64,000 bases of DNA from the NCBI GenBank assembly GCA_032250735.1, contig JAVVEP010000005.1, positions 1-64,000 of the forward strand. The letters are read 5' to 3'. The position numbers were made by a program, and so were the translations under genes. Position 1 is the stretch's first letter. Each line of letters starts with the position of its first letter. The notes under the pieces were generated by a model. It was not told the origin of the DNA. It saw nothing but the letters and a program-made list of their open reading frames with translations, and did no database searches. The DNA is from Gammaproteobacteria bacterium (GTDB lineage: Bacteria; Pseudomonadota; Gammaproteobacteria; SZUA-152). Below, piece after piece: positions 1 through 64,000 of the stretch.

Positions 1-1
1 C

Positions 2-571
2 CTGCATGAGATCCCGGCCGTGGTGCGCGATGTGCCGGACGAGGCCGCCGTGGCCATGGCGCTGATCGAGAATATTCAGCGTGAAGACCTGAATCCCATC
101 GAAGAGGCCGTCGCCCTGCAGCGCCTGATCGACGAATTTGAGATGACCCATCAGCAGGCCGCCGGCGCGGTGGGTCGCTCGCGGGCCGCGGTGAGCAATC
201 TGCTGCGCCTGCTGACGCTCAATGAGGACGTGCGCAAGATGCTGGAGCATGGCGATCTGGAGATGGGCCATGCCCGCGCGCTGCTGGCGCTGCAGGGACG
301 GGCGCAAAGCGAGGCGGCCCGCGAGGTCGCCACCAGGGGGTATTCCGTGCGCGAGACGGAACAGCTGGTGCGGCGTCTGGGCGCGCCTCCTGCGCAGGGC
401 AAAAAGGCCAGCCCGCTGCCGGATCCGGACATCCGCCGTTTGCAGGACGAGCTGTCCGGCAAGCTGTCGGCCAAGGTGCTGTTCCAGCATGCCGCCAGGG
501 GCAACGGCAAACTGGTGATCCACTACAACAGCCTCGATGAGCTGGATGGCATATTGCAGCGCATTCAGTAA
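2..571 (+). CDS. parB: Chromosome-partitioning protein ParB, C-terminal part (5' end outside window)
   Basis: The reading frame is open from the first bases, so the gene begins upstream; 189 residues are visible. ParB binds parS sites and, with the ParA ATPase, segregates the origin region. The visible part opens at the end of the CTP-binding N-terminal domain, with the family motif ENIQREDLNPIEEA. A helix-turn-helix follows (THQQAAGAVGRSRAAVSNLL) and then the C-terminal dimerisation region ending in DGILQRIQ. A position just upstream of the atp operon is the usual gidB-parA-parB-atp order of gammaproteobacteria. The GTG at position 20 is an internal codon, not the start. Confidence 0.95.
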   Translation: MHEIPAVVRDVPDEAAVAMALIENIQREDLNPIEEAVALQRLIDEFEMTHQQAAGAVGRSRAAVSNLLRLLTLNEDVRKMLEHGDLEMGHARALLALQGRAQSEAAREVATRGYSVRETEQLVRRLGAPPAQGKKASPLPDPDIRRLQDELSGKLSAKVLFQHAARGNGKLVIHYNSLDELDGILQRIQ

Positions 572-582
572 ATTAGCCCGAT

Positions 583-602
583 GCCCCGCCGGCTGGCGGG
601 GC
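583..602 (+). terminator. GC-rich hairpin after parB
   Basis: An 8-bp perfect stem (GCCCCGCC/GGCGGGGC) with a four-base loop begins 11 bases after the parB stop. No T-run follows, so it is at best a weak intrinsic terminator or an mRNA 3'-end stabiliser. The rest of the 308-bp gap to the next gene holds only the promoter candidate listed next. Confidence 0.35.
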
Positions 603-789
603 GGCGGGGGCCGCGCGGCCGATAAGCCTTTAAGGCATTGCTGAAATTTTCCACCCCAGTATTTTCCCTGGATTATTTCCCCGAAATTCTCCCTGCATTG
701 TCGCGAGACCAACCGCGCGGCGCGCCGTTTTCGGCGCGACCGGGCTGGCCTTGAGCACAGCAAAAACAGAAATATCTCCTGGATGTGGC

Positions 790-818
790 TTGCCGCGAGC
801 GGGGTGGCTGGTTATACT
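790..818 (+). promoter_or_regulatory. Candidate promoter of the atp operon
   Basis: TTGCCG (790-795) and TATACT (813-818) are separated by 17 bases, a good sigma-70 arrangement. They lie about 60 bases before the first ATP synthase gene. No operator was recognised. The call rests on match and position only. Confidence 0.45.
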
Positions 819-879
819 TCCGGCCCAATTTTGGGATGCCCCGGATGAGGGAAAGCTCCGAAGGCAGGGAGCGATACAG

Positions 880-1128
880 ATGAGCGAGGGTGGATCCAGG
901 GAAAAGCCCGGACTCAAGCCCGGACAAAAGCCAAAGCCCCCCGGACTGCTGTTGATCAGCGTCGGCACCATGCTTAGCTCGATGGTGGTTGCCGGTTTTT
1001 TACTGGGTTACTGGGTCGATACCTGGTTTGGGACGCAGCCCATCTTCATGCTGATTTTAGGCGCGATGGGTCTGGTTGGCGGCTTCCTGAAAATATACAA
1101 ATTGTTGAACGATCCGAAATTGCAGTGA
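880..1128 (+). CDS. AtpZ/AtpI-family small membrane protein
   Basis: This 82-residue protein has a hydrophilic, proline- and lysine-rich N-terminus and two membrane segments (about residues 25-45 and 52-70). The loop between them carries the motif GYWVDTWFGT, typical of the AtpZ/AtpI family thought to help assemble the c-ring or act in Mg2+ uptake. The ATG at 880 is preferred over the open frame back to 751 because AAGGCAGGGA lies just upstream and the added residues look like non-coding sequence. One base separates it from the next gene, so translation is probably coupled. The family is clear; its exact role is not settled. Confidence 0.75.
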   Translation: MSEGGSREKPGLKPGQKPKPPGLLLISVGTMLSSMVVAGFLLGYWVDTWFGTQPIFMLILGAMGLVGGFLKIYKLLNDPKLQ

Positions 1129-1129
1129 T

Positions 1130-1540
1130 TTGTTAGTGACCGGAATAGACAAAGCACTTGCAGGAAAAGCCCGCCGGGTTGTTATCGTCCAGTTGTCGAT
1201 GAGTCTGATCGTCGCGGCTGCATTTTTTGGGTTAAGTGAAGCAGGTTTGTGGAAGGCGTTGGCGGCCGGTTACGGTGGCCTGTCCAGCGTAGTGCTCGCT
1301 CTGATCTCGATCGGAGGCTTTAAGCGCGCGAATGCCATCGCGCTGAGTGATCCCAAACAGAGCATGATGATTTTATACATCGGTGCCGTGGTGAGATTTG
1401 CGGCAGTGATCGTGTTGCTGGGAATCGGGCTGGGATTGTTGAAGCTCGACGCGCTGGCCGTATTGATCGGCTTCGCCCTGGCACAGGCCAGTTATTTGAT
1501 GAGTGTGCGTGACCGCAACGCGGCGCGCAGCTCGGATTAA
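1130..1540 (+). CDS. atpI: ATP synthase subunit I
   Basis: This 136-residue protein has four hydrophobic segments and the typical size and place of AtpI, the non-stoichiometric assembly protein of the F1Fo ATP synthase. It starts at a TTG one base after the preceding stop; a GTG two codons later (1136) is the alternative. The motif GGFKRANAIALSDPKQSMM is characteristic of gammaproteobacterial AtpI. It is transcribed with the structural genes. Low sequence conservation is normal for this subunit, so the call leans partly on context. Confidence 0.85.
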   Translation: MLVTGIDKALAGKARRVVIVQLSMSLIVAAAFFGLSEAGLWKALAAGYGGLSSVVLALISIGGFKRANAIALSDPKQSMMILYIGAVVRFAAVIVLLGIGLGLLKLDALAVLIGFALAQASYLMSVRDRNAARSSD

Positions 1541-1549
1541 AAACGTTAA

Positions 1550-2383
<834 letters not shown>

Positions 2384-2479
2384 CACTACCACTGAGTGAA
2401 AGTTTTGAGAGGCCGTTTTGCAACAGGCGGCTTTTTGGAAAGTAATTATTTTTAATCTTGTTTTTAAACTTTAAGTTGA

Positions 2480-2779
<300 letters not shown>

Positions 2780-2891
2780 TATTTTCTTGCCATAGAGAAG
2801 ACGTTAAAGAACAGGCCACTAACTTGGCGATGCGCCGTCCGTTTTGTTGAATGTTAATAAAGCGCAGCGATAAGCCGGGAGGAAAGAAACA

Positions 2892-3362
2892 GTGAATATT
2901 ACAGTTACCCTTATAGCGCAGATGATCGCGTTCGGTTTGTTGATCTGGTTTGTCAACAAAGTGATGTGGGGCCCTCTGTCGGGGATCATGGAGGCGCGCC
3001 AGAAGCGTATCGCCGATGGTCTTGCGGCCGCTGAAAAAGGCAAGCACGAAGAAGAGCTGGCCAAAAAGAAGGCGGTTGAGGTGCTCAAGGAGGCCAAGGC
3101 CCAGGCGGCTGAAGTTGTGGCGCAAGGTCAGAAGCGTGCTTCTGAAATTGTTGAAGAGGCCAAGCAGACGGCACGCACTGAAGGTGAGCGTATCGTCACC
3201 GCCGCCAACGCCGAGATCGAGCGCGAGATTAATCAGGCAAAAGAAGCATTGCGTGCGCAAGTCGCCAGCATTGCTATTGCCGGTGCCGAAAAAGTGCTGC
3301 GGCGCGAAATCGATGCCAAGTCTCACGATGCCCTGTTGAACGAATTAGCAGCAGAGATCTAA
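2892..3362 (+). CDS. atpF: ATP synthase Fo subunit b
   Basis: Subunit b (156 residues) is the peripheral stalk: one N-terminal membrane helix (about residues 5-25) and a long charged coiled coil rich in Ala, Glu and Lys. It starts at GTG 2892 behind GGGAGGAAAG. The C-terminal segment [16 protein letters not shown] binds the delta subunit. Four bases separate it from atpH. Confidence 0.96.
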
Positions 3363-3366
3363 GGCC

Positions 3367-3903
3367 ATGGCTGAGAAATCTACTATCGCCCGACCTTATG
3401 CCGAAGCGGTTTTCCAGCTGGCGCATGCAGCCGGCCAGCTGAAGGAATGGTCTGGCATGTTGCAAACCGTGGCGATGATTGCTGCGGATGCGGGCATGCA
3501 AGGCATTATCGGCAACACCAGTGTCAACAAGGCGCAAGTGGCGCAGTTGGTGATTGATGTGGCCGGCGATGTGCTGACTGACGCAGGCGCAAATCTGGTC
3601 AAGTTGCTGACCGAAAATCGCCGCCTGGATGTGGTCGCTGAAATTGCCGAGCAATTTGAAACGCTGAAGGCCGAGGCGGAAAAAACCGTCGAGGCCGAAA
3701 TCGTATCCGCTCAGCAAGTCAGTGCGGCACAACAGGCGATGATCGCTGAAAAGCTTAAAGCACGTTTGGGACGTGAAGTGTCTCTCAAGTGCAGCGTTGA
3801 TGAGTCCCTCATGGGGGGCGCGATTATCAAGGCGGGCGATATGGTGATTGATGGTTCGGTGAGTGGTCAATTAAACAAGCTTTCCGTGGAGCTGGCAGGC
3901 TAA
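3367..3903 (+). CDS. atpH: ATP synthase F1 subunit delta
   Basis: Delta (178 residues) joins the top of F1 to the b-subunit stalk. The N-terminal helical domain begins STIARPYAEAVFQLA, a family signature. The C-terminal part contains SLKCSVDESLMGGAIIKAGDMVIDGSV in pieces typical of delta/OSCP. ATG 3367 lies four bases after the atpF stop, so the two are likely co-translated. Confidence 0.96.
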   Translation: MAEKSTIARPYAEAVFQLAHAAGQLKEWSGMLQTVAMIAADAGMQGIIGNTSVNKAQVAQLVIDVAGDVLTDAGANLVKLLTENRRLDVVAEIAEQFETLKAEAEKTVEAEIVSAQQVSAAQQAMIAEKLKARLGREVSLKCSVDESLMGGAIIKAGDMVIDGSVSGQLNKLSVELAG

Positions 3904-3941
3904 CGCAACGCGCGTTGAGCCGCCAAAAGAGGAAATAGAAA

Positions 3942-5483
3942 ATGCAATTAAATCCGTCTGAAATCAGCGAGCTGATCAAACAACGAATTGAGAAATTTGA
4001 CGTCTCCACCGAGGCGCGTAACGAAGGCACTGTGGTGGGTATCACCGACGGTATCGTGCGCATCCACGGGTTGTCCGACGTGATGCTGGGTGAAATGATC
4101 GAATTCCCCGGCAACACATTCGGTATCGCGCTCAATCTGGAACAGGACTCTGTCGGTTCCGTGGTGCTGGGTGCCTACGAGCACATCACGGAAGGCGACA
4201 AGGTGAAGTGCACCAACCGCATTCTGGAAGTGCCGGTCGGTCCGGGTCTGCTGGGTCGCGTGGTGAACTCCCTGGGTGTGCCCATTGATGGCAAGGGCGC
4301 GATTGATGCGAGCAGCTATGAGCCGATCGAAAAGGTTGCGCCGGGCGTTATCGAACGCAAGTCGGTTGATCAGCCGGTGCAGACCGGACTGAAGGCGATC
4401 GACGCCATGGTGCCGGTCGGTCGTGGCCAGCGTGAGCTGATTATCGGTGACCGCCAGACGGGCAAGACCGCTGTTGCCATCGATGCCATCATCAATCAGA
4501 AGGGCACCGGGGTTAAGTGTATCTACGTAGCTATCGGCCAGAAGGCCTCTTCCGTTGCCGCCGTGGTGCGCAAGCTGGAAGAACACGGTGCGCTGGCGCA
4601 TACCATCATCGTCGCCGCGACGGCTGCCGATCCTGCGGCCATGCAGTACATCGCACCGTATGCCGGTTGTACCATGGGTGAGTATTTCCGCGACCGCGGC
4701 GAAGATGCCCTGATCGTGTATGACGATCTGACCAAGCAGGCCTGGGCCTATCGTCAGGTTTCCCTGTTGTTGCGCCGTCCGCCAGGCCGTGAAGCCTATC
4801 CGGGCGACGTGTTTTATCTGCACTCCCGCCTGCTGGAGCGCGCCTCTCGCATCAATGCGAAAGAGGTGGAACGTCTCACCAATGGTGAAGTGAAAGGCAA
4901 GACCGGATCACTGACCGCTTTTCCGATCATCGAAACCCAGGCGGGTGACGTGTCGGCCTTCGTGCCGACCAACGTGATTTCCATCACTGACGGACAGATC
5001 TTCCTTGAAGCTGATTTGTTTAACGCCGGTATCCGTCCTGCCATTAACGCGGGTCTGTCGGTGTCGCGTGTGGGTGGTGCGGCGCAGACCAAGATCATCA
5101 AGAAGCTGGGTGGCGGTGTGCGTCTCGATTTGGCGCAGTATCGTGAACTGGCGGCCTTCGCGCAGTTTGCCTCCGATCTGGATGAGTCCACACGTAAGCA
5201 GATCGAACGTGGCCAGCGTGTTACCGAGCTGATGAAACAGTTGCAGTACTCGCCGCTGTCGGTTGCTGAAATGGCATTTTCGCTGTTTGCCGCTAACGAA
5301 GGTTTCCTCGACGACGTCGACGTGAAGAAGGTGGTGGCTTTTGAGGCCGCACTGCATTCCTTCCTGCGCGCCAACGCGGCCGACCTGCTTGCCAAGATCA
5401 ATGCAAGCGGTGACTTCAACGATGAGATCGCCGGTGAAATGACCGCGGCCATCACCAAGTTCAAAGCGTCTGGCACTTACTAG
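3942..5483 (+). CDS. atpA: ATP synthase F1 subunit alpha
   Basis: Alpha (513 residues, the same length as the E. coli protein) carries the non-catalytic nucleotide sites of F1. The Walker A motif GDRQTGKT occupies residues 169-176. The beta-barrel domain with [17 protein letters not shown] precedes it and the helical C-terminal domain follows. The start follows AAGAGGAAATAG. Confidence 0.98.
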
Positions 5484-5537
5484 GCTTTTCTTTACTTATA
5501 AAAAGTTAAAAAGCTAAGAGAAGGTTAGGAGAAAGGC

Positions 5538-6398
5538 ATGGCAGTCGGTAAAGAGATACGCACCAAGGTCAAGAGCGTCCAGAACACGCAGAAGATCACC
5601 CGCGCCATGGAAATGGTGGCGGCGAGCAAGATGCGTAAGGCGCAGGATCGCATGAAGGCGTCACGCCCTTATGCGGACAAGATTCGCAACGTGATTCATC
5701 ACCTGGCGCAGTCGCATCCGGAATACAGGCATTCCTACATGCAGGACCGTGAGGTCAAGCGTGTGGGCTTTATTGTAGTGTCCAGTGACCGCGGTCTGTG
5801 TGGCGGCCTGAACTCCAACCTGTTTCGCGCCTCCCTCAAGTCACTGAGAGGCTGGGCGGACCAGGGTGTGGGGATTGACGTATGCGCGATCGGTTCCAAG
5901 GCCACCGGTTTCTTCAGACGCCTGGGCAGCAACATCGCCGCGCAGACCTCTCATCTGGGTGATGCCCCGCGCATCAGCGACATGATCGGTACCATCAAGG
6001 TGATGCTGGATGCCTATGACAAGGGCGAGATCGATCGTTTGTACGTGGTGTACAACAAGTTTGTGAGCACCATGTCGCAGGATCCGCAGATCGAGCAGTT
6101 ATTGCCGATCCAGGCCGAAGAGAAGAAAGAGTACGCCCATCACTGGGACTATCTCTACGAGCCGGAAGCCAAGGATGTGATTAGCGATCTGTTAACCCGT
6201 TACGTGGAGTCACTGGTCTATCAGGCCGTGGTGGAAAATGTGGCCTGCGAGCAGTCGGCACGAATGGTGGCCATGAAGGCCGCGTCGGATAATGCCGGTG
6301 ACCTTATCGATGAATTGAATCTGGCTTACAACAAGGCCCGCCAGGCCGCGATCACTCAGGAAATTTCCGAGATCGTCAGTGGCGCAGCAGCCGTATAA
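5538..6398 (+). CDS. atpG: ATP synthase F1 subunit gamma
   Basis: Gamma (286 residues) is the rotating central shaft. Both ends show the conserved coiled-coil helices: [20 protein letters not shown] at the N-terminus and [20 protein letters not shown] at the C-terminus. The motif [15 protein letters not shown] near residue 80 is diagnostic. GGTTAGGAGAAAGG provides the ribosome-binding site. A hairpin overlaps its stop codon. Confidence 0.98.
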
Positions 6399-6509
6399 CG
6401 GCTGCAGATACAAGAGGAAAGATGAAAGATGAAAGTTAACTACAGCGCGGCGCACGAAGCTAATTATCGTGAATGTACGCGAAGTTCGCATTCGTCTTTT
6501 ACTTGTATC
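6387..6509 (+). other. Hairpin and inverted repeat between atpG and atpD
   Basis: A perfect 7-bp stem GCAGCCG/CGGCTGC (6387-6393 and 6399-6405) encloses the atpG stop codon in its loop. Further on, GATACAAG (6407-6414) and its complement CTTGTATC (6502-6509) bracket an AT-rich stretch with repeated AAAGATG words. The 155-bp gap is unusually long for this operon. It may be an mRNA processing or stability element, or an old palindromic insertion. Function is not shown. Confidence 0.45.
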
Positions 6510-6550
6510 TTTACCCTTTTATCTTTTATCTGAATTACCAAGAGGACTGA

Positions 6551-7933
<1,383 letters not shown>

Positions 7934-7981
7934 GACAGGCTGGTTGTTGATGACTTTTTTGATCATGAAAGGGAACCGAAA

Positions 7982-8410
7982 ATGCCTATGACTATGCATG
8001 TAGACGTCGTAAGTGCCGAGGAAGAGATCTTTTCCGGCCCGGCCACAATGCTGTTTGCGCCGGGTGCGATGGGTGATCTGGGTATTTTGCCCCGTCACGC
8101 GCCGTTGCTGACACGCATCAAGCCCGGTGAAGTGCGGATTGTCACCGAGCAGGGTGCCGAAGAGCTGGTGCTGTATGTCTCCGGCGGAATGCTGGAGATT
8201 CAGCCCGAGTCCGTCACCATTCTGGCGGATACCGCCCAACGCGCCAGCGACCTCGATGAGGCGGCAGCGCTGCAGGCCAAAGAGCGTGCCGAGAAGCTGT
8301 TGTCGGACCAGAAGTCCGACGTCGACTATGCCGCAGCATCGGCAGAGCTGGCCGAGGCCATGGCCCAATTGCAGGCCATCGCCCGACTGCGAAAGAAGGT
8401 CGGCCACTAG
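7982..8410 (+). CDS. atpC: ATP synthase F1 subunit epsilon
   Basis: Epsilon (142 residues) binds gamma and regulates hydrolysis. It has the N-terminal beta-sandwich ([35 protein letters not shown]) and a C-terminal helical hairpin. It is the last gene of the operon. Its TAG stop lies inside the CTAG that begins the outer arm of the large palindrome described next. Confidence 0.97.
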
Positions 8411-8676
8411 TGGTCCTTCAAGGTGATATTTGCGGATTCAGCGTTCCTGTGGTGTTTCGCCGCAAGACGCAGTGCGCAGGCAATGGCCATTCCCTTGTCA
8501 AGCACTGCAACGCCGCGGCGGGACACCACAGGATCGCCCGAAGGGTTGGCCTGTCAGCGTCCATGGCTGCGTTCCGCCTCTTGGAAAGGACTATGGCCAT
8601 TCCCTGCGAGGCGCGCCTTGCCCTGAACGCTGACAGGCCAACTGAACCCGCAAATATTACCTTGAAGGACCACTAG
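8407..8676. repeat. 270-bp nested palindromic (MITE-like) element at the end of the atp operon
   Basis: The two ends are 34-base inverted repeats (8407-8440 and 8643-8676) that differ at only two positions, and each ends in CTAG. Inside lie two independent hairpins. The first is formed by 8445-8455 with 8523-8533 (11 bp perfect), with a further GCAGTGC/GCACTGC arm. The second is formed by 8545-8560 with 8627-8642 (16 bp perfect). Both apical regions contain TATGGCCATTCCC or a close variant (AATGGCCATTCCC). No convincing reading frame exists within it. CTAG at both ends fits the YTAR target duplication of IS5-type elements. It would fold into a large structure in atp mRNA. Confidence 0.85.
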
Positions 8677-8710
8677 CCTCCGGCAGGCATCGGCAAAAGA
8701 CAGTAGACCA

Positions 8711-8737
8711 AAGGGCGGCTTATACCGCCCTTTTTTA
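8711..8737 (+). terminator. Intrinsic terminator of the atp operon
   Basis: AAGGGCGG and CCGCCCTT form an 8-bp stem with a six-base loop followed by a T-run. It lies beyond the palindromic element, which suggests the element was inserted between atpC and a pre-existing terminator. Confidence 0.9.
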
Positions 8738-8903
8738 TTGGTGGTAGAATTGTCATTAAAGCGGGCTAAACTGCACCGATGGCGCTGCCTATGGCCGCAA
8801 GGTGCTTGTTAATCCACAGGGCCTGGATAATGATTTCACTGTGTAGATATTAATTTGAAAGTGATGCAACCCGTACGATTGTGTAGAAAAGGATTTTTAG
8901 TTT

Positions 8904-10298
8904 ATGTCCCCTCTCAATGAAAGACCGTTAAGCGTAGTAGTGCTGGCCGCCGGCCAGGGCACGCGCATGAAGTCCAGCCTGCCGAAGGTGTTGCATACCA
9001 TCGCCGGGCGACCGCTGGTGGAACACGTTATTCAGGCCGCCCGGCAGCTGCAGGCCAGCGATATCCATGTGGTTTATGGCCACGGCGGTGAACAGGTGCA
9101 GCAGGCCCTGTCCGGCTACGACCTGAGCTGGGCGGAACAGGCCGAGCAGCTGGGCACCGGGCATGCCGTCGAGCAGGCCCTGCCGGGGATTGCGGATGAT
9201 CATCTGGTATTGCTGCTGTACGGTGATGTGCCGCTGATCAGCGTGGCGAGCCTGCGGCAGCTGCTTGCCGCCGGCGTGACCAGCGATGGCGCGGATGCGC
9301 TGGCGCTGCTGACCGCGAGGCTGGATGATCCGACCGGCTACGGCCGCATCGTGCGCGATGCCGGCGGGGCGGTGCAGGCCATAGTCGAGCAGAAAGATGC
9401 CAACGAACAGCAGCTGGCCATCACCGAGATCAATACGGGCATGCTGGCGGTAAATGCCGCGCTGCTGAAAAGATGGATCGACAGGCTCGACAACAATAAT
9501 GCCCAGGGCGAATTCTATCTAACGGATATTGTTGGCCTGGCGGTTGCCGATCATGTCAGTGTGAACACCACCAACCCCGCCGAGATTTGTGAGATAGAGG
9601 GCGTCAATAACAAGCGCCAGCTGGCCGAGCTGGAACGTGCCTATCAGTTGCGCCAGGCACGCCGGCTGATGGAAGACGGCCTGACGCTGCGTGACCCGGC
9701 CCGGTTTGATCTGCGTGGTGAGCTGATGATCGGCCGCGATGTGGAGATCGATATCAACGTCGTCATCGAAGGCCGGGTCGAGCTGGGCGATGGTGTGGTG
9801 ATCGGCCCGAATGTGGTGCTGAAGAATGTCACCATCGGCAGCGCCACCCAGGTGTATGCCAACAGCGTGCTGGAAGACAGTCGCCTCGGCAGCCATTGCG
9901 ATATCGGCCCCTTCGCGCGGCTGCGCCCAGAGACGCAGCTGGCGGACGGGGTGAAGATCGGCAACTTTGTCGAGATCAAGAAGTCCACCATCGCCGCCGA
10001 CAGCAAGGTCAACCACCTAAGCTATGTGGGTGACACCACCATGGGCAGTCAGGTGAATGTCGGCGCGGGCACCATCACCTGCAATTACGACGGGGCCAAT
10101 AAGCATCAAACCATCATTGGTGACAATGTGTTTATCGGCTCCGACACCCAGCTGGTCGCGCCGGTGACCATTGCCTCAGGCGCCACCATCGGCGCAGGCT
10201 CCACCATCACCCATGACACGCCCGCGAACACCCTGACCCTGAGCCGGGTCAAACAGGCCACGATCAACGGTTGGAGCCGACCGACAAAGAAGAAATAA
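8904..10298 (+). CDS. glmU: Bifunctional GlcN-1-P acetyltransferase / GlcNAc-1-P uridylyltransferase
   Basis: GlmU (464 residues) makes UDP-GlcNAc for peptidoglycan and lipopolysaccharide in the cytoplasm. The N-terminal pyrophosphorylase domain carries LAAGQGTRMKSSLPKVLH (about residues 14-31). The C-terminal half is a left-handed beta-helix with hexapeptide repeats and the acetyltransferase signature FVEIKKSTI...NHLSYVGD...GAGTITCNYDG. It stands immediately upstream of glmS, which supplies its substrate pathway. ATG 8904 gives the standard N-terminus. Confidence 0.98.
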   Translation: MSPLNERPLSVVVLAAGQGTRMKSSLPKVLHTIAGRPLVEHVIQAARQLQASDIHVVYGHGGEQVQQALSGYDLSWAEQAEQLGTGHAVEQALPGIADDHLVLLLYGDVPLISVASLRQLLAAGVTSDGADALALLTARLDDPTGYGRIVRDAGGAVQAIVEQKDANEQQLAITEINTGMLAVNAALLKRWIDRLDNNNAQGEFYLTDIVGLAVADHVSVNTTNPAEICEIEGVNNKRQLAELERAYQLRQARRLMEDGLTLRDPARFDLRGELMIGRDVEIDINVVIEGRVELGDGVVIGPNVVLKNVTIGSATQVYANSVLEDSRLGSHCDIGPFARLRPETQLADGVKIGNFVEIKKSTIAADSKVNHLSYVGDTTMGSQVNVGAGTITCNYDGANKHQTIIGDNVFIGSDTQLVAPVTIASGATIGAGSTITHDTPANTLTLSRVKQATINGWSRPTKKK

Positions 10299-10393
10299 TT
10301 GTAAGGATAAGTAATAAGAAATAGCTGTGGAAAACGCGCTACCGGCCGATCTGGCGATAGCGAAAGATAAACAAAACTCGAGACAAGAATCAG

Positions 10394-12226
10394 ATGTGTG
10401 GAATCGTTGGGGCTGTTGCGGATAGGGATGTGGTGCCGATTCTGGTGGAAGGGCTGCGTCGGCTGGAATACCGGGGTTATGATTCGGCAGGTATTGCGGT
10501 GCTGGACGCCGGTGGCTGCCTGGCGCGGGTGCGCTCGATGGGCAAGGTCGCCGCCCTGGTGGAGTCTATGGCGGACACGCTGAAGGGCACGGTCGGCATT
10601 GCCCACACCCGCTGGGCGACACACGGTGTGCCCAGTCAGAACAACGCCCACCCGCACATCTGCCGCGACACCGTCTCCGTGGTGCACAACGGCATCATCG
10701 AAAACCACGAAAAATTGCGCGCCGCACAGATCGCGGCCGGACACCGCTTTACCTCGGAGACCGACACCGAGGTCGTGGTCCATCTGCTGCATGACAATCA
10801 CGTGGATCAGGCCAAGGATCTGCTGGTCGCCGTGCAGGATACCGTCGCCGATCTTGAAGGTGCCTACGCCCTGGGCGTGATCAGCACCAGGGAGCCGGGG
10901 AGAATGATTGCCGCACGCCGGGGCAGTCCGCTGGTGGTCGGCGTCGGCATCGGTGAGTATTTCATCGCCTCGGATGCCGCGGCGCTGTTGCCGGTGACCC
11001 AACGCTTCATCTTTCTGCAGGAGGGCGACATTGCCGATATCCGGCGCAGTGGTCTGGTGATCTATGATGCGCAGGGCGCGGTGGTGGAGCGGCCAATAAA
11101 AGAGAGTGAGCTGTCGGCCGATGCGGTCGAGCGTGGCGAATATCGTCACTACATGCTGAAGGAAATCTACGAACAGCCGCGCGCCATTGCCGACACCCTG
11201 GAGGGCAGGATCAGTAACGGCCGGGTGCTCGATCAGGCCTTTGGCACCCGCGCCGCGGAAATCTTCGACACGGTGCAGGGCGTGCACATCATCGCCTGCG
11301 GCACCAGTTATCACGCGGGGCTGATTGGCCGCCACTGGCTGGAATCGATCGCCGGTGTTCCCTGTAGCGTGGAGGTGGCCAGCGAGTTTCGTTACCGCAA
11401 GCCGGTGGTGCGCAAGAATTCCCTGATCATCACCCTCTCGCAATCCGGCGAAACCGCCGACACCCTGGCCGGATTGCTGGAGGCCAGGCGACTGGGATTT
11501 GGCCACTCACTGTCGATCTGCAATGTGCCCGAGAGCTCACTGGTGCGCGAGTCGGATCTGGTGCTGCTGACCCGCGCCGGGCCGGAAATCGGCGTCGCCT
11601 CCACCAAGGCCTTCACCACCCAGCTGGTCGCATTGATGCTGCTGGTGATCGTACTGGGCCGCCGCCACGGCATGACAGCGGAAAACGAGGCCCGTCTGGT
11701 AGCCGAGCTGGAGAAGCTGCCGGCGGAGATCGACAGGGTGCTGAAGCTGGATGAACCCATTCGGCAGATCGCCGAACAGTTCGCCGATAAACATAACGCC
11801 CTGTTTCTCGGCCGCGGCGCACAGTACCCGGTGGCCATGGAGGGCGCACTCAAACTGAAAGAGATTTCCTACATCCATGCCGAGGCCTATCCCGCGGGTG
11901 AACTGAAGCACGGCCCACTGGCCCTGGTGGACGAAAGCATGCCCATCATCGCAGTAGCGCCTAACAATGAGTTGCTGGAAAAACTGAAATCCAACCTACA
12001 GGAAGTGCGCGCACGCGGCGGCAAGCTACTGGTGTTCGCCGACATGCACTCGCAACTAAAAGAAGAAGAGGGCCTGCAGGTACTGAATGTCGCCCCCGTG
12101 GACGACGCCATATCCCCCGTGGTCTACACCATCCCCCTGCAACTGCTGGCCTATTACGTCGCCGTGCTCAAAGGCACCGATGTCGATCAGCCGCGTAACC
12201 TCGCAAAATCGGTGACGGTGGAATAA
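10394..12226 (+). CDS. glmS: Glutamine-fructose-6-phosphate aminotransferase (isomerising)
   Basis: GlmS (610 residues) makes glucosamine-6-phosphate from fructose-6-phosphate and glutamine. Cys2 of MCGIVGAV is the glutaminase nucleophile after removal of Met1, so the start is secure. Two SIS isomerase domains follow (CGTSYHAG, ITLSQSGETADT, STKAFTTQL), and the C-terminus ends PRNLAKSVTVE, the usual GlmS tail. The last codons form the attTn7 recognition region. The 95-bp gap from glmU suggests an operon. Confidence 0.98.
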   Translation: MCGIVGAVADRDVVPILVEGLRRLEYRGYDSAGIAVLDAGGCLARVRSMGKVAALVESMADTLKGTVGIAHTRWATHGVPSQNNAHPHICRDTVSVVHNGIIENHEKLRAAQIAAGHRFTSETDTEVVVHLLHDNHVDQAKDLLVAVQDTVADLEGAYALGVISTREPGRMIAARRGSPLVVGVGIGEYFIASDAAALLPVTQRFIFLQEGDIADIRRSGLVIYDAQGAVVERPIKESELSADAVERGEYRHYMLKEIYEQPRAIADTLEGRISNGRVLDQAFGTRAAEIFDTVQGVHIIACGTSYHAGLIGRHWLESIAGVPCSVEVASEFRYRKPVVRKNSLIITLSQSGETADTLAGLLEARRLGFGHSLSICNVPESSLVRESDLVLLTRAGPEIGVASTKAFTTQLVALMLLVIVLGRRHGMTAENEARLVAELEKLPAEIDRVLKLDEPIRQIAEQFADKHNALFLGRGAQYPVAMEGALKLKEISYIHAEAYPAGELKHGPLALVDESMPIIAVAPNNELLEKLKSNLQEVRARGGKLLVFADMHSQLKEEEGLQVLNVAPVDDAISPVVYTIPLQLLAYYVAVLKGTDVDQPRNLAKSVTVE

Positions 12227-12255
12227 CTGTCGCGATTGTGGGAAGTAATGTTCGC
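12180..12255 (+). other. attTn7-type site at the glmS 3' end
   Basis: The final codons of glmS, encoding AKSVTVE, are the highly conserved DNA that TnsD-type targeting proteins recognise in Tn7 relatives. Insertions occur a few tens of bases past the stop (12224-12226). Here the sequence beyond the stop changes to AT-richer accessory DNA, as expected for an occupied or once-occupied site. No tns genes are in the window. Confidence 0.6.
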
Positions 12256-12290
12256 AAGTAATAAAGTCTGTCGGGTAGGTTTGAAGTCTG
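12237..12290 (+). mobile_element. Possible end of a Tn7-like element (remnant)
   Basis: Eleven bases past the glmS stop stands TGTGGG, the terminal sequence of Tn7. It is followed by AATAAAGTCTGTCGGG and, 20 bases on, GAAGTCTGTCGAG. The repeated (A/G)AAGTCTGTCG word resembles TnsB-type binding repeats; the left end of Tn7 contains AATAAAGTCT. No matching second end (CCCACA with the same repeats) was found at the far side of the island, so this is a remnant or a chance likeness. Confidence 0.35.
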
Positions 12291-12412
12291 TCGAGAAATG
12301 GGGGCGATTCACACCGTCTTTTACACTCGGATAAATTTCCTTATCAAATTGCCTCCCTGTAAAATTTAGTACTTCCAGATTTTCTGCCTGCATGGAAATT
12401 CCTCACCGTTAT

Positions 12413-12779
12413 TTATCTACCGAATAGAGGAAGAGACTTGGGAGTCGAGGCATCCATCGCCAAGTGAACCAAATAGGCGCCACCAATAACGAGCCCTAAT
12501 TTCCGAGCCAATTGGCGGCCCTCATCTTCAGGCTGCCACTTCCATAGGCTATACAAGCCATAACCCAGCAACACTGCAAAACCAACGCTATGAAATAATT
12601 GGCGATGATTGGGATGAAAAGCTGGCTCCAGGATGTCAGGCAAGGTACCGCAGGCAGCTGCAAGAGATGCGTTTACTACGGGTTCAGCGGTATTTGCGCC
12701 TTGTTTTTGTTCCGCGTAGCAGGAGATCCCCCCCCACAACGAGGGCAGCTCCAAGCCGATGTGTTGCTGCATTAGGCAT
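12413..12779 (-). pseudogene. YdjM/DUF457-like membrane-bound metal-dependent hydrolase, frameshifted at a G-run
   Basis: A start at 12779 reads MPNAATHRLGAALVVGG, a typical family N-terminus, but the frame breaks at a run of eight Gs (12728-12735 on this strand). With seven Gs the frame joins the ORF that continues ISCYAEQKQG... to the end, giving about 121 residues. The rest shows PDILEP, HPNHRQLFHSVGF and HLAMDASTPKSLPLFG, matching the metal-ligand histidines and DxxTPKGxPLL tail of the YdjM/YbcI-like inner-membrane family, plus two membrane helices. The ATG is one base after the stop of the upstream small gene. The shift may be real decay, phase variation or a sequencing error. Confidence 0.7.
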
Positions 12780-12780
12780 G

Positions 12781-12954
12781 TTATTTCTCCTTTCTGACGC
12801 CCTTGAAGGGGTTGCTGTCAGCTTTCTGGTCTATAAATCGACCGGTTGTAGTATCCCGCTTGACCCAATGGTCATTCTGGGGGTTATATGTCTGTGATCG
12901 GCCTCGGACTGCACCATTTCGTCGTCCGTCGCCTTTAGGTGGGTTGGTAGCCAT
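12781..12954 (-). CDS. Small conserved basic protein (57 aa) of unknown function
   Basis: This 57-residue frame begins MATNPPKGDGRRNGAV and ends SNPFKGVRKEK. I recognise it as a small conserved protein found in many bacteria as a hypothetical, rich in Arg, Lys, Asn and Gly, with no hydrophobic segment. A strong ribosome-binding site (AGGAGGTT) sits 7 bases before the ATG. Its stop is one base from the next gene's ATG, so it is coupled to the YdjM-like gene. It reads away from the XRE-ImmA operon and shares its promoter region. No function is known to me. Confidence 0.8.
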   Translation of the reverse strand: MATNPPKGDGRRNGAVRGRSQTYNPQNDHWVKRDTTTGRFIDQKADSNPFKGVRKEK

Positions 12955-13000
12955 AAGTTCTAACCTCCTGATCCATAAAAATATTTGATCAAAATTAGGC

Positions 13001-13066
13001 TTGCTACAATGCTAGCCATTAACTATAGTTTACACAATTATAAGAAATGATCAAGTTTTGTAAACT
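13001..13066 (+). promoter_or_regulatory. Promoter and operator-like inverted repeat of the XRE-ImmA operon
   Basis: TTGCTA (13001-13006) and TATAGT (13024-13029) have a 17-base spacer. AGTTTACA (13027-13034) is repeated inverted as TGTAAACT (13059-13066), so the left arm overlaps the -10 and the right arm ends 11 bases before the start codon. This is the layout expected for autorepression by the XRE protein encoded next. The same intergenic region must also drive the leftward small-protein gene. Confidence 0.6.
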
Positions 13067-13077
13067 GGAGTGAGACC

Positions 13078-14148
13078 ATGATTGGAGAACGAATACAGCA
13101 GGCGCGTAAAGCGTCAGGCTTATCCCTGCGTGCATTGGCCGAAAAGGCTGGTGTGTCTGCCATGGCAATATCCAAGTACGAAAACAACAAGTCCACCCCC
13201 TCATCCGGGGTGATGCTGGCCCTGGCTAAGGCTTTGCAGGTACGGACTGAGTACTTTTTACGTCGCGCTAGAGTAGAGCTACGTGAGGTTGAGTATCGTA
13301 AACATGTCAGCTTACCGAAAAAGGTACTCGATCAGATTGAAGGTGATGTTATTGAGCAAATTGAACGGTTCATTGAGCTTGAAGAGCTACTTCCAGTAAA
13401 TCCTATACAGGTCTTCAAGTTGCCAAAGAGCTTGCCTAAGCAAATTGAGGATTACGAGAGAATTGAATCCATCGTGCTCGAAATCCGAAAAGCATGGGGG
13501 CTTGGTAATAATCCAATACCTGATTTGATTGATACTTTGGAAGAGCGCGGTATCAAAGTTTTTCAGTCAATTGCTTTACATGACGAAAAATTTGATGGTT
13601 TGGCGGCCACCGTCAACAGTACTCCAGTAATTGTTGTTGGAAGAGATTGGCCTGGTGATCGGCAACGTTTTACTTTGGCTCACGAACTTGGTCATCTTGT
13701 TCTTAAGAACCGATTAGCCGAGGGTTTAGATGAAGAAAAAGCAGCTAATCGGTTTGCTGGCGCATTCCTGGTACCCGCTGCCGAGGCAATAAAAGAACTA
13801 GGTAGTACTAGAAGCTGGTTAGAACCAGTCGAGCTATGTGTTCTTAAACAAACTTATGGGCTGAGCATGCGTGGCTGGATTTATCGTGCCAGCGATTTAA
13901 ATATACTCAATAAAGCAGCTTCAAAAAAAATGTGGGACTATTTCCGATCCCGCAACTGGATAAAAAAAGAACCTGGAAAACAATATCCAGCAGAAAAGCC
14001 CAAACTATTCACCCAACTGGTCTTCCATGCATATGGCGAAGAGTTAGTTAGTGATTCAAAGGCTGCTGAACTAATGGGTATGTCGCTCGTTGATTTCCGA
14101 AAGATGAGAAATGTGGGGAGCTGTGAGCAAGACATTACTGATCAGTGA
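13078..14148 (+). CDS. XRE-family regulator fused to ImmA/IrrE (M78) metallopeptidase
   Basis: The 356-residue protein has an N-terminal XRE helix-turn-helix (residues 1-60, with LRALAEKAGVSAMAISKYEN) and an ImmA/IrrE zinc-peptidase domain. The catalytic motif HELGH is at residues 202-206, and EKAANRFAGAFLVP (from about 220) supplies the third ligand. Known members cleave a repressor or partner to derepress mobile-element or stress genes, and XRE-COG2856 proteins have been proposed as antitoxin components paired with PIN proteins. The downstream PIN gene overlaps its 3' end, which supports that pairing here. Its DNA is AT-richer than the flanking core genes. Confidence 0.92.
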   Translation: MIGERIQQARKASGLSLRALAEKAGVSAMAISKYENNKSTPSSGVMLALAKALQVRTEYFLRRARVELREVEYRKHVSLPKKVLDQIEGDVIEQIERFIELEELLPVNPIQVFKLPKSLPKQIEDYERIESIVLEIRKAWGLGNNPIPDLIDTLEERGIKVFQSIALHDEKFDGLAATVNSTPVIVVGRDWPGDRQRFTLAHELGHLVLKNRLAEGLDEEKAANRFAGAFLVPAAEAIKELGSTRSWLEPVELCVLKQTYGLSMRGWIYRASDLNILNKAASKKMWDYFRSRNWIKKEPGKQYPAEKPKLFTQLVFHAYGEELVSDSKAAELMGMSLVDFRKMRNVGSCEQDITDQ

Positions 14149-14626
14149 TGCAAATATCCTGATTGATATGGATGCAGGTGGGCTACTTGAGCCCATGTTT
14201 TCACTGGAATATACGTTTGCTACGCCTGATATGCTTTATCAAGAAGAATTAGCAGAACTTCATCCGCACTTGCTTGATATGGGGCTTAAAGCGATGGAAT
14301 TATCTGAGGACACAGTGCAACAACTTGTAGAGTTCAGCCAAACTTATGGCCATACAGGGGTCAGTAGTTATGACCTGGCCTCAATGGGGCTGGCACAACA
14401 GGAACAGGCACCATTGTTAACGGGCGATAGGAAACTACATCAAGTCTGTATCCAGGAAAATGTCGAAGTCCACGGAAGCTTATGGCTGGTTAATGAATTA
14501 CACAGCACAAAAATCGTCAGCTTTGATGAAATTGAACTGGCTTATGAGAGAATGAAAGCAGATGGCAGTCGCCTGCCCTGGGATGAAGTCAAAAACCAGT
14601 TAAAACGATTTAGGAAAAAAAAGTAA
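14123..14626 (+). CDS. PIN-domain protein, probable toxin nuclease of the XRE-ImmA pair
   Basis: The protein (167 residues from GTG 14123; an ATG at 14111 would add four) begins SKTLLISDANILIDM, the PIN strand and first acidic residue. VSSYDLASMGLA and PLLTGDRKLH carry the later conserved acids. PIN proteins are Mg2+-dependent RNases and common type II toxins. GTG 14123 is favoured because GGGGAG lies directly before it. The gene overlaps the ImmA gene by 26 bases, so the two are translationally coupled. Whether it is toxic is inferred from the family and context. Confidence 0.8.
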   Translation: MSKTLLISDANILIDMDAGGLLEPMFSLEYTFATPDMLYQEELAELHPHLLDMGLKAMELSEDTVQQLVEFSQTYGHTGVSSYDLASMGLAQQEQAPLLTGDRKLHQVCIQENVEVHGSLWLVNELHSTKIVSFDEIELAYERMKADGSRLPWDEVKNQLKRFRKKK

Positions 14627-14629
14627 TTT

Positions 14630-14926
14630 ATGAGTAAAAGAACGAAAAAAGATTTATTGCCTCTGATATCCCGCACACGCTTGTTGGAGCTAGCGGGAAA
14701 TTACGACGTTTCAGGCCTTAGCAGTAAATCCAAAGGTGATATCGTACAGGCCATGGTCCAATATCGAAAAATTGCACTGGCAGATATGCTTGAAACATTG
14801 AAGCGTGACGAACTGAAGGATCTGTGCAAAAAATTATCACTGGATGATTCAGGTCGTGAAAAAGGTGTACTCATAGAACGCCTGGTAAATGGAAAACAAG
14901 TGGCCTCGATTGCGGAAGAGCGTTAA
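14630..14926 (+). CDS. SAP-like small protein, third gene of the XRE-ImmA-PIN operon
   Basis: The 98-residue, lysine-rich protein contains two SAP-like helical units: TRLLELAGNYDVSGLSSKSK with DIVQAMV, and LKRDELKDLCKKLSLDDSGR with LIERLV. The second resembles the small modules appended to some type I restriction methylases. SAP units usually bind DNA. It starts three bases after the PIN stop, so it belongs to the operon. Its role in the module is unknown. Its TAA stop is part of a REP-type repeat. Confidence 0.7.
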   Translation: MSKRTKKDLLPLISRTRLLELAGNYDVSGLSSKSKGDIVQAMVQYRKIALADMLETLKRDELKDLCKKLSLDDSGREKGVLIERLVNGKQVASIAEER

Positions 14927-14963
14927 AGGGGTCAGCAGCGTTAAAGGGGTCAGAGCCCTTTAA
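14923..14963. repeat. REP-type palindrome, with a truncated tandem copy
   Basis: The palindrome at 14941-14963 has arms TTAAAGGG and CCCTTTAA around a TCAGA loop. A partial copy (14923-14937) precedes it and contains the stop codon of the SAP-like gene. Similar copies are at 29833, 31242, 35981 and, degenerate, 37491. This motif is familiar from genomes with REP-associated (RAYT) transposases. The rest of the gap to 15055 holds nothing recognised. Confidence 0.75.
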
Positions 14964-15054
14964 GCCAGATTAGTTACATCTGCCCAGCAATTTTTCAGTA
15001 TCGAATATTTATACTCGGATCAGACTGAAATATTGATCCGCAAAACGCAGCCTT

Positions 15055-15405
15055 TCAGGTTTCCGCGACGTCCCGGTCGATCAATCGCAGTTCCCCCTGC
15101 TGTACCTCAAGCGTGAGGGCGCGCAGCCGTTGTCCCAGGCAGGGACCCCATTCGCAGAGTCCGTTTTCAATCCTGAACAGTGCGCCATGGGTGGCGCACT
15201 GGATGCGTTGTGCGGTGATATCGAGAAACTGGTCGGGTTGCCAGTTGAGTGTGACGCCGGTATGCGGGCAGCTGTTTTCGTAGGCGTAAAAGTTGTCGTG
15301 GTGACGCACGACAAACAGGGCAAGGGGCCTGTGGTCGATGGTCAGCGTGTAGGCCTTGCCGGCGCCTTCCTCAATCTCCGCAGCACGGCCCAGGGTGTAA
15401 TGCAT
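15055..15405 (-). CDS. Rieske [2Fe-2S] ferredoxin-like protein
   Basis: This 116-residue stand-alone Rieske domain has the two cluster-binding boxes CPHTG and CATHGALF, giving the Cys-X-His and Cys-X2-His ligands. There is no signal peptide, so it is probably a cytoplasmic electron carrier for an oxygenase or nitrite-reductase-type enzyme; the partner is not in the window. It lies 13 bases after yqgE on the same strand and is probably co-transcribed with it. Confidence 0.88.
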   Translation of the reverse strand: MHYTLGRAAEIEEGAGKAYTLTIDHRPLALFVVRHHDNFYAYENSCPHTGVTLNWQPDQFLDITAQRIQCATHGALFRIENGLCEWGPCLGQRLRALTLEVQQGELRLIDRDVAET

Positions 15406-15418
15406 GGGGTGGTGTGTT

Positions 15419-16081
15419 TTAGAGCCATCGACCAGACCAGCTCTTGCTCAGGCGCGGCCAGATCGTGGTGGTGTCATTTTCAAAGATAATATCGGGGTCG
15501 ATGTTGACGACCAGCCAGTCACCGCGGGCAATCTCGGCCTGCAGCTGGCCGGGCATCCAGCCGGCATAACCGGCGTAGATGCGTGAATGTCCCGCGCGTA
15601 AATCACTAAAGGCATGTTGGGCGGTAGCGAAATAAATATTCTTGGCGATGCGGTGCATAGTGGGCTGCGGCCGGTCGGTGCGCAGCAGCACGAAGATTGC
15701 ATTGCTGCTCACCGGGCCACCGAGGTACAACGGGTCTGCTCGCTGCTGTAGATGGTCGTTGTGCGGAAAGGCATCCTGCAAGGGGATGTCGGTAGGACGA
15801 TTGATGGTTAGGCCGGTGGCGCCGCGTTCACTGTAATGCGTGATCAGGATAACGGCCTCCTGAAAACTGGTGCCCTCCAGCTGCGCGGTGGCGACCAGAA
15901 ACCGGCCTTCATTGGCGGGCTCGGTGTCAGCGGCGGCAAGCGGCAGGCAGAGGCCGAGCCATAGCAGAGCGCTGGACCATAGCAGCGTGCAGAACCAGAG
16001 CCGGGTGCTGAACAACGCAGCGGCCCAGCGGTGCGGCGAGGTGATCGGTCGTCTGGCGATTACGATTGGCAGCATGGCCAT
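15419..16081 (-). CDS. YqgE/AlgH family protein with N-terminal membrane or signal segment
   Basis: Residues from about 58 form the YqgE/AlgH (DUF179) domain: GRFLVATAQLEGTSFQEAVI, YSERGATGLTINRP, YLGGPV, and YAGYAGWMPGQLQAEI near the end. The first 50 residues include a hydrophobic stretch ending LPLAAAD that looks like a cleavable signal or anchor, an extension absent from the short E. coli-type protein. Biochemical function is unsettled in the family. The start could be 16081 or 16075. The 131 bp upstream shows no gene. Confidence 0.88.
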   Translation of the reverse strand: MAMLPIVIARRPITSPHRWAAALFSTRLWFCTLLWSSALLWLGLCLPLAAADTEPANEGRFLVATAQLEGTSFQEAVILITHYSERGATGLTINRPTDIPLQDAFPHNDHLQQRADPLYLGGPVSSNAIFVLLRTDRPQPTMHRIAKNIYFATAQHAFSDLRAGHSRIYAGYAGWMPGQLQAEIARGDWLVVNIDPDIIFENDTTTIWPRLSKSWSGRWL

Positions 16082-16212
16082 AGTGCGCCCCCGGACATTG
16101 TGCGGAAAGATGGATTGAGTATAGCGGAGTCGGGACCGGGCCTACATCACTCGCACGGTCCTGTGCGGCCCGCTGCTTACGTGCCGAGCCGCGCCAGCGC
16201 CAGGGATTTGCC

Positions 16213-17082
16213 TCAGCCGGCCTGCACCGAAAACGCGCCACCCTGAATCGCGGTCTGCACTGCCTCGCTGGAGCGCGTGAGTAGCAGGCGAATGTCATCG
16301 CCCTTTTCCCAGGCGGCCACGCCGAAACAGGCCTGCGGCTGTACCGCGAGGTGTTCGTCCACGCTGATGTTGAGGGTGCTGAGCTGGGTGGAAAGTTTGT
16401 GCGCCAGGGCAATGGCGGCCACGCGATCGGTCTCCGGCAATACAAACACGAACTGCCCGGATTCGAGACGACCGACCATATCGGCCCAGCGCATCTGGTC
16501 ACGCAGCAACTGACTGACCGCAATGATCACCTTGTCGATGGCCACCTGGCCGGCGGCGATGTTGATCTGCGGGAAATTGGTAATCTCCATGGTGACCACG
16601 GACAGCGGATTCTGGTAACGGCGACTGCGCGAGATGAGCGGCTCAAGCCCGCTGTGGATGGCGTTGTCATTCAGCAGGCCACTGATGGTGTCCACGGTAT
16701 TGTGCTGTGCCAGTTGTTGCGCCAGTTGGGTGCGTTCCTTGCGCAGCGACTCTTCGTCGCTGACGTCCAGATAACAGACAGTCTGCAGGCCATCGAGTGC
16801 CGGCAGGGGGCAGCGCATCACGCGCCGTGGTTCGCCGCTGGACGTCTGTCCGAGCGTGAAGGGGCCGTTGCTGGTGGGAATCTGTAGGCTGGAATTGGCC
16901 TGCGCCGTGGAGCCGAGGATGGAGGCCTCGTTGCGACCGAGGCAGCTGCTGGCAAGGCACTGGGTCCAGTTGGCCATCGTGTCGTTGCACCACAAGACCA
17001 GCCCGGCATCATCGGTGATGATGATGGCCATGGGGACGTGATTCAGGATGTGATGGCTGAAGTCGAGAGTGGGGTCTTCCAT
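16213..17082 (-). CDS. PAS domain protein with degenerate GGDEF domain
   Basis: The start at 17082 is chosen because GAGGAGC lies eight bases upstream; the longer open frame to 17637 would overlap cyaA. The 289-residue protein has an N-terminal PAS domain (residues 10-110: HVPMAIIITDDAGLVLWCN). A short coiled segment and a GGDEF-fold domain follow. The signature position reads GRLESGQFVFVLP, so GGDEF is replaced by ESGQF. Cyclase activity is therefore unlikely; it may bind GTP or c-di-GMP, or act by protein contact. It is soluble as far as the sequence shows. Confidence 0.85.
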   Translation of the reverse strand: MEDPTLDFSHHILNHVPMAIIITDDAGLVLWCNDTMANWTQCLASSCLGRNEASILGSTAQANSSLQIPTSNGPFTLGQTSSGEPRRVMRCPLPALDGLQTVCYLDVSDEESLRKERTQLAQQLAQHNTVDTISGLLNDNAIHSGLEPLISRSRRYQNPLSVVTMEITNFPQINIAAGQVAIDKVIIAVSQLLRDQMRWADMVGRLESGQFVFVLPETDRVAAIALAHKLSTQLSTLNISVDEHLAVQPQACFGVAAWEKGDDIRLLLTRSSEAVQTAIQGGAFSVQAG

Positions 17083-17537
17083 GCAGGGGTGCTCCTCAGG
17101 ATGCGTTGCCGGATAGGCGCTCATAGGGGTTAATGGGGTCGGCCGTGGAAAGGGAATAATCTCTGCGCTAATGGATAAGGGCCGCCCGAAGGCCGCCAAT
17201 TTATTGCCGAAGCTTATCGTAACTATTTGATTATTCTGAATTGATTGCCCTTGGCGTAATTTTCTGTCTGTAAACATGGGCTTATCAGCGGTCATGGCGG
17301 AAATATCTTTAGCCCCTCGGGCAGGTTTTTGCGTGCCCCGCGGCGCGGCGAATTCTGAAAGGTTCGGGTTAATAAATAGCAATTTATGCCGAAGATATCC
17401 TGCAATGGAAAATATTCGCTGTAGCGGCGCATCGTTGGAGGTACGCGCTACGGCATTGAGCCAACAGGCTGTGTATGGATTATTCAGTGGATAATTTGCT
17501 GGATCGTTCGATGACGGACAAAAACCACAAAGCATAA
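17083..17537. other. Divergent intergenic region between the GGDEF gene and cyaA
   Basis: This 455-bp stretch must carry the promoters of both divergent genes. It is AT-rich toward cyaA (17350-17530). I see no clear CRP-type TGTGA-N6-TCACA site and no small gene with a credible ribosome-binding site. Confidence 0.4.
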
Positions 17538-20405
17538 ATGACCAGCGACAACCTCCCCTCAGCAGCGCCCGACAGGCAGGCCAAGACCGGCACTGATCCG
17601 CTGGATGTGCGTGCGATGCGTAAGCGTTTTCTGGCAATAAACCGCGAACGCCTGCGCCGTGCGGAAGAGGCCTTACGCTATCGGACGCGCGATTTCCTGG
17701 AATTGCTACCCTTGCTGTTTCACATCAATCACGCGATGTTGCCCGGTTTTGTCTCCAAGCAAACGCCGGCGGGAATCTCGGACTGGACGCCCACCAAGAA
17801 GAGTCTTGAGGCAGGCAAGCGCCACGCCAAAAGCTTTGACTATAAAAAGCGCGCCCTGCGGACCTTCGATATCCATTCGATATTTTTGATGGGCAGTGTG
17901 GGCACGATCGGTCACTCGGAAAAAAGCGACTTTGACGTATGGGTATGCCATCGCCCGGATCTGAACAACGATCAGTTGGTGCAGCTATCCACCAAGTGTA
18001 CGGATATCGAAAAATGGGGAGCGTCCGTCGGTCTGGAAGTCCACTTTTTCCTGATGGATGCCGACAAGTTCCGCAGTGGCGACGTGGTAGAGCTGAGTAG
18101 TGAGAGTAGTGGTAGTACCCAGCACCATCTCCTGCTGGAGGAGTTTTATCGCACCAGCCTGCTGGTTGCCGGACGTTACCCGGTCTGGTGGCTGGTGCCG
18201 CCGGAAGAGGAGGCGAATTATACGGAGTATGTCGCGCGCCTTATCCGCCAGCGTTTTATCCCGGAAAACGAGGTGATCGATTTCGGTGGCCTGAGCGAGG
18301 TGCCTGCCGAGGAGTTTTTTGGCGCGGCGCTGTGGCAGGTCTATAAAGGTATCGACTCGCCCTACAAGTCGGTGCTGAAGATGTTGCTGATGGAGGTCTA
18401 TGCCGCAGAATATCCCAACGGTGATCTGCTCAGCCTGAGTTTTAAGCGTGCCATCTATTCCGGGGTTACTGATCTGAATCTGCTGGACCCCTACACCATC
18501 CTGATCGAAAGATTACAGCAGTACCTGTTGCATCGCGGATCACACGAACGGCTGGAACTGGTGCGGCGCTGCTTTTATTTCAAGGTAGAGCTTGCGCTCA
18601 GTCGTCACTCGCGGGTGAACCGGAACTGGCGCTGGCAGCGCATGACCGAACTGGCCAGCCTCTGGCAGTGGACCGATGGATATATCGAACACCTTGATGA
18701 CAGGGCATCGTGGAATGTGCATCAGGTATTAAAAGAGCGCCGGGTGCTGGTGGACGAGATCACCCACAGCTATATGGCCCTGTCGCGTTTTGGCCGGAAG
18801 CATTCTGATCTCGCGCGCATTGAACAGAAAGACCTGAATGTCCTGGGCCGCAAATTGTACGCAGCATTTGAGCGCAAGGCCGGCAAGATCGAAACGGTGA
18901 ATCGTGGTATCTCCGCCAATATTGTGGAAAGCCACATTACGATCATCCAGGGCCGGGGCAAGGAAGATGAGGAGTCGTGGGCCCTGTATCCCGGGGCGGT
19001 CGAGGCCGCCGAGCCGGGCGCCAGTCTGAAGCGGGCGCGCAGCATTCTGGAGATTCTGGCGTGGTGTCATTTCAATCGACTGATCGGGCCGCGCACCATT
19101 ATCAGCCTGGTACTGAATGACGGGGTGCTGTCACTGAAAGAAACCCGGGCGATCCTGTCGACCCTGGAATCACAGTTCCCTGACGGTATCCTGCCGCCAA
19201 CCGATATCGAAAGTTTCAGCGCGCCGCCGCGCATCGTGACCGGCTGTATCTTCGCCAACGTGGGCGTTGACCCGCTACCGACACATTCGCGGCGGGGTAC
19301 CGGGCTGGTGAGCGATCAGTCCGACATCATGAATTACAGCGGTTTTTCACACAATCTGGCGATCAGCTTTGATCTTCTGGTGGTGACCAGCTGGAACGAG
19401 GTGATTACCTATAAATATTCCGGCATCGGCGGATTGCTGGAGTGCCTGGCACAATATCTACACTGGAACGCCACCGATGCCGAGCTATCGACGGGGCTGG
19501 CCCCGCCACCGCCCAGCGCCTACAGTTTTTCCTCCAGCCACAGTCATGCCATCGCCAAGCGCATCGAGGAACTTTTTGCTGCGGTGGCCGGGGTGTTTTC
19601 CACAGCCACGGGCACGGGGGAAGCGCGCTATATCTTGCAGGTGGAAAAATCCTATTACCTGCTCGAATCGTATCAGGGTTCTTTCAAATACAGTTATCAG
19701 CCGACCTATGAATCCTTGCTGGGCCAGCTGGCCGAGCCGCAGGAAGTTTTCCGGCCGATAAAGGTCGATCGGCATGCGATGCACAATACGCCGCTGCCGA
19801 CGATCCTTGGCAAAAACAGAACCGGCTTTATCCAGATGTTTTATTACTCACTGGGTAAAGAGGTGGATATTTTTGTGCTGGATGAAAATGGCTCGCTGTT
19901 TCACCAGCGCATTCCCTACTTCGAGGATGGGGCGCTGGTGAATCACTACAGCCGGTTTTTTGATGCCGTGCTTAACCGGCAGAGCTTCATGTTTCAGGAC
20001 AGTCACGCCAGCCTGATGCTAGACGCGCTGGAGATATTCAAGGTCAGGCATCGCCACAATAAATATGATCTTGAACGTCAGGCCGTGGATGTCGATCGGC
20101 CCATGAACTATTTTAATGTGCAGGTGATTGGCGACATGGTGAACCAGAATACCGCCTTCACCGTGTACTGTAATGACGAGGAATTTTCCTCGCTGGATCA
20201 CGGCACCTCGTTGTTCAAGGAGGTTGCGCGCTATGTGCTGCGAATGCGCAACAGTGGCCAGCGTTATCCCATCTACATCACCGATGTCGATCTGTCGCCG
20301 ACCCTGCTGGGTGCGCGGCGCGCCGACAAGGTGCAGGCCATCGATTATCTGAAATACAAGAAACGCATCGAAGAGAAGCTCAACAAGGAACTGAACAGGC
20401 TTTAA
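17538..20405 (+). CDS. cyaA: Class I adenylate cyclase
   Basis: The protein (955 residues) belongs to the enterobacterial-type class I adenylate cyclases, which make cAMP for CRP-dependent regulation. The catalytic nucleotidyltransferase motif GSVGTIGHSEKSDFDVWVCH lies near residue 117, within the N-terminal half. The C-terminal half corresponds to the regulatory region. Length is slightly above the E. coli enzyme (848). The final codons are part of a 12-bp tandem repeat. Confidence 0.95.
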   Translation: MTSDNLPSAAPDRQAKTGTDPLDVRAMRKRFLAINRERLRRAEEALRYRTRDFLELLPLLFHINHAMLPGFVSKQTPAGISDWTPTKKSLEAGKRHAKSFDYKKRALRTFDIHSIFLMGSVGTIGHSEKSDFDVWVCHRPDLNNDQLVQLSTKCTDIEKWGASVGLEVHFFLMDADKFRSGDVVELSSESSGSTQHHLLLEEFYRTSLLVAGRYPVWWLVPPEEEANYTEYVARLIRQRFIPENEVIDFGGLSEVPAEEFFGAALWQVYKGIDSPYKSVLKMLLMEVYAAEYPNGDLLSLSFKRAIYSGVTDLNLLDPYTILIERLQQYLLHRGSHERLELVRRCFYFKVELALSRHSRVNRNWRWQRMTELASLWQWTDGYIEHLDDRASWNVHQVLKERRVLVDEITHSYMALSRFGRKHSDLARIEQKDLNVLGRKLYAAFERKAGKIETVNRGISANIVESHITIIQGRGKEDEESWALYPGAVEAAEPGASLKRARSILEILAWCHFNRLIGPRTIISLVLNDGVLSLKETRAILSTLESQFPDGILPPTDIESFSAPPRIVTGCIFANVGVDPLPTHSRRGTGLVSDQSDIMNYSGFSHNLAISFDLLVVTSWNEVITYKYSGIGGLLECLAQYLHWNATDAELSTGLAPPPPSAYSFSSSHSHAIAKRIEELFAAVAGVFSTATGTGEARYILQVEKSYYLLESYQGSFKYSYQPTYESLLGQLAEPQEVFRPIKVDRHAMHNTPLPTILGKNRTGFIQMFYYSLGKEVDIFVLDENGSLFHQRIPYFEDGALVNHYSRFFDAVLNRQSFMFQDSHASLMLDALEIFKVRHRHNKYDLERQAVDVDRPMNYFNVQVIGDMVNQNTAFTVYCNDEEFSSLDHGTSLFKEVARYVLRMRNSGQRYPIYITDVDLSPTLLGARRADKVQAIDYLKYKKRIEEKLNKELNRL

Positions 20406-20468
20406 CTCAGGCTTTAACTCAGGCTTGAACTCAGGCTTGAACTCAGACTTTATCTCAGGCAGTTACTC
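20397..20468. repeat. 12-bp tandem repeat spanning the cyaA stop codon
   Basis: Six consecutive 12-base units, AGGCTTTAACTC and variants (two identical, then two with TTGAACTC, then two more diverged), run from 20397 to 20468. The first unit contains the last Leu codon and the TAA of cyaA. The last units form the end of the convergent esterase gene. The array therefore sets the 3' ends of both genes. Confidence 0.9.
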
Positions 20469-21118
20469 AGCCAGGCGGAGATGTCGTCGATCTCATCCGC
20501 GCACACGCTGTGCTCCATGTCGTAGCTTTTCCATTCCACCGGGTAGCCCAGCTGTTGCAGTCGCTCGCGACTCTCCTTGCCGAGGTGAAAGGCGACGACC
20601 GGGTCCTGTCGTCCATGTGCGATAAAAACGGGCGTGTCACGATTGTCGGGCGCATAGTCTGCGGCGGGCGTCTGGCATAACGGAAGATAGCTGGACAGGG
20701 CGCCGATCCCGGCCAGTCGCTGCGGGTGTCGCAGGCCGGTATACAGGGCGACCGCGCCACCCTGCGAGAAGCCCAGCAGCACGATGCGGTGAGTGGGGAT
20801 GCCGCGTTCGTTTTCGGCCTGGATCAGGGCCTCGATGCGCTGTTGGGCATCGACCAGGCCCGGCTGGTCCTCATGTCTCAGCTCATCCAGCGAATAGATG
20901 TCGTACCAGGCGCGCATCGCGTAGCCGCCATTGCAGGTCACCGGGCGCACGGGGGCGTGCGGAAACAGGAAGCGGATGCCGGGATTTTCCGGCAACCCAA
21001 GCTGGGGCACCACAGGCACAAAATCGCTGCCGTCGGCCCCGAGGCCGTGCAGCCAGATGACAGCGGCGGTGGGCGAGGGGGAGGTGTCGATCTCGATGTG
21101 GCTGTCGAACTGCCTCAT
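20450..21118 (-). CDS. Alpha/beta-hydrolase carboxylesterase
   Basis: This 222-residue enzyme of the phospholipase/carboxylesterase family hydrolyses short-chain esters or thioesters. HGLGADGSDF forms the oxyanion region. The nucleophile is in GFSQGGAVAL, the acid in GRQDPVVAF and the histidine in MEHSVCADE, giving a complete Ser-Asp-His triad. No signal peptide is present. The last residues are encoded within the 12-bp tandem repeat. It reads convergently to cyaA and six bases ahead of the cyaY stop. Confidence 0.92.
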   Translation of the reverse strand: MRQFDSHIEIDTSPSPTAAVIWLHGLGADGSDFVPVVPQLGLPENPGIRFLFPHAPVRPVTCNGGYAMRAWYDIYSLDELRHEDQPGLVDAQQRIEALIQAENERGIPTHRIVLLGFSQGGAVALYTGLRHPQRLAGIGALSSYLPLCQTPAADYAPDNRDTPVFIAHGRQDPVVAFHLGKESRERLQQLGYPVEWKSYDMEHSVCADEIDDISAWLSNCLR

Positions 21119-21124
21119 GGAATG

Positions 21125-21457
21125 CTAGGCAGAGGCCTTGAGCGCCACGCTCTCGCCCGACTGTTCGCTGAGCGCCTTGTTCAGAAAGCTCACCAGTTCC
21201 AGCTCGCCCTGCTTCCAGCAATGCGCCTCAGGATCGTAGTCGAAATGGAACCCCCCCGAGCGCGCGGCCACCCAGATCTGGCGGGAAGGCTCCTGGCGAT
21301 TAATGATCACCTGCGAGCCATTTTCACATTCGATGGTGAGGATGCCGCTGGCCGAATCCCAGTCCAGCTCCGCGTCGCAGTCATCCAGCGCATCTTCAAT
21401 GGCGGACAACATGTCATCGACTTTCTGGTTGAATTCGCCTGGCTCCACTGCGGTCAT
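21125..21457 (-). CDS. cyaY: Iron-sulfur assembly frataxin homologue
   Basis: CyaY (110 residues) is the bacterial frataxin, an iron-binding modulator of IscS. The acidic first helix (FNQKVDDMLSAIEDALDD) and beta strands with NGSQVIINRQEPSRQIWVAA are family hallmarks. GGFHFDY and the WKQGELE segment complete the fold. It is divergent from lptM-lysA, the same arrangement as in enterobacteria. Confidence 0.94.
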   Translation of the reverse strand: MTAVEPGEFNQKVDDMLSAIEDALDDCDAELDWDSASGILTIECENGSQVIINRQEPSRQIWVAARSGGFHFDYDPEAHCWKQGELELVSFLNKALSEQSGESVALKASA

Positions 21458-21529
21458 CTCCTGCGATTAAGGGTATTAGGCTTCCGCCCGTGGTCTGTTT
21501 ATAATGGCGAACGCAAAGGGGGATTATTC

Positions 21530-21664
21530 ATGAAACCGTGCTGGGCACAATATCTACTTTGGTTGGTGATCGCCGTGCTGGGCACCGGCAGCCTGTTAAG
21601 CGCCTGCGGCCAGAAGGGCAGCCTTACCCGTCCGGACCCGGCCAGCGAACAACGCGCCGACTGA
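21530..21664 (+). CDS. lptM: LptM-type small lipoprotein
   Basis: The 44-residue precursor has a hydrophobic signal and the lipobox LLSAC followed by GQKGSLTRPD, the YifL/LptM signature. LptM assists oxidative maturation of the LptD-LptE lipopolysaccharide translocon at the outer membrane. AAAGGGGG upstream supports ATG 21530. Its place directly before lysA and opposite cyaY is the conserved context. It lies inside a longer open frame that starts at 20726, which is not coding. Confidence 0.9.
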   Translation: MKPCWAQYLLWLVIAVLGTGSLLSACGQKGSLTRPDPASEQRAD

Positions 21665-21734
21665 AACGCACCTCTTTTTTCAACGCAGCCTATCCCATTC
21701 CCTGTTCACAGCAGATACCGAAAGACACTAAAAG

Positions 21735-22982
21735 ATGAATCATTTTGAATACCGTGGCGGACGCCTGTTCGCCGAAGACGTGGATGTGCAACGCATCATC
21801 GACGAGGTCGGCTCGCCGTGTTATGTCTATTCGCGTGCCACGCTGGAACGGCACTGGAAGGCCTTTGACAGTGTACTGGGCGGCCACGAACATCTGATCT
21901 GTTATGCCGTAAAGGCCAACTCCAACCTGGCAGTGCTGAACCTGCTGGTGCGCCTGGGTTCGGGTTTCGATATCGTCTCCGCCGGTGAATTGCGACGGGT
22001 GATTGCCGCCGGCGGCCACCCGTCCAAGGTGGTGTTTTCCGGGGTGGGTAAAAGCGTCGACGAGATGCGTTACGCCCTGCAGCTGGGGATCCGCTGCTTT
22101 AATGTCGAGTCGCTGGCCGAGCTCGAACGCCTCAACGAGGTCGCCGCTGAGGTCGGCGTGCGTGCACCGGTGTCGCTACGGGTTAACCCCGATGTGGACG
22201 CCAGGACCCATCCCTATATCTCCACCGGCCTGAAAGAAAACAAGTTTGGCATCGACATCGAAGCTGCACCGGCGGTCTATCGTCGCGCCGCCGAGCTGTT
22301 AAACCTTGACGTCATCGGCATTGATTGCCACATCGGCTCCCAGCTCAGCGACCTGACCCCGTTTGTCGATGCGCTGGATCGCGTGCTGCTGCTGATCGAC
22401 AGCCTGGCCGCGCAGGGCATCCATCTGCGCCACATCGACCTGGGTGGCGGCCTGGGCATCACCTATCGTGATGAGACCCCGCCCAGCCCGGCCGAATATG
22501 CCGCCGCCCTGCTGGGTCCGCTGAAGGCCCGCGCCCTGGAGATCATCCTCGAACCGGGGCGGGCCATCGTGGGGAATGCCGGCATCCTGCTGACGAGGGT
22601 GGAATACCTCAAGCACGGCGCGGAGAAAAATTTCGCCATCGTCGATGCCGCCATGAACGACCTGATCCGCCCCGCCCTGTATGGCGCGTGGCAGGACATC
22701 GTCCCCGTGCAGCCGCGCGCGGGTGATGGGGCGCAGGTCTACGATGTGGTGGGCCCGGTGTGTGAGACGGGGGATTTTCTCGGCAAGGATCGCAGCCTCG
22801 ACATCGTCGCCGGTGATGTGCTGGCGGTGCGCTCCGCCGGGGCCTACGGCTTCACCATGAGCTCTAACTATAATTCCCGCCCCAGGGTGGCCGAGGTGAT
22901 GGTCGACGGCGACCGCTTCCAGATCGTCCGCCAGCGGGAAGCGGTAGAGGATCTGTGGCGGGGAGAAAGCCTGCTGCGCTAA
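21735..22982 (+). CDS. lysA: Diaminopimelate decarboxylase
   Basis: LysA (415 residues) makes L-lysine from meso-diaminopimelate, using PLP. The PLP lysine is Lys60 in [18 protein letters not shown], the GGGLGI phosphate loop and the [14 protein letters not shown] segment with the substrate-binding cysteine are present. Length matches the family. A strong terminator follows at 23043. Confidence 0.97.
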
Positions 22983-23042
22983 GGTCACAGCCTAGGCCAG
23001 TCCAGGCCCATTCGGCGCCGGGCGAACCCGGCGACTCCCACA

Positions 23043-23072
23043 CGGGCGGCCCCATCGAGGCCGCCCGTTTTT
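23043..23072 (+). terminator. Intrinsic terminator after lysA
   Basis: CGGGCGGCC and GGCCGCCCG form a 9-bp GC stem with a 7-base loop, followed by five Ts. Confidence 0.9.
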
Positions 23073-23212
23073 GTCCGGCCTCCGTGGGCCATGCCCCATG
23101 TGCCGATCTGCGACGTTAAATGACCCCCTGTTATGAATTGGTGATAAGCAGGCAACGGCGGGTATTGCTGGGGTGATGACGGGTAATCCCCCAATTCCGG
23201 GCAGATTTGGGC

Positions 23213-23226
23213 CACAAGATATTGTG
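23213..23226 (+). promoter_or_regulatory. Candidate NrdR box upstream of nrdJa
   Basis: CACAAGATATTGTG is an interrupted palindrome (CACAA/TTGTG) followed by TATATGTGA. It resembles NrdR boxes, which control ribonucleotide reductase genes and usually occur in pairs. Only one good copy is seen, 288 bases before the nrdJa start, so the call is tentative. Confidence 0.4.
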
Positions 23227-23320
23227 TATATGTGATTTTTTTATAAAAAAAATATACCCGAAAAAACCTCGAGGTTTATTGATCCTTTGCTATTATCTTG
23301 TTGTTTTGGTTGATTTTTAT

Positions 23321-23513
23321 GGGGCCCATTTTTTCGGGCCCCGTCTGTTGACAGCACAGGATACGGGGCTTAACCTTGCCTGCGAACACAACATCTAGTG
23401 GTTGTGCTTCTCGGGGGGATCTACGCAGGTGCTATGGGGGGCAGCGAAAGCTGGCCGGCACAGGCGTAGATGCAAGACGATCAAAAATTCACAGCGACGA
23501 GGATGTCCGTCAA
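23321..23513 (+). ncRNA. Structured leader of nrdJa mRNA
   Basis: A 7-bp stem GGGGCCC/GGGCCCC with an 8-base T-rich loop (23321-23342) is followed by nested stems CCTGCG/CGCAGG (23379-23384 with 23424-23429) and CACAAC/GTTGTG (23387-23392 with 23401-23406). The leader before ATG 23514 is about 190 bases. No cobalamin-riboswitch B12 box is visible, although the enzyme is B12-dependent. An RNA family known as the nrdJ motif has been reported upstream of class II reductases; whether this belongs to it needs a covariance search. Confidence 0.45.
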
Positions 23514-26500
23514 ATGAAAGCCGCTTCTATTAAATCCGTATCGACCAGCGTCGAAGATATTCCTTTCCAGGCCGCCTCGGTGGACATCTGGGAGAAAAAG
23601 TACCGCCTGCAGAGCAAGGACGGCAAGATCATCGATGAGACCATCGACGACACCTACCGCCGGGTGGCGAACGCGCTGGCCGATGTGGAAGAGACCGAGG
23701 CCAAGCGCAAGGAATGGCGCGGGCATTTCCTGTGGGCCCTGCGCCATGGCGCGATCCCCGCCGGCCGCATCACCTCCAACGCCGGCGCCCTGGCCTACAA
23801 GCCGGCCACCTCGACCATCAACTGCACCGTCTCCGGCACCATCCACGACTCCATGAACGACATCCTGGAGAAGGTGCACGAGGCCGGCCTGACCCTGAAG
23901 GCGGGCTGCGTGGCTCCCGACACCACCGTGGTCACGGAACACGGCGTGGTTAGCGCAGAGCGCGCGGTATGCGAGCGCCATCAGCAGATGCTCTGCTACG
24001 ATCGCGACAGCGGCCGCTTTGAAATGCGCCACATCGAAGAACACATGACCACCCATGTGCCGCGTGCGGACAACATTGAGATCGTCTCCAACGGCACCAC
24101 CCTTAAGACCTCCATCAAACATCCGGTGCTGGTGTACCGCAACGCCAGGCTGAGCTATGTGCGCGCCGACGAAGTGCGCGAGGACGATGGCCTGGTGCAT
24201 CACGCCTTTGAATGGAAGGCAGACGCGACCAATGCCTTGCAGGCCTGGTTCGCCGGCGCGCACCTGGGCGATGGCAGTGCCTACGAAAAACAGATCGCCT
24301 ACAAGGGTAGCCGCCAGGCCTGGGCGCAGAAGGCCCGCGCCGCCGGCCGCCGCCTGGTGTTCAAGATCCGCGCCGCCGAACGTGAAGTCGTCGAGCGCTA
24401 CGCGGCCTTCTTCCACTCCTTCTGCGGCAGTCAGGCCCAGGTGGTCGCCACCGCCACGCCCAATGGCACGCCCGTGTGGGGCTACACCGTCGCCAGCTTC
24501 AAGGCCAGCGCCGCCGCCGATCTCATCGATCATCAGATCGGCAAGAAGACTGCCGCCCTGCGCGTGCCGAGCTGGGTGGCCGCCCATCCCGAGCGCCACT
24601 TTTTACCGTTCCTCGCCGGCCTCATCGACACCGATGGCACCGTGAGCACCGAGCACGGCAGTGTCACCATCGCCATGCAGAGCCACACCTTCGCCGAACA
24701 ACTGCAAGGCCTGCTCGGTCTGTTCGGCGTGCATGCCGCTATCACCGTGCGCAAGCCGCGCGAGCATGTCTATCAGGGAAATGTCATCCGCGACAGCGGT
24801 GGCGCCATGCTGAAAATTTCCGATTCGGATTTCCTGCACGCGGTGGCCGAACACATGGCCGACAGCGGCAAGCGCCGCCGCATTCACGATCACGCCAGCC
24901 AGTCCGGCCAGTACGACCGTTACCTGCTGCCGCAGCAACTCAAGACCGCGCTAGCCGCGGAACTGGAAGGCCTCGGCCACCACGAACGCCAGGCGCTCGG
25001 CTTCTATCACGGCTATCACGAAAAAAGCGTGGTCAGCCGAATCTGGTTAGACCGCTGGAGCACGCGCTTCCCGCACTTGCGCGCGGTGATCAACTTCGCC
25101 CGCACCCTGCGTCCGGTGGAGACCGTGCGCCGCAACCTGCCCATTGGTGAGACCTTCTACGATTTCACCGTGGAAAAACATCACAACTATCTCGCCGGCG
25201 AAAACGGCCTGATGGTTATCCACAACTGCGGCATCGGCTATGAATTTTCCACCCTGCGTCCCCGGGGGGCCTTTGTGGCCGGCGCCGGCGCCTACACCTC
25301 CGGCCCGCTGTCGTTCATGGATATCTACGACAAGATGTGTTTCACCGTGTCTTCCGCCGGCGGCCGCCGTGGTGCGCAGATGGCGACCTTCGATGTGGGC
25401 CATCCCGACGTGCTGGATTTCGTCCTCGCCAAGCGCGAAGACGGCCGCCTGCGCCAGTTCAACCTGTCGCTGCTCATCACCCAGGAATTCATCGAGGCCG
25501 TCAAGGCCGACATCGACTGGAAGCTGGCCTTCCCGCTGACCGACAAAGAGGCGGAGATCGACGGCATCGACCTGAACAACCCCGAGCAGGTGGTATGGCG
25601 CGAATGGCCCACCCACGACAAGTACATCGTCAACGAAGAAGGCCTGGTGGCCTGCAAGGTCTACCGCACCATCCGCGCCCAGCGTCTGTGGGACGTCATC
25701 ATGTCCTCCACCTATGACTACGCCGAGCCCGGCTTCATCCTCATCGACAAGGTCAATGAGATGAACAACAACTGGTTCTGCGAAAACATCCGCGCGACCA
25801 ACCCTTGCGGCGAACAGCCTCTTCCGCCCTATGGCTCCTGCCTGCTGGGCTCGATCAACCTCACCAAGTTTGTGCGCAACCCGTTCACCGACGAGGCCGC
25901 ATTCGACTGGGAAAAATTCCGCAAGACCGTGGCCATCTTTACCCGCATGCTGGACAACGTGGTCGAGATCAATGGCCTGCCACTGGAAGGTCAGCGCGAG
26001 GCCATCCTCAACAAGCGCCGCCACGGCATGGGCTACCTGGGCCTGGGTTCCACCCTCACCCTGATGCAGATGAAATACGGCTCCGACGAATCGCTGGAGT
26101 TCACCGAGCGCGTCACCCGCGAGCTGGCCATGGTGGGCTGGGAGACCGGCGTCCAGCTGGCCGAGGAAAAGGGCCCGGCACCGGTACTGGAGCAGGACTA
26201 CACCGTCACCGCCGCGATGCTGCGCAAGCGCCCCGAAATGAAGACCGACGGCTACAAGGTCGGCGACACGGTCAAGGGCAAGGTACTGCTCGCCCGTTAC
26301 AGCCGCTACATGCAGCAGGTCGGCAGCGTGAATCCCGAGCTGGTCGCGGAGATGGCCGAGAAGGGTTGCCGCTTCACCCATCACAGCTCCATCGCCCCCA
26401 CCGGCACCATCTCCCTGTCGCTGGCCAACAACGCCAGTAACGGCATCGAGCCCAGCTTCGCCCACCTGTATTCGCGCAACGTGATCCGCGAAGGCAAGAA

Positions 26501-26987
26501 GAGCAAGGAAAAGGTCGACGTCTGCTCCTTCGAGCTGCTGGCCTATCGCAAGATGGTCAACACCGACGCCATGCCGTTTGCCGAAGACGAACGCAACAAG
26601 CTGCCCGAGTATTTCATCAGCGCCGATGACATCGCGCCCAAGGCCCACGTCGACATCCAGGCCGCCGCGCAGAAGTGGATCGACTCCAGCATCTCCAAAA
26701 CCGCCAACGTGCCGACCGACTTCGCCTACGCGCAGTTCAAGGACATCTATCTCTACGCCTACGAAAAGGGGCTCAAGGGCTGCACCACCTTCCGCTTCAA
26801 CCCGGAAGTGTTCCAGGGCGTGCTGGTCAAGGAGCAGGACCTGGAGAACACCACCTACCGCTTCACACTCGAAGATGGCAGCGTGGTCGAGGTCAAAGGC
26901 AATGAAGAGATCGAATACGACGGCGAGATGCACTCCGCCGCCAATCTCTACGACGCCCTCAAGGAAGGCTACTACGGCAAATTCTGA
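23514..26987 (+). CDS. nrdJa: Adenosylcobalamin-dependent ribonucleotide reductase large part (NrdJa), intein-containing
   Basis: This 1157-residue precursor gives a 717-residue NrdJa after removal of a 440-residue intein. Class II reductases convert ribonucleotides to deoxyribonucleotides with a B12-generated thiyl radical and work with or without oxygen. STINCTVSG (around residue 103) holds an active-site cysteine. GCGIGYEFSTLRPRGAFV spans the intein junction. NPCGEQPLPPYGSC carries the radical-site region, and SIAPTGTISLSLANN is the substrate-phosphate loop. ATG 23514 is preferred; the frame is open to 23376 but the extra residues are not reductase-like. As in Pseudomonas aeruginosa, the C-terminal part is a separate gene, nrdJb. 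Confidence 0.95.
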   Translation: MKAASIKSVSTSVEDIPFQAASVDIWEKKYRLQSKDGKIIDETIDDTYRRVANALADVEETEAKRKEWRGHFLWALRHGAIPAGRITSNAGALAYKPATSTINCTVSGTIHDSMNDILEKVHEAGLTLKAGCVAPDTTVVTEHGVVSAERAVCERHQQMLCYDRDSGRFEMRHIEEHMTTHVPRADNIEIVSNGTTLKTSIKHPVLVYRNARLSYVRADEVREDDGLVHHAFEWKADATNALQAWFAGAHLGDGSAYEKQIAYKGSRQAWAQKARAAGRRLVFKIRAAEREVVERYAAFFHSFCGSQAQVVATATPNGTPVWGYTVASFKASAAADLIDHQIGKKTAALRVPSWVAAHPERHFLPFLAGLIDTDGTVSTEHGSVTIAMQSHTFAEQLQGLLGLFGVHAAITVRKPREHVYQGNVIRDSGGAMLKISDSDFLHAVAEHMADSGKRRRIHDHASQSGQYDRYLLPQQLKTALAAELEGLGHHERQALGFYHGYHEKSVVSRIWLDRWSTRFPHLRAVINFARTLRPVETVRRNLPIGETFYDFTVEKHHNYLAGENGLMVIHNCGIGYEFSTLRPRGAFVAGAGAYTSGPLSFMDIYDKMCFTVSSAGGRRGAQMATFDVGHPDVLDFVLAKREDGRLRQFNLSLLITQEFIEAVKADIDWKLAFPLTDKEAEIDGIDLNNPEQVVWREWPTHDKYIVNEEGLVACKVYRTIRAQRLWDVIMSSTYDYAEPGFILIDKVNEMNNNWFCENIRATNPCGEQPLPPYGSCLLGSINLTKFVRNPFTDEAAFDWEKFRKTVAIFTRMLDNVVEINGLPLEGQREAILNKRRHGMGYLGLGSTLTLMQMKYGSDESLEFTERVTRELAMVGWETGVQLAEEKGPAPVLEQDYTVTAAMLRKRPEMKTDGYKVGDTVKGKVLLARYSRYMQQVGSVNPELVAEMAEKGCRFTHHSSIAPTGTISLSLANNASNGIEPSFAHLYSRNVIREGKKSKEKVDVCSFELLAYRKMVNTDAMPFAEDERNKLPEYFISADDIAPKAHVDIQAAAQKWIDSSISKTANVPTDFAYAQFKDIYLYAYEKGLKGCTTFRFNPEVFQGVLVKEQDLENTTYRFTLEDGSVVEVKGNEEIEYDGEMHSAANLYDALKEGYYGKF
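23907..25226 (+). mobile_element. Intein with LAGLIDADG homing endonuclease in NrdJa
   Basis: Residues 132-571 interrupt the conserved TLKAG/CGIGYEFS segment. The intein begins with Cys (CVAPDTTVV, block A). Block B reads LKTSIKHPVLVY, block F FYDFTVEKHHNYLAG, and it ends HN before Cys+1. Nucleophile, penultimate His and terminal Asn are all present, so splicing should be active. The inserted endonuclease domain has FAGAHLGDGS and FLAGLIDTDGTVS, the two LAGLIDADG motifs with their aspartates, so homing may also be intact. Base composition matches the host gene, which argues against a very recent arrival. Confidence 0.95.
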
Positions 26988-27102
26988 CCGCCGCCATCAA
27001 CAGCGAGATGCAGAAGCGCCCCCTGGGCCACAACACACACTACAAAATATTCCGTCGTCGTAAAGCGCAAGCGCCAACGACGGCGAGCTGGGAGCAGACA
27101 CC

Positions 27103-27813
27103 ATGGCCATCAAGCTAGACAAAAAGATCGTAAGTTACAGCGTCGTCAAGGAAGACGAGGAAAAACCGCAACTCAAGGTATTGCCGCCGGAAGAAGAGCT
27201 GATCACCGAAAGCAATGTCGTGCACATGCACGAAAAAGTGGAGCGCCCGGAAATGCTGCTCGGCTCCACCTACAAGATCAAGACCCCGCTGTCCGAGCAC
27301 TCCCTGTATCTCACCATCAACGACATGGTGCTGAATCCGGGCACCGAACACGAACTGCGTCGCCCCTTCGAGATCTTCATCAATTCGAAAAATATGGACC
27401 ACTTCCAGTGGATCGTCGCCCTCACGCGCATCATCTCCGCCGTGTTCCGTAAAGGCGGCGACGTCACCTTCCTGGTCGACGAACTGCGCTCCGTGTTCGA
27501 CCCCCGCGGCGGCTACTTCAAGAAAGGCGGAAAATACATGCCTTCTCTGGTGGGCGAACTGGGCGACGCCATCGAAAGCCACCTCAAATACATCGGCATG
27601 ATCAAGGACGACGAGCTGGACGAACACCAGAAAAAACTCATCGCCGAAAAGCGCGCCCTGTTCGAAGCCGAACAAAAGCAGGCCGCCTGTGACGATGTCG
27701 CCTCAGACTTCCCCGCCGGCTCACAGCTCTGCGCCAAATGCAGTACCAAGGCCGTGATAAAGATGGATGGGTGTATGACGTGTCTTAACTGCGGCGACTC
27801 CAAATGCGGTTAA
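27103..27813 (+). CDS. nrdJb: Ribonucleotide reductase C-terminal part (NrdJb)
   Basis: This 236-residue protein corresponds to the NrdJb half of the split class II reductase. It carries the TSCPD-like region (YLTINDMVLNPG...RPFEIFINSKNMDHFQWI). A C-terminal cysteine cluster, CAKCSTKAV, CMTCLNCGDSKCG, probably binds zinc or relays reducing equivalents to the NrdJa active site. It follows nrdJa by 115 bases and must work with it. Its TAA stop is inside a GTTAAGAG inverted repeat. Confidence 0.92.
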   Translation: MAIKLDKKIVSYSVVKEDEEKPQLKVLPPEEELITESNVVHMHEKVERPEMLLGSTYKIKTPLSEHSLYLTINDMVLNPGTEHELRRPFEIFINSKNMDHFQWIVALTRIISAVFRKGGDVTFLVDELRSVFDPRGGYFKKGGKYMPSLVGELGDAIESHLKYIGMIKDDELDEHQKKLIAEKRALFEAEQKQAACDDVASDFPAGSQLCAKCSTKAVIKMDGCMTCLNCGDSKCG

Positions 27814-27958
27814 GAGCGGCGCGAGGAATCCGCAGGTGCGTCGCCTAAAGCGCCTACTGTTGGTGCAGCACATTTTGAAAATACTCACGTACTGGTTGTA
27901 CGCTTCGTTTTTCAAAAGGCACCGCGCCTTGCCTGCGAATCCCTCACTTGCTCTTAAC
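27809..27958. repeat. 150-bp palindromic element overlapping the nrdJb stop codon
   Basis: GTTAAGAG (27809-27816) and CTCTTAAC (27951-27958) end an imperfect inverted repeat that continues for about 30 bases on each side. The centre is a hairpin, with TTTTGAAAA pairing with TTTTTCAAAA around CTCACGTACTGGTTGTACGCT. The central words resemble those in the element after gshA (55309), which suggests one family. It has no open frame. Confidence 0.75.
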
Positions 27959-27972
27959 AGGGTGGTAATTTT

Positions 27973-27999
27973 AAAGGCGGCTTCGGCTGCCTTTTTTTA
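27973..27999 (+). terminator. Intrinsic terminator after nrdJb
   Basis: AAAGGCGGC and GCTGCCTTT pair around a TTCG tetraloop, followed by a T-run. It lies beyond the palindromic element, the same order as at the atp operon. Confidence 0.88.
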
Positions 28000-28080
28000 T
28001 AGGACGCGATTAGAGGCTTTGACTCTTTAAGGCTTGAGCCTTTAAGGCTGGCTCCTCAAAAATTGTAGAATGAATAATAA

Positions 28081-28650
28081 ATGTATTTTTTAGCTGAACC
28101 ATTGCATGAAGAATATTTAAGGTGGGTGGATATTATTGGGGAAGAAGATCCTTACGCCACTCAAAATACTATGGGTATCCATGATGTTTTGCGTGCCCAT
28201 TTTCTAATCATCGATTATTTTTATAATGAAAAAGATTTAGAGGGAGTTGGTGGAATAGGGCCAAAGAATATTGATTCATTGCATTCAGCTCTCTACAGAC
28301 AGTTTATGGGGTTTGATGGTAAAGAAAAATGGAATAATGATTTTCAAAGATGTGCAACTCTTATGTTTGGCCTAATAAAAGATCACCCGTTCCATGATGC
28401 TAATAAGAGGACAGCATTCTTAGTGTCGCTTTATTTTTTGCATAAGATGGGGAGGCTGCCGGAAGTGCAGCAGAAGGAGTTTGAGGACTTCACCGTGGAT
28501 ATAGCTGAAGATAACCTAAAAAGATTTAGGCGATTTAAAGATTTGCGAAAAACCGGTGATGATCCAGAGATATTGTTTATAGCTGATTTTTTGAGACGAA
28601 AATCGAGAGAAAGTGATAGCAGGTACTATACGGTACCTATAGAGAGTTAA
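28081..28650 (+). CDS. Fic/Doc family protein
   Basis: This 189-residue protein has the Fic/Doc signature HPFHDANKRTAFL at residues 102-114, with the DANKR form typical of Doc. Such proteins AMP-ylate or phosphorylate targets, Doc acting on EF-Tu as a toxin. No antitoxin helix or Phd-like gene lies upstream. The frame ends SRYYTVPIES, but a one-base change near 28632 would join it to the next ORF. The DNA is AT-rich compared with the core genes. Confidence 0.85.
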   Translation: MYFLAEPLHEEYLRWVDIIGEEDPYATQNTMGIHDVLRAHFLIIDYFYNEKDLEGVGGIGPKNIDSLHSALYRQFMGFDGKEKWNNDFQRCATLMFGLIKDHPFHDANKRTAFLVSLYFLHKMGRLPEVQQKEFEDFTVDIAEDNLKRFRRFKDLRKTGDDPEILFIADFLRRKSRESDSRYYTVPIES

Positions 28651-28652
28651 AT

Positions 28653-28970
28653 GTGCTGCTTAGGAAGTTCGGCTATGGGCTTGAGAATCCTCACGGAAAT
28701 AGAATAGATGTTGTTAAATATGAAGAAACTTTTGTTTTGTCTAGAGTCTTTGGTAGAGCAAAAACGAAAACTAGACGAGTAGCACAGATTGGCTTTCCTG
28801 GCTGGAAAAAACAGGTTGGTAAAGGTGCGATTAGTACTGTACGGAATGCGGCAAGCCTAACTCAGAAAAATGGGAATATTGATTCAAAGACATTTTTTCA
28901 TGGGGCTGATCCAATGGAGTCCTTGATTGATAGGTATCATGAGCCTCTTCTGCGATTGGCTTACCGATAA
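28653..28970 (+). CDS. Unknown protein next to fic; possibly the C-terminal part of the same gene
   Basis: The frame from GTG 28653 gives 105 residues beginning LLRKFGYGLENPHGNRIDVV. The same frame is open upstream past the GTG and reads TYRELNVLLRKFGYG, which looks like continuous protein that would follow the Fic sequence RYYT. It is basic, has no membrane segment, and I cannot assign a function. It may be an accessory gene or antitoxin, or the severed end of a ~300-residue Fic protein. GTG as start is uncertain. Confidence 0.55.
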   Translation: MLLRKFGYGLENPHGNRIDVVKYEETFVLSRVFGRAKTKTRRVAQIGFPGWKKQVGKGAISTVRNAASLTQKNGNIDSKTFFHGADPMESLIDRYHEPLLRLAYR

Positions 28971-29103
28971 ATACGATAGCACTAACGAACGTTCGATTAA
29001 AGAGGCTGGGAAAACCGAATCAGTGAGCAATTGTTACTATTATTACCGGGCTGGAGTATCAGAGAAAAAGCTTTTCTGACCCTATTTATTTATTTGAATA
29101 AGG

Positions 29104-29385
29104 ATGTCGACAATGGAAACAGCAGAAGAAGTACAAGTTTTATCTGGTAGGGTTGGTGAGCTTTCGAAAGCAATCATGAGTGTTTCTGAAGTTGCAAGCA
29201 AAGATCAAGTGCTATTTAAAAAGTTCCTTCAAGCTGAGAGAAAAGAGCTTACGGGCTCAATCGGCGCGGCGACAGATAAGCTTGATAAATCTTCAAAGGC
29301 CAGTTTGTGGCTTACATCGGCAATTGCATTTTTTGCTTTTGTTGAGGCGGGAAGTATTTTTTATGATGCCTTTCTTAAAAATTAA
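29104..29385 (+). CDS. Unknown small protein with C-terminal membrane helix
   Basis: This 93-residue protein has a long amphipathic, charged N-terminal part (EEVQVLSGRVGELSKAIMSV, then KKFLQAERKEL). One hydrophobic helix near the C-terminus follows (LWLTSAIAFFAFVEAGSIF), as in tail-anchored proteins. ATG 29104 has a weak AAGG before it; a second ATG is at 29113. I recognise no family. It stands between the fic region and a GrlR-type gene. Confidence 0.55.
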   Translation: MSTMETAEEVQVLSGRVGELSKAIMSVSEVASKDQVLFKKFLQAERKELTGSIGAATDKLDKSSKASLWLTSAIAFFAFVEAGSIFYDAFLKN

Positions 29386-29488
29386 TATGGCTACGGAAAA
29401 TAGCCCTCTGTCAAAAAACCCCCAGTCGACCGCGAATATAACGGATAAGTTAAAACGTTAGCACCAAAAAAACAAAGAGGATAGAAGG

Positions 29489-29821
29489 ATGATAGAAGCG
29501 TTGTATGGAGTAGAATTTGTCTCGAGTTTGAATAATGGTGGTTATGGGGTGGTAGTTCTGGAAACCGGCCGAGTTCTAGGCGGTGATTCATCATTTGTCT
29601 TCGTTGGTGGCTACGAAGTAAAAAATGGCAAAGTCCATGCAAAAGTTAAATGCACAAATGACAGGGGAACGCTCCAGTCCATCTTTGGTAGCTTAAAAGA
29701 ATTTAATTTGCTGCTTGAAGGCATTCCCCATGAGAATGAGTTTATTCTTCAAGGCCTCATGCTTGAAAATCCTGATATGAAAATTAGCATTAAGCTTACT
29801 CGAAGAGCGGAGTTGCCATAA
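29489..29821 (+). CDS. GrlR-family regulatory protein
   Basis: This 110-residue protein matches the pattern of the GrlR family: it begins MIEALYGVEFVSSLNNGGYG, has GRVLGGDSSFVFVGGYEV, and ends ISIKLTRRAELP. GrlR itself binds and blocks the GrlA activator of the LEE type III secretion system. Homologues outside pathogens are stand-alone and of unknown role, and no type III genes are in this window. AAAGAGGATAGAAGG gives a good ribosome-binding site. Confidence 0.7.
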   Translation: MIEALYGVEFVSSLNNGGYGVVVLETGRVLGGDSSFVFVGGYEVKNGKVHAKVKCTNDRGTLQSIFGSLKEFNLLLEGIPHENEFILQGLMLENPDMKISIKLTRRAELP

Positions 29822-29832
29822 GCGCTGCAGTG

Positions 29833-29927
29833 TTAAGGGGTCAGAGCCCTTCAATAGAGAAAAAAGGGTGGTCCTGATTATTGAGAGTGGTCAGATCGTG
29901 AAGGTGGAGTAACTATGCCTGGCAATT
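29833..29927. repeat. ~95-bp direct repeat, copy 1 (REP-type start)
   Basis: It begins TTAAGGGGTCAGAGCCC and continues through AATAGAGAA and GTGAAGGTGGAGTAACTATGC to CAATT. It matches 31242-31336 over its whole length, with scattered mismatches. The pair encloses two unknown genes and an attC-like site. Confidence 0.85.
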
Positions 29928-30000
29928 CCGGGGACAGTATACTTATTAATCACTTCAACCCGTTTCAGATAATGAAAATAGGTATACTGTCCCCGGATTC
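29925..30000. repeat. RAYT/REP-type palindrome
   Basis: CCGGGGACAGTATAC (29928-29942) and GTATACTGTCCCCGG (29982-29996) are perfect 15-base arms around a 39-base AT-rich loop, with ATT flanks on both sides. The GGGGACAGTATAC word is familiar from elements moved by REP-associated tyrosine transposases. No transposase gene is in the window. Confidence 0.85.
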
Positions 30001-30006
30001 CAAATC

Positions 30007-30555
30007 ATGGATAGATTAATCACAACCGTAGTAACGAGCGCACTTGTAGCTACTGTTGCAGGAGCAGCTATAAATGCATGGCTTGATAATAGGAAATCAA
30101 AGCATGCAACAAGATTCGAAGCCTTAAGTGCTGCTGTCTCCCTGGAAGGGTATGCGCTAGCATGCTCTGACAAGATAGCCGATCACGATCTGGCGCTTAG
30201 CTCTGATGGGCATGCTGGAGCATTTCTTGGTAGCGTTCCTGAATTTTCCGAATTATCAGTCATAGCGGGTTTTCTTCGGCCAAAGAAGGCATCAGTTGCT
30301 AATCGCCTGATGATTTTTCCTCAGGATATTCGCCAAGCTGGTCAACAAATTGCATTCTGGTGGGATGTCACAGCAGATGCTGAACAAACACACGCTGCAG
30401 CTGTTATACAAGTTTCACAAATTGGCATAATGGCTATGGATCTCGCAAAAGACATGAGAGAAGCCTTCGAATTACCATCACGAGAATTAGTCTTCGGAGC
30501 GTACAATGTAAGACAAACATTAACTGAAAATATCAAAGAACATTCGGATGTTTGA
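30007..30555 (+). CDS. Cassette-like gene: unknown protein with N-terminal membrane helix
   Basis: This 182-residue protein starts MDRLITTVVTSALVATVAGA, one membrane or signal-anchor helix with a short basic stretch after it (DNRKSKH). The rest is predicted soluble. I find no known domain. An integron attC-like hairpin begins nine bases after its stop, the layout of an integron gene cassette. Start at ATG 30007 lies right after the RAYT palindrome, which may have displaced its original leader. Confidence 0.65.
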   Translation: MDRLITTVVTSALVATVAGAAINAWLDNRKSKHATRFEALSAAVSLEGYALACSDKIADHDLALSSDGHAGAFLGSVPEFSELSVIAGFLRPKKASVANRLMIFPQDIRQAGQQIAFWWDVTADAEQTHAAAVIQVSQIGIMAMDLAKDMREAFELPSRELVFGAYNVRQTLTENIKEHSDV

Positions 30556-30563
30556 AATTATTT

Positions 30564-30649
30564 TCCTAAAAAGGCGCTCAAGTTGACTCCAAAAGCGGTT
30601 CTCCTATCGTCGCACAGCTTTTGGAGTCAGCTGAGCTTAAACGTTAGGC
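30564..30649 (+). other. Integron attC-like recombination site
   Basis: The site ends in GTTAGGC (30643-30649), fitting the GTTRRRY core. It opens with TCCTAAA (30564-30570), two changes from the expected GCCTAAC. Between them GACTCCAAAAGC and GCTTTTGGAGTC form a perfect 12-bp stem, extended by GCTCA/TGAGC with an extrahelical base, around a 20-base loop. The following gene starts 11 bases past the core, as cassette genes do. No integrase is in the window. Confidence 0.75.
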
Positions 30650-30659
30650 ATCAAATCTT

Positions 30660-31229
30660 ATGCCAATAAATAATGACGATGAACTGACAGCCGCAGTTGC
30701 AAGAGCTGGTGAGTTACTGCAGGAAATTCAGGACTATGCCAAGCGTGACTTTTCAAAACCCGCCAAAGTTCGTTTTCCTCGGGGGTATATACGACCGGCC
30801 GCAGAGGGTCGCACTAGATTGGGGTTCCTTAATCACTCCCACCTTAAGAGCAATATCTCCTACACCATGCTGTTATCAGACGTACAACACTGGCTCTTGG
30901 TGAGAACAGACCTTTCTGGCACCGCAAAGGAAATGGTCATAAAGCTTCAAATATTTTTGCTTGGAAGCATTGTTGAAAGCGCAACAAAAGTTTTTCTTAA
31001 GGGAAAGTGTGGCGGCAATTACGCGAAAAGAACTGAGCATCTTGAGAACAGCGGAATTATTTCGGCCCACCTACATGCCGAACTTGATTGGTTGTGGGAG
31101 CTAAGAAACAAGATGCACTTATTTCAACTTGATAACACCGAATGGCTGTCGACTGACTACACAGTCTCTAATCACAATCGTGCTGTTCGTGCATTTAAGT
31201 CGCTCTTGGAGGAGCTTAACCGGGCTTAA
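30660..31229 (+). CDS. Cassette-like gene: unknown soluble protein
   Basis: This 189-residue protein follows the attC-like core by 11 bases. It is largely helical, with KLQIFLLGSIVESATKVFLK in the middle and ELDWLWELRNKMHLF near the C-terminus. The latter slightly resembles the R-x(n)-H segment of HEPN ribonucleases, but the spacing (RNKMH) is shorter than the usual R-x4-6-H, so no assignment is made. No attC follows; its stop lies in a REP-type repeat. Confidence 0.65.
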   Translation: MPINNDDELTAAVARAGELLQEIQDYAKRDFSKPAKVRFPRGYIRPAAEGRTRLGFLNHSHLKSNISYTMLLSDVQHWLLVRTDLSGTAKEMVIKLQIFLLGSIVESATKVFLKGKCGGNYAKRTEHLENSGIISAHLHAELDWLWELRNKMHLFQLDNTEWLSTDYTVSNHNRAVRAFKSLLEELNRA

Positions 31230-31336
31230 GGGGTCACGGGCTTAAGGGGTCAGAGCCCTTTAATAGAGAATAAAAGGGTGATCCTTATTGTTGAGGGTGG
31301 TCATGTCGTGAAGGTGGAGTAACTATGCACGGCAAT
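31225..31336. repeat. ~95-bp direct repeat, copy 2, with duplicated gene-end word
   Basis: The end of the preceding gene, CGGGCTTAAGGGGTCA, occurs twice in tandem (from 31222 and 31238). It then runs into the full repeat from 31242, ending CAATT at about 31336 as in copy 1. The palindrome arms are TTAAGGG and CCCTTTAA. After it, 31337-31395 is a GC-rich, partly palindromic stretch without a gene. Confidence 0.8.
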
Positions 31337-31423
31337 TGCATTGCGTTTGCTCGCTGTCGTTCGCTGGGGCGCACCAAGCCGCGGCGCGCTCCATATGCTA
31401 ACTTGTATGTGTAAGGAGCGATA

Positions 31424-31966
31424 ATGAAACCCATAGAAATAATCGACTTTTGGTATGCTGATCCAATGCGGAAGCATTGGTTTTCCTCGACACCTGAATT
31501 GGACAATCAGATCAGAGATCGATACGAGAAAGTGTGGATAGAATCTTCTAGGGGGGAATATGATGAATGGCAAAACACCCCAGAAGGGAGTTTGGCACTG
31601 GTAATAGTGCTAGATCAATTTCCTCTTAATATGTTTAGAGGAGAAGCGAAGAGCTTTCAAACCGAAAAAAAGGCTATTGAAGTTGCCTTATCGGCTATCA
31701 ATAGAGGTTTTGATAAAAAACTTGAAAAGAATCATCTGTCTTTTTTGTTTATGCCGCTGATGCATAGTGAAAATATTGATCATCAGGAGCTGTCGGTTGA
31801 GTTGTTCAAGAAGTATGAGTTAAAAGACAATATAACATTTGCGGAGCATCATAGAGATATCGTGAAAAAATATGGACGTTTTCCGCATAGAAATCAAATT
31901 CTCGGCCGCGAAAGCAGTGAAGCAGAAATAGAATATTTAAGTTCTGAAAATGCATTTAAGGGTTAA
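31424..31966 (+). CDS. DUF924 family protein
   Basis: The protein (180 residues) matches the DUF924 pattern: IDFWYADPMRKHWFSSTPEL at the N-terminus, LALVIVLDQFPLNMFRG in the middle, and GRFPHRNQILGRESSEAEIE at the C-terminus. The family is common in proteobacteria, folds as tetratricopeptide-like helices and has no settled role. GTAAGGAG provides the ribosome-binding site. The gene is AT-rich, consistent with the mosaic around it. Confidence 0.88.
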   Translation: MKPIEIIDFWYADPMRKHWFSSTPELDNQIRDRYEKVWIESSRGEYDEWQNTPEGSLALVIVLDQFPLNMFRGEAKSFQTEKKAIEVALSAINRGFDKKLEKNHLSFLFMPLMHSENIDHQELSVELFKKYELKDNITFAEHHRDIVKKYGRFPHRNQILGRESSEAEIEYLSSENAFKG

Positions 31967-32066
31967 AACAAAATTGATTGGTGTCAGAGAGCAATTGTTT
32001 CAAATATAGGTTTGACGCGATTCATTACTCTGTTGAGCGTGGCCAGAGAAAGATGCTGCGAAATTC

Positions 32067-32453
32067 ATGCGATTAAAGGGTTTGGGGATGGGGCGTTTTT
32101 TTGATAATTGGGCCTGGGCGCATCGCAATGCACGGGCTTGGGGCATGGTGGTTGCGCTTGCGGGGATGCTTGCCTGGACCCTGTGGGAGACCAGCGCTGA
32201 GCGTGTGGAATACCGTGAGCTAACAGGCCAGTTATTAGAGGTAAAGGGTGAGGATGACTTGGATAAAAATGCCCTTCTGGTGGGCAGGATTCAATTGCCC
32301 GACGGTACGGAAATTAAACTTATTTTACCCCCTCAGCAGCCACACCCTAAAGCGGGTGACACGGTGCCATTAATCTATGAACGTTACGATGATGGTCAGG
32401 CGTATTATTTTTTCAATACCCTGAGTTGGGTTAGTAACGGTGGTATGCCTTGA
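32067..32453 (+). CDS. Unknown membrane-anchored protein
   Basis: This 128-residue protein has one membrane helix near the N-terminus (ARAWGMVVALAGMLAWTLW). A compact, probably periplasmic beta-rich domain follows, with GRIQLPDGTEIKLILPP and GDTVPLIYERYDDG. The latter resembles the small DUF3592-like domains that carry a substituent on a membrane stalk. The true start may be ATG 32088 (MGRFFDNW). There is no clear partner gene. Confidence 0.6.
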   Translation: MRLKGLGMGRFFDNWAWAHRNARAWGMVVALAGMLAWTLWETSAERVEYRELTGQLLEVKGEDDLDKNALLVGRIQLPDGTEIKLILPPQQPHPKAGDTVPLIYERYDDGQAYYFFNTLSWVSNGGMP

Positions 32454-32628
32454 AATTAATAGGGTTAGAGTCGATTCCTTAAAAAGGAGATTCACCGTGG
32501 CCTTATTCATTGTCCTGTTCATTGCCTACGGGAATAAATATAATAAATGGACTCAGAGTCACCATCGTATAAAGTGTAGTCTTACAGTCACTAAACCTCT
32601 CTAACGGAAATGAGAAGAGGATTTCTTC

Positions 32629-33501
32629 ATGGCGCAAACACATTGCACGAAAACAAAATATATTGCCCTAATTTTTCTTTTCGTCTTATTATTTTCTTTT
32701 TCTGAGGCTTACGCCGAACCTGATCAAAAGAACACTACAGTTAAGCCGTTGGTATTTGGTTTTTTACCGATTATAAGCTCGAAAAAGTTAGTTGCCCGTT
32801 TTGGGCCTCTGGCGGACTACCTTGCAGAAAAACTGGGCAGGCCTGTTCGTATAGAAACAGCACCGGATTATGTTCAGTTTTTAAACAGAACAAATAACGA
32901 AAAACGCTATGACATCCTTTTTACGGCGCCACATTTTTACTACCTGGCGCATCGGGACGCTAACTATCAGGTGCTCGTGCGCGTTAATGCGCCAGAGCTG
33001 CGTGCCATTATTGTCGCCCCTGGGAACAGCAACCTTCGTACCCTGAATGACTTGCGTGGCCATTCGCTGTCCACGGCAGATCCTATGGCCCTTGGCACAG
33101 CACTCGTTCGCGCCCGGTTAATCACTGCAGGAATTGATCCGGACAAGGATTTAACGCTTGTCGCTACGCCATCACATAATGCCTCGCTACTCTCCGCCCA
33201 CAAAGGCGTCACTGATGCAGCATCGCTAATGATCCCACCATTCGAAAGGGCCCGGCCAGAAATCAAAAATGCTATGCGCATTATCGATAAAACAACAGGG
33301 ACACCCCACATGCCAATTAGCGTAGCGCCCTGGCTGCCCGCCAAGGAGATCAGTGTTATTGAAACATCACTAATCACGATGAGCTCTACCCAGGAAGGAC
33401 AAGCGCTACTCAAACATCTTTCATGGCCCGGCTTTGTGAAAGCAACACCTAAAGAATATGAATCCCTTAAACTGGTTGCTGAACAACTAAAGCTTCCTTA
33501 A
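32629..33501 (+). CDS. PhnD/SsuA-type periplasmic substrate-binding protein
   Basis: This 290-residue protein has a signal peptide (hydrophobic stretch ending SEAYAE). The body is a type 2 periplasmic-binding fold of the phosphate/phosphonate PhnD family: FGFLPIISSKKLVARFGPLA, then ILFTAPHFYYLAHRD and DLRGHSLSTADPMALG. No transporter genes follow; instead a histidine kinase starts 20 bases later, so it is probably the ligand-sensing partner of that kinase. The ligand is unknown. Confidence 0.85.
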   Translation: MAQTHCTKTKYIALIFLFVLLFSFSEAYAEPDQKNTTVKPLVFGFLPIISSKKLVARFGPLADYLAEKLGRPVRIETAPDYVQFLNRTNNEKRYDILFTAPHFYYLAHRDANYQVLVRVNAPELRAIIVAPGNSNLRTLNDLRGHSLSTADPMALGTALVRARLITAGIDPDKDLTLVATPSHNASLLSAHKGVTDAASLMIPPFERARPEIKNAMRIIDKTTGTPHMPISVAPWLPAKEISVIETSLITMSSTQEGQALLKHLSWPGFVKATPKEYESLKLVAEQLKLP

Positions 33502-33521
33502 TAGTCTGCACACAATAATCC

Positions 33522-35348
33522 ATGAAAGTAGCTCCATTTAGATCTCTTCGATTCAAGCTGATCGCTAGCGTCGTTGTTATTGAAGTTTTGATGCTCTCTA
33601 TCATGGTTTGGAATAATGTTGAAACCATTTATCGAACCCACACTGATCGGTTGGCCGATACGGGACAGAGGTTAACACAACAATTCGCCAACATTGCAGG
33701 CGGCTACATGGTCGAAGTCGATTATGCTTCACTTGAAGATTATGCCAGTAGCATCATCGGTCATGGTGAAGTCACATACATACTGGTATTGACGCCGAAT
33801 GGACAGGCAGTTATAAGACTGGGCGTAAAAAACGACCGCATTCCCGAGCCTGATCCACACCCTGCACAAGTAACAGACGGTGTATTTGATGTAGCAGCAG
33901 ATATTTCCCTAGCAGGAAGATATCAGGGTCGTGTGCTGGTTGGTTTTTCCCTGGAACTGATGCATCAAACGATCTCGCAAGCCCTGAATCGCAGTATCGC
34001 CATTGCGATAACAGAGATCATACTGAGCATTATTGTCACGGTCATGCTTGGCGTTTATCTCACGCGAAACTTACGCGTTCTAACCGAGACGGCAGCACGT
34101 GTTGGCAAAGGTCAGTACGACACCATACCCATCACCGACAACAAAGATGAAATCGGGCTTACAGTGCTGGCATTCAATAAGATGGTGAAGGGTATTGCCG
34201 AACGCACACGCAGAATTGAAGAAAGCCAGGCACAGATAAGCTTGCTCATGAATTCCACTGCTGAGGCTATCGTCGGCATCGATCAAGAACGACGCTGCAT
34301 GTTCGTCAACCCGGCTTGTCTAGGCATGATTGGCTACACGGATGCCAGCGAAGTCATCGGCAAGGATTTTCATGATTTGACACATCATAGCCACGCAGAT
34401 GGTTCACATTACCCCGCTGAAGACTGCGCTATTCGACGCAACATGGAATCAACCGCGCACGGCCATACTGTCGGCGAAATATTTTGGCGGAAAGATGGTA
34501 CAAGTTTCCCCATCGAAGCATGGACGCACCCGATATTAAAAAATGGTGAAATCGCCGGCTACATGATGACATTCATTGACATAACAAAACGCGTTAAAAC
34601 AGAAACCGAACTACATGAATACCGAAATCACCTCGAAGATCTTGTCGAACAGCGTACTTCTGAATTAACTAATATCAATCAAGAGCTGGAATCTTTCAGT
34701 TACTCCGTATCACACGACTTGCGCACGCCACTGCGTCACATTGACGGTTTCAGCCTGGTATTACAGGAAGACTACGCCGAGAAACTGGGTAAAGAGGGAC
34801 AAGAGTTACTCAGCCGCATCCGTGCAGGTTCCCAAAATATGGGGCAACTCATTGATGATTTGCTGAAGCTGTCGCAAGTGTCGCGCGGTCAAATTCAACG
34901 TGAACCACTCAACCTATCCAGCATGGCAGAAGATATTATCAATAAACTCCAGCGCTACAATGCTGACCGAAAGATCAGCATTGTCATTAAGCCTGAATTA
35001 ATGGCTAATGCGGACCACCGTTTGACACACGTTCTTTTAGAAAACCTCATCGGTAATGCATGGAAATATACCGCCAAAACCGACAACGCAAGTATTACAT
35101 TTGACGAGACACATGATAAAAATGGTAACCCCGTCTTTTGTTTGCGCGACAACGGCGCAGGATTTGATATGGAATATGCCGAAAAATTATTTACTGCATT
35201 CAAGCGTCTACATACCGAAAAAGAGTTTGAAGGGACGGGTATTGGTCTTGCAACTGTGCAACGCATAATCAATCGCCACTCCGGGCGTATTTGGGCAGAA
35301 GCAAAAACAGGGGAAGGTGCAGCTTTCTATTTTAGTTTTGGCGATTAA
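33522..35348 (+). CDS. Membrane sensor histidine kinase with HAMP and PAS domains
   Basis: This 608-residue kinase has two membrane helices (about residues 12-30 and 158-180) around a periplasmic domain. HAMP (181-232), PAS (238-355), a coiled coil, HisKA and HATPase domains follow. The phosphorylated histidine is His398 in SVSHDLRTPLRH. N-box (ENLIGNAWKY), G1 (DNGAGFDM) and G2 (GTGIGLATV) motifs are intact. No response regulator is adjacent. Its neighbour, a PhnD-like binding protein 20 bases upstream, probably presents ligand to the periplasmic domain. Confidence 0.92.
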   Translation: MKVAPFRSLRFKLIASVVVIEVLMLSIMVWNNVETIYRTHTDRLADTGQRLTQQFANIAGGYMVEVDYASLEDYASSIIGHGEVTYILVLTPNGQAVIRLGVKNDRIPEPDPHPAQVTDGVFDVAADISLAGRYQGRVLVGFSLELMHQTISQALNRSIAIAITEIILSIIVTVMLGVYLTRNLRVLTETAARVGKGQYDTIPITDNKDEIGLTVLAFNKMVKGIAERTRRIEESQAQISLLMNSTAEAIVGIDQERRCMFVNPACLGMIGYTDASEVIGKDFHDLTHHSHADGSHYPAEDCAIRRNMESTAHGHTVGEIFWRKDGTSFPIEAWTHPILKNGEIAGYMMTFIDITKRVKTETELHEYRNHLEDLVEQRTSELTNINQELESFSYSVSHDLRTPLRHIDGFSLVLQEDYAEKLGKEGQELLSRIRAGSQNMGQLIDDLLKLSQVSRGQIQREPLNLSSMAEDIINKLQRYNADRKISIVIKPELMANADHRLTHVLLENLIGNAWKYTAKTDNASITFDETHDKNGNPVFCLRDNGAGFDMEYAEKLFTAFKRLHTEKEFEGTGIGLATVQRIINRHSGRIWAEAKTGEGAAFYFSFGD

Positions 35349-35414
35349 AAATTGTAGTTCATACTGACTCCAATTAATTTTGGACCTTTTGACGGCTTCA
35401 GTATCATTTAAAAA

Positions 35415-35849
35415 ATGGACTATTTCTCAGAGCTGGGCTATCTCGGACTTTTTCTGGCCTCATTCTTGGCGGCCACGATTCTTCCATTGAGTTCTGAGGT
35501 GGTTTTAAGTGTTTTATTAGTAAATGAATTAAATCCCGTTTTGCTGGTTGCTGTTGCGACGCTGGGTAATGTGCTTGGTGCATTTACTAACTATGCGATC
35601 GGATTTTGGGGTAGTAGGGCTTTTGTGCAAAGGGTATTGAAAATACCGGAAGAGGATTTCATAAAGGCAGAGGCGCGGTTTAGGAAGTATGGGGTGATGT
35701 CTTTATTTTTTGCGTGGGTGCCGTTAATCGGCGATGCGTTGACCGTCGTTGCTGGTGTGCTAAGAATTAATTTTTTCTGGTTCTTTGTTTTGGTGGCGTC
35801 GGGGAAATTGATTCGATATATCGTCGTTAGTTATTTAATTCTCTATTAA
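35415..35849 (+). CDS. YqaA/DedA family small membrane protein
   Basis: The protein (144 residues) has four hydrophobic segments. YLGLFLASFLAATILPLSSE and LGNVLGAFTNYAIG are the YqaA-type SNARE-associated (DedA) signatures. DedA proteins are implicated in undecaprenyl-phosphate or lipid recycling and membrane energetics; YqaA members are uncharacterised. It starts 66 bases after the kinase gene on the same strand. The 214 bp after it hold a CT-rich run and a REP-type repeat but no gene. Confidence 0.88.
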   Translation: MDYFSELGYLGLFLASFLAATILPLSSEVVLSVLLVNELNPVLLVAVATLGNVLGAFTNYAIGFWGSRAFVQRVLKIPEEDFIKAEARFRKYGVMSLFFAWVPLIGDALTVVAGVLRINFFWFFVLVASGKLIRYIVVSYLILY

Positions 35850-35980
35850 TAAATCTATTTGGGTTCAGAGGCATTGATTCCTGGCCTGCCGATACTGCGG
35901 TCTTTCTGTCTTCTCCTCTTCTCCTCCTCTCCTTCTCCGTCCTCAGTGGAATCGACCGTAGTGATTGAAGGGCTATAGTC

Positions 35981-36001
35981 TTAAAGGGGCGTAGCCCTTT
36001 A
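35981..36001. repeat. REP-type palindrome
   Basis: TTAAAGGGGCGTAGCCCTTTA has arms AAAGGG and CCCTTT. It is a diverged copy of the repeat at 14941. Confidence 0.65.
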
Positions 36002-36063
36002 TTGCGGTAAAAGATAAGCTCTGTTCAATGGCAGTATTTACCGGGATCCCTGAGGAGACTCAC

Positions 36064-36573
36064 ATGACAGGAATAACGAAGGCGATTGTGGTCGGTGCAT
36101 TACTCTCGCTGGCGATCAACGCCACGGCCAGCGCCGCTGATGTGGTCAATGACAAGAGCATCGGCATGGAGCTGGCGCGCGACATTGCCAACGAGGCGGT
36201 AATGGCCTGCCGCAGGCAGGGCTACCACGTCAGTGTCGTGGTGGTGGACCGGTTTGGCCTGGTGCGTGCCGCGTTGCGCGATGATCTGGCCTCACGCTTT
36301 ACCCTGGAGATCGCCGAACGCAAGGCCAATCTTACCGTCATGGCCTGGACCGACAGCGGCGCGTTTCGCAAGGCGCGTCCGGATATTCAGCAGGAGCTGA
36401 ATCATATCGAAGGGCTGGTGGTGATGGAGGGTGGTGTGCGAATCGTCTCCGGCGGCTATAACCTGGGCGCTGTGGGTGTCAGTGGTGCGCCAGGGGGTGA
36501 GCGGGATGCCGCCTGCGCCAAGCAGGCCCTGGAAAAGCTCGTGGAACGGATTGAGTTTGCGGTGGACAGTTAG
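36064..36573 (+). CDS. Secreted GlcG/HbpS-like heme-binding family protein
   Basis: The 169-residue precursor has a signal peptide (hydrophobic stretch ending ATASAAD). A GlcG/HbpS (DUF336) domain follows: ELARDIANEAVMACRRQGYH, VVVVDRFGLVRAALRDD, and VGVSGAPGGERDAACAKQAL at the end. Characterised members bind heme or degradation products outside the membrane. TGAGGAGACTCAC places the start at ATG 36064 rather than 36028. GC content returns to core-like values here. Confidence 0.85.
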   Translation: MTGITKAIVVGALLSLAINATASAADVVNDKSIGMELARDIANEAVMACRRQGYHVSVVVVDRFGLVRAALRDDLASRFTLEIAERKANLTVMAWTDSGAFRKARPDIQQELNHIEGLVVMEGGVRIVSGGYNLGAVGVSGAPGGERDAACAKQALEKLVERIEFAVDS

Positions 36574-36638
36574 CCTGACGATCCCTTAAATGGTCAGGTC
36601 CCTTACGCTAATGCTGGATTAAACGGATAACAATTAAT

Positions 36639-36902
36639 ATGGGAAATGCTACACACAGCCTGGGTGTCGCTGATATTGATAGCGCTATTCAGATGTTAAA
36701 TGAATACACAGATGAACCTGCCATAAAGCCTTTAATCTCGATATTAGAAGCCCTGAAGCAGGACTCGCATAACGAAACGCTCTTGGCCGAGCTTACGGAT
36801 ACCTGGAGAAATCTTGGTGTGTATCAGGGCACCGTCTTGACCTATGTGCCCTATTTTTACATGTATATAGCCGATGATATTTTTGGCGATGATTTAAAAT
36901 AA
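36639..36902 (+). CDS. Unknown small acidic protein
   Basis: This 87-residue, acidic, probably all-helical protein ends TVLTYVPYFYMYIADDIFGD. It has no membrane segment long enough to be certain and no domain I recognise. The ribosome-binding site is weak. The region before it (36585-36610) holds a diverged REP-like word. Confidence 0.5.
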   Translation: MGNATHSLGVADIDSAIQMLNEYTDEPAIKPLISILEALKQDSHNETLLAELTDTWRNLGVYQGTVLTYVPYFYMYIADDIFGDDLK

Positions 36903-37067
36903 ATGGGCTTCAATGGACTTGGCGCCGCCGGCCATTAGGGGCTGTGCGGGGTTTTCTGATTACCTTTAATGGTGGACATTGCACGAAAAGGTGTAGGATG
37001 CGAGAGTCTACAAGAACGTAAGTGCGGAGCAAGCCTTACCATGAGCCCATCATTAGGAGTAACAACA

Positions 37068-37469
37068 ATGGAAGGTATCAGCGACATAAAAATTATCGGG
37101 ATCGATGAGATGCGCCCACCGAGAATCAGAAAGGAGCCGTACATCGATCTCGTCTTCAAACTCTCGCATAAAGCGCCAGCAGAGTGGTGCAAAGACTTTA
37201 ATGACAGTTTGTCGAAAAACGTTTACACGCCGAAGATTAATCCCACTGATGGAGTATACATTCTCACCTGGGTAAGGACGATCAATGAGGTTGCTGGTCA
37301 TTTTCAGTATCTCAAGAGCAGCGTCAAGGAATGTTCCGAGCGCTATATTGAAAAGGCACAAAGAATCGCAAGTGCAACGGCGGGCGGCAACAGTCAGTTG
37401 AAGGGGGAAGGTGGCGAGCAGGGGCGATTGAATACCGTCATGGCCGAGCTGGATTATGAGCTGGAATAG
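37068..37469 (+). CDS. Unknown protein
   Basis: The 133-residue frame from ATG 37068 has a clear TAGGAGTAACAACA leader; the longer frame to 36969 lacks one. The sequence MEGISDIKIIGIDEMRPPRI is followed by a segment of alternating hydrophobic residues (KEPYIDLVFKLSHKAPAEWC) and a C-terminal helical, basic region. I recognise no family. Confidence 0.55.
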   Translation: MEGISDIKIIGIDEMRPPRIRKEPYIDLVFKLSHKAPAEWCKDFNDSLSKNVYTPKINPTDGVYILTWVRTINEVAGHFQYLKSSVKECSERYIEKAQRIASATAGGNSQLKGEGGEQGRLNTVMAELDYELE

Positions 37470-37490
37470 AAGGACCCGGATTAAAGGTCG

Positions 37491-37510
37491 TTAAAGTGGC
37501 AGAGCCCTAA
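37491..37510. repeat. Degenerate REP-type palindrome
   Basis: TTAAAGTGGCAGAGCCCTAA is a decayed copy of the 14941 repeat, 21 bases after the preceding gene. Confidence 0.5.
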
Positions 37511-37608
37511 CTTGTTACGCCAATTTGCGCAGTGCCTGGAAATATCCAGATCAGTTCCCGAGGTATCCCTGACTTCATATCTTCAATTCATCCCCTGGGT
37601 GTAACGCG

Positions 37609-38151
37609 ATGAAAACAATCTTGCTGACCTTTTCCGCGACCCTCGCCGCTGTGGCCATGGCGGGGTATCTTTTCCTGACTCCCCTGCTGGGCGCCTTTGG
37701 GCTGGCGGCGACGTCCATTGACCGGTTACAGGATCTGGTGGCGTCAAAGCAGATCGTCGATCGGGTGAAGCGGCGTCATCAACAGAAGAGTCGTGTCGTT
37801 TCCAAAAAATTTGCCAAGAAGTCATCGCGGCGGGTGGCCTCGACCGCACTGGCGGCGGTGACGATCGGGACGGTGGCGGTTGCGGTCACTACCATGAGTC
37901 TTGAGGTGGCCGATTACTGCGAGGAAAAGGCTTCGTTGCAGGAGGACGCCAATATCCTCTATGGCACCAATGAGTCCGTGGACATGGAGCAATGTATCGA
38001 GGAGGGCAAACAGGACTCGAAGGCGTTGTTTGTAGAGCTGAGAAGTTCCTCGGCGGATGCGGTATCCAATGCGTTTGAAGCGACCGCCAACTACAGCGCG
38101 GAGAAATGGGATGCGGTGTGGGAGCGGGCCAGGGCGTGGCTGTCGGATTAG
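37609..38151 (+). CDS. Unknown membrane protein
   Basis: The protein (180 residues) has two hydrophobic helices: an N-terminal one (LLTFSATLAAVAMAGYLFL) and one near residues 77-95 (VASTALAAVTIGTVAVAVTT). A strongly basic loop (RVKRRHQQKSRVVSKKFAKK) lies between them. The C-terminal part is acidic and soluble, with two cysteines. No family was recognised. Confidence 0.6.
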   Translation: MKTILLTFSATLAAVAMAGYLFLTPLLGAFGLAATSIDRLQDLVASKQIVDRVKRRHQQKSRVVSKKFAKKSSRRVASTALAAVTIGTVAVAVTTMSLEVADYCEEKASLQEDANILYGTNESVDMEQCIEEGKQDSKALFVELRSSSADAVSNAFEATANYSAEKWDAVWERARAWLSD

Positions 38152-38238
38152 TGGGTTCGTTCGCCGCCATGCACACTCTCTGTTGCACCCTCTGTCGCAC
38201 TCCCTGTCCACATTAATATTCTGGGCGCTTAAGGACTC

Positions 38239-38568
38239 ATGAAATTGTTGACGACCACCGGTCTGTTTTTTGTCACGGCCATTGCGGAGATTGTGGGCTG
38301 TTATTTGCCGTATCTCTGGTTGCAGAATCGTGCGCCGGTATGGGTGCTGCTGCCTGCGGCGGCGTCGCTGATATTATTCGCCTGGTTGCTGACCCTCCAC
38401 CCGACGTCGGCCGGGCGCGTGTACGCGGCATATGGGGGCGTCTATGTCGCCACCGCCTTGTTGTGGTTATGGGTGGTGGACGGCGAACGCCCCCAGCTGT
38501 GGGATATCACCGGTGCGGGTGTGGCTATTGCAGGGATGGCGATCATTATGTTTGCGCCTCGCACTTAG
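38239..38568 (+). CDS. YnfA family (UPF0060) small membrane protein
   Basis: The protein (109 residues) has four membrane helices and the YnfA pattern: [13 protein letters not shown] near the N-terminus, [20 protein letters not shown] in the middle, and GDIIG-like [20 protein letters not shown] at the end. YnfA resembles small multidrug-resistance transporters and has been linked to efflux in some enterobacteria. It stands alone. Confidence 0.93.
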
Positions 38569-38680
38569 TTGCTGTAGCCGTACGCGTGGGTTCGACCGGC
38601 GTGGTATGCTCGGCTGCGGATAAGACGCCGTGATGGGAATGCGCATGGCAATGGAATGTTTTATGACAGGAGTAACGGGA

Positions 38681-38947
38681 ATGGATGCCGAAAAGATTAC
38701 GCTGAGAATGGAGAGCGGCAACGAGATGGAGGTGGTGGTGTTCAGCAAGCGCGCCTCCCTGATCGAGGTTGTGCTGGGCGAGGGTGTGCACAGCGTCAGG
38801 TGTGGACTGAAGCCGACCCGGGACGGTTCGGCCTATGTTGGCACCGTCATGGGCCGGGAGATTGTGTACCCGCGAAGTAGCGCCGAGGTGCAGGCGGATA
38901 TCGACCGCGCCAATCTCGATGCGCGAAATTCGCTGTCACCACGATAG
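38681..38947 (+). CDS. Unknown small protein
   Basis: The 88-residue frame from ATG 38681 follows ACAGGAGTAACGGGA. The sequence MDAEKITLRMESGNEMEVVV and SVRCGLKPTRDGSAYVGTVM suggests a compact beta-rich protein. The upstream ATG codons (38630 onward) are less well placed. I do not recognise a named family. Confidence 0.65.
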   Translation: MDAEKITLRMESGNEMEVVVFSKRASLIEVVLGEGVHSVRCGLKPTRDGSAYVGTVMGREIVYPRSSAEVQADIDRANLDARNSLSPR

Positions 38948-39102
38948 CGTTATCTGAAATGGCGGGGCGGCTAAGGCCCCGCAATATCCGGGTTTATTTG
39001 CTTGTTTCAGGCCACTCGCCTGCGAGTCAGCACGCCTTGCCGCGAGTTGAGTATGGAATGGGTCACGCTATACTTCGACTACACTCCCTGCAAGGTAATG
39101 AC

Positions 39103-40077
39103 ATGACCCCGATACCGTTATACGTTTCACCGCGCCTTTCAACAGACCCTTCACCGCGCCTTTCATTGCACTCATCAGCGGGTGCGGCGCGACGTATCAC
39201 TACGCTTGTCCTCAGTCTCTTTTTTCTCTGCCTATGGATTGGCCCCGTGAGGGCGGAGATCCCCTTCGCCGATGGGCACATCCACTATAACTGGGACCAT
39301 GCCGAGGTCACCTCGGTGCAGACGGTGGTCGAGACACTCCGACGGGAGAAAGTGGGGCTCACCCTGGTCTCCAGTACCCCGAGCCATCTGGCGCTGGAGC
39401 TGCGGGCCGCCGGTGGTGATTGGGTGATCCCCTTGTTCAGTCCCTATATCCATGAGCAGGGCAAGCGTGACTGGCATCTCGACCAGGCCGTTGTGCAGCA
39501 GGCTGCCCAGGGTCTGCAACAGGGGATCTATTTCGGCATTGGCGAGATCCACTTCATGAGCGGCTTTTTGCCCAGGCCGGATAATGCGATCTTTCTCCAG
39601 CTCATGGGGCTGGCCGGGCAGCATCGCGTGCCGGTGCTGATTCACGTGGATGCCTCCGACGAAACCTATTTTGTGGGTATCTGCAAGGCCCACCCGGCAA
39701 TCAAGATCATCTTTGCCCACGCCGGTGGCAATCTGAAACCGGCGCATATCCGTTCGGTGCTTGAACAGTGCCCCAATGTCTGGGTCGACCTGTCGGCGCG
39801 GGACGACTGGCGTTATGGCGGCCTGACTGATGGCAACGGTCTCCTGCTGCCCGGCTGGAAGAGCGTGGTACTGGATTTCCCCCAGCGTTTCTTTACCGGC
39901 ACTGATCCCGTGTGGCGGGTGACGCGTACCCAGAGCTGGGATGAATCGGATGACGGCTGGGATCACTATCAACAGTTATACCGGTATCACCAGACCTGGC
40001 TGAGGGATCTACCGGAGGATGTGCACAGGAAAATCGCCTGGGACAATGTCAAACAGTTACTGTCCACTAAGCACTAG
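39103..40077 (+). CDS. Exported amidohydrolase-family protein (TIM-barrel metal hydrolase)
   Basis: The 324-residue frame from ATG 39103 has a basic N-terminus and a signal peptide ending PVRAE. The mature part begins FADGHIHYNWD, the HxH metal site of amidohydrolase-2 or TatD-like enzymes. Later motifs are GIGEIHF, VLIHVDASDE, IIFAHAGGN and FTGTDPVW, placing metal ligands on successive barrel strands. The substrate is unknown. Export is unusual for this superfamily but occurs. Confidence 0.8.
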   Translation: MTPIPLYVSPRLSTDPSPRLSLHSSAGAARRITTLVLSLFFLCLWIGPVRAEIPFADGHIHYNWDHAEVTSVQTVVETLRREKVGLTLVSSTPSHLALELRAAGGDWVIPLFSPYIHEQGKRDWHLDQAVVQQAAQGLQQGIYFGIGEIHFMSGFLPRPDNAIFLQLMGLAGQHRVPVLIHVDASDETYFVGICKAHPAIKIIFAHAGGNLKPAHIRSVLEQCPNVWVDLSARDDWRYGGLTDGNGLLLPGWKSVVLDFPQRFFTGTDPVWRVTRTQSWDESDDGWDHYQQLYRYHQTWLRDLPEDVHRKIAWDNVKQLLSTKH

Positions 40078-40110
40078 TACTAAGCACTGTAAAAAGGGAG
40101 TCGCGTTATT

Positions 40111-40413
40111 GTGGGTTCCGAGCAGCAGGAGAAGTGGTCACAGCGGGTCACCGAGCAGAGTAATGCGCTGGATCTTGAACCCGGCGTGTTTACCCTTGAA
40201 AACCCGCGCCAGATTGCTGAGTCGCTGCAACGCTCGGCCGAGCGCAGTCAGCGGCGCAAGACCGATCCCTTTCGTTCGGCGATGTCGATGCTGAACTTCT
40301 ATATCAATCGCGCGGGAAAAAATCTTCCCGCCGCGCAGCAGGAACGGCTGGAGCAGACCAAGGATGAATTGCGGGATCTCTATGGCAGGCCGCGCCAGCG
40401 ACACCAAAAATAG
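40111..40413 (+). CDS. DUF3175 family protein
   Basis: This 100-residue soluble protein starts at GTG with AAAGGGAG upstream. EKWSQRVTEQSNALDLEPGV and FRSAMSMLNFYINRAGKNL are the DUF3175 signature. Function is unknown. Charged residues dominate and no membrane segment is seen. Confidence 0.8.
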   Translation: MGSEQQEKWSQRVTEQSNALDLEPGVFTLENPRQIAESLQRSAERSQRRKTDPFRSAMSMLNFYINRAGKNLPAAQQERLEQTKDELRDLYGRPRQRHQK

Positions 40414-40532
40414 CCCAGACAGATATGTCGGCTAATCGGCACGGTTTGGTTGTTATGGTCCCTTATAAAAAGTCCGGCAAAAAGGACACAGTGAACTTTC
40501 GTCGAACTCCCCGTTGCGGTTAGAATGAATGC

Positions 40533-40796
40533 ATGACCGACAGTCAACAACACGCAATCCAATACGAAAAAAAGCACGAAACCCGGCGCTGTCCCCGCTG
40601 TGAGGTCGAATTCGAATGCAAGGCGGGCTCGATTCTGCTGTGCCAGTGCCAGACCCTCTACCTGACCCAGGAACAGATGGAGTATGTCAGCGCGCAGTAT
40701 GATGACTGCCTGTGCGTGTCGTGTCTGGGGGACCTGCGCAGCGAATACAATTGCCGGCAATTTGAAAAAAGGCTGCGCGACACCCGCCGGCAGTAG
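40533..40796 (+). CDS. Cysteine-rich CWC family protein
   Basis: This 87-residue protein has CPRCEVEFEC, LLCQCQTLYL and CLCVSCLGDLRSEYN, eight cysteines arranged as in the CWC family, probably a zinc-binding domain. Function is unknown. It ends 15 bases before the convergent fapA-like gene. Confidence 0.85.
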   Translation: MTDSQQHAIQYEKKHETRRCPRCEVEFECKAGSILLCQCQTLYLTQEQMEYVSAQYDDCLCVSCLGDLRSEYNCRQFEKRLRDTRRQ

Positions 40797-40811
40797 TGGT
40801 TGTGCGGTCGG

Positions 40812-42461
40812 CTAGCCGTGGTGGAAGCTGACCTTCTTGTCTTCCAGCACGAAGCTGCCGGCCTCGGTGCGATCCTGCACTATATGCGTCTTGTCGCCGA
40901 TGGTAATGGAGACCCCCGGATAGGCGTGCTTTCTTACCGTCACCGTGGCGGAGCCGGTCAACTCATCCTGTGTCTCGACCTGTGCCTTTTCCTGCTCGAT
41001 GGTCGCCAGATCGTCGTTGTATTTCGTCAGTGTGCTCAAGGCCCTGGCCATGATGGCCTTGCTCTTGTCGTCGGTCAGCCCCCTCAGGCGATTGATCAGG
41101 GTGGTCAGCTTTGCGCATTCCTCGATCTTTTCTTCGTGGGCGGTGGAGAGCTGCTGTGCCTTTGCATGCAGTTCGGGATTGTTGCCGACCTCGATCACGG
41201 TCTTTACGTTGGCCTGCGAGCCCAGTATCTGTGCCTCTATCGCCAGTATGGCCCTGGTTTTGCCGCCGAGGATATGACCTTTCTTGGCGCCCTTTTTGCC
41301 GACCACAATCTTGTTGAGGGCAGAGAGCTCGCTGTGTGACACCAGCTCGCCGACGGTGATGTTGCCGCCCGCCTGTACGATCGCGTTTTCGATAAAGCGG
41401 GCCTCGATGGATCCCTCGCTGGACAACAGGGCCGCGCCCTGGCCAGGCTCGCCGGTCGCGGTGCGCAGTTCGCCCCGGCCGATCACGCCCTTGCTCACCA
41501 CGATATTGCCCTGCGCCTTGAGCGTGGCGCCTTCCATCATGCCGGTGATGATGATGTCGCCGGTGGCGATAATCTGCATGCCCTCGACCACGTCGCCCTG
41601 AATGTTGACGGTGCCATCAAAGTCGATATTGCCGGTGGATAGATCCACCTCCTTGATGTTGATCACCGGGCTGACATTCATGCCGCGCTCGACGATTTCG
41701 GGCTGGCCGCCGGTGCTGGCTCGCAACAGTGCCCGGTCGTCGGCGTCGATCTCGACGCCGGTGAGCTTGCCCGAGAACGCAAGGTCCTTGCCTGACTTCG
41801 CCGGAATCACCTTGCCATGCACATCGACACCGTTAACGCCGCTGGTGGGCGGTATCTTGCGCATCAGCGCATCCCCGGCCTTGACCGTGATGAAGGCGCC
41901 GATTTCGTGGTAATCGACGCTGCCATCGTCATTGATCTGCGGGCGGGTGTCTTTCGCCTCGCTGATCAGGCTCTCGAAGCATGCGTCTTCGCCGTGCTGC
42001 GGGGGCGTGCTTTCGGCGATCAGGCAATGCTCGGTGCTATTGCCGGCGAGCGCCTGCGCGATGGCCGATGCATTAATGCCGTGGGTGATCGCCAGCTCGG
42101 CCAGGGCCTGATTGACCTGTGTTGCGCTGACCGGCTGCCCGCCGACAGGAGGGGTGACTGACAGGTGGACCGTGGTGGCATCGTCAGCGACCTTGATCGC
42201 CAGCTCGCCATCCAGTCGATCGCCGATCACAATTTCGCTCGCCGCGTCGGATTTTCCCAGCAGACTACAGACCTGTGCCAGCCCATCGTTGAGCAGGTGC
42301 CAGTGGCTGTGCCCCTGCTCGATGAGCAGCGTGTTTAACTGGGCAAGGTTGAGTGCGGGAATGGCCGTGCCACCGGGCAGGACGGCGATGAGCTGGGTGT
42401 TGTCATCACTGGCCCGGAAGGAGATCGAAGGGTTCGCGGAAGGGTCGCCGGTTTCGCTCAT
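40812..42461 (-). CDS. FapA (DUF342) family protein
   Basis: The start at 42461 (MSETGDP) is preferred over the open frame to 42593. The 549-residue protein has the FapA N-terminal region with PPTSGVNGVDVHGKVIPAKS (residues about 200-220). A right-handed beta-helix of polymer-forming type follows (GNIDFDGTVNIQGDVVEGMQ, TGDIIITGMMEGATLKAQG). The C-terminal coiled-coil ends in a beta domain. The family is common in gammaproteobacteria and linked to motility or surface regulation, but its action is not established. Confidence 0.9.
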   Translation of the reverse strand: MSETGDPSANPSISFRASDDNTQLIAVLPGGTAIPALNLAQLNTLLIEQGHSHWHLLNDGLAQVCSLLGKSDAASEIVIGDRLDGELAIKVADDATTVHLSVTPPVGGQPVSATQVNQALAELAITHGINASAIAQALAGNSTEHCLIAESTPPQHGEDACFESLISEAKDTRPQINDDGSVDYHEIGAFITVKAGDALMRKIPPTSGVNGVDVHGKVIPAKSGKDLAFSGKLTGVEIDADDRALLRASTGGQPEIVERGMNVSPVINIKEVDLSTGNIDFDGTVNIQGDVVEGMQIIATGDIIITGMMEGATLKAQGNIVVSKGVIGRGELRTATGEPGQGAALLSSEGSIEARFIENAIVQAGGNITVGELVSHSELSALNKIVVGKKGAKKGHILGGKTRAILAIEAQILGSQANVKTVIEVGNNPELHAKAQQLSTAHEEKIEECAKLTTLINRLRGLTDDKSKAIMARALSTLTKYNDDLATIEQEKAQVETQDELTGSATVTVRKHAYPGVSITIGDKTHIVQDRTEAGSFVLEDKKVSFHHG

Positions 42462-42649
42462 GTGGACAGTATACTGATGTCGCCAATAATTTATATTACT
42501 AATTACTGCCACGGATTGTGGAGCGCGATAGAAGATTTTCGGAATCCGGCGCGGCCATTCTGGTAGGGTGGGGAGTGGTGGCATCGGTGACATCCATGCT
42601 GCACCAATAACACACCCAGGCTATAGCTAGATAACGATAAGGATAAAAG

Positions 42650-43276
42650 ATGGATCGCGTTCGGATTGGTGAGAATTTTGACCGGCAGCCCCTGTGGAAG
42701 ATTTTTATTGGCGTGCCGTTGATCTATCTGCCGTTGCTGTTTTCCATTCCTTTTGTGGCCATTTGTGTCTGGCTGGTGAAGGCCCATTTACGGTTAATGG
42801 GCGCCAGGGAGATTCGGCCGTTCAGTGATTTTGTGCCGGGCTGGGACTCGCACCGTTATCGGTACCAGAATCAGATCATCTATTCGACGGGCGCGGGCTG
42901 GCATAACCTGCGTCACTATCGTTTGTACTGGCTGTTCAATTGCAAATTGTACTGTCCGCTAAGCGTCGGCCTGTTCCGCTATGTGGGTTACCTGGTGATG
43001 GTGGTGGAAAACTGGTGGTGTCCCTTTGGTCACGACAAGAAGGCCGAGTATCAACAGGGGGCGATTGATAAATCGTACTGGCATCTGCATGAGCAGGAGC
43101 AGGCGCGGCTGAATCCGGAGGACTGTGCCAACCCCATCTGGAATGAGGCGCATGAACAGGAACAGCAGCAGGCGGGGCGAGACGCGGCGCTAGGGCGAAA
43201 CGCGCCGGCAAGAAAAAACACGACCGTAAAGAAAAACGCGGCGCTAGAGATAGACGCGCAGACAGAGAGCGAATAG
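42650..43276 (+). CDS. Unknown membrane-associated protein with low-complexity tail
   Basis: The protein (208 residues) has an N-terminal hydrophobic hairpin (IFIGVPLIYLPLLFSIPFVA with VAICVWLV). A Trp/Tyr/His-rich middle follows (YSTGAGWHNLRHYRLYWLFN). The C-terminal tail is charged and low-complexity, rich in Glu, Gln and Lys (EQEQQQAGRDAALGRN). I recognise no family. The 188 bp before it hold no gene. Confidence 0.6.
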   Translation: MDRVRIGENFDRQPLWKIFIGVPLIYLPLLFSIPFVAICVWLVKAHLRLMGAREIRPFSDFVPGWDSHRYRYQNQIIYSTGAGWHNLRHYRLYWLFNCKLYCPLSVGLFRYVGYLVMVVENWWCPFGHDKKAEYQQGAIDKSYWHLHEQEQARLNPEDCANPIWNEAHEQEQQQAGRDAALGRNAPARKNTTVKKNAALEIDAQTESE

Positions 43277-43348
43277 CGCGCGTGAGCGTGCGTGTGCAAT
43301 GAGGATGAAAGGAAGATTCCGGTTAGGCGCGCCTGCGTCGCAAGCTAT

Positions 43349-45127
43349 TCAGGCATAGGCTGTCGAAGAAGGATAGGGGCTGTGCGTCGCGTGCTGCATG
43401 GCGCCGGCGGCGGTGATGGACGGCGCGGGTGGATAACCCAGCTCGGTAATGCTGCGCGCAGCAACCGCCAGCCCCACCTCGGACGACACGCTCTCTTCGA
43501 GTATGGCCTGATAATAGTTTTCCAGACCGGTGATGGCGTCGGCAAACAGGTCCAGCTTGAACATGTTATCTGCGCTCTGGTTAAGGATCAGCTCCTGGCA
43601 GGCATACTGATTGATGGCGTGGGCCAGATTGGATTGTTGCTCGTCGTTGATGGCGCACATGACATCGGCGATCTGTTTCAGCTGATCGGGCACCTTGCCC
43701 AGCAGTTCGATCCTGGAGGGCGTGATGGAATATTCATTCACCGCATCCTTGATCTCCTTGATCACCGCCAGCAGTTCGCGCGCCACCACCTTGAGCAGGT
43801 TTTCGTATTCGGCGGGCGACAGCGTGTCTTCATGGGTCGGCTGACGCATCTCGCCCGCCAGGTTGTGGATGGATGACTCGATATGTAGCAGGGCGGTGGC
43901 GATGCCCATCAGTTCCTCGTCGCTGAGAATCTCCCCCTGGCTGATCCTGGGGCGCAGGAATTCTTCCTGTTGCGCGAGGATGGCCTGCTGTTTTTTCATG
44001 CCCAGCATGCCGAGCGTTTCCTTGATGACCGAAAAGTTTTTCAGTATCGGCTCCAGCCCTTCGGTGGCGCCACCATGGCGGTGCAGGCTGATGTCCAGGG
44101 CGTCGCGGATGGTGGCCAGCTCCTCCGTTAACTGACTCGTAACGCTGTCGATCATGTTGACATTGAAGCCGTACAGGGTCTCCCGCGCCGTTTCGATACA
44201 GGCGTCGGTGGTCGGGCAGCTCAGTTGAAAGGCCTGCTTGATGTCGCCGATGCGGGGCGCATCCACGGGTGAGCGGGCGATGTAATACAGCAGGTTTTTG
44301 ATGATCTTTATCGGTGGCTGCTGGGTCAGGATCTGCTCGCCGCTGGTGATCACCTGCTTGATCAGGGAGTCAATCCTCGCCAGCAGGATCTTCACCGAGA
44401 CGCTGGGATTCTGTTGCTGGGCGTGCAGCGTATCCACCATGCCGAGCGCGATCCACCACAGCTGTTCCGACTTTTCGGTGGTGCTGGCGCCTAACAGTTT
44501 GTTCAGTACAAAGGTCAGCTTCTTCAGGTTATCGGCCTCGTTCTCCTTGCGCAGGATGCCGAGCAGGCCGGACAGATAACCGGGGCGCAGCTTCCTGGCG
44601 AGGGCCGAGATACTGTTGCCGGTCTGCAGGCCCGGTCTGTGTGCCGTGGCCAGGCAGGCGGCGTGGGCGGCGGGCATGGCGATGGCGAGATTGGGCGAGA
44701 AGAAATCACCCTCGGTGAACAGCTCCTTGTTCTGGCAGGCGCGGCAGTCGTTGAGCAGGGGCAACAATACCAGGGGCAGATCCGGCTGGCCGTGATAGAG
44801 GCTGTCAAGATAACCCGTCAGCTGGAACATGCCCGCCGCCAGCACCTCGGCGGCATCCAGCCGGGCCTTGACCTGGCCTTCCACCAGGGCGCAGGCGAGC
44901 AGTTTCATCTCGGTGGCCAGCAGCGCGGCACCCTCGATCTCCACCATGGTGGCGGCGCCGCTGACGCGATGCAGGGCCGAGATGCAGATTTTGATAGGGG
45001 TGGTGTCGTCCATATTTTCGGTGAATTCGCTGAGGGCCGCCTGCGCAAATTGCAGGGTTTCGTCGACGCCCTCCTTGATCCAGGCCAGGGTTTTGCGATC
45101 TACAGTGCTCGGGTTCAACGGCGTCAT
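43349..45127 (-). CDS. ChpA/PilL-type N-terminal Hpt-like protein, stand-alone
   Basis: The 592-residue protein begins WIKEGVDETLQFAQAALSEF, the pattern at the N-terminus of ChpA/PilL chemotaxis kinases of twitching systems. It continues through three or so helical Hpt-like bundles (for example KICISALHRVSGAATMVEIE). It ends without kinase, CheW or receiver domains, whereas ChpA runs to over 2000 residues. In the first bundle the histidine survives in LHRV; whether it is phosphorylated is unknown. It could be a decoy or phosphate sink for a chemosensory pathway encoded elsewhere. Confidence 0.75.
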   Translation of the reverse strand: MTPLNPSTVDRKTLAWIKEGVDETLQFAQAALSEFTENMDDTTPIKICISALHRVSGAATMVEIEGAALLATEMKLLACALVEGQVKARLDAAEVLAAGMFQLTGYLDSLYHGQPDLPLVLLPLLNDCRACQNKELFTEGDFFSPNLAIAMPAAHAACLATAHRPGLQTGNSISALARKLRPGYLSGLLGILRKENEADNLKKLTFVLNKLLGASTTEKSEQLWWIALGMVDTLHAQQQNPSVSVKILLARIDSLIKQVITSGEQILTQQPPIKIIKNLLYYIARSPVDAPRIGDIKQAFQLSCPTTDACIETARETLYGFNVNMIDSVTSQLTEELATIRDALDISLHRHGGATEGLEPILKNFSVIKETLGMLGMKKQQAILAQQEEFLRPRISQGEILSDEELMGIATALLHIESSIHNLAGEMRQPTHEDTLSPAEYENLLKVVARELLAVIKEIKDAVNEYSITPSRIELLGKVPDQLKQIADVMCAINDEQQSNLAHAINQYACQELILNQSADNMFKLDLFADAITGLENYYQAILEESVSSEVGLAVAARSITELGYPPAPSITAAGAMQHATHSPYPSSTAYA

Positions 45128-45304
45128 CCTCTGGTCATTCTGTGTTAGAGCGGTGAAATTTGCCCGCATCCTCCGCCGCGGCGGGAGGGGGGTAAACAGC
45201 GTATCGGCCGCCACGAAAATTTATTTACATTTTAATGATGGCCATAGTGGAAAAAGTGATTTAGTTTGGCGGCATCCAATGAATCGCTATTAACAGGGGG
45301 AGCT

Positions 45305-45688
45305 ATGCCGGGTCTGGAGGTGGTGAAACAGCTGCATGTGGCGTGCGCCGCAGTGAGTGGAGTGGGCTTTTTTCTGCGCGGCGTGCTGATGCTGCGGGGC
45401 TCGCCATTGCTGCGCATGCCGCTACTGAAGATCGCTCCGCATGTAGTCGATACCCTGCTGTTGCTGAGTGCGATCCTGCTAGCCGCGCAATGGGGCTGGG
45501 CGGCTCTGGGCCTGCCGTGGTTGCAGGCCAAGATCATCGCCCTGCTGCTCTATATCGGGCTGGGGATGGTGGCGCTGCGGCGGGGCAAGACCCGGGCCGT
45601 GCGCGGCTGGGCCTGGCTGGGGGCGCTGGCGGTGTTTGGGTATATCGTCGCGGTGGCGCTGACCAGAACGCCCCTGGTAGTAGTCTGA
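45305..45688 (+). CDS. SirB family membrane protein
   Basis: ATG 45305 follows CAGGGGGAGCT. The 127-residue protein has four membrane helices and the SirB2 pattern: LHVACAAVSGVGFFLRGVLM, KIAPHVVDTLLLLSAI and RRGKTRAVRGWAW. SirB proteins were named as regulators in Salmonella but are widespread and of unclear role. It converges on dinB. Confidence 0.88.
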   Translation: MPGLEVVKQLHVACAAVSGVGFFLRGVLMLRGSPLLRMPLLKIAPHVVDTLLLLSAILLAAQWGWAALGLPWLQAKIIALLLYIGLGMVALRRGKTRAVRGWAWLGALAVFGYIVAVALTRTPLVVV

Positions 45689-45730
45689 AGATTACTATTC
45701 GTTGTTAGCCCGGAGTGCCCGGTGACGTGC

Positions 45731-46894
45731 TCAGGATGGCCGGCGAATGGTGCGGGCGCGCGCCAGGTGTTGGCCGCCGAAGCGGTTGTTGATGTCGTCG
45801 GCCAGTTGATCGAGCCGGTTGGGCGCGTCCTGTGGCGCATCGAACATGTTGAGCTGTGCGGGCTCCGGCCCGCTGTCGAAGCCGCTGACGCCCATGCCGA
45901 TCAGGCGTATGGGCGGCAGGCCGTCCGCCGTCGTCTTGTCGAACAGTTGCGCGACGGTCTGCCACAGCTCATCGGTGGCGTGGCTGGGGCGGCGCAGGCT
46001 GTGCACGCGGGTGATGGTGCGAAAATCGGCAAAGCGTAATTTGAGCTGTACGCAGCGCCCGCGCAGATCCTGACGGCGCAGGCGCCAGGCGACCTGCTCG
46101 GTGAGGGTGAGCAGTACCGCGCGCAGAATATCGGGGTCGCTGATGTCCTGCGCGAAGGTGGTCTCGCGGGAAAGGGACTTGGCCTCGCGCTCCGGGGTGA
46201 CGCGGCGATCATCCACCCCATGGGCGAGTTGCCACAGGTGGGTGCCCAGTTGACCAAAGCGCGCGCTGAGCGTGGCCTCGGTTAGCCGGCGCAGCTCGGC
46301 CACGGTGTGGATATTGAGGGCATGGAGCTGTTGTTCGGTGACCCGGCCCACGCCCCACAGGCGTGACACCGGCAGCGGGTCGAGAAAGCGCTGCACGTCG
46401 GCGGCCTCGAGCACCACGAAACCGTCGGGCTTTTCCAGGTCCGAGGCGATCTTGGCCAGAAACTTGTTCGGCGCCACCCCCATCGATACCACCAGTCCCA
46501 GCTCGTCGAGGATCTCCTGTTTGATGCGGCGGGCGATGTGCACGGCGGAGCCGAACAGGCTCTTGCTGGCACTGACGTCGAGAAACGCCTCGTCCAGCGA
46601 TAGCGGTTCGATGAGGGGCGTATAGCGGGAGAAGATGGCGTGGATCTGCGCGGACACCTCGCTGTACAGGGACATGCGCCCGGGCAGGATGATCAGCTCG
46701 GGGCAGCGCTTGAGGGCGGTGGCCGTGGGCATGGCGCTGCGCACGCCATAGCGGCGCGCCGCATAGCTGGCCGCGGCGATCACCCCGCGTTGCTCGGGTC
46801 GGCCAGCAACCACCACTGGCAGGCCGCGCAGCCCCGGCTGCTCACGGATTTCCACCGAGGCGAAAAAGGCATCCATGTCGGCGTGAATGATCAT
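45731..46894 (-). CDS. dinB: DNA polymerase IV
   Basis: DinB (387 residues) is the Y-family translesion polymerase. IIHADMDAFFASVEI holds the first catalytic aspartate and SLDEAFLDVSASKS the acidic pair. The thumb helix-hairpin-helix (LPVSRLWGVGRVTEQQL) and little-finger domain follow. Its C-terminus is longer than the E. coli protein and ends without an obvious clamp motif. No LexA box was found upstream. Confidence 0.95.
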   Translation of the reverse strand: MIIHADMDAFFASVEIREQPGLRGLPVVVAGRPEQRGVIAAASYAARRYGVRSAMPTATALKRCPELIILPGRMSLYSEVSAQIHAIFSRYTPLIEPLSLDEAFLDVSASKSLFGSAVHIARRIKQEILDELGLVVSMGVAPNKFLAKIASDLEKPDGFVVLEAADVQRFLDPLPVSRLWGVGRVTEQQLHALNIHTVAELRRLTEATLSARFGQLGTHLWQLAHGVDDRRVTPEREAKSLSRETTFAQDISDPDILRAVLLTLTEQVAWRLRRQDLRGRCVQLKLRFADFRTITRVHSLRRPSHATDELWQTVAQLFDKTTADGLPPIRLIGMGVSGFDSGPEPAQLNMFDAPQDAPNRLDQLADDINNRFGGQHLARARTIRRPS

Positions 46895-47226
46895 GCCGCT
46901 ATTCTACGCCGTGCCGGCGCAGGGGAGAATGGAAACGGTCAGCCGGTTACCGCTCGGTCACGAAAGGCATTTTCATTTACAATGGCTCTTTGCGATGGGT
47001 GCGTGCCCTATACTTAAGCCGGATATTTCATACAGTCATCAGTGGCACGCGCCCTCGTTCAGTGTTGGGTGTACCGGGCATCGTTCCCCGTCGGTTTTTG
47101 TCGTCGATACGCCACTGTCTCGCCGCTACGCCACGATCCCGAAAAATCCCGGCCGACACATCCACGGCGCGATCACCGCGGCATCGCAGGCCATATCCGT
47201 ATCAACTATGCAGTAGGTAAAAAATC
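46895..47226. other. Intergenic region between dinB and pepN
   Basis: This 332-bp region serves divergent dinB and pepN. I see no credible gene, terminator or named repeat in it. Confidence 0.4.
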
Positions 47227-49932
47227 ATGCAACAGAAAACAGCCCAGGCCGAGGCCGCGCAACCCAGGACGGTGCATCTGGCCGATTATCGCGTACCGGA
47301 TTTTTTGATCGACTCGGTCGCCCTGCATTTTGACCTGGACGAGGCTGACACCCGGGTGCGCTCGTCCCTGCAGCTGCGCCGCAACCCCGCCGCCATCGGC
47401 GATCAGCCGCTGCGCCTCAATGGCCGCGACCTGGAGTTGGTGTCGATAAAGATCGATGGCCATACGCTGGGCGCCGGTGACTATGTGCTGGAGCCCGAGC
47501 GGCTGTCGATCCCCGCGGTGCCCGAGGCGTTCACGCTGGAGATCGTGACCCGCATCCACCCGCAGGCCAACACCTCGCTGGGAGGCCTGTATACCTCGGG
47601 CGGCAATTTCTGCACCCAGTGCGAGGCGGAGGAGTTTCGCAAGATTACCTACTATCTCGATCGCCCCGATGTGATGGCGAGATTTGTCACCACCATCACG
47701 GCGGACAAGGGCCGCTACCCGGTGCTGTTATCCAACGGCAATCTGATCGACAGCGGTGAGCTGGACAACGGCCGCCACTGGGCGCAGTGGGAAGACCCCT
47801 TCCCCAAGCCGGCCTACCTGTTCGCCCTGGTGGCAGGCGATCTGGCCTGCATCCAGGACCGTTTCCAGACCGTCTCCGGGCGCTGGGTGGACCTGCGCCT
47901 CTACGTGCAGCACCACAATACCGACAAGTGCGAACACGCCATGCGCTCACTGAAAAATGCCATGGCCTGGGATGAACGGGTCTACGGCCGCGAATACGAT
48001 CTGGACCTGTACATGATCGTCGCGGTGGACGACTTCAACATGGGGGCGATGGAGAACAAGGGCCTCAACGTGTTCAATTCGCGCTACGTGCTGGCCCGGC
48101 CGGACACCGCCACCGACACCGACTATCAGGGCATCGAAGGGGTGATTGGCCACGAGTATTTTCACAACTGGTCGGGCAACCGCGTGACCTGCCGCGACTG
48201 GTTCCAGCTCAGCCTCAAAGAGGGCTTTACCGTGTATCGCGATGAGGAGTTCAGCGCGGACATGGGCTCGCGCGGGGTGAAGCGCATCGAGGATGTGAAC
48301 ATCCTGCGCACCCACCAGTTTCGCGAAGACGCCGGCCCCATGGCGCATCCGGTGCGCCCGGAGTCCTATGTCGAGATCAACAACTTCTACACGGTGACGG
48401 TGTACAACAAGGGCGCCGAGGTGGTGCGCATGCTGGCCCACCTGGTGGGCGAGGCCGGTTTCCGCCGGGGTACCGATCTCTATTTTCAGCGCCACGACGG
48501 CCAGGCCGTCACCACCGATGACTTCGTCGCCGCCATCGAGGACGCCAATGACGCCGATTTTTCCCAGTTTCGCCGCTGGTACAGCCAGGCCGGCACGCCG
48601 GTGCTGGACATCACCCAGCACTATGACGCCGCGCAGCAGCGCTACCGGCTGACGGTCTCGCAACACTGTCCAGCGACCCCCGGCCAGCCGCACAAACTTC
48701 CCTTCCACATGCCGCTGGCCATCGGCCTGCTGGATGCGCAGGGCAGGGATCTCCCGCTGCGGCTGGTGGGCGAGGCGGCATCCGGCAACGTCTCTGGCAA
48801 TGCGTCCGGCAATGAAGGGATCAAGCCGGGCACCCGCGTCCTGCAACTGCGCGAAAGCGAACAGGTGTTCGAGTTTGAGGGCATCCCCGAGGCGCCGGTG
48901 CCATCGCTGTTACGCGGCTTCTCCGCACCGGTCAAATTGCATACCGACCTCAGCGATGCACAGTTCTATTTCCTGATGGGTAATGACAGTGATCCGTTTA
49001 ATCGCTGGGAGGCCGGACAGCAGATGGGTGTGAAGATCATCACCGCCCTGGCCGGGGCCTGGCAGCGCGGCGAGCCGTTGGCCCTGAGCGAGGCCTATGT
49101 GGCGGCGATGCAAAAGACCCTGCTGGATTCCTCGTTAGACAAGGCGCTGATCGCCGCCGCCCTGCAGCTACCGTCGGAGGCCTATCTGGGTGAGTTCGTG
49201 GCGGTGATCGACCCGCAGGCCCTGCACGAGGCGCGGCGATTTGTGCTGCGCTGCCTGGCCGAGGCCTTGCGCGAGCCGCTGCTGTCCACCTACCACGCAA
49301 ACCTGGAGCAGGGCGACTACCGGCTGGATGCCGAGGCGATCGGGCAGCGGGCGCTGAAAAATACCTGCCTGTCCTATCTGATGGAACTCGATGATCCCGA
49401 GTTGCGCGCGCAGTGTGTCAGCCAGTTTCGTGCGGCCAACAATATGACCGACGTGATGGTCGCCCTCAGTGGGCTGGTCAACACCCCCGGCGAGGAACGG
49501 GCCGAGGCCCTGGCGGCCTTTTACGAACAGTGGCAGGAGGATCCGCTGGTGGTGGACAAATGGCTGAGCCTGCAGGCCACCTCACGCCTGCCCGGGGCGC
49601 TGGAGAATGTGCGCGCGCTGACCCAGCACCCGGCGTTCAGCATCCGCAACCCGAACAAGGTGCGGGCGCTGATCGGCGCGTTCTGCAACGGCAACCCGGC
49701 CCAGTTCCATGCCGCCGACGGCGGGGGTTATCGCTTCCTGGCCGAACAGGTCCTGACCCTGGACGCCCTCAACCCCCAGGTGGCCGCGCGCCTGAGCAAT
49801 GCCTTTAGTCAGTGGCGTCGCTATGACGCACCGCGTCAGACGTTGATGCAGGAACAGATGCAACAGCTGCTCGCGGCGCCGGGCCTGTCGCGCGATGTGT
49901 ACGAGGTGCTATCGAAAAGCCTGGGGGTTTAG
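47227..49932 (+). CDS. pepN: Aminopeptidase N
   Basis: PepN (901 residues) is the broad-specificity cytosolic M1 zinc aminopeptidase. [11 protein letters not shown] is the exopeptidase motif. The zinc site is HEYFH at residues 309-313, with Glu332 in LSLKEG. The Ig-like domain and helical C-terminal cap follow. There is an insertion of Gly/Ser/Asn-rich repeats ([11 protein letters not shown]) near residue 520, absent from E. coli PepN. Its stop is two bases before a MITE. Confidence 0.96.
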
Positions 49933-49934
49933 GG

Positions 49935-50160
49935 CGTAGGGCGCAATAACCGCAGGGCATTGCGCCGTATGAGACATCCCCAAAGCCGAATCGTTTTGAT
50001 TGGCCGGAGGGAAATATCTCGCAGAGCAGATTTGTATCGTTGCCACCGAGGGTCACTCGGTGGCTTGGGTTATGTAGGCTCCCATGAAAGCGCTTACGCG
50101 GTTGAATTTTCCGTGGCGACGGACATACGGCGCAATGCCCTGCGGTTATTGCGCCCTACG
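49935..50160. mobile_element. MITE, copy 1 (~226 bp)
   Basis: Terminal inverted repeats of 36 bases (49935-49970 and 50125-50160) are a near-perfect match and contain GCGCAATAACCGCAGGGCAT and its complement. The interior has AATCGTTTTGATTGGCCGG, shared with copy 2. There is no transposase. It fills the gap between convergent pepN and the lipoprotein gene, and supplies that gene's stop codon. Confidence 0.9.
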
Positions 50161-50602
50161 GGGCCGAGGGGGCGTTGCCGTCCGGTGCGGTATCGACCAT
50201 GGTCAGTTGCAGGGTGATGTTGCCGCCGGTCTTGCGCCCATCCTGGGTGTATTCGACGATCTGGATGCGATGCTTGCCTGCCGGTAGGCCGTGCATATGG
50301 TGTTTGCCCTGAAGTTTGAACACGCTCACGGGTTTGTTGTCGTCGACGCGGATGTTGACATGATGGCCGTCCTCGCTGCGCAGGATGGCGTATTCCAGGG
50401 TGAAGTCGGTGTTGGCCGGCAGGCTGGAGCCGCTCTGTGGAGAATAGATCTCGATGAGGGGGCTCGACATACCGAGGCTGTTGCGGTCGGGAATATTCAG
50501 CTCGGAATCGGAGCAGCCGGCGAGCAGTAGTAGGCCGCAGACTGTCGCAAACAGTGCCGCGAAAGGGAGAGCGATCAACGAGGCTGGCCATGGACGTAAC
50601 AT
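50156..50602 (-). CDS. Putative lipoprotein with beta-sandwich domain
   Basis: The start at 50602 gives 148 residues with a signal peptide and lipobox LLAGC. The mature part looks like a single beta-sandwich: IEIYSPQSGSSLPANTDFTL, HMHGLPAGKHRIQIVEYTQD and NITLQLTMVD. It is probably outer-membrane anchored (Ser at +2). The stop codon lies inside the MITE's terminal repeat, so the last residues after VDTAPDGN may not be original. Function is unknown. Confidence 0.75.
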   Translation of the reverse strand: MLRPWPASLIALPFAALFATVCGLLLLAGCSDSELNIPDRNSLGMSSPLIEIYSPQSGSSLPANTDFTLEYAILRSEDGHHVNIRVDDNKPVSVFKLQGKHHMHGLPAGKHRIQIVEYTQDGRKTGGNITLQLTMVDTAPDGNAPSAP

Positions 50603-50761
50603 GCCCCTATCATGGCCTAAATTCGCGCCTTGCGCACCTGATTGCGTAGCCGTTGGTGGTCGTGGAATCCGCCCCCACATGATGGGTAACAATCCTGTTC
50701 ATCATCGCCGTACAGATGTCCATCGCCCCGATAACCTGCGTCTTTCAAAAACCTCAGAGCC

Positions 50762-51175
50762 TTGAATACTAACAGCCCGAAATCCTCGCCTGACCCTAAA
50801 CCCCTGCTGCTCTCCCTGGTGGAACTCGGGGGCTATCCCGATTTTACCCCCCTGTATCTGCGCGAGGGTTTTGTGGTGACCGCGGCCACCTCCACCCGCA
50901 AGGCCATCTCCGCCATCAAGCGGCAGACCCCGGATGTAATCGTTGCCGAGTTCAATTATCAGTCCGACTTTCGGGACCGCACCAGCAGCCTGGAATCCCT
51001 GCTGGCCTCGGTAGAGCGCTTTCCCCACACCCGGGCCATCGTGTTTTATGAGAAGGAGAGCCGCCATCAGCTGGACCGGTTGCTACAGCAATTCGAGGTG
51101 TTCCGGGTGATGGCCTATCCCATTGAAGAGGCGGCCCTGGGCGCGGTATTGCGGGAGGCCCGCGATGCGCGCTGA
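50762..51175 (+). CDS. Receiver-like protein, degenerate
   Basis: This 137-residue protein has a fold order like a response-regulator receiver: LLLSLVELGGYPDFTPLYLR, then TPDVIVAEFNYQ at the phosphorylation position (Glu where Asp is expected), and RVMAYPIEEAAL at the Lys/Pro position. It starts at TTG 50762; there is no better start. Phosphorylation seems unlikely. It ends nine bases before the aspartic protease gene. Confidence 0.65.
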   Translation: MNTNSPKSSPDPKPLLLSLVELGGYPDFTPLYLREGFVVTAATSTRKAISAIKRQTPDVIVAEFNYQSDFRDRTSSLESLLASVERFPHTRAIVFYEKESRHQLDRLLQQFEVFRVMAYPIEEAALGAVLREARDAR

Positions 51176-51184
51176 GGGCGGGCG

Positions 51185-51733
51185 ATGAGCGACGACGAAC
51201 CCCGGTCGCCGCAGGCGGAGCCGCCCAACCCGCAGCGCGGTCTGGGGGTGGGGATGACCATCGCCATGTGGGTGGTGGTGCTGGGCCTGATGACCCTGTT
51301 CTTTCAGAACTGGCAGGAGAAACAGTACAACCCCAATCAGCGTCTGGCCCTGGGCGAGGCGGATGGCGGTGGGCGTGAGCTGGTGCTGCAACGCAACCGC
51401 TATGGGCACTATGTGGCCAGTGGGTACATCAACGGGCAGCCGGTGGTGTTTCTGCTGGACACTGGGGCCACGGATATCTCGGTGCCGCAGGCCCTGGCGC
51501 GCGAGATCGGTCTGCAACGCGGTGCCGAGCTGCGCTATCAGACCGCCAATGGCACGATCAGTGTGTATGCGACCACCCTGGACACGGTGGACCTGGGCGG
51601 CATCGTGCTGCGGCAGGTGCGGGCCTCGATCAATCCCCACATGCAGGGCGACGAGGTGTTGCTGGGCATGAGTTTTCTAAAGCATCTGGAATTTACCCAG
51701 CGTGGCAACGAGCTGACGCTGCGCCAGTATTGA
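51185..51733 (+). CDS. Retropepsin-like aspartic protease (TIGR02281-type)
   Basis: This 182-residue protein has one N-terminal membrane helix (VGMTIAMWVVVLGLMTLFF) and a periplasmic single-lobed aspartic protease domain. The catalytic motif is LLDTGATDISVP with Asp92; a dimer is needed for activity, as in retropepsins. LGMSFLKHLEFTQRGNELTL near the end is the family tail. The MITE begins one base after its stop. Confidence 0.9.
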   Translation: MSDDEPRSPQAEPPNPQRGLGVGMTIAMWVVVLGLMTLFFQNWQEKQYNPNQRLALGEADGGGRELVLQRNRYGHYVASGYINGQPVVFLLDTGATDISVPQALAREIGLQRGAELRYQTANGTISVYATTLDTVDLGGIVLRQVRASINPHMQGDEVLLGMSFLKHLEFTQRGNELTLRQY

Positions 51734-51734
51734 G

Positions 51735-51969
51735 CGTGCGTGCGCAATAACCGAAGGGCATTGCGCCGCATGAAACCTCTCCAAAGCAAAATCGTTTTGA
51801 TTGACCGGTGGAAAATGTCTCGTAGAGAGAAGGGTGGGCATTGTCCACCGTCGCACAAAAACCAACGATGCCTGATTGGTGGGCAGTGTTCATTCTGCAT
51901 GCTTACGCGGTTGTTTTTTCCGTAGCGATTGACATACGGCGCAATGCCCTTCGGTTATTGCGCCCTACG
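51735..51969. mobile_element. MITE, copy 2 (~235 bp)
   Basis: The ends at 51735-51771 and 51934-51969 match those of copy 1 (GCGCAATAACCGAAGGGCAT). AATCGTTTTGATTGACCGG is shared internally. The left end has decayed (CGTGCGTGCG for CGTAGGGCG). It again lies between convergent genes and within ten bases of both stops. Confidence 0.9.
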
Positions 51970-51979
51970 GCTCTATATT

Positions 51980-52465
51980 TCAGCCGCCGCAGCACTTCTT
52001 GAATTTTTTACCGCTGCCACAGGGGCAGGGGTCATTGCGTCCGACCTTGGGCGTCTCGCGGCGGATCGGTTGTTGGCCGTAGCCATCCACATAAAACCAG
52101 CGTTGACCATCGTGACTGAACTCGCTGATTTCGTGCAGCTGGGAGGGCACTCCGTTGATCTCATAGTGGGCGAGAAATTCCACGATACCGGTGTTGTCGC
52201 CGGGCTGGCCGGCCTCGGTGCGCAGGATATCCAGACCCGTCCACACTCCGCCATCACCGTCGTCGCTGGGTGTGGCGCTGGCGGGGCGGGTGTCGCGGTG
52301 CCAGGTGGCTAACAGGTAGTTGTCATCCAGCCGCGTGTAGGCGGTGTAGCGCGAGCGCATCAGGGCCTCGGCGGTGGGGGGCACGGCCGTGCCGGAGAGG
52401 TAGGGTCCGCAGCAGTCGTCGAAACGGTTGTTGCTGCCACAGGGGCATAGGTCGTGTTGCGTCAT
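51980..52465 (-). CDS. YchJ family SEC-C metal-binding protein
   Basis: This 161-residue protein has zinc-binding SEC-C motifs at both ends: [19 protein letters not shown] at the N-terminus and [13 protein letters not shown] at the C-terminus. Between them is the YchJ NTF2-like domain ([18 protein letters not shown]). The family is widespread and uncharacterised. Confidence 0.92.
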
Positions 52466-52623
52466 GAGTGAGTGCCTGCCGTCATTCGAAATTAAGGGTG
52501 ATACCTGGATCCGCGGTTAAGCCTCGGATTCAGGCGATAGATAAAATGCGCAAGGAGTATACCGTTTTTGCGCGTAACACGCCGTGGGTCGGCGCCGCGG
52601 TTAAGCCACGCATTCAGTATTGG

Positions 52624-53019
52624 TTAGGGCGTGTCCGGCGTCGCGGGCACAAACCGCAGGGAGGCGGAGTTGATGCAGTAGCGTAGCCCGGTGGGTGCCG
52701 CGCCGTCCGTGAACACGTGGCCCAAATGGGCGTCACACTGCGCGCAGCGGGTTTCGACCCGGCTCATGCCATGGCTGTGATCGCTGATTTCACGGATGGC
52801 CTGCGGATTGATGGGCGCCCAGAAGCTGGGCCAGCCGCTGCCGGAATCGTATTTCTGCGCCGAACTGAACAGGGGGTTGCCGCAGCAGATACAGTGATAC
52901 TCGCCCGCTGCCTTGTTGTGTTCATATTCACCGCTGAAGGCCGGTTCGGTGCCGCCCTGGCGGGCAACCCGATACTGTTCCGCGGTCAGTTTCTGTTTCC
53001 AGTGGTCGTCGTTTTCCAT
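52624..53019 (-). CDS. msrB: Peptide methionine (R)-S-oxide reductase
   Basis: MsrB (131 residues) reduces R-methionine sulfoxide in proteins. CxxC pairs CCGNPLF and [12 protein letters not shown] bind zinc. The catalytic Cys is in [19 protein letters not shown] is also present. It has no signal peptide, so it is cytoplasmic. The 158 bp between it and ychJ hold no gene. Confidence 0.95.
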
Positions 53020-53237
53020 GCCACCATTTTAGCCGCTGGCGCGGATTTATATAAGCCGCTTGCTGAAGGCGAGAATAAACCCGGTTTATCGTGCCGCGCG
53101 GGCGGTGCGGGTGATCGCCGCGTGGCGCGCTGTGTCTTGGATAAATCCGGCTACACTGATGGAAGGGAGGTGCAATCAATCACCTGTCCGCAGCGTGTTA
53201 TTGGGGATTGCTGCGGTTGCGGGCTGGAGGGCGCACC

Positions 53238-53630
53238 ATGAGAACGAAGCTGATAGTGGCAATAGTGATAGGGATAATAATGTTGCTGATCTCGCCCATC
53301 GCGCAGGCCTTCGATCCACGCTACCAGTCGGGATCGGTGAGCGCGCCGATGTTTGATGCCCGCCTGCAGGGCTGTTATGCCCGGGCGATGGTGGGCATGG
53401 ATTCGGTGATCAATTCCCGCGTGGGCGTGCCGCCCGAGCATGCGCTAAACCTGTCGCAACAGGAGACGGCGGACGGCAGCCGGGATGCGGTGTTTGACGA
53501 GCCGCTGCTGGCGATGATCCTCTCTGCCTATCTGTGGGAGGGTTCGCCGCACAGTTATGCAATCAAAGTTTTTTATGATTGTGCGATATCGGCGCCGCAC
53601 CTGGCCACGCGCAGTGATTTTCTGCCCTGA
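53238..53630 (+). CDS. Unknown exported protein
   Basis: ATG 53238 follows GGAGGGCGCACC. The 130-residue precursor has a signal peptide (IVAIVIGIIMLLISPIAQAF). The mature part has two cysteines (GCYARA, YDCAIS) that could form a disulfide. I recognise no domain. The 89 bp before gshA contain no terminator. Confidence 0.7.
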   Translation: MRTKLIVAIVIGIIMLLISPIAQAFDPRYQSGSVSAPMFDARLQGCYARAMVGMDSVINSRVGVPPEHALNLSQQETADGSRDAVFDEPLLAMILSAYLWEGSPHSYAIKVFYDCAISAPHLATRSDFLP

Positions 53631-53718
53631 TTGCGGCACAATCGCCTCGGCCTGGCGGAAAGCGGTGAATGTTACCCGCCCCGCAGGCGATCGAATCATT
53701 AACCTATAGGGGCACGGA

Positions 53719-55308
53719 TTGTATCTCATCGCTGAACGGCGACTCTCGGCACTGATCAGCCACGGCGGTAACCGCCTGTTAGCCGGCAGCCAGATCGGTC
53801 TGGAAAAAGAGAGTCTGCGTGTCTCCTCCGAAGGCAGTCTGGCACAGACGGTGCACCCCGCGGCGCTGGGCTCGCCCCTGACCCATCCCTACATCACTAC
53901 CGACTACTCCGAGGCCCTGCTCGAATTCGTGACGCCCCCCTGTGACGAGATGCAGGGTGCGCTCGATTTTCTCCGCGACAGCCAGCAGTTTGTGTACGGC
54001 GTGCTGGATGCGGCGCCCGAGCGGGAGCTGTTGTGGGCCACCAGCATGCCCTGTGTGGTGGCGGGGGAGACCAGCATCCCCATTGCGCAGTACGGCAGCT
54101 CCAATGCCGGCACCATGAAAACGGTGTATCGCCGGGGTCTGGGCCACCGTTATGGGCGGGTGATGCAGGTGATCGCCGGGGTGCATTTTAACTATTCCTT
54201 TCCCGACAGCTTCTGGCCGGTCTACCAGGAGGTGGAGCAACAGACGGGTAACCGGCAGGATTTTATTTCCGCCGCCTATTTTGCCCTGATCCGCAACCTG
54301 CAGCGTTTTGGCTGGCTGATCCCCTACCTGTTCGGCGCCTCTCCCGCGGTCTGCAAATCCTTTCTGGGCGGCAAGCCTACGCAGCTGGCGTCATTTGACG
54401 ACAACACCTACTTTCAGGAATTCGCCACCTCGCTGCGCATGGGCGACATCGGCTATCAGAATAACCAGGAGGCGGAGAGCGGCATCAAGGCGAATTACGA
54501 TAGTCTGGAGAGCTATATCGCCAGCCTCAGGTGGGCCACGGAAACGCCCTATCCCCCCTACGAAAAAATGGGCGTGAAGGTCGATGGCCGCTACCAGCAG
54601 CTCAATGCCAACATCCTGCAGATCGAGAACGAGTACTACAGTACCATCCGCCCCAAGCAGATCCTGCTGCCCTTTGAGAAACCCATACAGGCGCTGAAAC
54701 AGCGCGGTGTCCGTTATGTGGAGCTGCGCTCCATCGATGTCAACGCCTATGATCCGCTGGGCATCAACGAACGCCAGCTACGATTCCTGGAGGCCTTTCT
54801 GGTGTTTTGTCAGCTGCACGAAAGCCCGCCAATCAGCTCCCAGGAACGTCAGGATATTGATCGCAATGAGCTGGCCGCCGCACACCGGGGGCGCGATCCG
54901 CAGTTGATGCTGCATCGAAATGGCCGGCAGGTGCGGTTGACGCAATGGGCGGCGGAGATCATCGAGGCGATGAGCGGCGTGGGTGAGCTGCTGGATGCAG
55001 GGCTGGAGCATAAACCCTATACCGGCTCGCTCGCCAACCAGGCGGAAAAGGTGCGCGACCCGGACCGCACGCCGTCGGCGCGGATGCTGGCGGAGATGCG
55101 CGCCAGAGGCGAAGGCTTCTTTCGTTATGCGATGCGCATGTCGCAGCAGCATCAGGCCTATTTTCGAGCGCTGCCGGAGGATCCGGCCAGGACGGCCGAG
55201 TTCACCCGCCTCGCCGAGCAGTCCTGGCAACAACAGCGCGAGCTGGAGGCGGCGGACAGCGAGCCCTTCGATGCCTATTTACAGCGCTATCTTGCGCAGA
55301 CCGTATAA
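53719..55308 (+). CDS. gshA: Glutamate-cysteine ligase
   Basis: GshA (529 residues) catalyses the first step of glutathione synthesis. It begins YLIAERRLSALISHGGNRLL and has GLEKESLRV with the ATP/metal glutamates. FVTPPCDEM and IENEYYSTIRPK are typical of the proteobacterial GshA type. It starts at TTG 53719. The palindromic element begins at its stop codon. Confidence 0.95.
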   Translation: MYLIAERRLSALISHGGNRLLAGSQIGLEKESLRVSSEGSLAQTVHPAALGSPLTHPYITTDYSEALLEFVTPPCDEMQGALDFLRDSQQFVYGVLDAAPERELLWATSMPCVVAGETSIPIAQYGSSNAGTMKTVYRRGLGHRYGRVMQVIAGVHFNYSFPDSFWPVYQEVEQQTGNRQDFISAAYFALIRNLQRFGWLIPYLFGASPAVCKSFLGGKPTQLASFDDNTYFQEFATSLRMGDIGYQNNQEAESGIKANYDSLESYIASLRWATETPYPPYEKMGVKVDGRYQQLNANILQIENEYYSTIRPKQILLPFEKPIQALKQRGVRYVELRSIDVNAYDPLGINERQLRFLEAFLVFCQLHESPPISSQERQDIDRNELAAAHRGRDPQLMLHRNGRQVRLTQWAAEIIEAMSGVGELLDAGLEHKPYTGSLANQAEKVRDPDRTPSARMLAEMRARGEGFFRYAMRMSQQHQAYFRALPEDPARTAEFTRLAEQSWQQQRELEAADSEPFDAYLQRYLAQTV

Positions 55309-55446
55309 GGCACCTCTAAAAATCCGCTGAAGCCGCGATGGCTGCGTTGGAAATGGTCGAAAAATGCTCATGTACTACGTGTACACTGCGCTTTTTCGAC
55401 CATTTCCGCCTTGCCCTCGCGCCTTGATCGAATTTTTAGAGGTACC
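55309..55446. repeat. ~138-bp palindromic element after gshA
   Basis: The ends GGCACCTCTAAAAAT (55309-55323) and ATTTTTAGAGGTACC (55432-55446) are complementary at 14 of 15 positions. The centre is a long hairpin, GAAATGGTCGAAAAA with TTTTTCGACCATTTC, around CTCATGTACTACGTGTACACTG. The central words and the flanking CCGCCTTGCC resemble the 27809 element. It begins directly after the gshA stop. The rest of the gap to 55562 holds nothing recognised. Confidence 0.8.
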
Positions 55447-55561
55447 CTATAGATTATTTGTCATACAGCGGTGCCGGTTACGACAGAAAGTCGAGACAGA
55501 TCGGCTTCGCGACCAGCCGGTCTGTAGGTCATCCCCGGGCGCGGCTTGCGGGCCGTGCTCT

Positions 55562-56065
55562 TTACGCCCTCTCTCCCGCCTTCCGCTCTAACACGATAAA
55601 GCTATAGGCGTAGGGGTTTTTGTCATCGGCCGGGAAATCGTGGCGCTCGGTCTGGCGCCACTGGCGGAGATCGAATTCCGGAAACCAGGCGTCCCCCTCC
55701 AGCGGGGCATGCACCAGGGTCATGTACAGGCGGTCGGCCAGGGGCAGGGCCTGCTGGTAAATCGACATGCCGCCGATCACCATTGTTTCATCATCATCTT
55801 GTGTTGCTTTTATTGCCTCCGCTAACGACGTGTAGGTTTCAATACCGTCGGCCTGGTAGGTGGGATTGCGACTGATGATGATATTGCGCCGGCCCGGCAG
55901 GGGTTTGGCGCCGAAGGACTCAAAGGTGAGGCGGCCCATGATGATGGGTTTGCCCAGGGTGTTTTGTCGAAACCACTGCATGTCGGCGGGCAGTTTCCAG
56001 GGCAGGCGATTGTCGATGCCGATCACGCGGTTGTCGGCCATGGCCCAGATCAGCGACAGGGTCAT
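55562..56065 (-). CDS. folA: Dihydrofolate reductase
   Basis: FolA (167 residues) regenerates tetrahydrofolate, the cofactor spent by Thy[21 protein letters not shown] at the N-terminus and [10 protein letters not shown] are family motifs. The ATG overlaps the thyA stop in ATGA, so the two are coupled. A longer frame on this strand to 56566 is out of frame with thyA and not coding. Confidence 0.96.
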
Positions 56066-56856
56066 ATGGCGACGGGCGCCTTGATGTGTTCGTGCGAGGT
56101 GTAACCGACCACCTCGAAATCGTCGAAGCTGAAGTTGAACAGGTTGTCGATGGCCGGATTCATTTTCAGCGTCGGCAGTGGCAAGGGTTCGCGTGACAGT
56201 TGCAGCTCGGTTTGTTCGAGGTGATTGGAATACAGGTGGGCGTCGCCCAGGGTGTGGATAAACTCGCCGGCCTGCAGGCCGGTGACCTGCGCCATCATCA
56301 TGGTCAGTAATGCGTACGAGGCAATGTTGAAGGGCACGCCGAGAAAGATGTCGGCGCTGCGCTGGTACAGTTGGCAGGAGAGTTTGCCGTCGGCCACGTA
56401 GAACTGGAAAAAGGCGTGGCAGGGGGGCAGGGCCATGTTGTCGATCTCGCCGACATTCCAGGCGGAGACGATCAGCCGGCGTGAGTCGGGGGTGGTTTTG
56501 ATCTGCTCGATGAGTTGGGCGATCTGGTCGATGTGCCGGCCATCGGCGGTCGGCCAGGAGCGCCACTGGGCACCGTAGACGGGGCCCAGGTTACCGTTCT
56601 CATCCGCCCACTCATCCCAGATGGAGACGCCGTTGTCTTTCAGGTACTGGATATTGGTGTCGCCTTTGAGGAACCACAGCAGCTCATGGATGATGGAGCG
56701 CAGGTGCAGCTTCTTGGTGGTGACCATGGGAAAGCCCTCGGCCAGGTCGAAGCGCATCTGGTAACCAAACACGCTCTGGGTGCCGGTGCCGGTGCGGTCG
56801 GTCTTGGTGGTGCCGTTGTCGTAAACGTGACGCATTAACTCCAGATACTGCTTCAT
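56062..56856 (-). CDS. thyA: Thymidylate synthase
   Basis: ThyA (264 residues, the E. coli length) makes dTMP from dUMP with methylene-tetrahydrofolate. The catalytic cysteine is in [25 protein letters not shown] and [18 protein letters not shown] are present. The ATG overlaps the lgt stop by four bases. Confidence 0.98.
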
Positions 56857-57704
56857 CTACGGCGATCCTTTTTTTTCGGTGCGGATGGAATTTTTGTCGG
56901 TGTGGACGGAATAGGGGTATTGGCGGCCTGTTTGCGATAGGCCAGCACCAGCAGGGTGATGCCCAGCGCGATCAGCGGGGTCGACAGCAGCTGCCCCTGG
57001 GACAGCCAGCCGAAGGCGACGAAGCCCATGTGCGCGTCGGGTTGGCGGAAGAACTCCACCAGAAAGCGGAAGCCGCCATAACCCAGGGCAAACAGACCGG
57101 ATACCGCCATCCGCGGGCGCGGTCTGGCCGAGTAAAACCAGACCATGAAAAACAGCACGAAGCCCTCGAGAAACATCTCGTAGAGCTGTGAGGGGTGACG
57201 GGGCAGGGGGCCGCCGCTGGGAAACACCATGCCCCAGGATGAGGTGGTGACTCGGCCCCAGAGCTCGCCGTTGATGAAGTTAGCGAAGCGCACCGCCGCG
57301 ATGCCCAGCGGTACCAGGGGCGCGATGAAGTCGGTGATCTCGAAAAAGCCCTTGTGGGTCCTGCGCCCGAACAGCCACATAGCCACCAGCACACCCAGCA
57401 GGCCGCCGTGGAAGGACATGCCGCCCTCCCAGATGCGGAAGATGGAGAGTGGGTCGGCAAGGAAATTCGAGAAGCCGTAAAACAGGGTATAGCCGATGCG
57501 CCCGCCCAGCACCGTGCCCATGGCGCCATAGAAGATTACGTCGGAGATCTGTTCGGCGCTCCAGCCGGAGCCGGGCTGTCGGGCGCGGCGCCGGCCCAGC
57601 CACCAGGCGGCGCCGAAGGCGACCAGGTACATGATGCCGTACCAGTGGATTTTGACGGGGCCCAGGCTGAGGGCGACGGGATCGATATCGGGATAGGTCA
57701 GCAT
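56853..57704 (-). CDS. lgt: Prolipoprotein diacylglyceryl transferase
   Basis: Lgt (283 residues) adds diacylglycerol to lipoprotein precursors at the inner membrane. It has seven hydrophobic segments. The catalytic motif is [15 protein letters not shown], and [13 protein letters not shown] is the Lgt signature. The basic tail ([15 protein letters not shown]) is longer than usual. It is first in the lgt-thyA-folA operon. Confidence 0.97.
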
Positions 57705-57765
57705 GGGGGAATCTTAACATGCCGAGGGGATCGGGCACCCTTTCAGGGGGGCATTGCAGCGTAGC

Positions 57766-58431
57766 TCAGGCCGGTGAGGTTGCCAGCGCGGCCAGCGGGC
57801 CATGGGCGGCGGCGATCGCGGCGCAGAACAGCGTGGCGAAATCGTCCACCACGGAATGCTGTACGGAATCGCGGGCGGCCAGGGTCCCCGCCCAGGCCTG
57901 GAGCCTGGGTAGTCCGTCCATGAGGTCGAGCCCGTACTGGCGGTGGATCAGTTGCAGCCGCATCAGGGTAGGGGCGTAGGCGGCATCGGCCAGGGAAAAG
58001 GCCGCGCCATTGAGGTAGGGCCCCGCGCCCAGCTGGGACTCCACCCGGGCCAGTTCCTTTTTGACCCGCGCGCAGGCGGTGCGGAACGCCTCGTCATCGG
58101 CTGCCATCATCACGCCATGGATGTCCATATTGAGCTGGCTGCCGAACTCGATCCAGGCGCGGTTCTGGGCACGCCGCAGGGGGTCGGCGGGATGCATGCG
58201 GGGCGGGTGGGTTTCGTCAATGTATTCGTTGATCACCGCAGACTCCAGCAGTGTCGTCTCGCCACAGCGCAGCACCGGCACCTTGCCGAACGGCGAGAGG
58301 GCGAGAAACCAGTCGGGCGGCTGTTTGATGTCGATATAGGTGATATCGAAAGCGATGCCCTTCTCCAGCAGGATGATCACCGAGCGCTGCACAAAGGGGC
58401 AGAGCTTGAAGCTGATGAGTTCCGGTTTCAT
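57766..58431 (-). CDS. Glutathione S-transferase family protein (SspA-like)
   Basis: This 221-residue protein has the N-terminal thioredoxin fold with LCPFVQRSVIILLEKGIAFD and GKVPVL, and a helical C-terminal domain. The absent Ser/Tyr catalytic residue and the opening resemble SspA-type or GstB-type proteins. The substrate is unknown. Confidence 0.85.
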   Translation of the reverse strand: MKPELISFKLCPFVQRSVIILLEKGIAFDITYIDIKQPPDWFLALSPFGKVPVLRCGETTLLESAVINEYIDETHPPRMHPADPLRRAQNRAWIEFGSQLNMDIHGVMMAADDEAFRTACARVKKELARVESQLGAGPYLNGAAFSLADAAYAPTLMRLQLIHRQYGLDLMDGLPRLQAWAGTLAARDSVQHSVVDDFATLFCAAIAAAHGPLAALATSPA

Positions 58432-58473
58432 GGTGGCGACTTCTGTGCGTGACCGGGGCCGGAGGCGATCGTC

Positions 58474-58665
58474 CTATTCGTTTTCGTGTGACGCCACGAC
58501 ACTGACCTCGCCCTCCTGATCCAGCATGACATCGAGCTCGATGGGCCTGCAGCAGACCTGGCAATCTTCGATGTAATGCTGTTGGTCAACGGAGGGGTCG
58601 ATGAGGATCAGCAGCCTTTCCCCGCAATAGGGGCAATGGATCGACGCTTCCAGCAGTTCGTTCAT
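58474..58665 (-). CDS. CPXCG motif cysteine-rich protein
   Basis: This 63-residue protein has the zinc-binding pairs CPYCGERL and CQVCCRPIEL and the family's acidic tail. Function is unknown. It lies 17 bases after the EncFtn-like gene and before the GST gene on the same strand. Confidence 0.9.
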   Translation of the reverse strand: MNELLEASIHCPYCGERLLILIDPSVDQQHYIEDCQVCCRPIELDVMLDQEGEVSVVASHENE

Positions 58666-58682
58666 ACAGCCTGGGGCGTGTG

Positions 58683-58970
58683 CTAGTCGTGTGTAATGGG
58701 TGTATCCGTGAAGAGAAATTCCTTCAGCTGTTTATCCATGAAGGGATCCTGGCGGCGTATCCATTCCAGCACCATTGCCGCATGTTCCTTTTCTTCATCG
58801 CGGTTGTGGGCCAGGATGGCCTTCAGTTCCTTGTCCTTGCAGACGTCAACCCGCTGGTTGTACCAGTCCACCGCCTCCAGCTCCTCCATCAGTGAGGTAA
58901 TCGCCCGGTGCATGTCCCGGGTTTCGTCCGACAGTTCGCCGATGGGTTCGTGGTAGCCTTCGTTTGCCAT
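58683..58970 (-). CDS. Encapsulated-ferritin-like protein (EncFtn family) without cargo tag
   Basis: This 95-residue protein aligns by eye with Rhodospirillum rubrum EncFtn. Ferroxidase residues Glu29, Glu30, Glu32, Glu60 and His63 are all present in MEELEAVDWYNQR and AHNRDEEKEHAAM. EncFtn oxidises iron inside an encapsulin shell. Here the chain stops at LFTDTPITHD, without the C-terminal encapsulin-targeting tail, and no encapsulin gene lies on either side. The ribosome-binding site is GGAGAACAACC. Confidence 0.88.
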   Translation of the reverse strand: MANEGYHEPIGELSDETRDMHRAITSLMEELEAVDWYNQRVDVCKDKELKAILAHNRDEEKEHAAMVLEWIRRQDPFMDKQLKEFLFTDTPITHD

Positions 58971-59115
58971 GATGGTTGTTCTCCTGTGTGAACTTGTGTC
59001 TGGGATAATGGTGTTAACTATAAGCAGGCAGTGTGAAACAGCGTCAAAAGGTAACGTGCCTATACCGCAAGTTATACCGCAAGTATAGACACGTTATTGT
59101 TACCGGCCTTTGGCC

Positions 59116-59874
59116 CTATTTGCCGGCGCCGCCATCCGCGAACCATTCTTCCAGTGACTCCGCTCCACCCACGTAATCACCGTTGATGAAGACCTGCGGC
59201 ACGCTGTCGATACCGGCCACGGCGCGCAGGGTGCGGCTGGTGTAGTCGCGGTTTAACACCAGCTCTTCGTAGGCGATGCCGCGTTCGCGCAGCAGTTCCT
59301 TGGCGCGGGCGCAGTATTCACAGCCCGGGCGGGTGAAGATGCTGACGTCAAGCGGACGTTTGGCATCGGGCGCCATGTAGGTGAGCATGGTGTCCGCATC
59401 GGAGACCCCGTAGGGGTCGCCCGGCACGTTGGGCTCGTTAAACTGCTTCACGATCACGCCATTCTTCACCAGCATGGAATAACGCCAGGAGCGTTTGCCG
59501 AAGCCGAGGTCTTCCTTGTCGACCAGCAGGCCCATGCCGTCGGTGAAGTCACCATTGCCATCGGGCAGAAAGGTCACATTTTCCGCATGCTGATCGGCCG
59601 CCCAGTTGTTCATCACAAAGGCATCGTTGACCGACATGCAGATGATCTCGTCCACGCCGTGTTCCTTGAACACGGGCGCCAGCTGGTTGAAGCGTGGCAC
59701 ATGCGACGAGGAACAGGTGGGGGTGAATGCCCCGGGCAGGGAGAAGACGATGACGGTGCGCCCTGAAAATATGTCGCTGCTGGTGAGGTTGACCCATTCA
59801 TGCCCCTGGCGGGTATGGAAGGTGACCTCCGGTACACGTTGTCCCTCTTTGACGGGAAATGCCTTATCGATCAT
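59116..59874 (-). CDS. Peroxiredoxin-glutaredoxin hybrid protein
   Basis: This 252-residue protein joins an N-terminal Prx5-type domain (peroxidatic Cys in [13 protein letters not shown]) to a C-terminal glutaredoxin domain (CEYC in [13 protein letters not shown]). It reduces peroxides using glutathione, so it depends on gshA. It is divergent from oxyR, the common arrangement, with 172 bp between them. I could not pick out a convincing OxyR half-site tetrad there. Confidence 0.95.
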
Positions 59875-60046
59875 ATCTGGTTCCTCTTGGTAGTGAATGT
59901 GTTTGGCTGTTGGGAAGGATTCTAGGCAACGTTGACTTATTTGTATAATGGTTTATTTTCATCATTATGATCGTTTTTTACGAACGTTATTTCCGCACAT
60001 TTTTTATAAACGTTTTTATAAACATGAAGCCAGCGAGGTCCTGTGC

Positions 60047-60946
60047 ATGCTGCCCACCCTTAAACAGTTGCGATACTTCGTGGCCCTGTGTGAATACCGG
60101 CATTTCGGTCGCGCGGCAAAGGCCTGCTTTGTGTCCCAGTCGGCGTTCAGTGTTGCCATTCGCGATCTGGAGACCCTGCTGGAGACGGGCCTGGTCGACC
60201 GTACCAACAAAAGCGTCACCATTACCGCCCACGGGCTGGAGGTGGCCGATAAGGCGCGGCGTTGCCTGCGGGAGGCGGAGGAGCTGGTCGAGCTCGCCCA
60301 CGGAGACCATGGTCCCCTGTGCGGAAAATTGCGGCTGGGAGTGATCCCTACTATAGCCCCGTTTTTGTTGCCGCGTCTGTTGCCGCTGTTGCGCAGGGCC
60401 TATCCGCAGTTACAGCTCTATCTGCAGGAGGACCTGACCCAGCGCCTGTATCAACGGCTGATGTCGGGTGAGCTGGATGTGATCCTGATTGCCCTGCCGT
60501 ATGAGCTGGCGCAGACCGAGCAGCTGCCGCTGTTCAAAGACCTGTTTCGGCTGGCCATGCGCCGGGGCAGCAAACTGGCGGATCCCGAAAACTATGCCGT
60601 CAGCAAGCTGGCGGCGGAGAGTATTCTGTTGCTGGAGGACGGCCACTGCCTGCGTGACCACGCCATCAGCGCCTGTCGATTGCGCAGGCCTGAACAGCTA
60701 AGCCGTTTTTCTGCCAGCAGTCCGTTGACCCTGATCGAGATGGTGGATGCGGATCTGGGCATCACCTTCCTGCCGGAAATGGCGGAGGGCTCGCCCCTGC
60801 TGAAGAGCACCCACATCAAGACCTGGCCGTTGAATGATCGCAGTTATCGGGAGATCGGTCTGGTGTGGCGGCAGGGCAGTGCGCGGCAGGCGGAGTTTGG
60901 TCTGCTGGGCGAGTTTATAAGGTCCCATCGCGCCCAGCAGAAGTAG
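60047..60946 (+). CDS. oxyR: Hydrogen-peroxide-sensing LysR-type regulator OxyR
   Basis: OxyR (299 residues from ATG 60047) has the LysR helix-turn-helix (TLKQLRYFVALCEYRHFGRA) and the redox pair Cys201 and Cys210 in GHCLRDHAISAC. The disulfide switches it on. It very likely controls the divergent peroxiredoxin gene. The frame is open to 59948 but adds residues unlike OxyR. Confidence 0.95.
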   Translation: MLPTLKQLRYFVALCEYRHFGRAAKACFVSQSAFSVAIRDLETLLETGLVDRTNKSVTITAHGLEVADKARRCLREAEELVELAHGDHGPLCGKLRLGVIPTIAPFLLPRLLPLLRRAYPQLQLYLQEDLTQRLYQRLMSGELDVILIALPYELAQTEQLPLFKDLFRLAMRRGSKLADPENYAVSKLAAESILLLEDGHCLRDHAISACRLRRPEQLSRFSASSPLTLIEMVDADLGITFLPEMAEGSPLLKSTHIKTWPLNDRSYREIGLVWRQGSARQAEFGLLGEFIRSHRAQQK

Positions 60947-60950
60947 CCTC

Positions 60951-61370
60951 CTAGTGCAGAAACTGCACCGCGACCTGTTTCCTGTAGTCCTCGTCAAACA
61001 CCAGTTCGATGGAGATGGCGTCGACCTGTGCCTCTTCGTTACCGCCATCGTTGCCATCGCTGCTGTCCGGCGGGAGCCTGGTGATCTTCACCTGCTTGAG
61101 TTCGGGCAGGCGGCTGGCGAGATAGGCGGTGAGCGCGGAACACATGGCCTCGTCGTCGCTGAGGATGGCGTGGGCCAGATTGCCGGCGACGAACTGGGTG
61201 CGTTGATTGAGGTCGGGATTGGCGATGTAGGCGTCACCGACCTGGATGCCGTCGTCCATCTTCTGATCCATCTTGTCCAGATAGAGCTGCTGATGGGGCG
61301 GCAGTGGCTGATTGCGGTGGTATTCCAGTTGGGCGACGCCATCGAGCGTCACCGCCATGAGAGTGTCCAT
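60951..61370 (-). CDS. Unknown conserved protein
   Basis: This 139-residue acidic protein begins MDTLMAVTLDGVAQLEYHRN and ends VFDEDYRKQVAVQFLH. It contains a Gly/Asn/Asp-rich linker (DSSDGNDGGNEEAQ). There is no membrane segment. I do not recognise a named domain. It converges on oxyR with four bases between the stops. Confidence 0.7.
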   Translation of the reverse strand: MDTLMAVTLDGVAQLEYHRNQPLPPHQQLYLDKMDQKMDDGIQVGDAYIANPDLNQRTQFVAGNLAHAILSDDEAMCSALTAYLASRLPELKQVKITRLPPDSSDGNDGGNEEAQVDAISIELVFDEDYRKQVAVQFLH

Positions 61371-61554
61371 AGGTGTGACCTGTTATGTGAGCTGTTAAGC
61401 GTTGTGTCAGCAGTGAGAGCCTGTGATGCCTGGGTGGGCATTTTCCCACGATCTGTCCGCGCGACCCACCGGCCAAAAGTGATAGTGCGGCAATAGTGTA
61501 GCCACAGTGCGGCCGATGTTCGGGCTTGTGCTTTGTCGATTGCCCGGCCTGATG

Positions 61555-62793
61555 TTAGTTCGCCAGAATACGGGCGGTAAACGATTTCAGGTAATCGGTT
61601 TCGGGGATCGCGGGGTGCACGGGGTGGTCCGGCCCCTGGTGTCCCTGTTCGATCAGCTGGGCGTTGCGGTCCACATGACGGCTGGCCTTGAGGATGGTGT
61701 CGTGCAGCTGTTCCCGCTTGAGGTGGAAGGAACAGGAGGCGCTGATCAGGTAGCCGCCCTTGTTGAGCACCTGCATGGCCATCTGGTTGATGCGCCGGTA
61801 GGCGGCGAGGCCTTCCTTGAAATCCTTTTTGCGTTTGATGAAGGCGGGCGGATCCACGATCACCACATCGAAGCGTTGCCGCTCCTGACGCAGCGATTTG
61901 AGCGCCTCAAAGGCATCGCCCTCGACGCTGGCCAGCCTGTCCTCAACGCCGTTGAGGGCGGCATTGTGATGGATGGCGTCCACCGCGCTTTTGGAGGCGT
62001 CGACACACATCACCTCACTGGCGCCGGCGGTGAGCGCCTGCAGCCCCCAGCCGCCAATGTAGCTGAACACATCCAGCACCCGCTTGTCGTTGACGTAGTG
62101 CTGCATGCGGGCGCGGTTCATGCGGTGATCATAAAACCAGCCGGTCTTCTGGCCGCTGAGCACGTCGATCTCAAACCGGGTGCCGTTCTCCTCCACCAGC
62201 ACCGCCTCGGGCAGGCTGCCGCTGACCACTTCTACTGCGGTCTCCAGGCCCTCGGTGAGGCGTGAGGGGCTGTCGTTACGCAGCACGATGGCGGCGGGCC
62301 TGAGGGTCTTTTCCAGCGCGGCAATCACCGCCTGTTGCTGGCGCTGCATGCCGGCGGTGCTGATCTGCACCACCAGCACATCATTAAACCGGTCCACCAC
62401 CAGGCCGGGCAGATTGTCGCCCTCGCCATGCACCAGCCGGTAATAGGGCTGTGAAAAACACTGCTCACGCAGGGACAGGGCGATGTTGAGGCGGTGGGTG
62501 ATGAGCGACTGGTCGAGGACATAACGGGGGTCGCGACTGATCAGGCGCGCGCTGATCAGCGACTGGGGATTGACGTAACCCGTCCCCAGCACATGGCCGC
62601 GATGGTCTTCGATGCTCGCCATCGCGCCGGGCTCAAAATCGGTCAACGGTGTCTGGCCGGTATCAATCTCATTGCTGTAGACCCACAGGTGCCCCGCCTT
62701 GAGGCGGCGGTCTTCGTCCTTTTTCAGGCGCAGGGGTGGCAGGGTCGCGGCTGCCGGGTTAGCGGGTGTCGAGGCGGGTAGGGATGTGCTCAC
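61555..62793 (-). CDS. rlmI: 23S rRNA m5C1962 methyltransferase RlmI-type
   Basis: The protein (412 residues) has an N-terminal PUA domain (LRLKKDEDRRLKAGHLWVYS) and a class I SAM-methyltransferase domain (LDVFSYIGGWGLQALTAGA, VIVDPPAFIKRKKDFKEG). The Cys in SASCSFH is the C5-methyltransferase nucleophile region. It matches the RlmI/YccW family that modifies 23S rRNA. Confidence 0.93.
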   Translation of the reverse strand: MSTSLPASTPANPAAATLPPLRLKKDEDRRLKAGHLWVYSNEIDTGQTPLTDFEPGAMASIEDHRGHVLGTGYVNPQSLISARLISRDPRYVLDQSLITHRLNIALSLREQCFSQPYYRLVHGEGDNLPGLVVDRFNDVLVVQISTAGMQRQQQAVIAALEKTLRPAAIVLRNDSPSRLTEGLETAVEVVSGSLPEAVLVEENGTRFEIDVLSGQKTGWFYDHRMNRARMQHYVNDKRVLDVFSYIGGWGLQALTAGASEVMCVDASKSAVDAIHHNAALNGVEDRLASVEGDAFEALKSLRQERQRFDVVIVDPPAFIKRKKDFKEGLAAYRRINQMAMQVLNKGGYLISASCSFHLKREQLHDTILKASRHVDRNAQLIEQGHQGPDHPVHPAIPETDYLKSFTARILAN

Positions 62794-62968
62794 GTTGGCT
62801 GTCCGGTGGTGATTCGTGGGTGATCGGGGCGGCCATTATCCGCTTCGCGTACGCGGGATACAAACCGCCTGGACGTGATCTGTACCGTCTTGTCTTTGCA
62901 GGGCTGTCTGCTACCGTGTTTTACTCAGCGATGAAACGTGAAGTACCCATTATTGCCGGAGTGTCTCT

Positions 62969-64000
62969 GTGGCCAATCGTCTCATCCATCAAACCAGCCC
63001 CTATCTGCAACAGCATGCCCACAATCCGGTGGACTGGTATCCCTGGGGCGAGGAGGCGCTGAGCCGCGCGCGCGCCGAGAACAAACCGATTTTGCTGTCG
63101 ATCGGTTATTCGGCCTGCCACTGGTGTCATGTGATGGAGCACGAGTCGTTTGAAGACGAGGCCATCGCCGCGCTGATGAACAGGCACTTCATCAATATCA
63201 AAGTGGACCGGGAAGAGCGCCCGGACCTGGACAAGATCTATCAGTTTTCCTATCAGTTGCTGAATCAGCGCGGCGGCGGCTGGCCGCTGAACATGTTCCT
63301 CAGCCCGGAGGATCACACGGCCTTTTTCGGCGGCACCTATTTTCCGCCGGTGCCGCGCCATAATCTGCCGGCCTTCAGTGAGATATTGCAGCGGGTGGCC
63401 GAGTTCTATGATCAGCATCCCGACGATATCCGCCAGCAGAATGCCTCGGTGCAGGAGTATCTGCAGCGTGCGGCGCAGGGCGGCGGCGCCGATGCGCTCG
63501 ATGCCGTGGTGCTGGACGAGGCCCGGCGCCAGCTGCAAAAGGACTACGACGCGCAGTATGCCGGGTTTGGCGCGGCGCCCAAATTTCCCCATCCCACCAA
63601 TATCGAGCGCCTGCTGCGCCACTGGTCATCGACCGGACGCAGCGATCAGCAGGCCCTGGAGATGGCGCGCAGCACCCTGCAGGCGATGGCCGCGGGCGGG
63701 ATCTACGATCAGCTGGGCGGGGGCTTCTGTCGTTACTCGGTCGACGCGCAATGGATGATCCCGCACTTCGAAAAGATGCTGTACGACAACGGGCCGCTGC
63801 TGGCGCTGTATGCCGATGCCGCCGCGGCCACCGGTGATGAACTGTTTCGGCGGGTCGCCGGGCAGACCGCCGACTGGGTGATGCGGGAGATGCAGGCCCC
63901 TGAGGGTGGATACTATTCGACCCTGGATGCCGACTCCGAGGGTGAGGAGGGAAAATTCTACGCTTGGCATCTGCCCGAGGTGCAGCAGCTGCTAAGTGAT
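62969..64000 (+). CDS. Thioredoxin-domain protein, YyaL/DUF255 type (3' end outside window)
   Basis: The frame from GTG 62969 stays open to the last base, giving 344 residues. [40 protein letters not shown] and [18 protein letters not shown] identify the YyaL (DUF255) family, whose N-terminal thioredoxin domain precedes a six-hairpin glycosidase-like region. ACHWCH carries the CxxC. GGAG stands eight bases before the GTG. The family's function is unknown. Confidence 0.93.

What the first reader, a model, noticed from the sequence alone, without database searches (positions are those of the whole stretch)
12413..14926. Divergent five-gene module at the glmS attachment site: small basic protein and YdjM-like membrane protein opposite XRE-ImmA, PIN and SAP-like genes
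Seen: two tightly coupled gene groups read outward from one 123-bp intergenic region with a perfect AGTTTACA/TGTAAACT inverted repeat across the rightward promoter. In each group the genes overlap or lie 1-3 bases apart. Known: XRE-ImmA proteins are sensors that cleave a partner, PIN proteins are toxin RNases, SAP units bind DNA, and the glmS 3' end is a hotspot for mobile and defence genes. Inferred: the two groups may form one system, with a protease-regulated nuclease and a membrane effector. I know of no described system with this composition.
Basis: partly seen in the sequence, partly recalled or inferred. Interest (0 to 1): 0.75.

Follow-up and report, generated by a model that had tools for sequence, protein, structure and literature searches.

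The report
Two divergent operons sharing one switch
Next to a housekeeping gene sits a likely virus-defence locus in which a known type of toxin switch faces, across a shared control site, a tiny and very widespread protein paired with a predicted membrane-lipid enzyme; the parts are known or catalogued, but their recurring arrangement appears undescribed.

Summary
The five ORFs, the 123-bp gap and the inverted repeat are real. Rightward: XRE-ImmA plus PIN, a toxin-antitoxin pair of the RosmerTA kind. Leftward: a 57-aa protein (PADLOC candidate PDC-S38, 72-84% identical in 41 aligned genome loci of many phyla) plus a YdjM-like protein, predicted phospholipase. The SAP gene is not conserved and should be dropped.

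The divergent four-gene arrangement recurs in three genomes (window included) of two classes; 57-aa facing XRE-ImmA/PIN also occurs in two other phyla. It is optional: 3 of 22 XRE-ImmA loci of a class-wide draw have the 57-aa gene, and a same-genus genome has XRE-ImmA/PIN alone after glmS. The repeat is the cognate XRE-ImmA operator (17 of 22 loci), overlapping promoter-like sites in both directions here; two sister relatives carry a second copy at the 57-aa promoter. In the class draw, 57-aa/YdjM without XRE-ImmA faces a WYL regulator (4 of 4).

Best reading: XRE-ImmA is antitoxin for PIN and a protease-switched controller of the adjacent operon, like CapH/CapP or BrxR/CapW. Regulation and defence are inferred, not shown. 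The window's YdjM frame is broken at a run of eight G. New variant of a known kind; interest 0.56.

The parts
12413..12772 (-). YdjM-like protein (PF04307), predicted phospholipase-fold effector; the ORF as drawn lacks the conserved N-terminus, which lies in another frame next to the 57-aa stop
   Evidence: Pfam 4.9e-09; alignment of 7 relatives with invariant H7, D48, H58, H63, H105, D109; three-frame view; family proposed as phospholipase toxin in PMC8557891 (passages)
12728..12735 (.). run of eight G (coding strand) at which the YdjM frame is broken
   Evidence: only G/C run of 8 or more in the window
12781..12954 (-). 57-aa basic protein, PADLOC PDC-S38 / phrog_12550, first gene of the leftward operon
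13027..13066 (.). operator: inverted repeat with half-sites GTTTACA / TGTAAAC, start to start 31 bp
   Evidence: conserved upstream of XRE-ImmA
13037..13064 (-). leftward promoter-like site TTTACA-16-TATAAT; its -35 lies in the right arm
   Evidence: 11 of 12, best in region; promoter-like sites overall not above the shuffled number
13001..13029 (+). rightward promoter-like site TTGCTA-17-TATAGT; its -10 overlaps the left arm
   Evidence: 9 of 12; similar site at the same place in G055 and L129
13078..14148 (+). XRE-ImmA fusion (HTH_3 + Peptidase_M78, HELGH), RmrA-like antitoxin and putative controller
   Evidence: Pfam 1.4e-15 and 1.4e-14; PADLOC RmrA 2.2e-55; HEXXH kept in 28 of 28 chosen sequences, window included
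14111..14626 (+). PIN-domain RNase toxin
   Evidence: PIN PF01850 E 0.001, score 20.1 under the cut-off 23.6; D13, E46, D88, D106 kept in 93-100% of 28 chosen sequences; next to XRE-ImmA in 20 of 22 loci, 4 of them partial matches
14630..14926 (+). SAP-domain ORF, probably a passenger; its stop codon lies inside a short repeat
   Evidence: SAP PF02037 7.2e-08; not conserved; repeat

Best explanation
The locus is two modules under one switch. XRE-ImmA is the antitoxin of the PIN RNase and represses its own promoter through the GTTTACA-N24-TGTAAAC operator. Because the operator also covers the leftward promoter, XRE-ImmA holds down the divergent 57-aa/YdjM operon. A signal, by analogy single-stranded DNA made during phage infection or DNA damage, turns on the ImmA protease; XRE is cleaved, the PIN RNase is freed and both operons are derepressed, so that the 57-aa protein and the YdjM enzyme, a predicted phospholipase acting on the membrane, are made as a second arm. 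The 57-aa protein is not specific to YdjM: it leads or accompanies many regulated defence operons. Shown by sequence: composition, arrangement, operator conservation, recurrence, a WYL regulator in the same place at other 57-aa/YdjM loci. Inferred: repression, cleavage, the signal, enzyme action, phage defence. In the assembled sequence of this genome the YdjM arm is frame-broken, so the leftward effector may be off or lost here.
For: Four-gene divergent arrangement in the window, G055 (XRE 71%, PIN 49%) and G389, another class (XRE 53%, YdjM 53%). 57-aa gene facing XRE-ImmA/PIN in G267, L066, L071, L112, L129 (Pseudomonadota), L100 (Bacteroidota) and L124 (Thermodesulfobacteriota), and one ORF away in L105 (Verrucomicrobiota). 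Operator in 17 of 22 class-draw loci and 8 of 10 with-57 gaps. The sister loci L066 and L071 have a second full operator whose arm overlaps the -10 of the 57-aa promoter-like site by two bases and which runs to the 57-aa start. XRE, ImmA or WYL genes lie on the 5' side of the 57-aa gene (17 of 78, 18 of 78, 10 of 74, 8 of 71 at -1 to -4) and not at +1 to +4 (0 of 292); 4 of 60 at +5. In the 9 strong 57-aa loci of the class draw, 3 face XRE-ImmA/PIN and 5 a WYL protein. [quoted passage not shown]
Against: The coupling is optional: 57-aa present at 3 of 22 XRE-ImmA loci, and the state changed at least 5 times on the tree. The operator occurs equally without the 57-aa gene, so its presence alone shows autoregulation only. 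A leftward promoter-like site touching the operator scores well in the window, L066 and L071, weakly in G055, and is not found in G267, G389, L129 or L112; L100 and L124 have such sites but no operator of the consensus form. Promoter-like sites in the window region are not above the shuffled number. The 57-aa/YdjM part (GC 0.518) and the XRE/PIN part (0.44-0.45) differ in composition, as for separate origins. YdjM is frame-broken in the window and split in G055. 43 of 78 57-aa loci show no such regulator within three genes upstream.
Confidence: 0.57

Rival explanations
1. Two independent defence modules sit side by side. XRE-ImmA/PIN is a self-contained RosmerTA-type pair with its own operator; 57-aa/YdjM has its own regulation and only shares the site.
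For: Each half is mostly found without the other. Same genus, same site, XRE-ImmA/PIN alone after glmS (G378). Different GC of the halves. On three plasmid loci read, XRE-ImmA/PIN is followed by type I restriction genes.
Against: Divergent across one short gap in each adjacent case, with the regulator on the 5' side of the 57-aa gene; a second operator at the 57-aa promoter in L066 and L071. Chance of adjacency, even granting one shared island of 30 genes (an assumption), about 1e-4 without the window.
Confidence: 0.28
2. 57-aa/YdjM is itself a toxin-antitoxin pair, the 57-aa protein neutralising YdjM, facing a second toxin-antitoxin pair.
For: Start-stop coupling of the two genes in several relatives; small basic first gene; YdjM relatives proposed as phospholipase toxins (PMC8557891, passages).
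Against: The same 57-aa protein leads operons with unrelated partners: multiubiquitin/E1, DUF2188, and by eye SIR2-like/TIR and HsdM-like, and stands beside DUF1883 genes; in a Staphylococcus phage it lies on the strand opposite to its neighbours. In G077 and G334 two other genes lie between it and YdjM. One WYL-YdjM operon (L254) shows no 57-aa gene in the 6.4 kb held.
Confidence: 0.1
3. The leftward operon is a decaying remnant and only XRE-ImmA/PIN works in this genome.
For: YdjM frame broken at a G8 run and split in G055; G267 keeps 57-aa and XRE-ImmA/PIN but no YdjM was found.
Against: 57-aa reading frame intact and strongly conserved; the break is at the only long G run of the window, where a sequencing error or phase variation is as likely; intact YdjM in G389 and six other loci.
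Confidence: 0.05

Closest known systems
RosmerTA (RmrA ImmA-domain antitoxin + varied RmrT toxin); NetFlax node D25 with PIN-like partners (PMC10440598, passages)
   Same: XRE-ImmA antitoxin next to a toxin; RmrA models match at 2.2e-55 over residues 3-333 of 356; PIN-like partners of D25 are reported
   Different: No PADLOC RmrT model matches this PIN protein; here a divergent second operon shares the operator
COG2856-Xre fusion in operons with PIN or RelE toxins: predicted three-component toxin-antitoxin (PMC2701414, passages); Rv2515c/Rv2514c tested as antitoxin/toxin (PMC6504116, passages)
   Same: Fused XRE-protease gene followed by a toxin gene
   Different: No linked 57-aa/YdjM operon or operator is mentioned in the passages read
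CapH+CapP, CapW/BrxR and CapK+CapS controllers of adjacent immune operons (PMC13373217 passages and Discussion, PMC9122601 passages)
   Same: Regulator 5' of an immune operon; inverted-repeat operator; WYL proteins take the same place at other 57-aa/YdjM loci
   Different: Here XRE and protease are one protein that also travels with its own PIN toxin
VapKSC (PMC13373217, passages and Discussion)
   Same: An immune-operon controller type joined to a PIN/VapC RNase toxin
   Different: Kinase/STAS based; described as standalone operons in the passages read
PDC-S38 (PADLOC phage defence candidate)
   Same: The 57-aa protein is a member by HMM, full length
   Different: By recall the 'S' marks a single-gene candidate; partner genes and the 5' regulator pattern are not in the record seen

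Membership tests
RosmerTA | ImmA-protease antitoxin RmrA | tested here: met
   14 RmrA models match, best 2.2e-55; HELGH present
RosmerTA | adjacent toxin RmrT | tested here: inconclusive
   PIN gene overlaps RmrA and is next to it in 20 of 22 loci, 4 of them partial matches, but no RmrT model matches it; toxins of the family are diverse
RosmerTA | toxicity neutralised by RmrA; phage defence | not testable with these tools
   needs bench work
VapC-like PIN toxin | acidic PIN active site | tested here: met
   D13, E46, D88, D106 in 93-100% of 28 chosen sequences; Pfam PIN E 0.001 but below the curated cut-off
CapH+CapP type controller | XRE repressor and ImmA protease as two genes | tested here: not met
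   fused in one 356-aa protein; capH and capP models match its two halves far less well than RmrA does (8.9e-13, 3.4e-12)
CapH+CapP type controller | operator on the promoter of the adjacent operon | tested here: inconclusive
   leftward promoter-like site overlaps the operator in the window and a second operator lies at the 57-aa promoter in L066, L071, but no such promoter is recognised in G267, G389, L129, L112
CapH+CapP type controller | ssDNA-activated cleavage | not testable with these tools
   inferred from relatives (PMC10904395, PMC13373217, passages)
PDC-S38 | HMM match over the whole 57 aa | tested here: met
   PDLC05010 1-57 of 57, 2.6e-33
YdjM (PF04307) | family HMM above gathering score; conserved H and D residues | tested here: met
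   36.4 bits over 29; invariant H and D in 7 relatives; H7 lies in the other frame in the window

The most novel reading that the evidence does not exclude
A toxin-antitoxin switch (XRE-ImmA/PIN) has been recruited as controller of a second, divergent effector operon, giving a two-stage suicide circuit (RNA cleavage, then membrane lipid attack) from one sensor; and the 57-aa protein is a widespread small licensing factor of damage-induced defence operons, placed just after whichever ImmA/XRE or WYL controller is in use, in at least six phyla (phyla read from the record titles).
Probability: 0.3. Interest if true: 0.8.

Novelty: new variant of a known kind. Interest (0 to 1): 0.56.

Why it matters
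It gives a testable rule for an uncharacterised but very conserved and widespread small protein: where an ImmA/XRE or WYL damage-type controller is near, it lies on the 5' side of the 57-aa gene (35 of 78 loci within three genes upstream, none at +1 to +4, 4 of 60 at +5). It also links a toxin-antitoxin family to transcriptional control of a neighbouring defence operon through an operator that can be recognised by pattern, so other loci can be found.

Tried and rejected
SAP gene as a component: rejected. glmS as a dedicated attachment site of the five-gene unit: not supported. Neither of the two other loci with the four-gene arrangement has glmS beside it (G389 shows only a 27% partial match about 8 kb away). 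Of 10 other genomes of the genus with a readable glmS 3' flank (up to 1500 nt; an eleventh, G373, ends inside the gene) only G378 matches the window block there, by XRE-ImmA/PIN alone. RNA family: none in 12200-15100 at E up to 1. Structure of the 57-aa protein: four strands in the best model, mean pLDDT 78.2 (the five models 78.2 to 58.7), no PDB match with E under 0.001; sequence search of PDB gave only E 0.062 to a designed protein. YdjM model: mean pLDDT 57.9 from 3 sequences, too poor to search. Viral contigs: 2 XRE-ImmA relatives and 1 YdjM relative. Papers: the listings for RmrA/RmrT, PDC-S38, YdjM, RosmerTA and Bub showed no title or abstract describing this arrangement; the library lacks most subscription papers.

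Biases and corrections. The 80 genome loci are the best 80 of at least 585 relatives, not a random draw, and rest on one peptide pattern at the C-terminus. The XRE, ImmA and WYL profiles were built mostly from neighbours seen upstream; one seed of the XRE profile was a wrong protein (L059 at -1), which added two false hits at -1. One search repeats the count without it (17 of 78 instead of 19, 35 of 78 instead of 36); one search used the older profile. The unsupervised clustering shows the same one-sidedness (cluster 0: 31 loci, all upstream; cluster 1: 18 loci, two of 19 members downstream, at +5). Two duplicate loci (L072, L121) were dropped. WYL identity was checked by Pfam for L192 and L127 only; WYL at L193, L194, L195 and L197 rests on a profile that they helped to seed; G580, G744 and G595 were not seeds. 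Gene calls in related loci come from a simple longest-ORF caller. The tree mixes rows found through either query and left out L072, L212, L223 and L255. The Fisher test and the 6.5e-7 figure include the window itself. An earlier count gave the operator count as 16 of 22; recounted it is 17.
Full report
Observation. The window is contig 5 of a 3.43-Mb genome in 61 contigs. The block between glmS and the next gene is low in GC (0.449 against 0.566 for the window and 0.62 for glmS) and looks acquired; its two halves differ (57-aa/YdjM 0.518, XRE 0.446, PIN 0.436, SAP 0.428).

Families. XRE-ImmA: HTH_3 and Peptidase_M78, PADLOC RmrA 2.2e-55, phrog_2439 2.2e-69. PIN: PF01850 at 0.001, below the curated cut-off, but the acidic residues D13, E46, D88 and D106 are kept in 93-100% of 28 chosen sequences (loci with partial PIN matches were not among them), and HEXXH in 28 of 28 XRE-ImmA sequences, window included. 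57 aa: PADLOC PDC-S38 2.6e-33, phrog_12550. YdjM: PF04307; PMC8557891 (passages) proposes the family as phospholipases related to alpha toxin, with S1-P1 nuclease and HET-C domains in the same alignment. SAP: PF02037.

Two independent distributions. From the XRE side, 22 of 369 genomes of the class have a match at E up to 1e-50. PIN is next to it in 20 of 22 (4 partial, some at contig ends) and the 57-aa gene in 3 of 22 (G000, G055, G267), within 1.5 kb on either side; one locus holds only 105 nt upstream. In a phylum draw it is 7 of 398, with the 57-aa gene in 2 (G000, G389). From the 57-aa side, 15 of 369 genomes match at E up to 0.001, 9 of them strongly (1.6e-22 or better). Of those 9, 6 have YdjM nearby and 3 have XRE-ImmA/PIN. 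In a second draw 14 of 378 match, 11 strongly. None of 14 control genomes has the 57-aa protein. So each half lives mostly without the other.

But they are joined too often for chance. At genome level in the class draw the odds ratio is 9.0, p 0.012, window included. Adjacency in 3 of 9, assuming generously that both always lie in one island of 30 genes, has a probability of 6.5e-7, or 1e-4 with the window left out (2 of 8). The full divergent four-gene arrangement is in the window, G055 and G389. 57-aa facing XRE-ImmA/PIN, with other or no downstream partners, is in G267, L129, L066, L071 and its second copy L072, L112, L100 and L124; in L105 it lies one predicted ORF away. That is 8 of the 80 loci. 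In a 38-row tree of XRE-ImmA the with-57 label (11 rows) needs 6 changes against 9.6 for shuffled labels (4 of 500 as low), at least 5 forced by well-supported branches. The state is clustered but repeatedly gained or lost. In G378, same genus, XRE-ImmA (71%) and PIN (52%) stand alone right after glmS with an operator of the same form.

The operator. Half-sites are mostly 30-32 bp apart, start to start. In the window the left arm overlaps the -10 of a rightward promoter-like site and the right arm is the -35 of the leftward one, the best match in the region; but the scan's total of 6 sites is not above the shuffled 4.3. In L066 and L071, sister rows in the tree and so perhaps one event, there are two operators; the leftward promoter-like site (TTGACA, 17-18, TATGGT or TATAGT) starts inside one and ends on the edge of the other, which reaches the 57-aa start. 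L100 and L124 lack the consensus form though they have promoter-like sites both ways. A leftward site is weak in G055 and not recognised in G267, G389, L129 and L112.

The 57-aa protein and its regulators. It is 72-84% identical to the window's copy in 41 aligned genome loci, taken from the most similar ones, and 47-77% in 7 viral ones, with an invariant FKGVRKE end. In 78 loci, XRE, ImmA or WYL genes lie at -1, -2, -3, -4 in 17 of 78, 18 of 78, 10 of 74 and 8 of 71, at +1 to +4 in 0 of 292, and at +5 in 4 of 60; 35 of 78 have one within three genes upstream and 43 do not (which mends). They may be divergent or on the same strand (at -1: 12 of 40 minus-strand, 5 of 38 plus-strand genes). Downstream or neighbouring partners are unrelated to each other: YdjM; multiubiquitin plus ThiF/E1 plus DUF6527 (L071); SIR2-like and TIR, patatin-like and HsdM-like (read by eye); DUF1883-TIR (L126); DUF2188 (Clavibacter plasmid); YdjM with SAVED and nucleotidyltransferase (Vibrio gigantis plasmid). 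In the strong class-draw loci without XRE-ImmA/PIN a divergent WYL protein takes its place in 5 of 6. In the phylum draw 5 of 11 strong loci have such a regulator near (2 XRE-ImmA, 3 WYL), G629 has an XRE gene about 2.2 kb off, and five show none. Replacement of one controller type by another at the same place is the best indirect sign that the controller acts on the 57-aa operon.

YdjM break. Where YdjM directly follows the 57-aa gene it starts 0-2 nt after, or overlapping, the 57-aa stop; in G077 and G334 two small genes lie between. In the window the N-terminus, with the conserved histidine, and the rest of the protein are in different frames, parting at eight G. The ORF as drawn starts out of frame, so its first residues are not homologous to the family. 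Intact relatives exist. G055 is also split, at another place. Error, phase variation and decay cannot be told apart here.

Mechanism and rank. Known precedent makes a protease-switched repressor likely: CapP cleaves CapH when activated by ssDNA, and PprI binds and is activated by ssDNA (PMC13373217, PMC10904395; passages). NetFlax reports ImmA-domain antitoxins with PIN-like partners and RosmerTA as phage defence (PMC10440598, passages); TASmania tested Rv2515c/Rv2514c as antitoxin and toxin (PMC6504116, passages), Rv2515c being an Xre-COG2856 fusion (PMC2701414, passages); RipAB in pneumococcus is another Rosmer member (PMC12795458, passages). What is new here is the link: a toxin-antitoxin pair placed, with its operator, as the likely controller of a second operon, and the position rule for the 57-aa family. 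Function and regulation are untested.

Noticed in passing
window 14919-14954 (also 29834-29845 and 31243-31254): Short repeat AAAGGGGTCAGA: 4 matches in the window at up to 1 mismatch against 0.16 expected, and a 91% match on contig 24. The SAP stop codon lies inside the first copy. The two distant copies bracket two ORFs of 182 and 189 aa. It resembles REP-type repeats (recalled, not tested).
   Followed up: partly
window 12728-12735: Only G/C run of eight or more in 64 kb, inside the YdjM gene at the frame break; possible phase-variable tract.
   Followed up: partly
L192 4088-4610, L194 7461-8022: Two small uncharacterised proteins (87-100 aa and 82 aa, no Pfam hit for the L192 pair at E 0.01) lie between the 57-aa gene and YdjM in G077 and G334; by eye, relatives of the first also lie by the 57-aa gene in L130 and L096.
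   Followed up: no
L254 2048-3366: Viral contig with a WYL-like regulator overlapping a YdjM gene and no 57-aa gene found in the stretch held.
   Followed up: no
L006 4001-7593: Vibrio gigantis plasmid: 57-aa, YdjM, SAVED and nucleotidyltransferase genes in one row, so YdjM may serve as a CBASS-like effector.
   Followed up: no
L071 and L072: Dyella jiangningensis carries the 57-aa/XRE-ImmA/PIN/multiubiquitin-E1 locus with the same gene layout at two places of one chromosome.
   Followed up: no

Follow-up and report, generated by a model that had tools for sequence, protein, structure and literature searches.

CALIN elements, including cases with a single attC site, have been described; the default of IntegronFinder 2 is two attC sites, and its authors state that single-attC cases can be real (PMC9024848). 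PMC11023631 cites Loot et al. 2024 for the insertion of cassettes at attG sites, which PMC12444791 also discusses; the latter article cites papers in Science (2025) and Nat Microbiol (2025) on anti-phage genes in integron cassettes.

The locus described here, around an attC site at positions 30564–30649, belongs to a draft gammaproteobacterial genome (3.43 Mb, 61 contigs). Contig C5 is 168 kb long, and its initial 64,000 nucleotides, which contain the locus, are referred to as the window. It shares with CALIN elements small attC-bounded genes of unknown function, the lack of a nearby integrase, and a complete integron elsewhere in the genome, but has one clear attC and one decayed attC (18.9 bits, E 0.11) in place of the default two. 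It differs from a complete integron in that the intI gene is located on contig C4, with none adjacent to the cassettes around 30564–30649. As with cassettes inserted at attG sites, the genome encodes an integrase and the cassettes are separated from the integron platform, whereas no attG junction was identified here and REP-like repeats are found at the left end. Also, the cargo resembles defence families (PDC-S67, and Drt8 on contig C32), as in the anti-phage cassettes, although PDC-S67 is here only a candidate family and the likeness comes from sequence. The cassettes stranded at this locus are a further example of an arrangement already described. It is very probable that the locus is a small integrase-less (CALIN-like) cassette cluster with one intact attC, either placed by an integrase at a non-attI site or left over from an older array, because one intact and one decayed attC, low-G+C genes in the same direction, attC-linked homologues, and a congener differing at the locus are found together. 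The degenerate R'' box, the low score of 25.4 bits, the missing 5' GTT junction, the lack of a detectable attC beside the Hylemonella homologue of ORF 30660–31229, and the second attC, with its E-value of 0.11 and a fold no better than that of shuffles, argue against a cluster. The features of the locus are as follows.

29390–29464, + strand, tentative third attC remnant ending in GTTAGCA, with the shared 13-mer AACGTTAGCACCA
29833–29927, + strand, direct repeat copy 1 (95 bp) with a REP-like GGGGTCAGAGCCC core, 5' of the module
29927–29997, no strand assigned, inverted repeat with 21-nt arms (GGGGACAGTATAC), just 5' of the first cassette gene
30007–30555, + strand, ORF of 182 aa, cassette gene of the intact attC, matching PDC-S67
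30564–30649, + strand, attC with an intact R' box, a slightly degenerate R'' box, and one extrahelical A in the 5' arm
30660–31229, + strand, ORF of 189 aa, probably the gene of a second cassette, with a weak HEPN-like fold
31242–31337, + strand, direct repeat copy 2, between ORF 30660–31229 and the decayed attC
31325–31408, + strand, second attC remnant of another type with both core boxes lost (covariance model R2, alignment with the C25 site)
31424–31966, + strand, DUF924 gene (PF06041, E 4.7e-60; 37.8% G+C), starting just after the decayed attC

Structure of the attC site

The attC at 30564–30649 is composed of the following elements.

30564–30570, R'' box, TCCTAAA
30571–30575, spacer on the R'' side, AAGGC
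30576–30590, L'', GCTCAAGTTGACTCC
between L'' and L', variable part of 32 nt
30623–30636, L', GGAGTCAGCTGAGC
30637–30642, spacer on the R' side, TTAAAC
30643–30649, R' box, GTTAGGC

The GTTAGGC core and the opposing TCCTAAA named in the original prediction are both present, the former meeting the R' consensus GTTRRRY, and the latter pairing with R' at five of seven positions, with its first and last bases off the RYYYAAC consensus. The L'' and L' arms form an imperfect hairpin (GCTCA[A]GTTGACTCC / GGAGTCAGCTGAGC) with an extrahelical A in the 5' arm, as had been foreseen; the stem is longer than the 12 bp given there, consisting of 14 pairs and extending into AAAAGC/GCTTTT. The next start codon, said to lie close by, is the ATG at 30660. 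The single-stranded fold of 30564–30649 has a z-score of −5.1, and none of 200 shuffled sequences was equally stable. GTTAGGC alone is uninformative, occurring 6 times in the window against 5.3 expected.

Two covariance models were used in place of a loose hairpin scanner, which returned too many false positives in G+C-rich DNA. Model R1 was built from 12 attC sites taken from regions surrounding intI in the same genus and family, with the window site excluded, and model R2 from 12 sites of the C25 type (the site on contig C25 plus 11 from other genomes); several of the R2 training sites lie near attC sites of the R1 type. A larger mixed attC alignment (A3) was left out of the modelling because its L'/L'' columns were out of register between the types, and the E-values of both models are rough owing to a shortened calibration. 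The attC geometry claimed at the outset was borne out by the arm pairing, with a top score of 38.5 in the window itself as compared with at most 33.5 across 60 dinucleotide shuffles of it, and by R1, which, run without filters, gave the site 25.4 bits (E = 4e-4 across the 64-kb window), a significant score by which the attC is not refuted. The site is the sole significant R1 match in the window (runner-up, 9.9 bits), and its score is lower than those of most integron attC sites in this analysis. Altogether, 30564–30649 is a genuine attC of a mobile gene cassette. An Rfam scan of the 64-kb window returned zero matches. A resemblance of the attC 3' end to an attC-like site on contig C4 (20 of 24 bases) was no better than with shuffled sequences and was discarded.

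Genes flanking the attC site

ORF 30007–30555 stops 8 bases before the attC. In the usual cassette layout, a gene is located directly 5' of its own attC, and the ORF is therefore the cassette gene of this site. Its product matches the PADLOC candidate defence family PDC-S67 (E 1.6e-13); a fold search gave nothing meaningful. Homologues occur in two others among 369 genomes of the class, and the search of plasmids gave no match. A homologue with 56% identity (L103, 6428–6970) is carried as a cassette gene by a complete integron whose intI is at 4256–5263, and is flanked by attC sites at 6316–6418 and 7020–7081. The homologue in L104 is followed by an attC-like stretch recognised by eye, for which R1 and R2 give no match.

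Homologues of ORF 30660–31229 are likewise sparse. One with 70% identity, in a Hylemonella metagenome-assembled genome, stands alone between two unrelated genes, with no attC detectable beside it. Others (51% identity) are found on plasmids of Alteromonas and Salinimonas, inside a 1.9-kb two-gene module that is common to the two marine plasmids (L138 and L139, about 2707–4585; 96% identity) and carries an attC scoring 23.5–23.9 bits. In the comparison of one plasmid with the other, 17–20 of 20 bases are identical up to the R' GTT and 3–8 of 20 past it; judged from the alignment, this drop in identity is the break that would be expected at the integrase crossover point. The left break of the module has no obvious GTT. 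The AlphaFold2 model of ORF 30660–31229 is of low confidence (pLDDT 63), with HEPN proteins as the best PDB matches in Foldseek (E 0.017), and its motif RNKMH reads R-x3-H, as compared with R-x4-6-H in HEPN; the predicted HEPN likeness is a lead from a weak fold match. Together with the candidate PDC-S67 assignment, this makes the cargo look defence-related. Both ORFs had been called AT-rich, which holds relative to the window (44–46% G+C against 56.6%), and both have relatives beside attC sites elsewhere, so that the check proposed on their homologues also came out in favour of cassettes.

Decayed attC sites and repeats

The stretch 3' of ORF 30660–31229 aligns with the attC on C25 with a score of 44, as compared with at most 31 in 2000 shuffles. 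R2 ranks 31325–31408 first among its matches to the window, with 18.9 bits and an E-value of 0.11 for the 64 kb. This match is more telling than its E-value because it is located where an attC is expected. This remnant has no fold better than shuffled sequences, and with its core boxes lost and no stable fold, it would be dead for recombination. Farther upstream, 29390–29464 is a tentative third remnant; its 13-mer is also found at the 3' end of an attC supported by covariance model in L065, and the models gave no support for 29390–29464 itself.

The two ~95-bp direct repeats, 90% identical to each other, flank the cassette module, and their GGGGTCAGAGCCC core recurs in the genome, including near a Y1 (IS200-like) transposase gene on C4. 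The inverted repeat at 29927–29997 occupies the expected position of the 5' cassette boundary. No GTT-type junction marking the 5' end of the first cassette was found, and the place where it would lie is occupied by REP-like repeats; it may be that the repeats have erased this boundary.

Integron and dispersed attC sites in the genome

Contig C4 carries an intI gene that scores 491 bits against TIGR02249, whose cut-off is 265. Two cassette attC sites come after it, and the contig ends there. This intI is the only match above the cut-off in the genome, with none on C5, and no trace of intI or attI was found at the 30564–30649 locus. The statement that no integrase was in view thus stands for the window and its neighbourhood and is limited to it, since the same genome carries a complete integron.

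Covariance-model searches of the genome detected integrase-less attC sites at C1:7570–7650, C32:3867–3919, C25:4939–5019, C4:5245–5325, and C4:5976–6064. Another, at about C4:6922–7000, was recognised only by eye and fold, and C32:5518–5573 is a decayed attC (16.4 bits). Each genome-wide search scored 150 candidate places, and the number of stranded attC sites is therefore a lower bound. The site at 30564–30649 had been described as lone; it is the one intact attC of the locus, but is accompanied by the decayed second at 31325–31408 and by at least four integrase-less attC loci elsewhere in the genome. The gene before the C32 attC encodes a Drt8 reverse transcriptase (PADLOC, E 1.6e-164).

Several arrangements around these sites were also observed. 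On C32, the Drt8 gene (L088, minus strand, 3921–5495) is directly followed by the attC at 3867–3919, with the decayed attC at 5518–5573 upstream, and a restriction-enzyme-like helicase gene is located nearby (L088, 371–2572). A second integrase-less cluster, on C4 (L137, minus strand, 4951–7652), comprises ~3 cassettes at the opposite contig end from the integron, and adjoins a Y1 transposase gene as well as REP-like repeats. Within a few kb of the lone C25 attC are a tyrosine recombinase gene and an adjoining transposase-like gene (L010, 268–2282), possibly an insertion element. At the very end of contig C30 there is a weak R2 match (G000:C30:34721–34783; 22.2 bits), which could be a cassette array broken by assembly.

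Origin of the cassette cluster

In the proposed mechanism, the attC at 30564–30649 would be the recombination site of the cassette carrying ORF 30007–30555, and ORF 30660–31229 would belong to a second cassette whose own attC has decayed, the two forming a cluster at a variable chromosomal spot near nrdJ. The bottom strand of the attC, when single-stranded, is predicted to fold into a hairpin recognised by an integron integrase. The resident integrase or a relative may have placed the cassettes here. The attC may still be active: with the R' box intact, cleavage at G/TT would still be possible, and the C4 integrase could in principle act in trans to excise the cassette.

How the cassettes came to lie at this spot was originally left between insertion at a secondary site and remnant of an array; the decayed second attC speaks rather for a remnant comprising two or more cassettes. 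That a larger array or integron once occupied the locus and lost its integrase and most of its attC sites has, in our estimate, an even chance of being correct. The intact, decayed, and tentative attC sites all have the same direction, with low-G+C genes between them, which is consistent with such an array, but the locus retains no trace of intI or attI, and the congeners show no array here. A single insertion, by which the resident integrase put the cassette or cassettes here by attC × attG recombination and no larger array ever existed, is a serious possibility that we place somewhat short of even. The genome does carry a complete integron with intI, the attC loci are dispersed over C1, C4, C5, C25, and C32, and attG insertion has been described (see PMC11023631, citing Loot et al. 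2024, and the discussion in PMC12444791). On the other hand, an attG-type left junction was not found, the second attC differs in type from the first and has decayed heavily, pointing to an older history of several steps, and the congeners offer no empty site: an exact junction was not found in any of them, and G005 is the only congener in which an nrdJ-like gene and the gene at 35415 are both present, the interval between them holding unrelated genes and no attC. It is highly improbable that the site is an intrinsic terminator or a REP-like palindrome resembling attC by chance, as its degenerate R'' box and the REP-like palindromes nearby might suggest, because the stem is followed by no T-run, the extrahelical base, spacers, and both boxes are in register, the covariance model gives E 4e-4 and none of 60 shuffles was as good, a homologue of ORF 30007–30555 is carried as an integron cassette, and BLAST finds a single copy of the site in the genome, unlike REP.

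Thus, the small integrase-less cassette cluster is retained as the explanation of the locus. Several stages are seen side by side in the genome: the complete integron, stranded cassettes that are intact, and one with an attC too decayed for the usual software to report. Given such remnants, small defence-like genes that come from integrons may be more numerous than has been counted. A broader and doubtful proposal is that the resident integron seeds the chromosomes of the genus with single defence cassettes (PDC-S67-like, HEPN-like, and Drt8), which turn into ordinary genes once their attC sites are lost; if so, part of the dispersed small defence genes would be former integron cassettes.

Genes upstream of the cassettes

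Just upstream of the cassettes, a Fic/Doc-family gene (28081–28650; TIGR01550 DOC_P1, E 4e-12; 37% G+C) is followed by an unknown ORF of 105 aa. The ribonucleotide reductase ORF at 23376–26987 contains, as judged by eye, a long homing-endonuclease-like insert that is apparently an intein.
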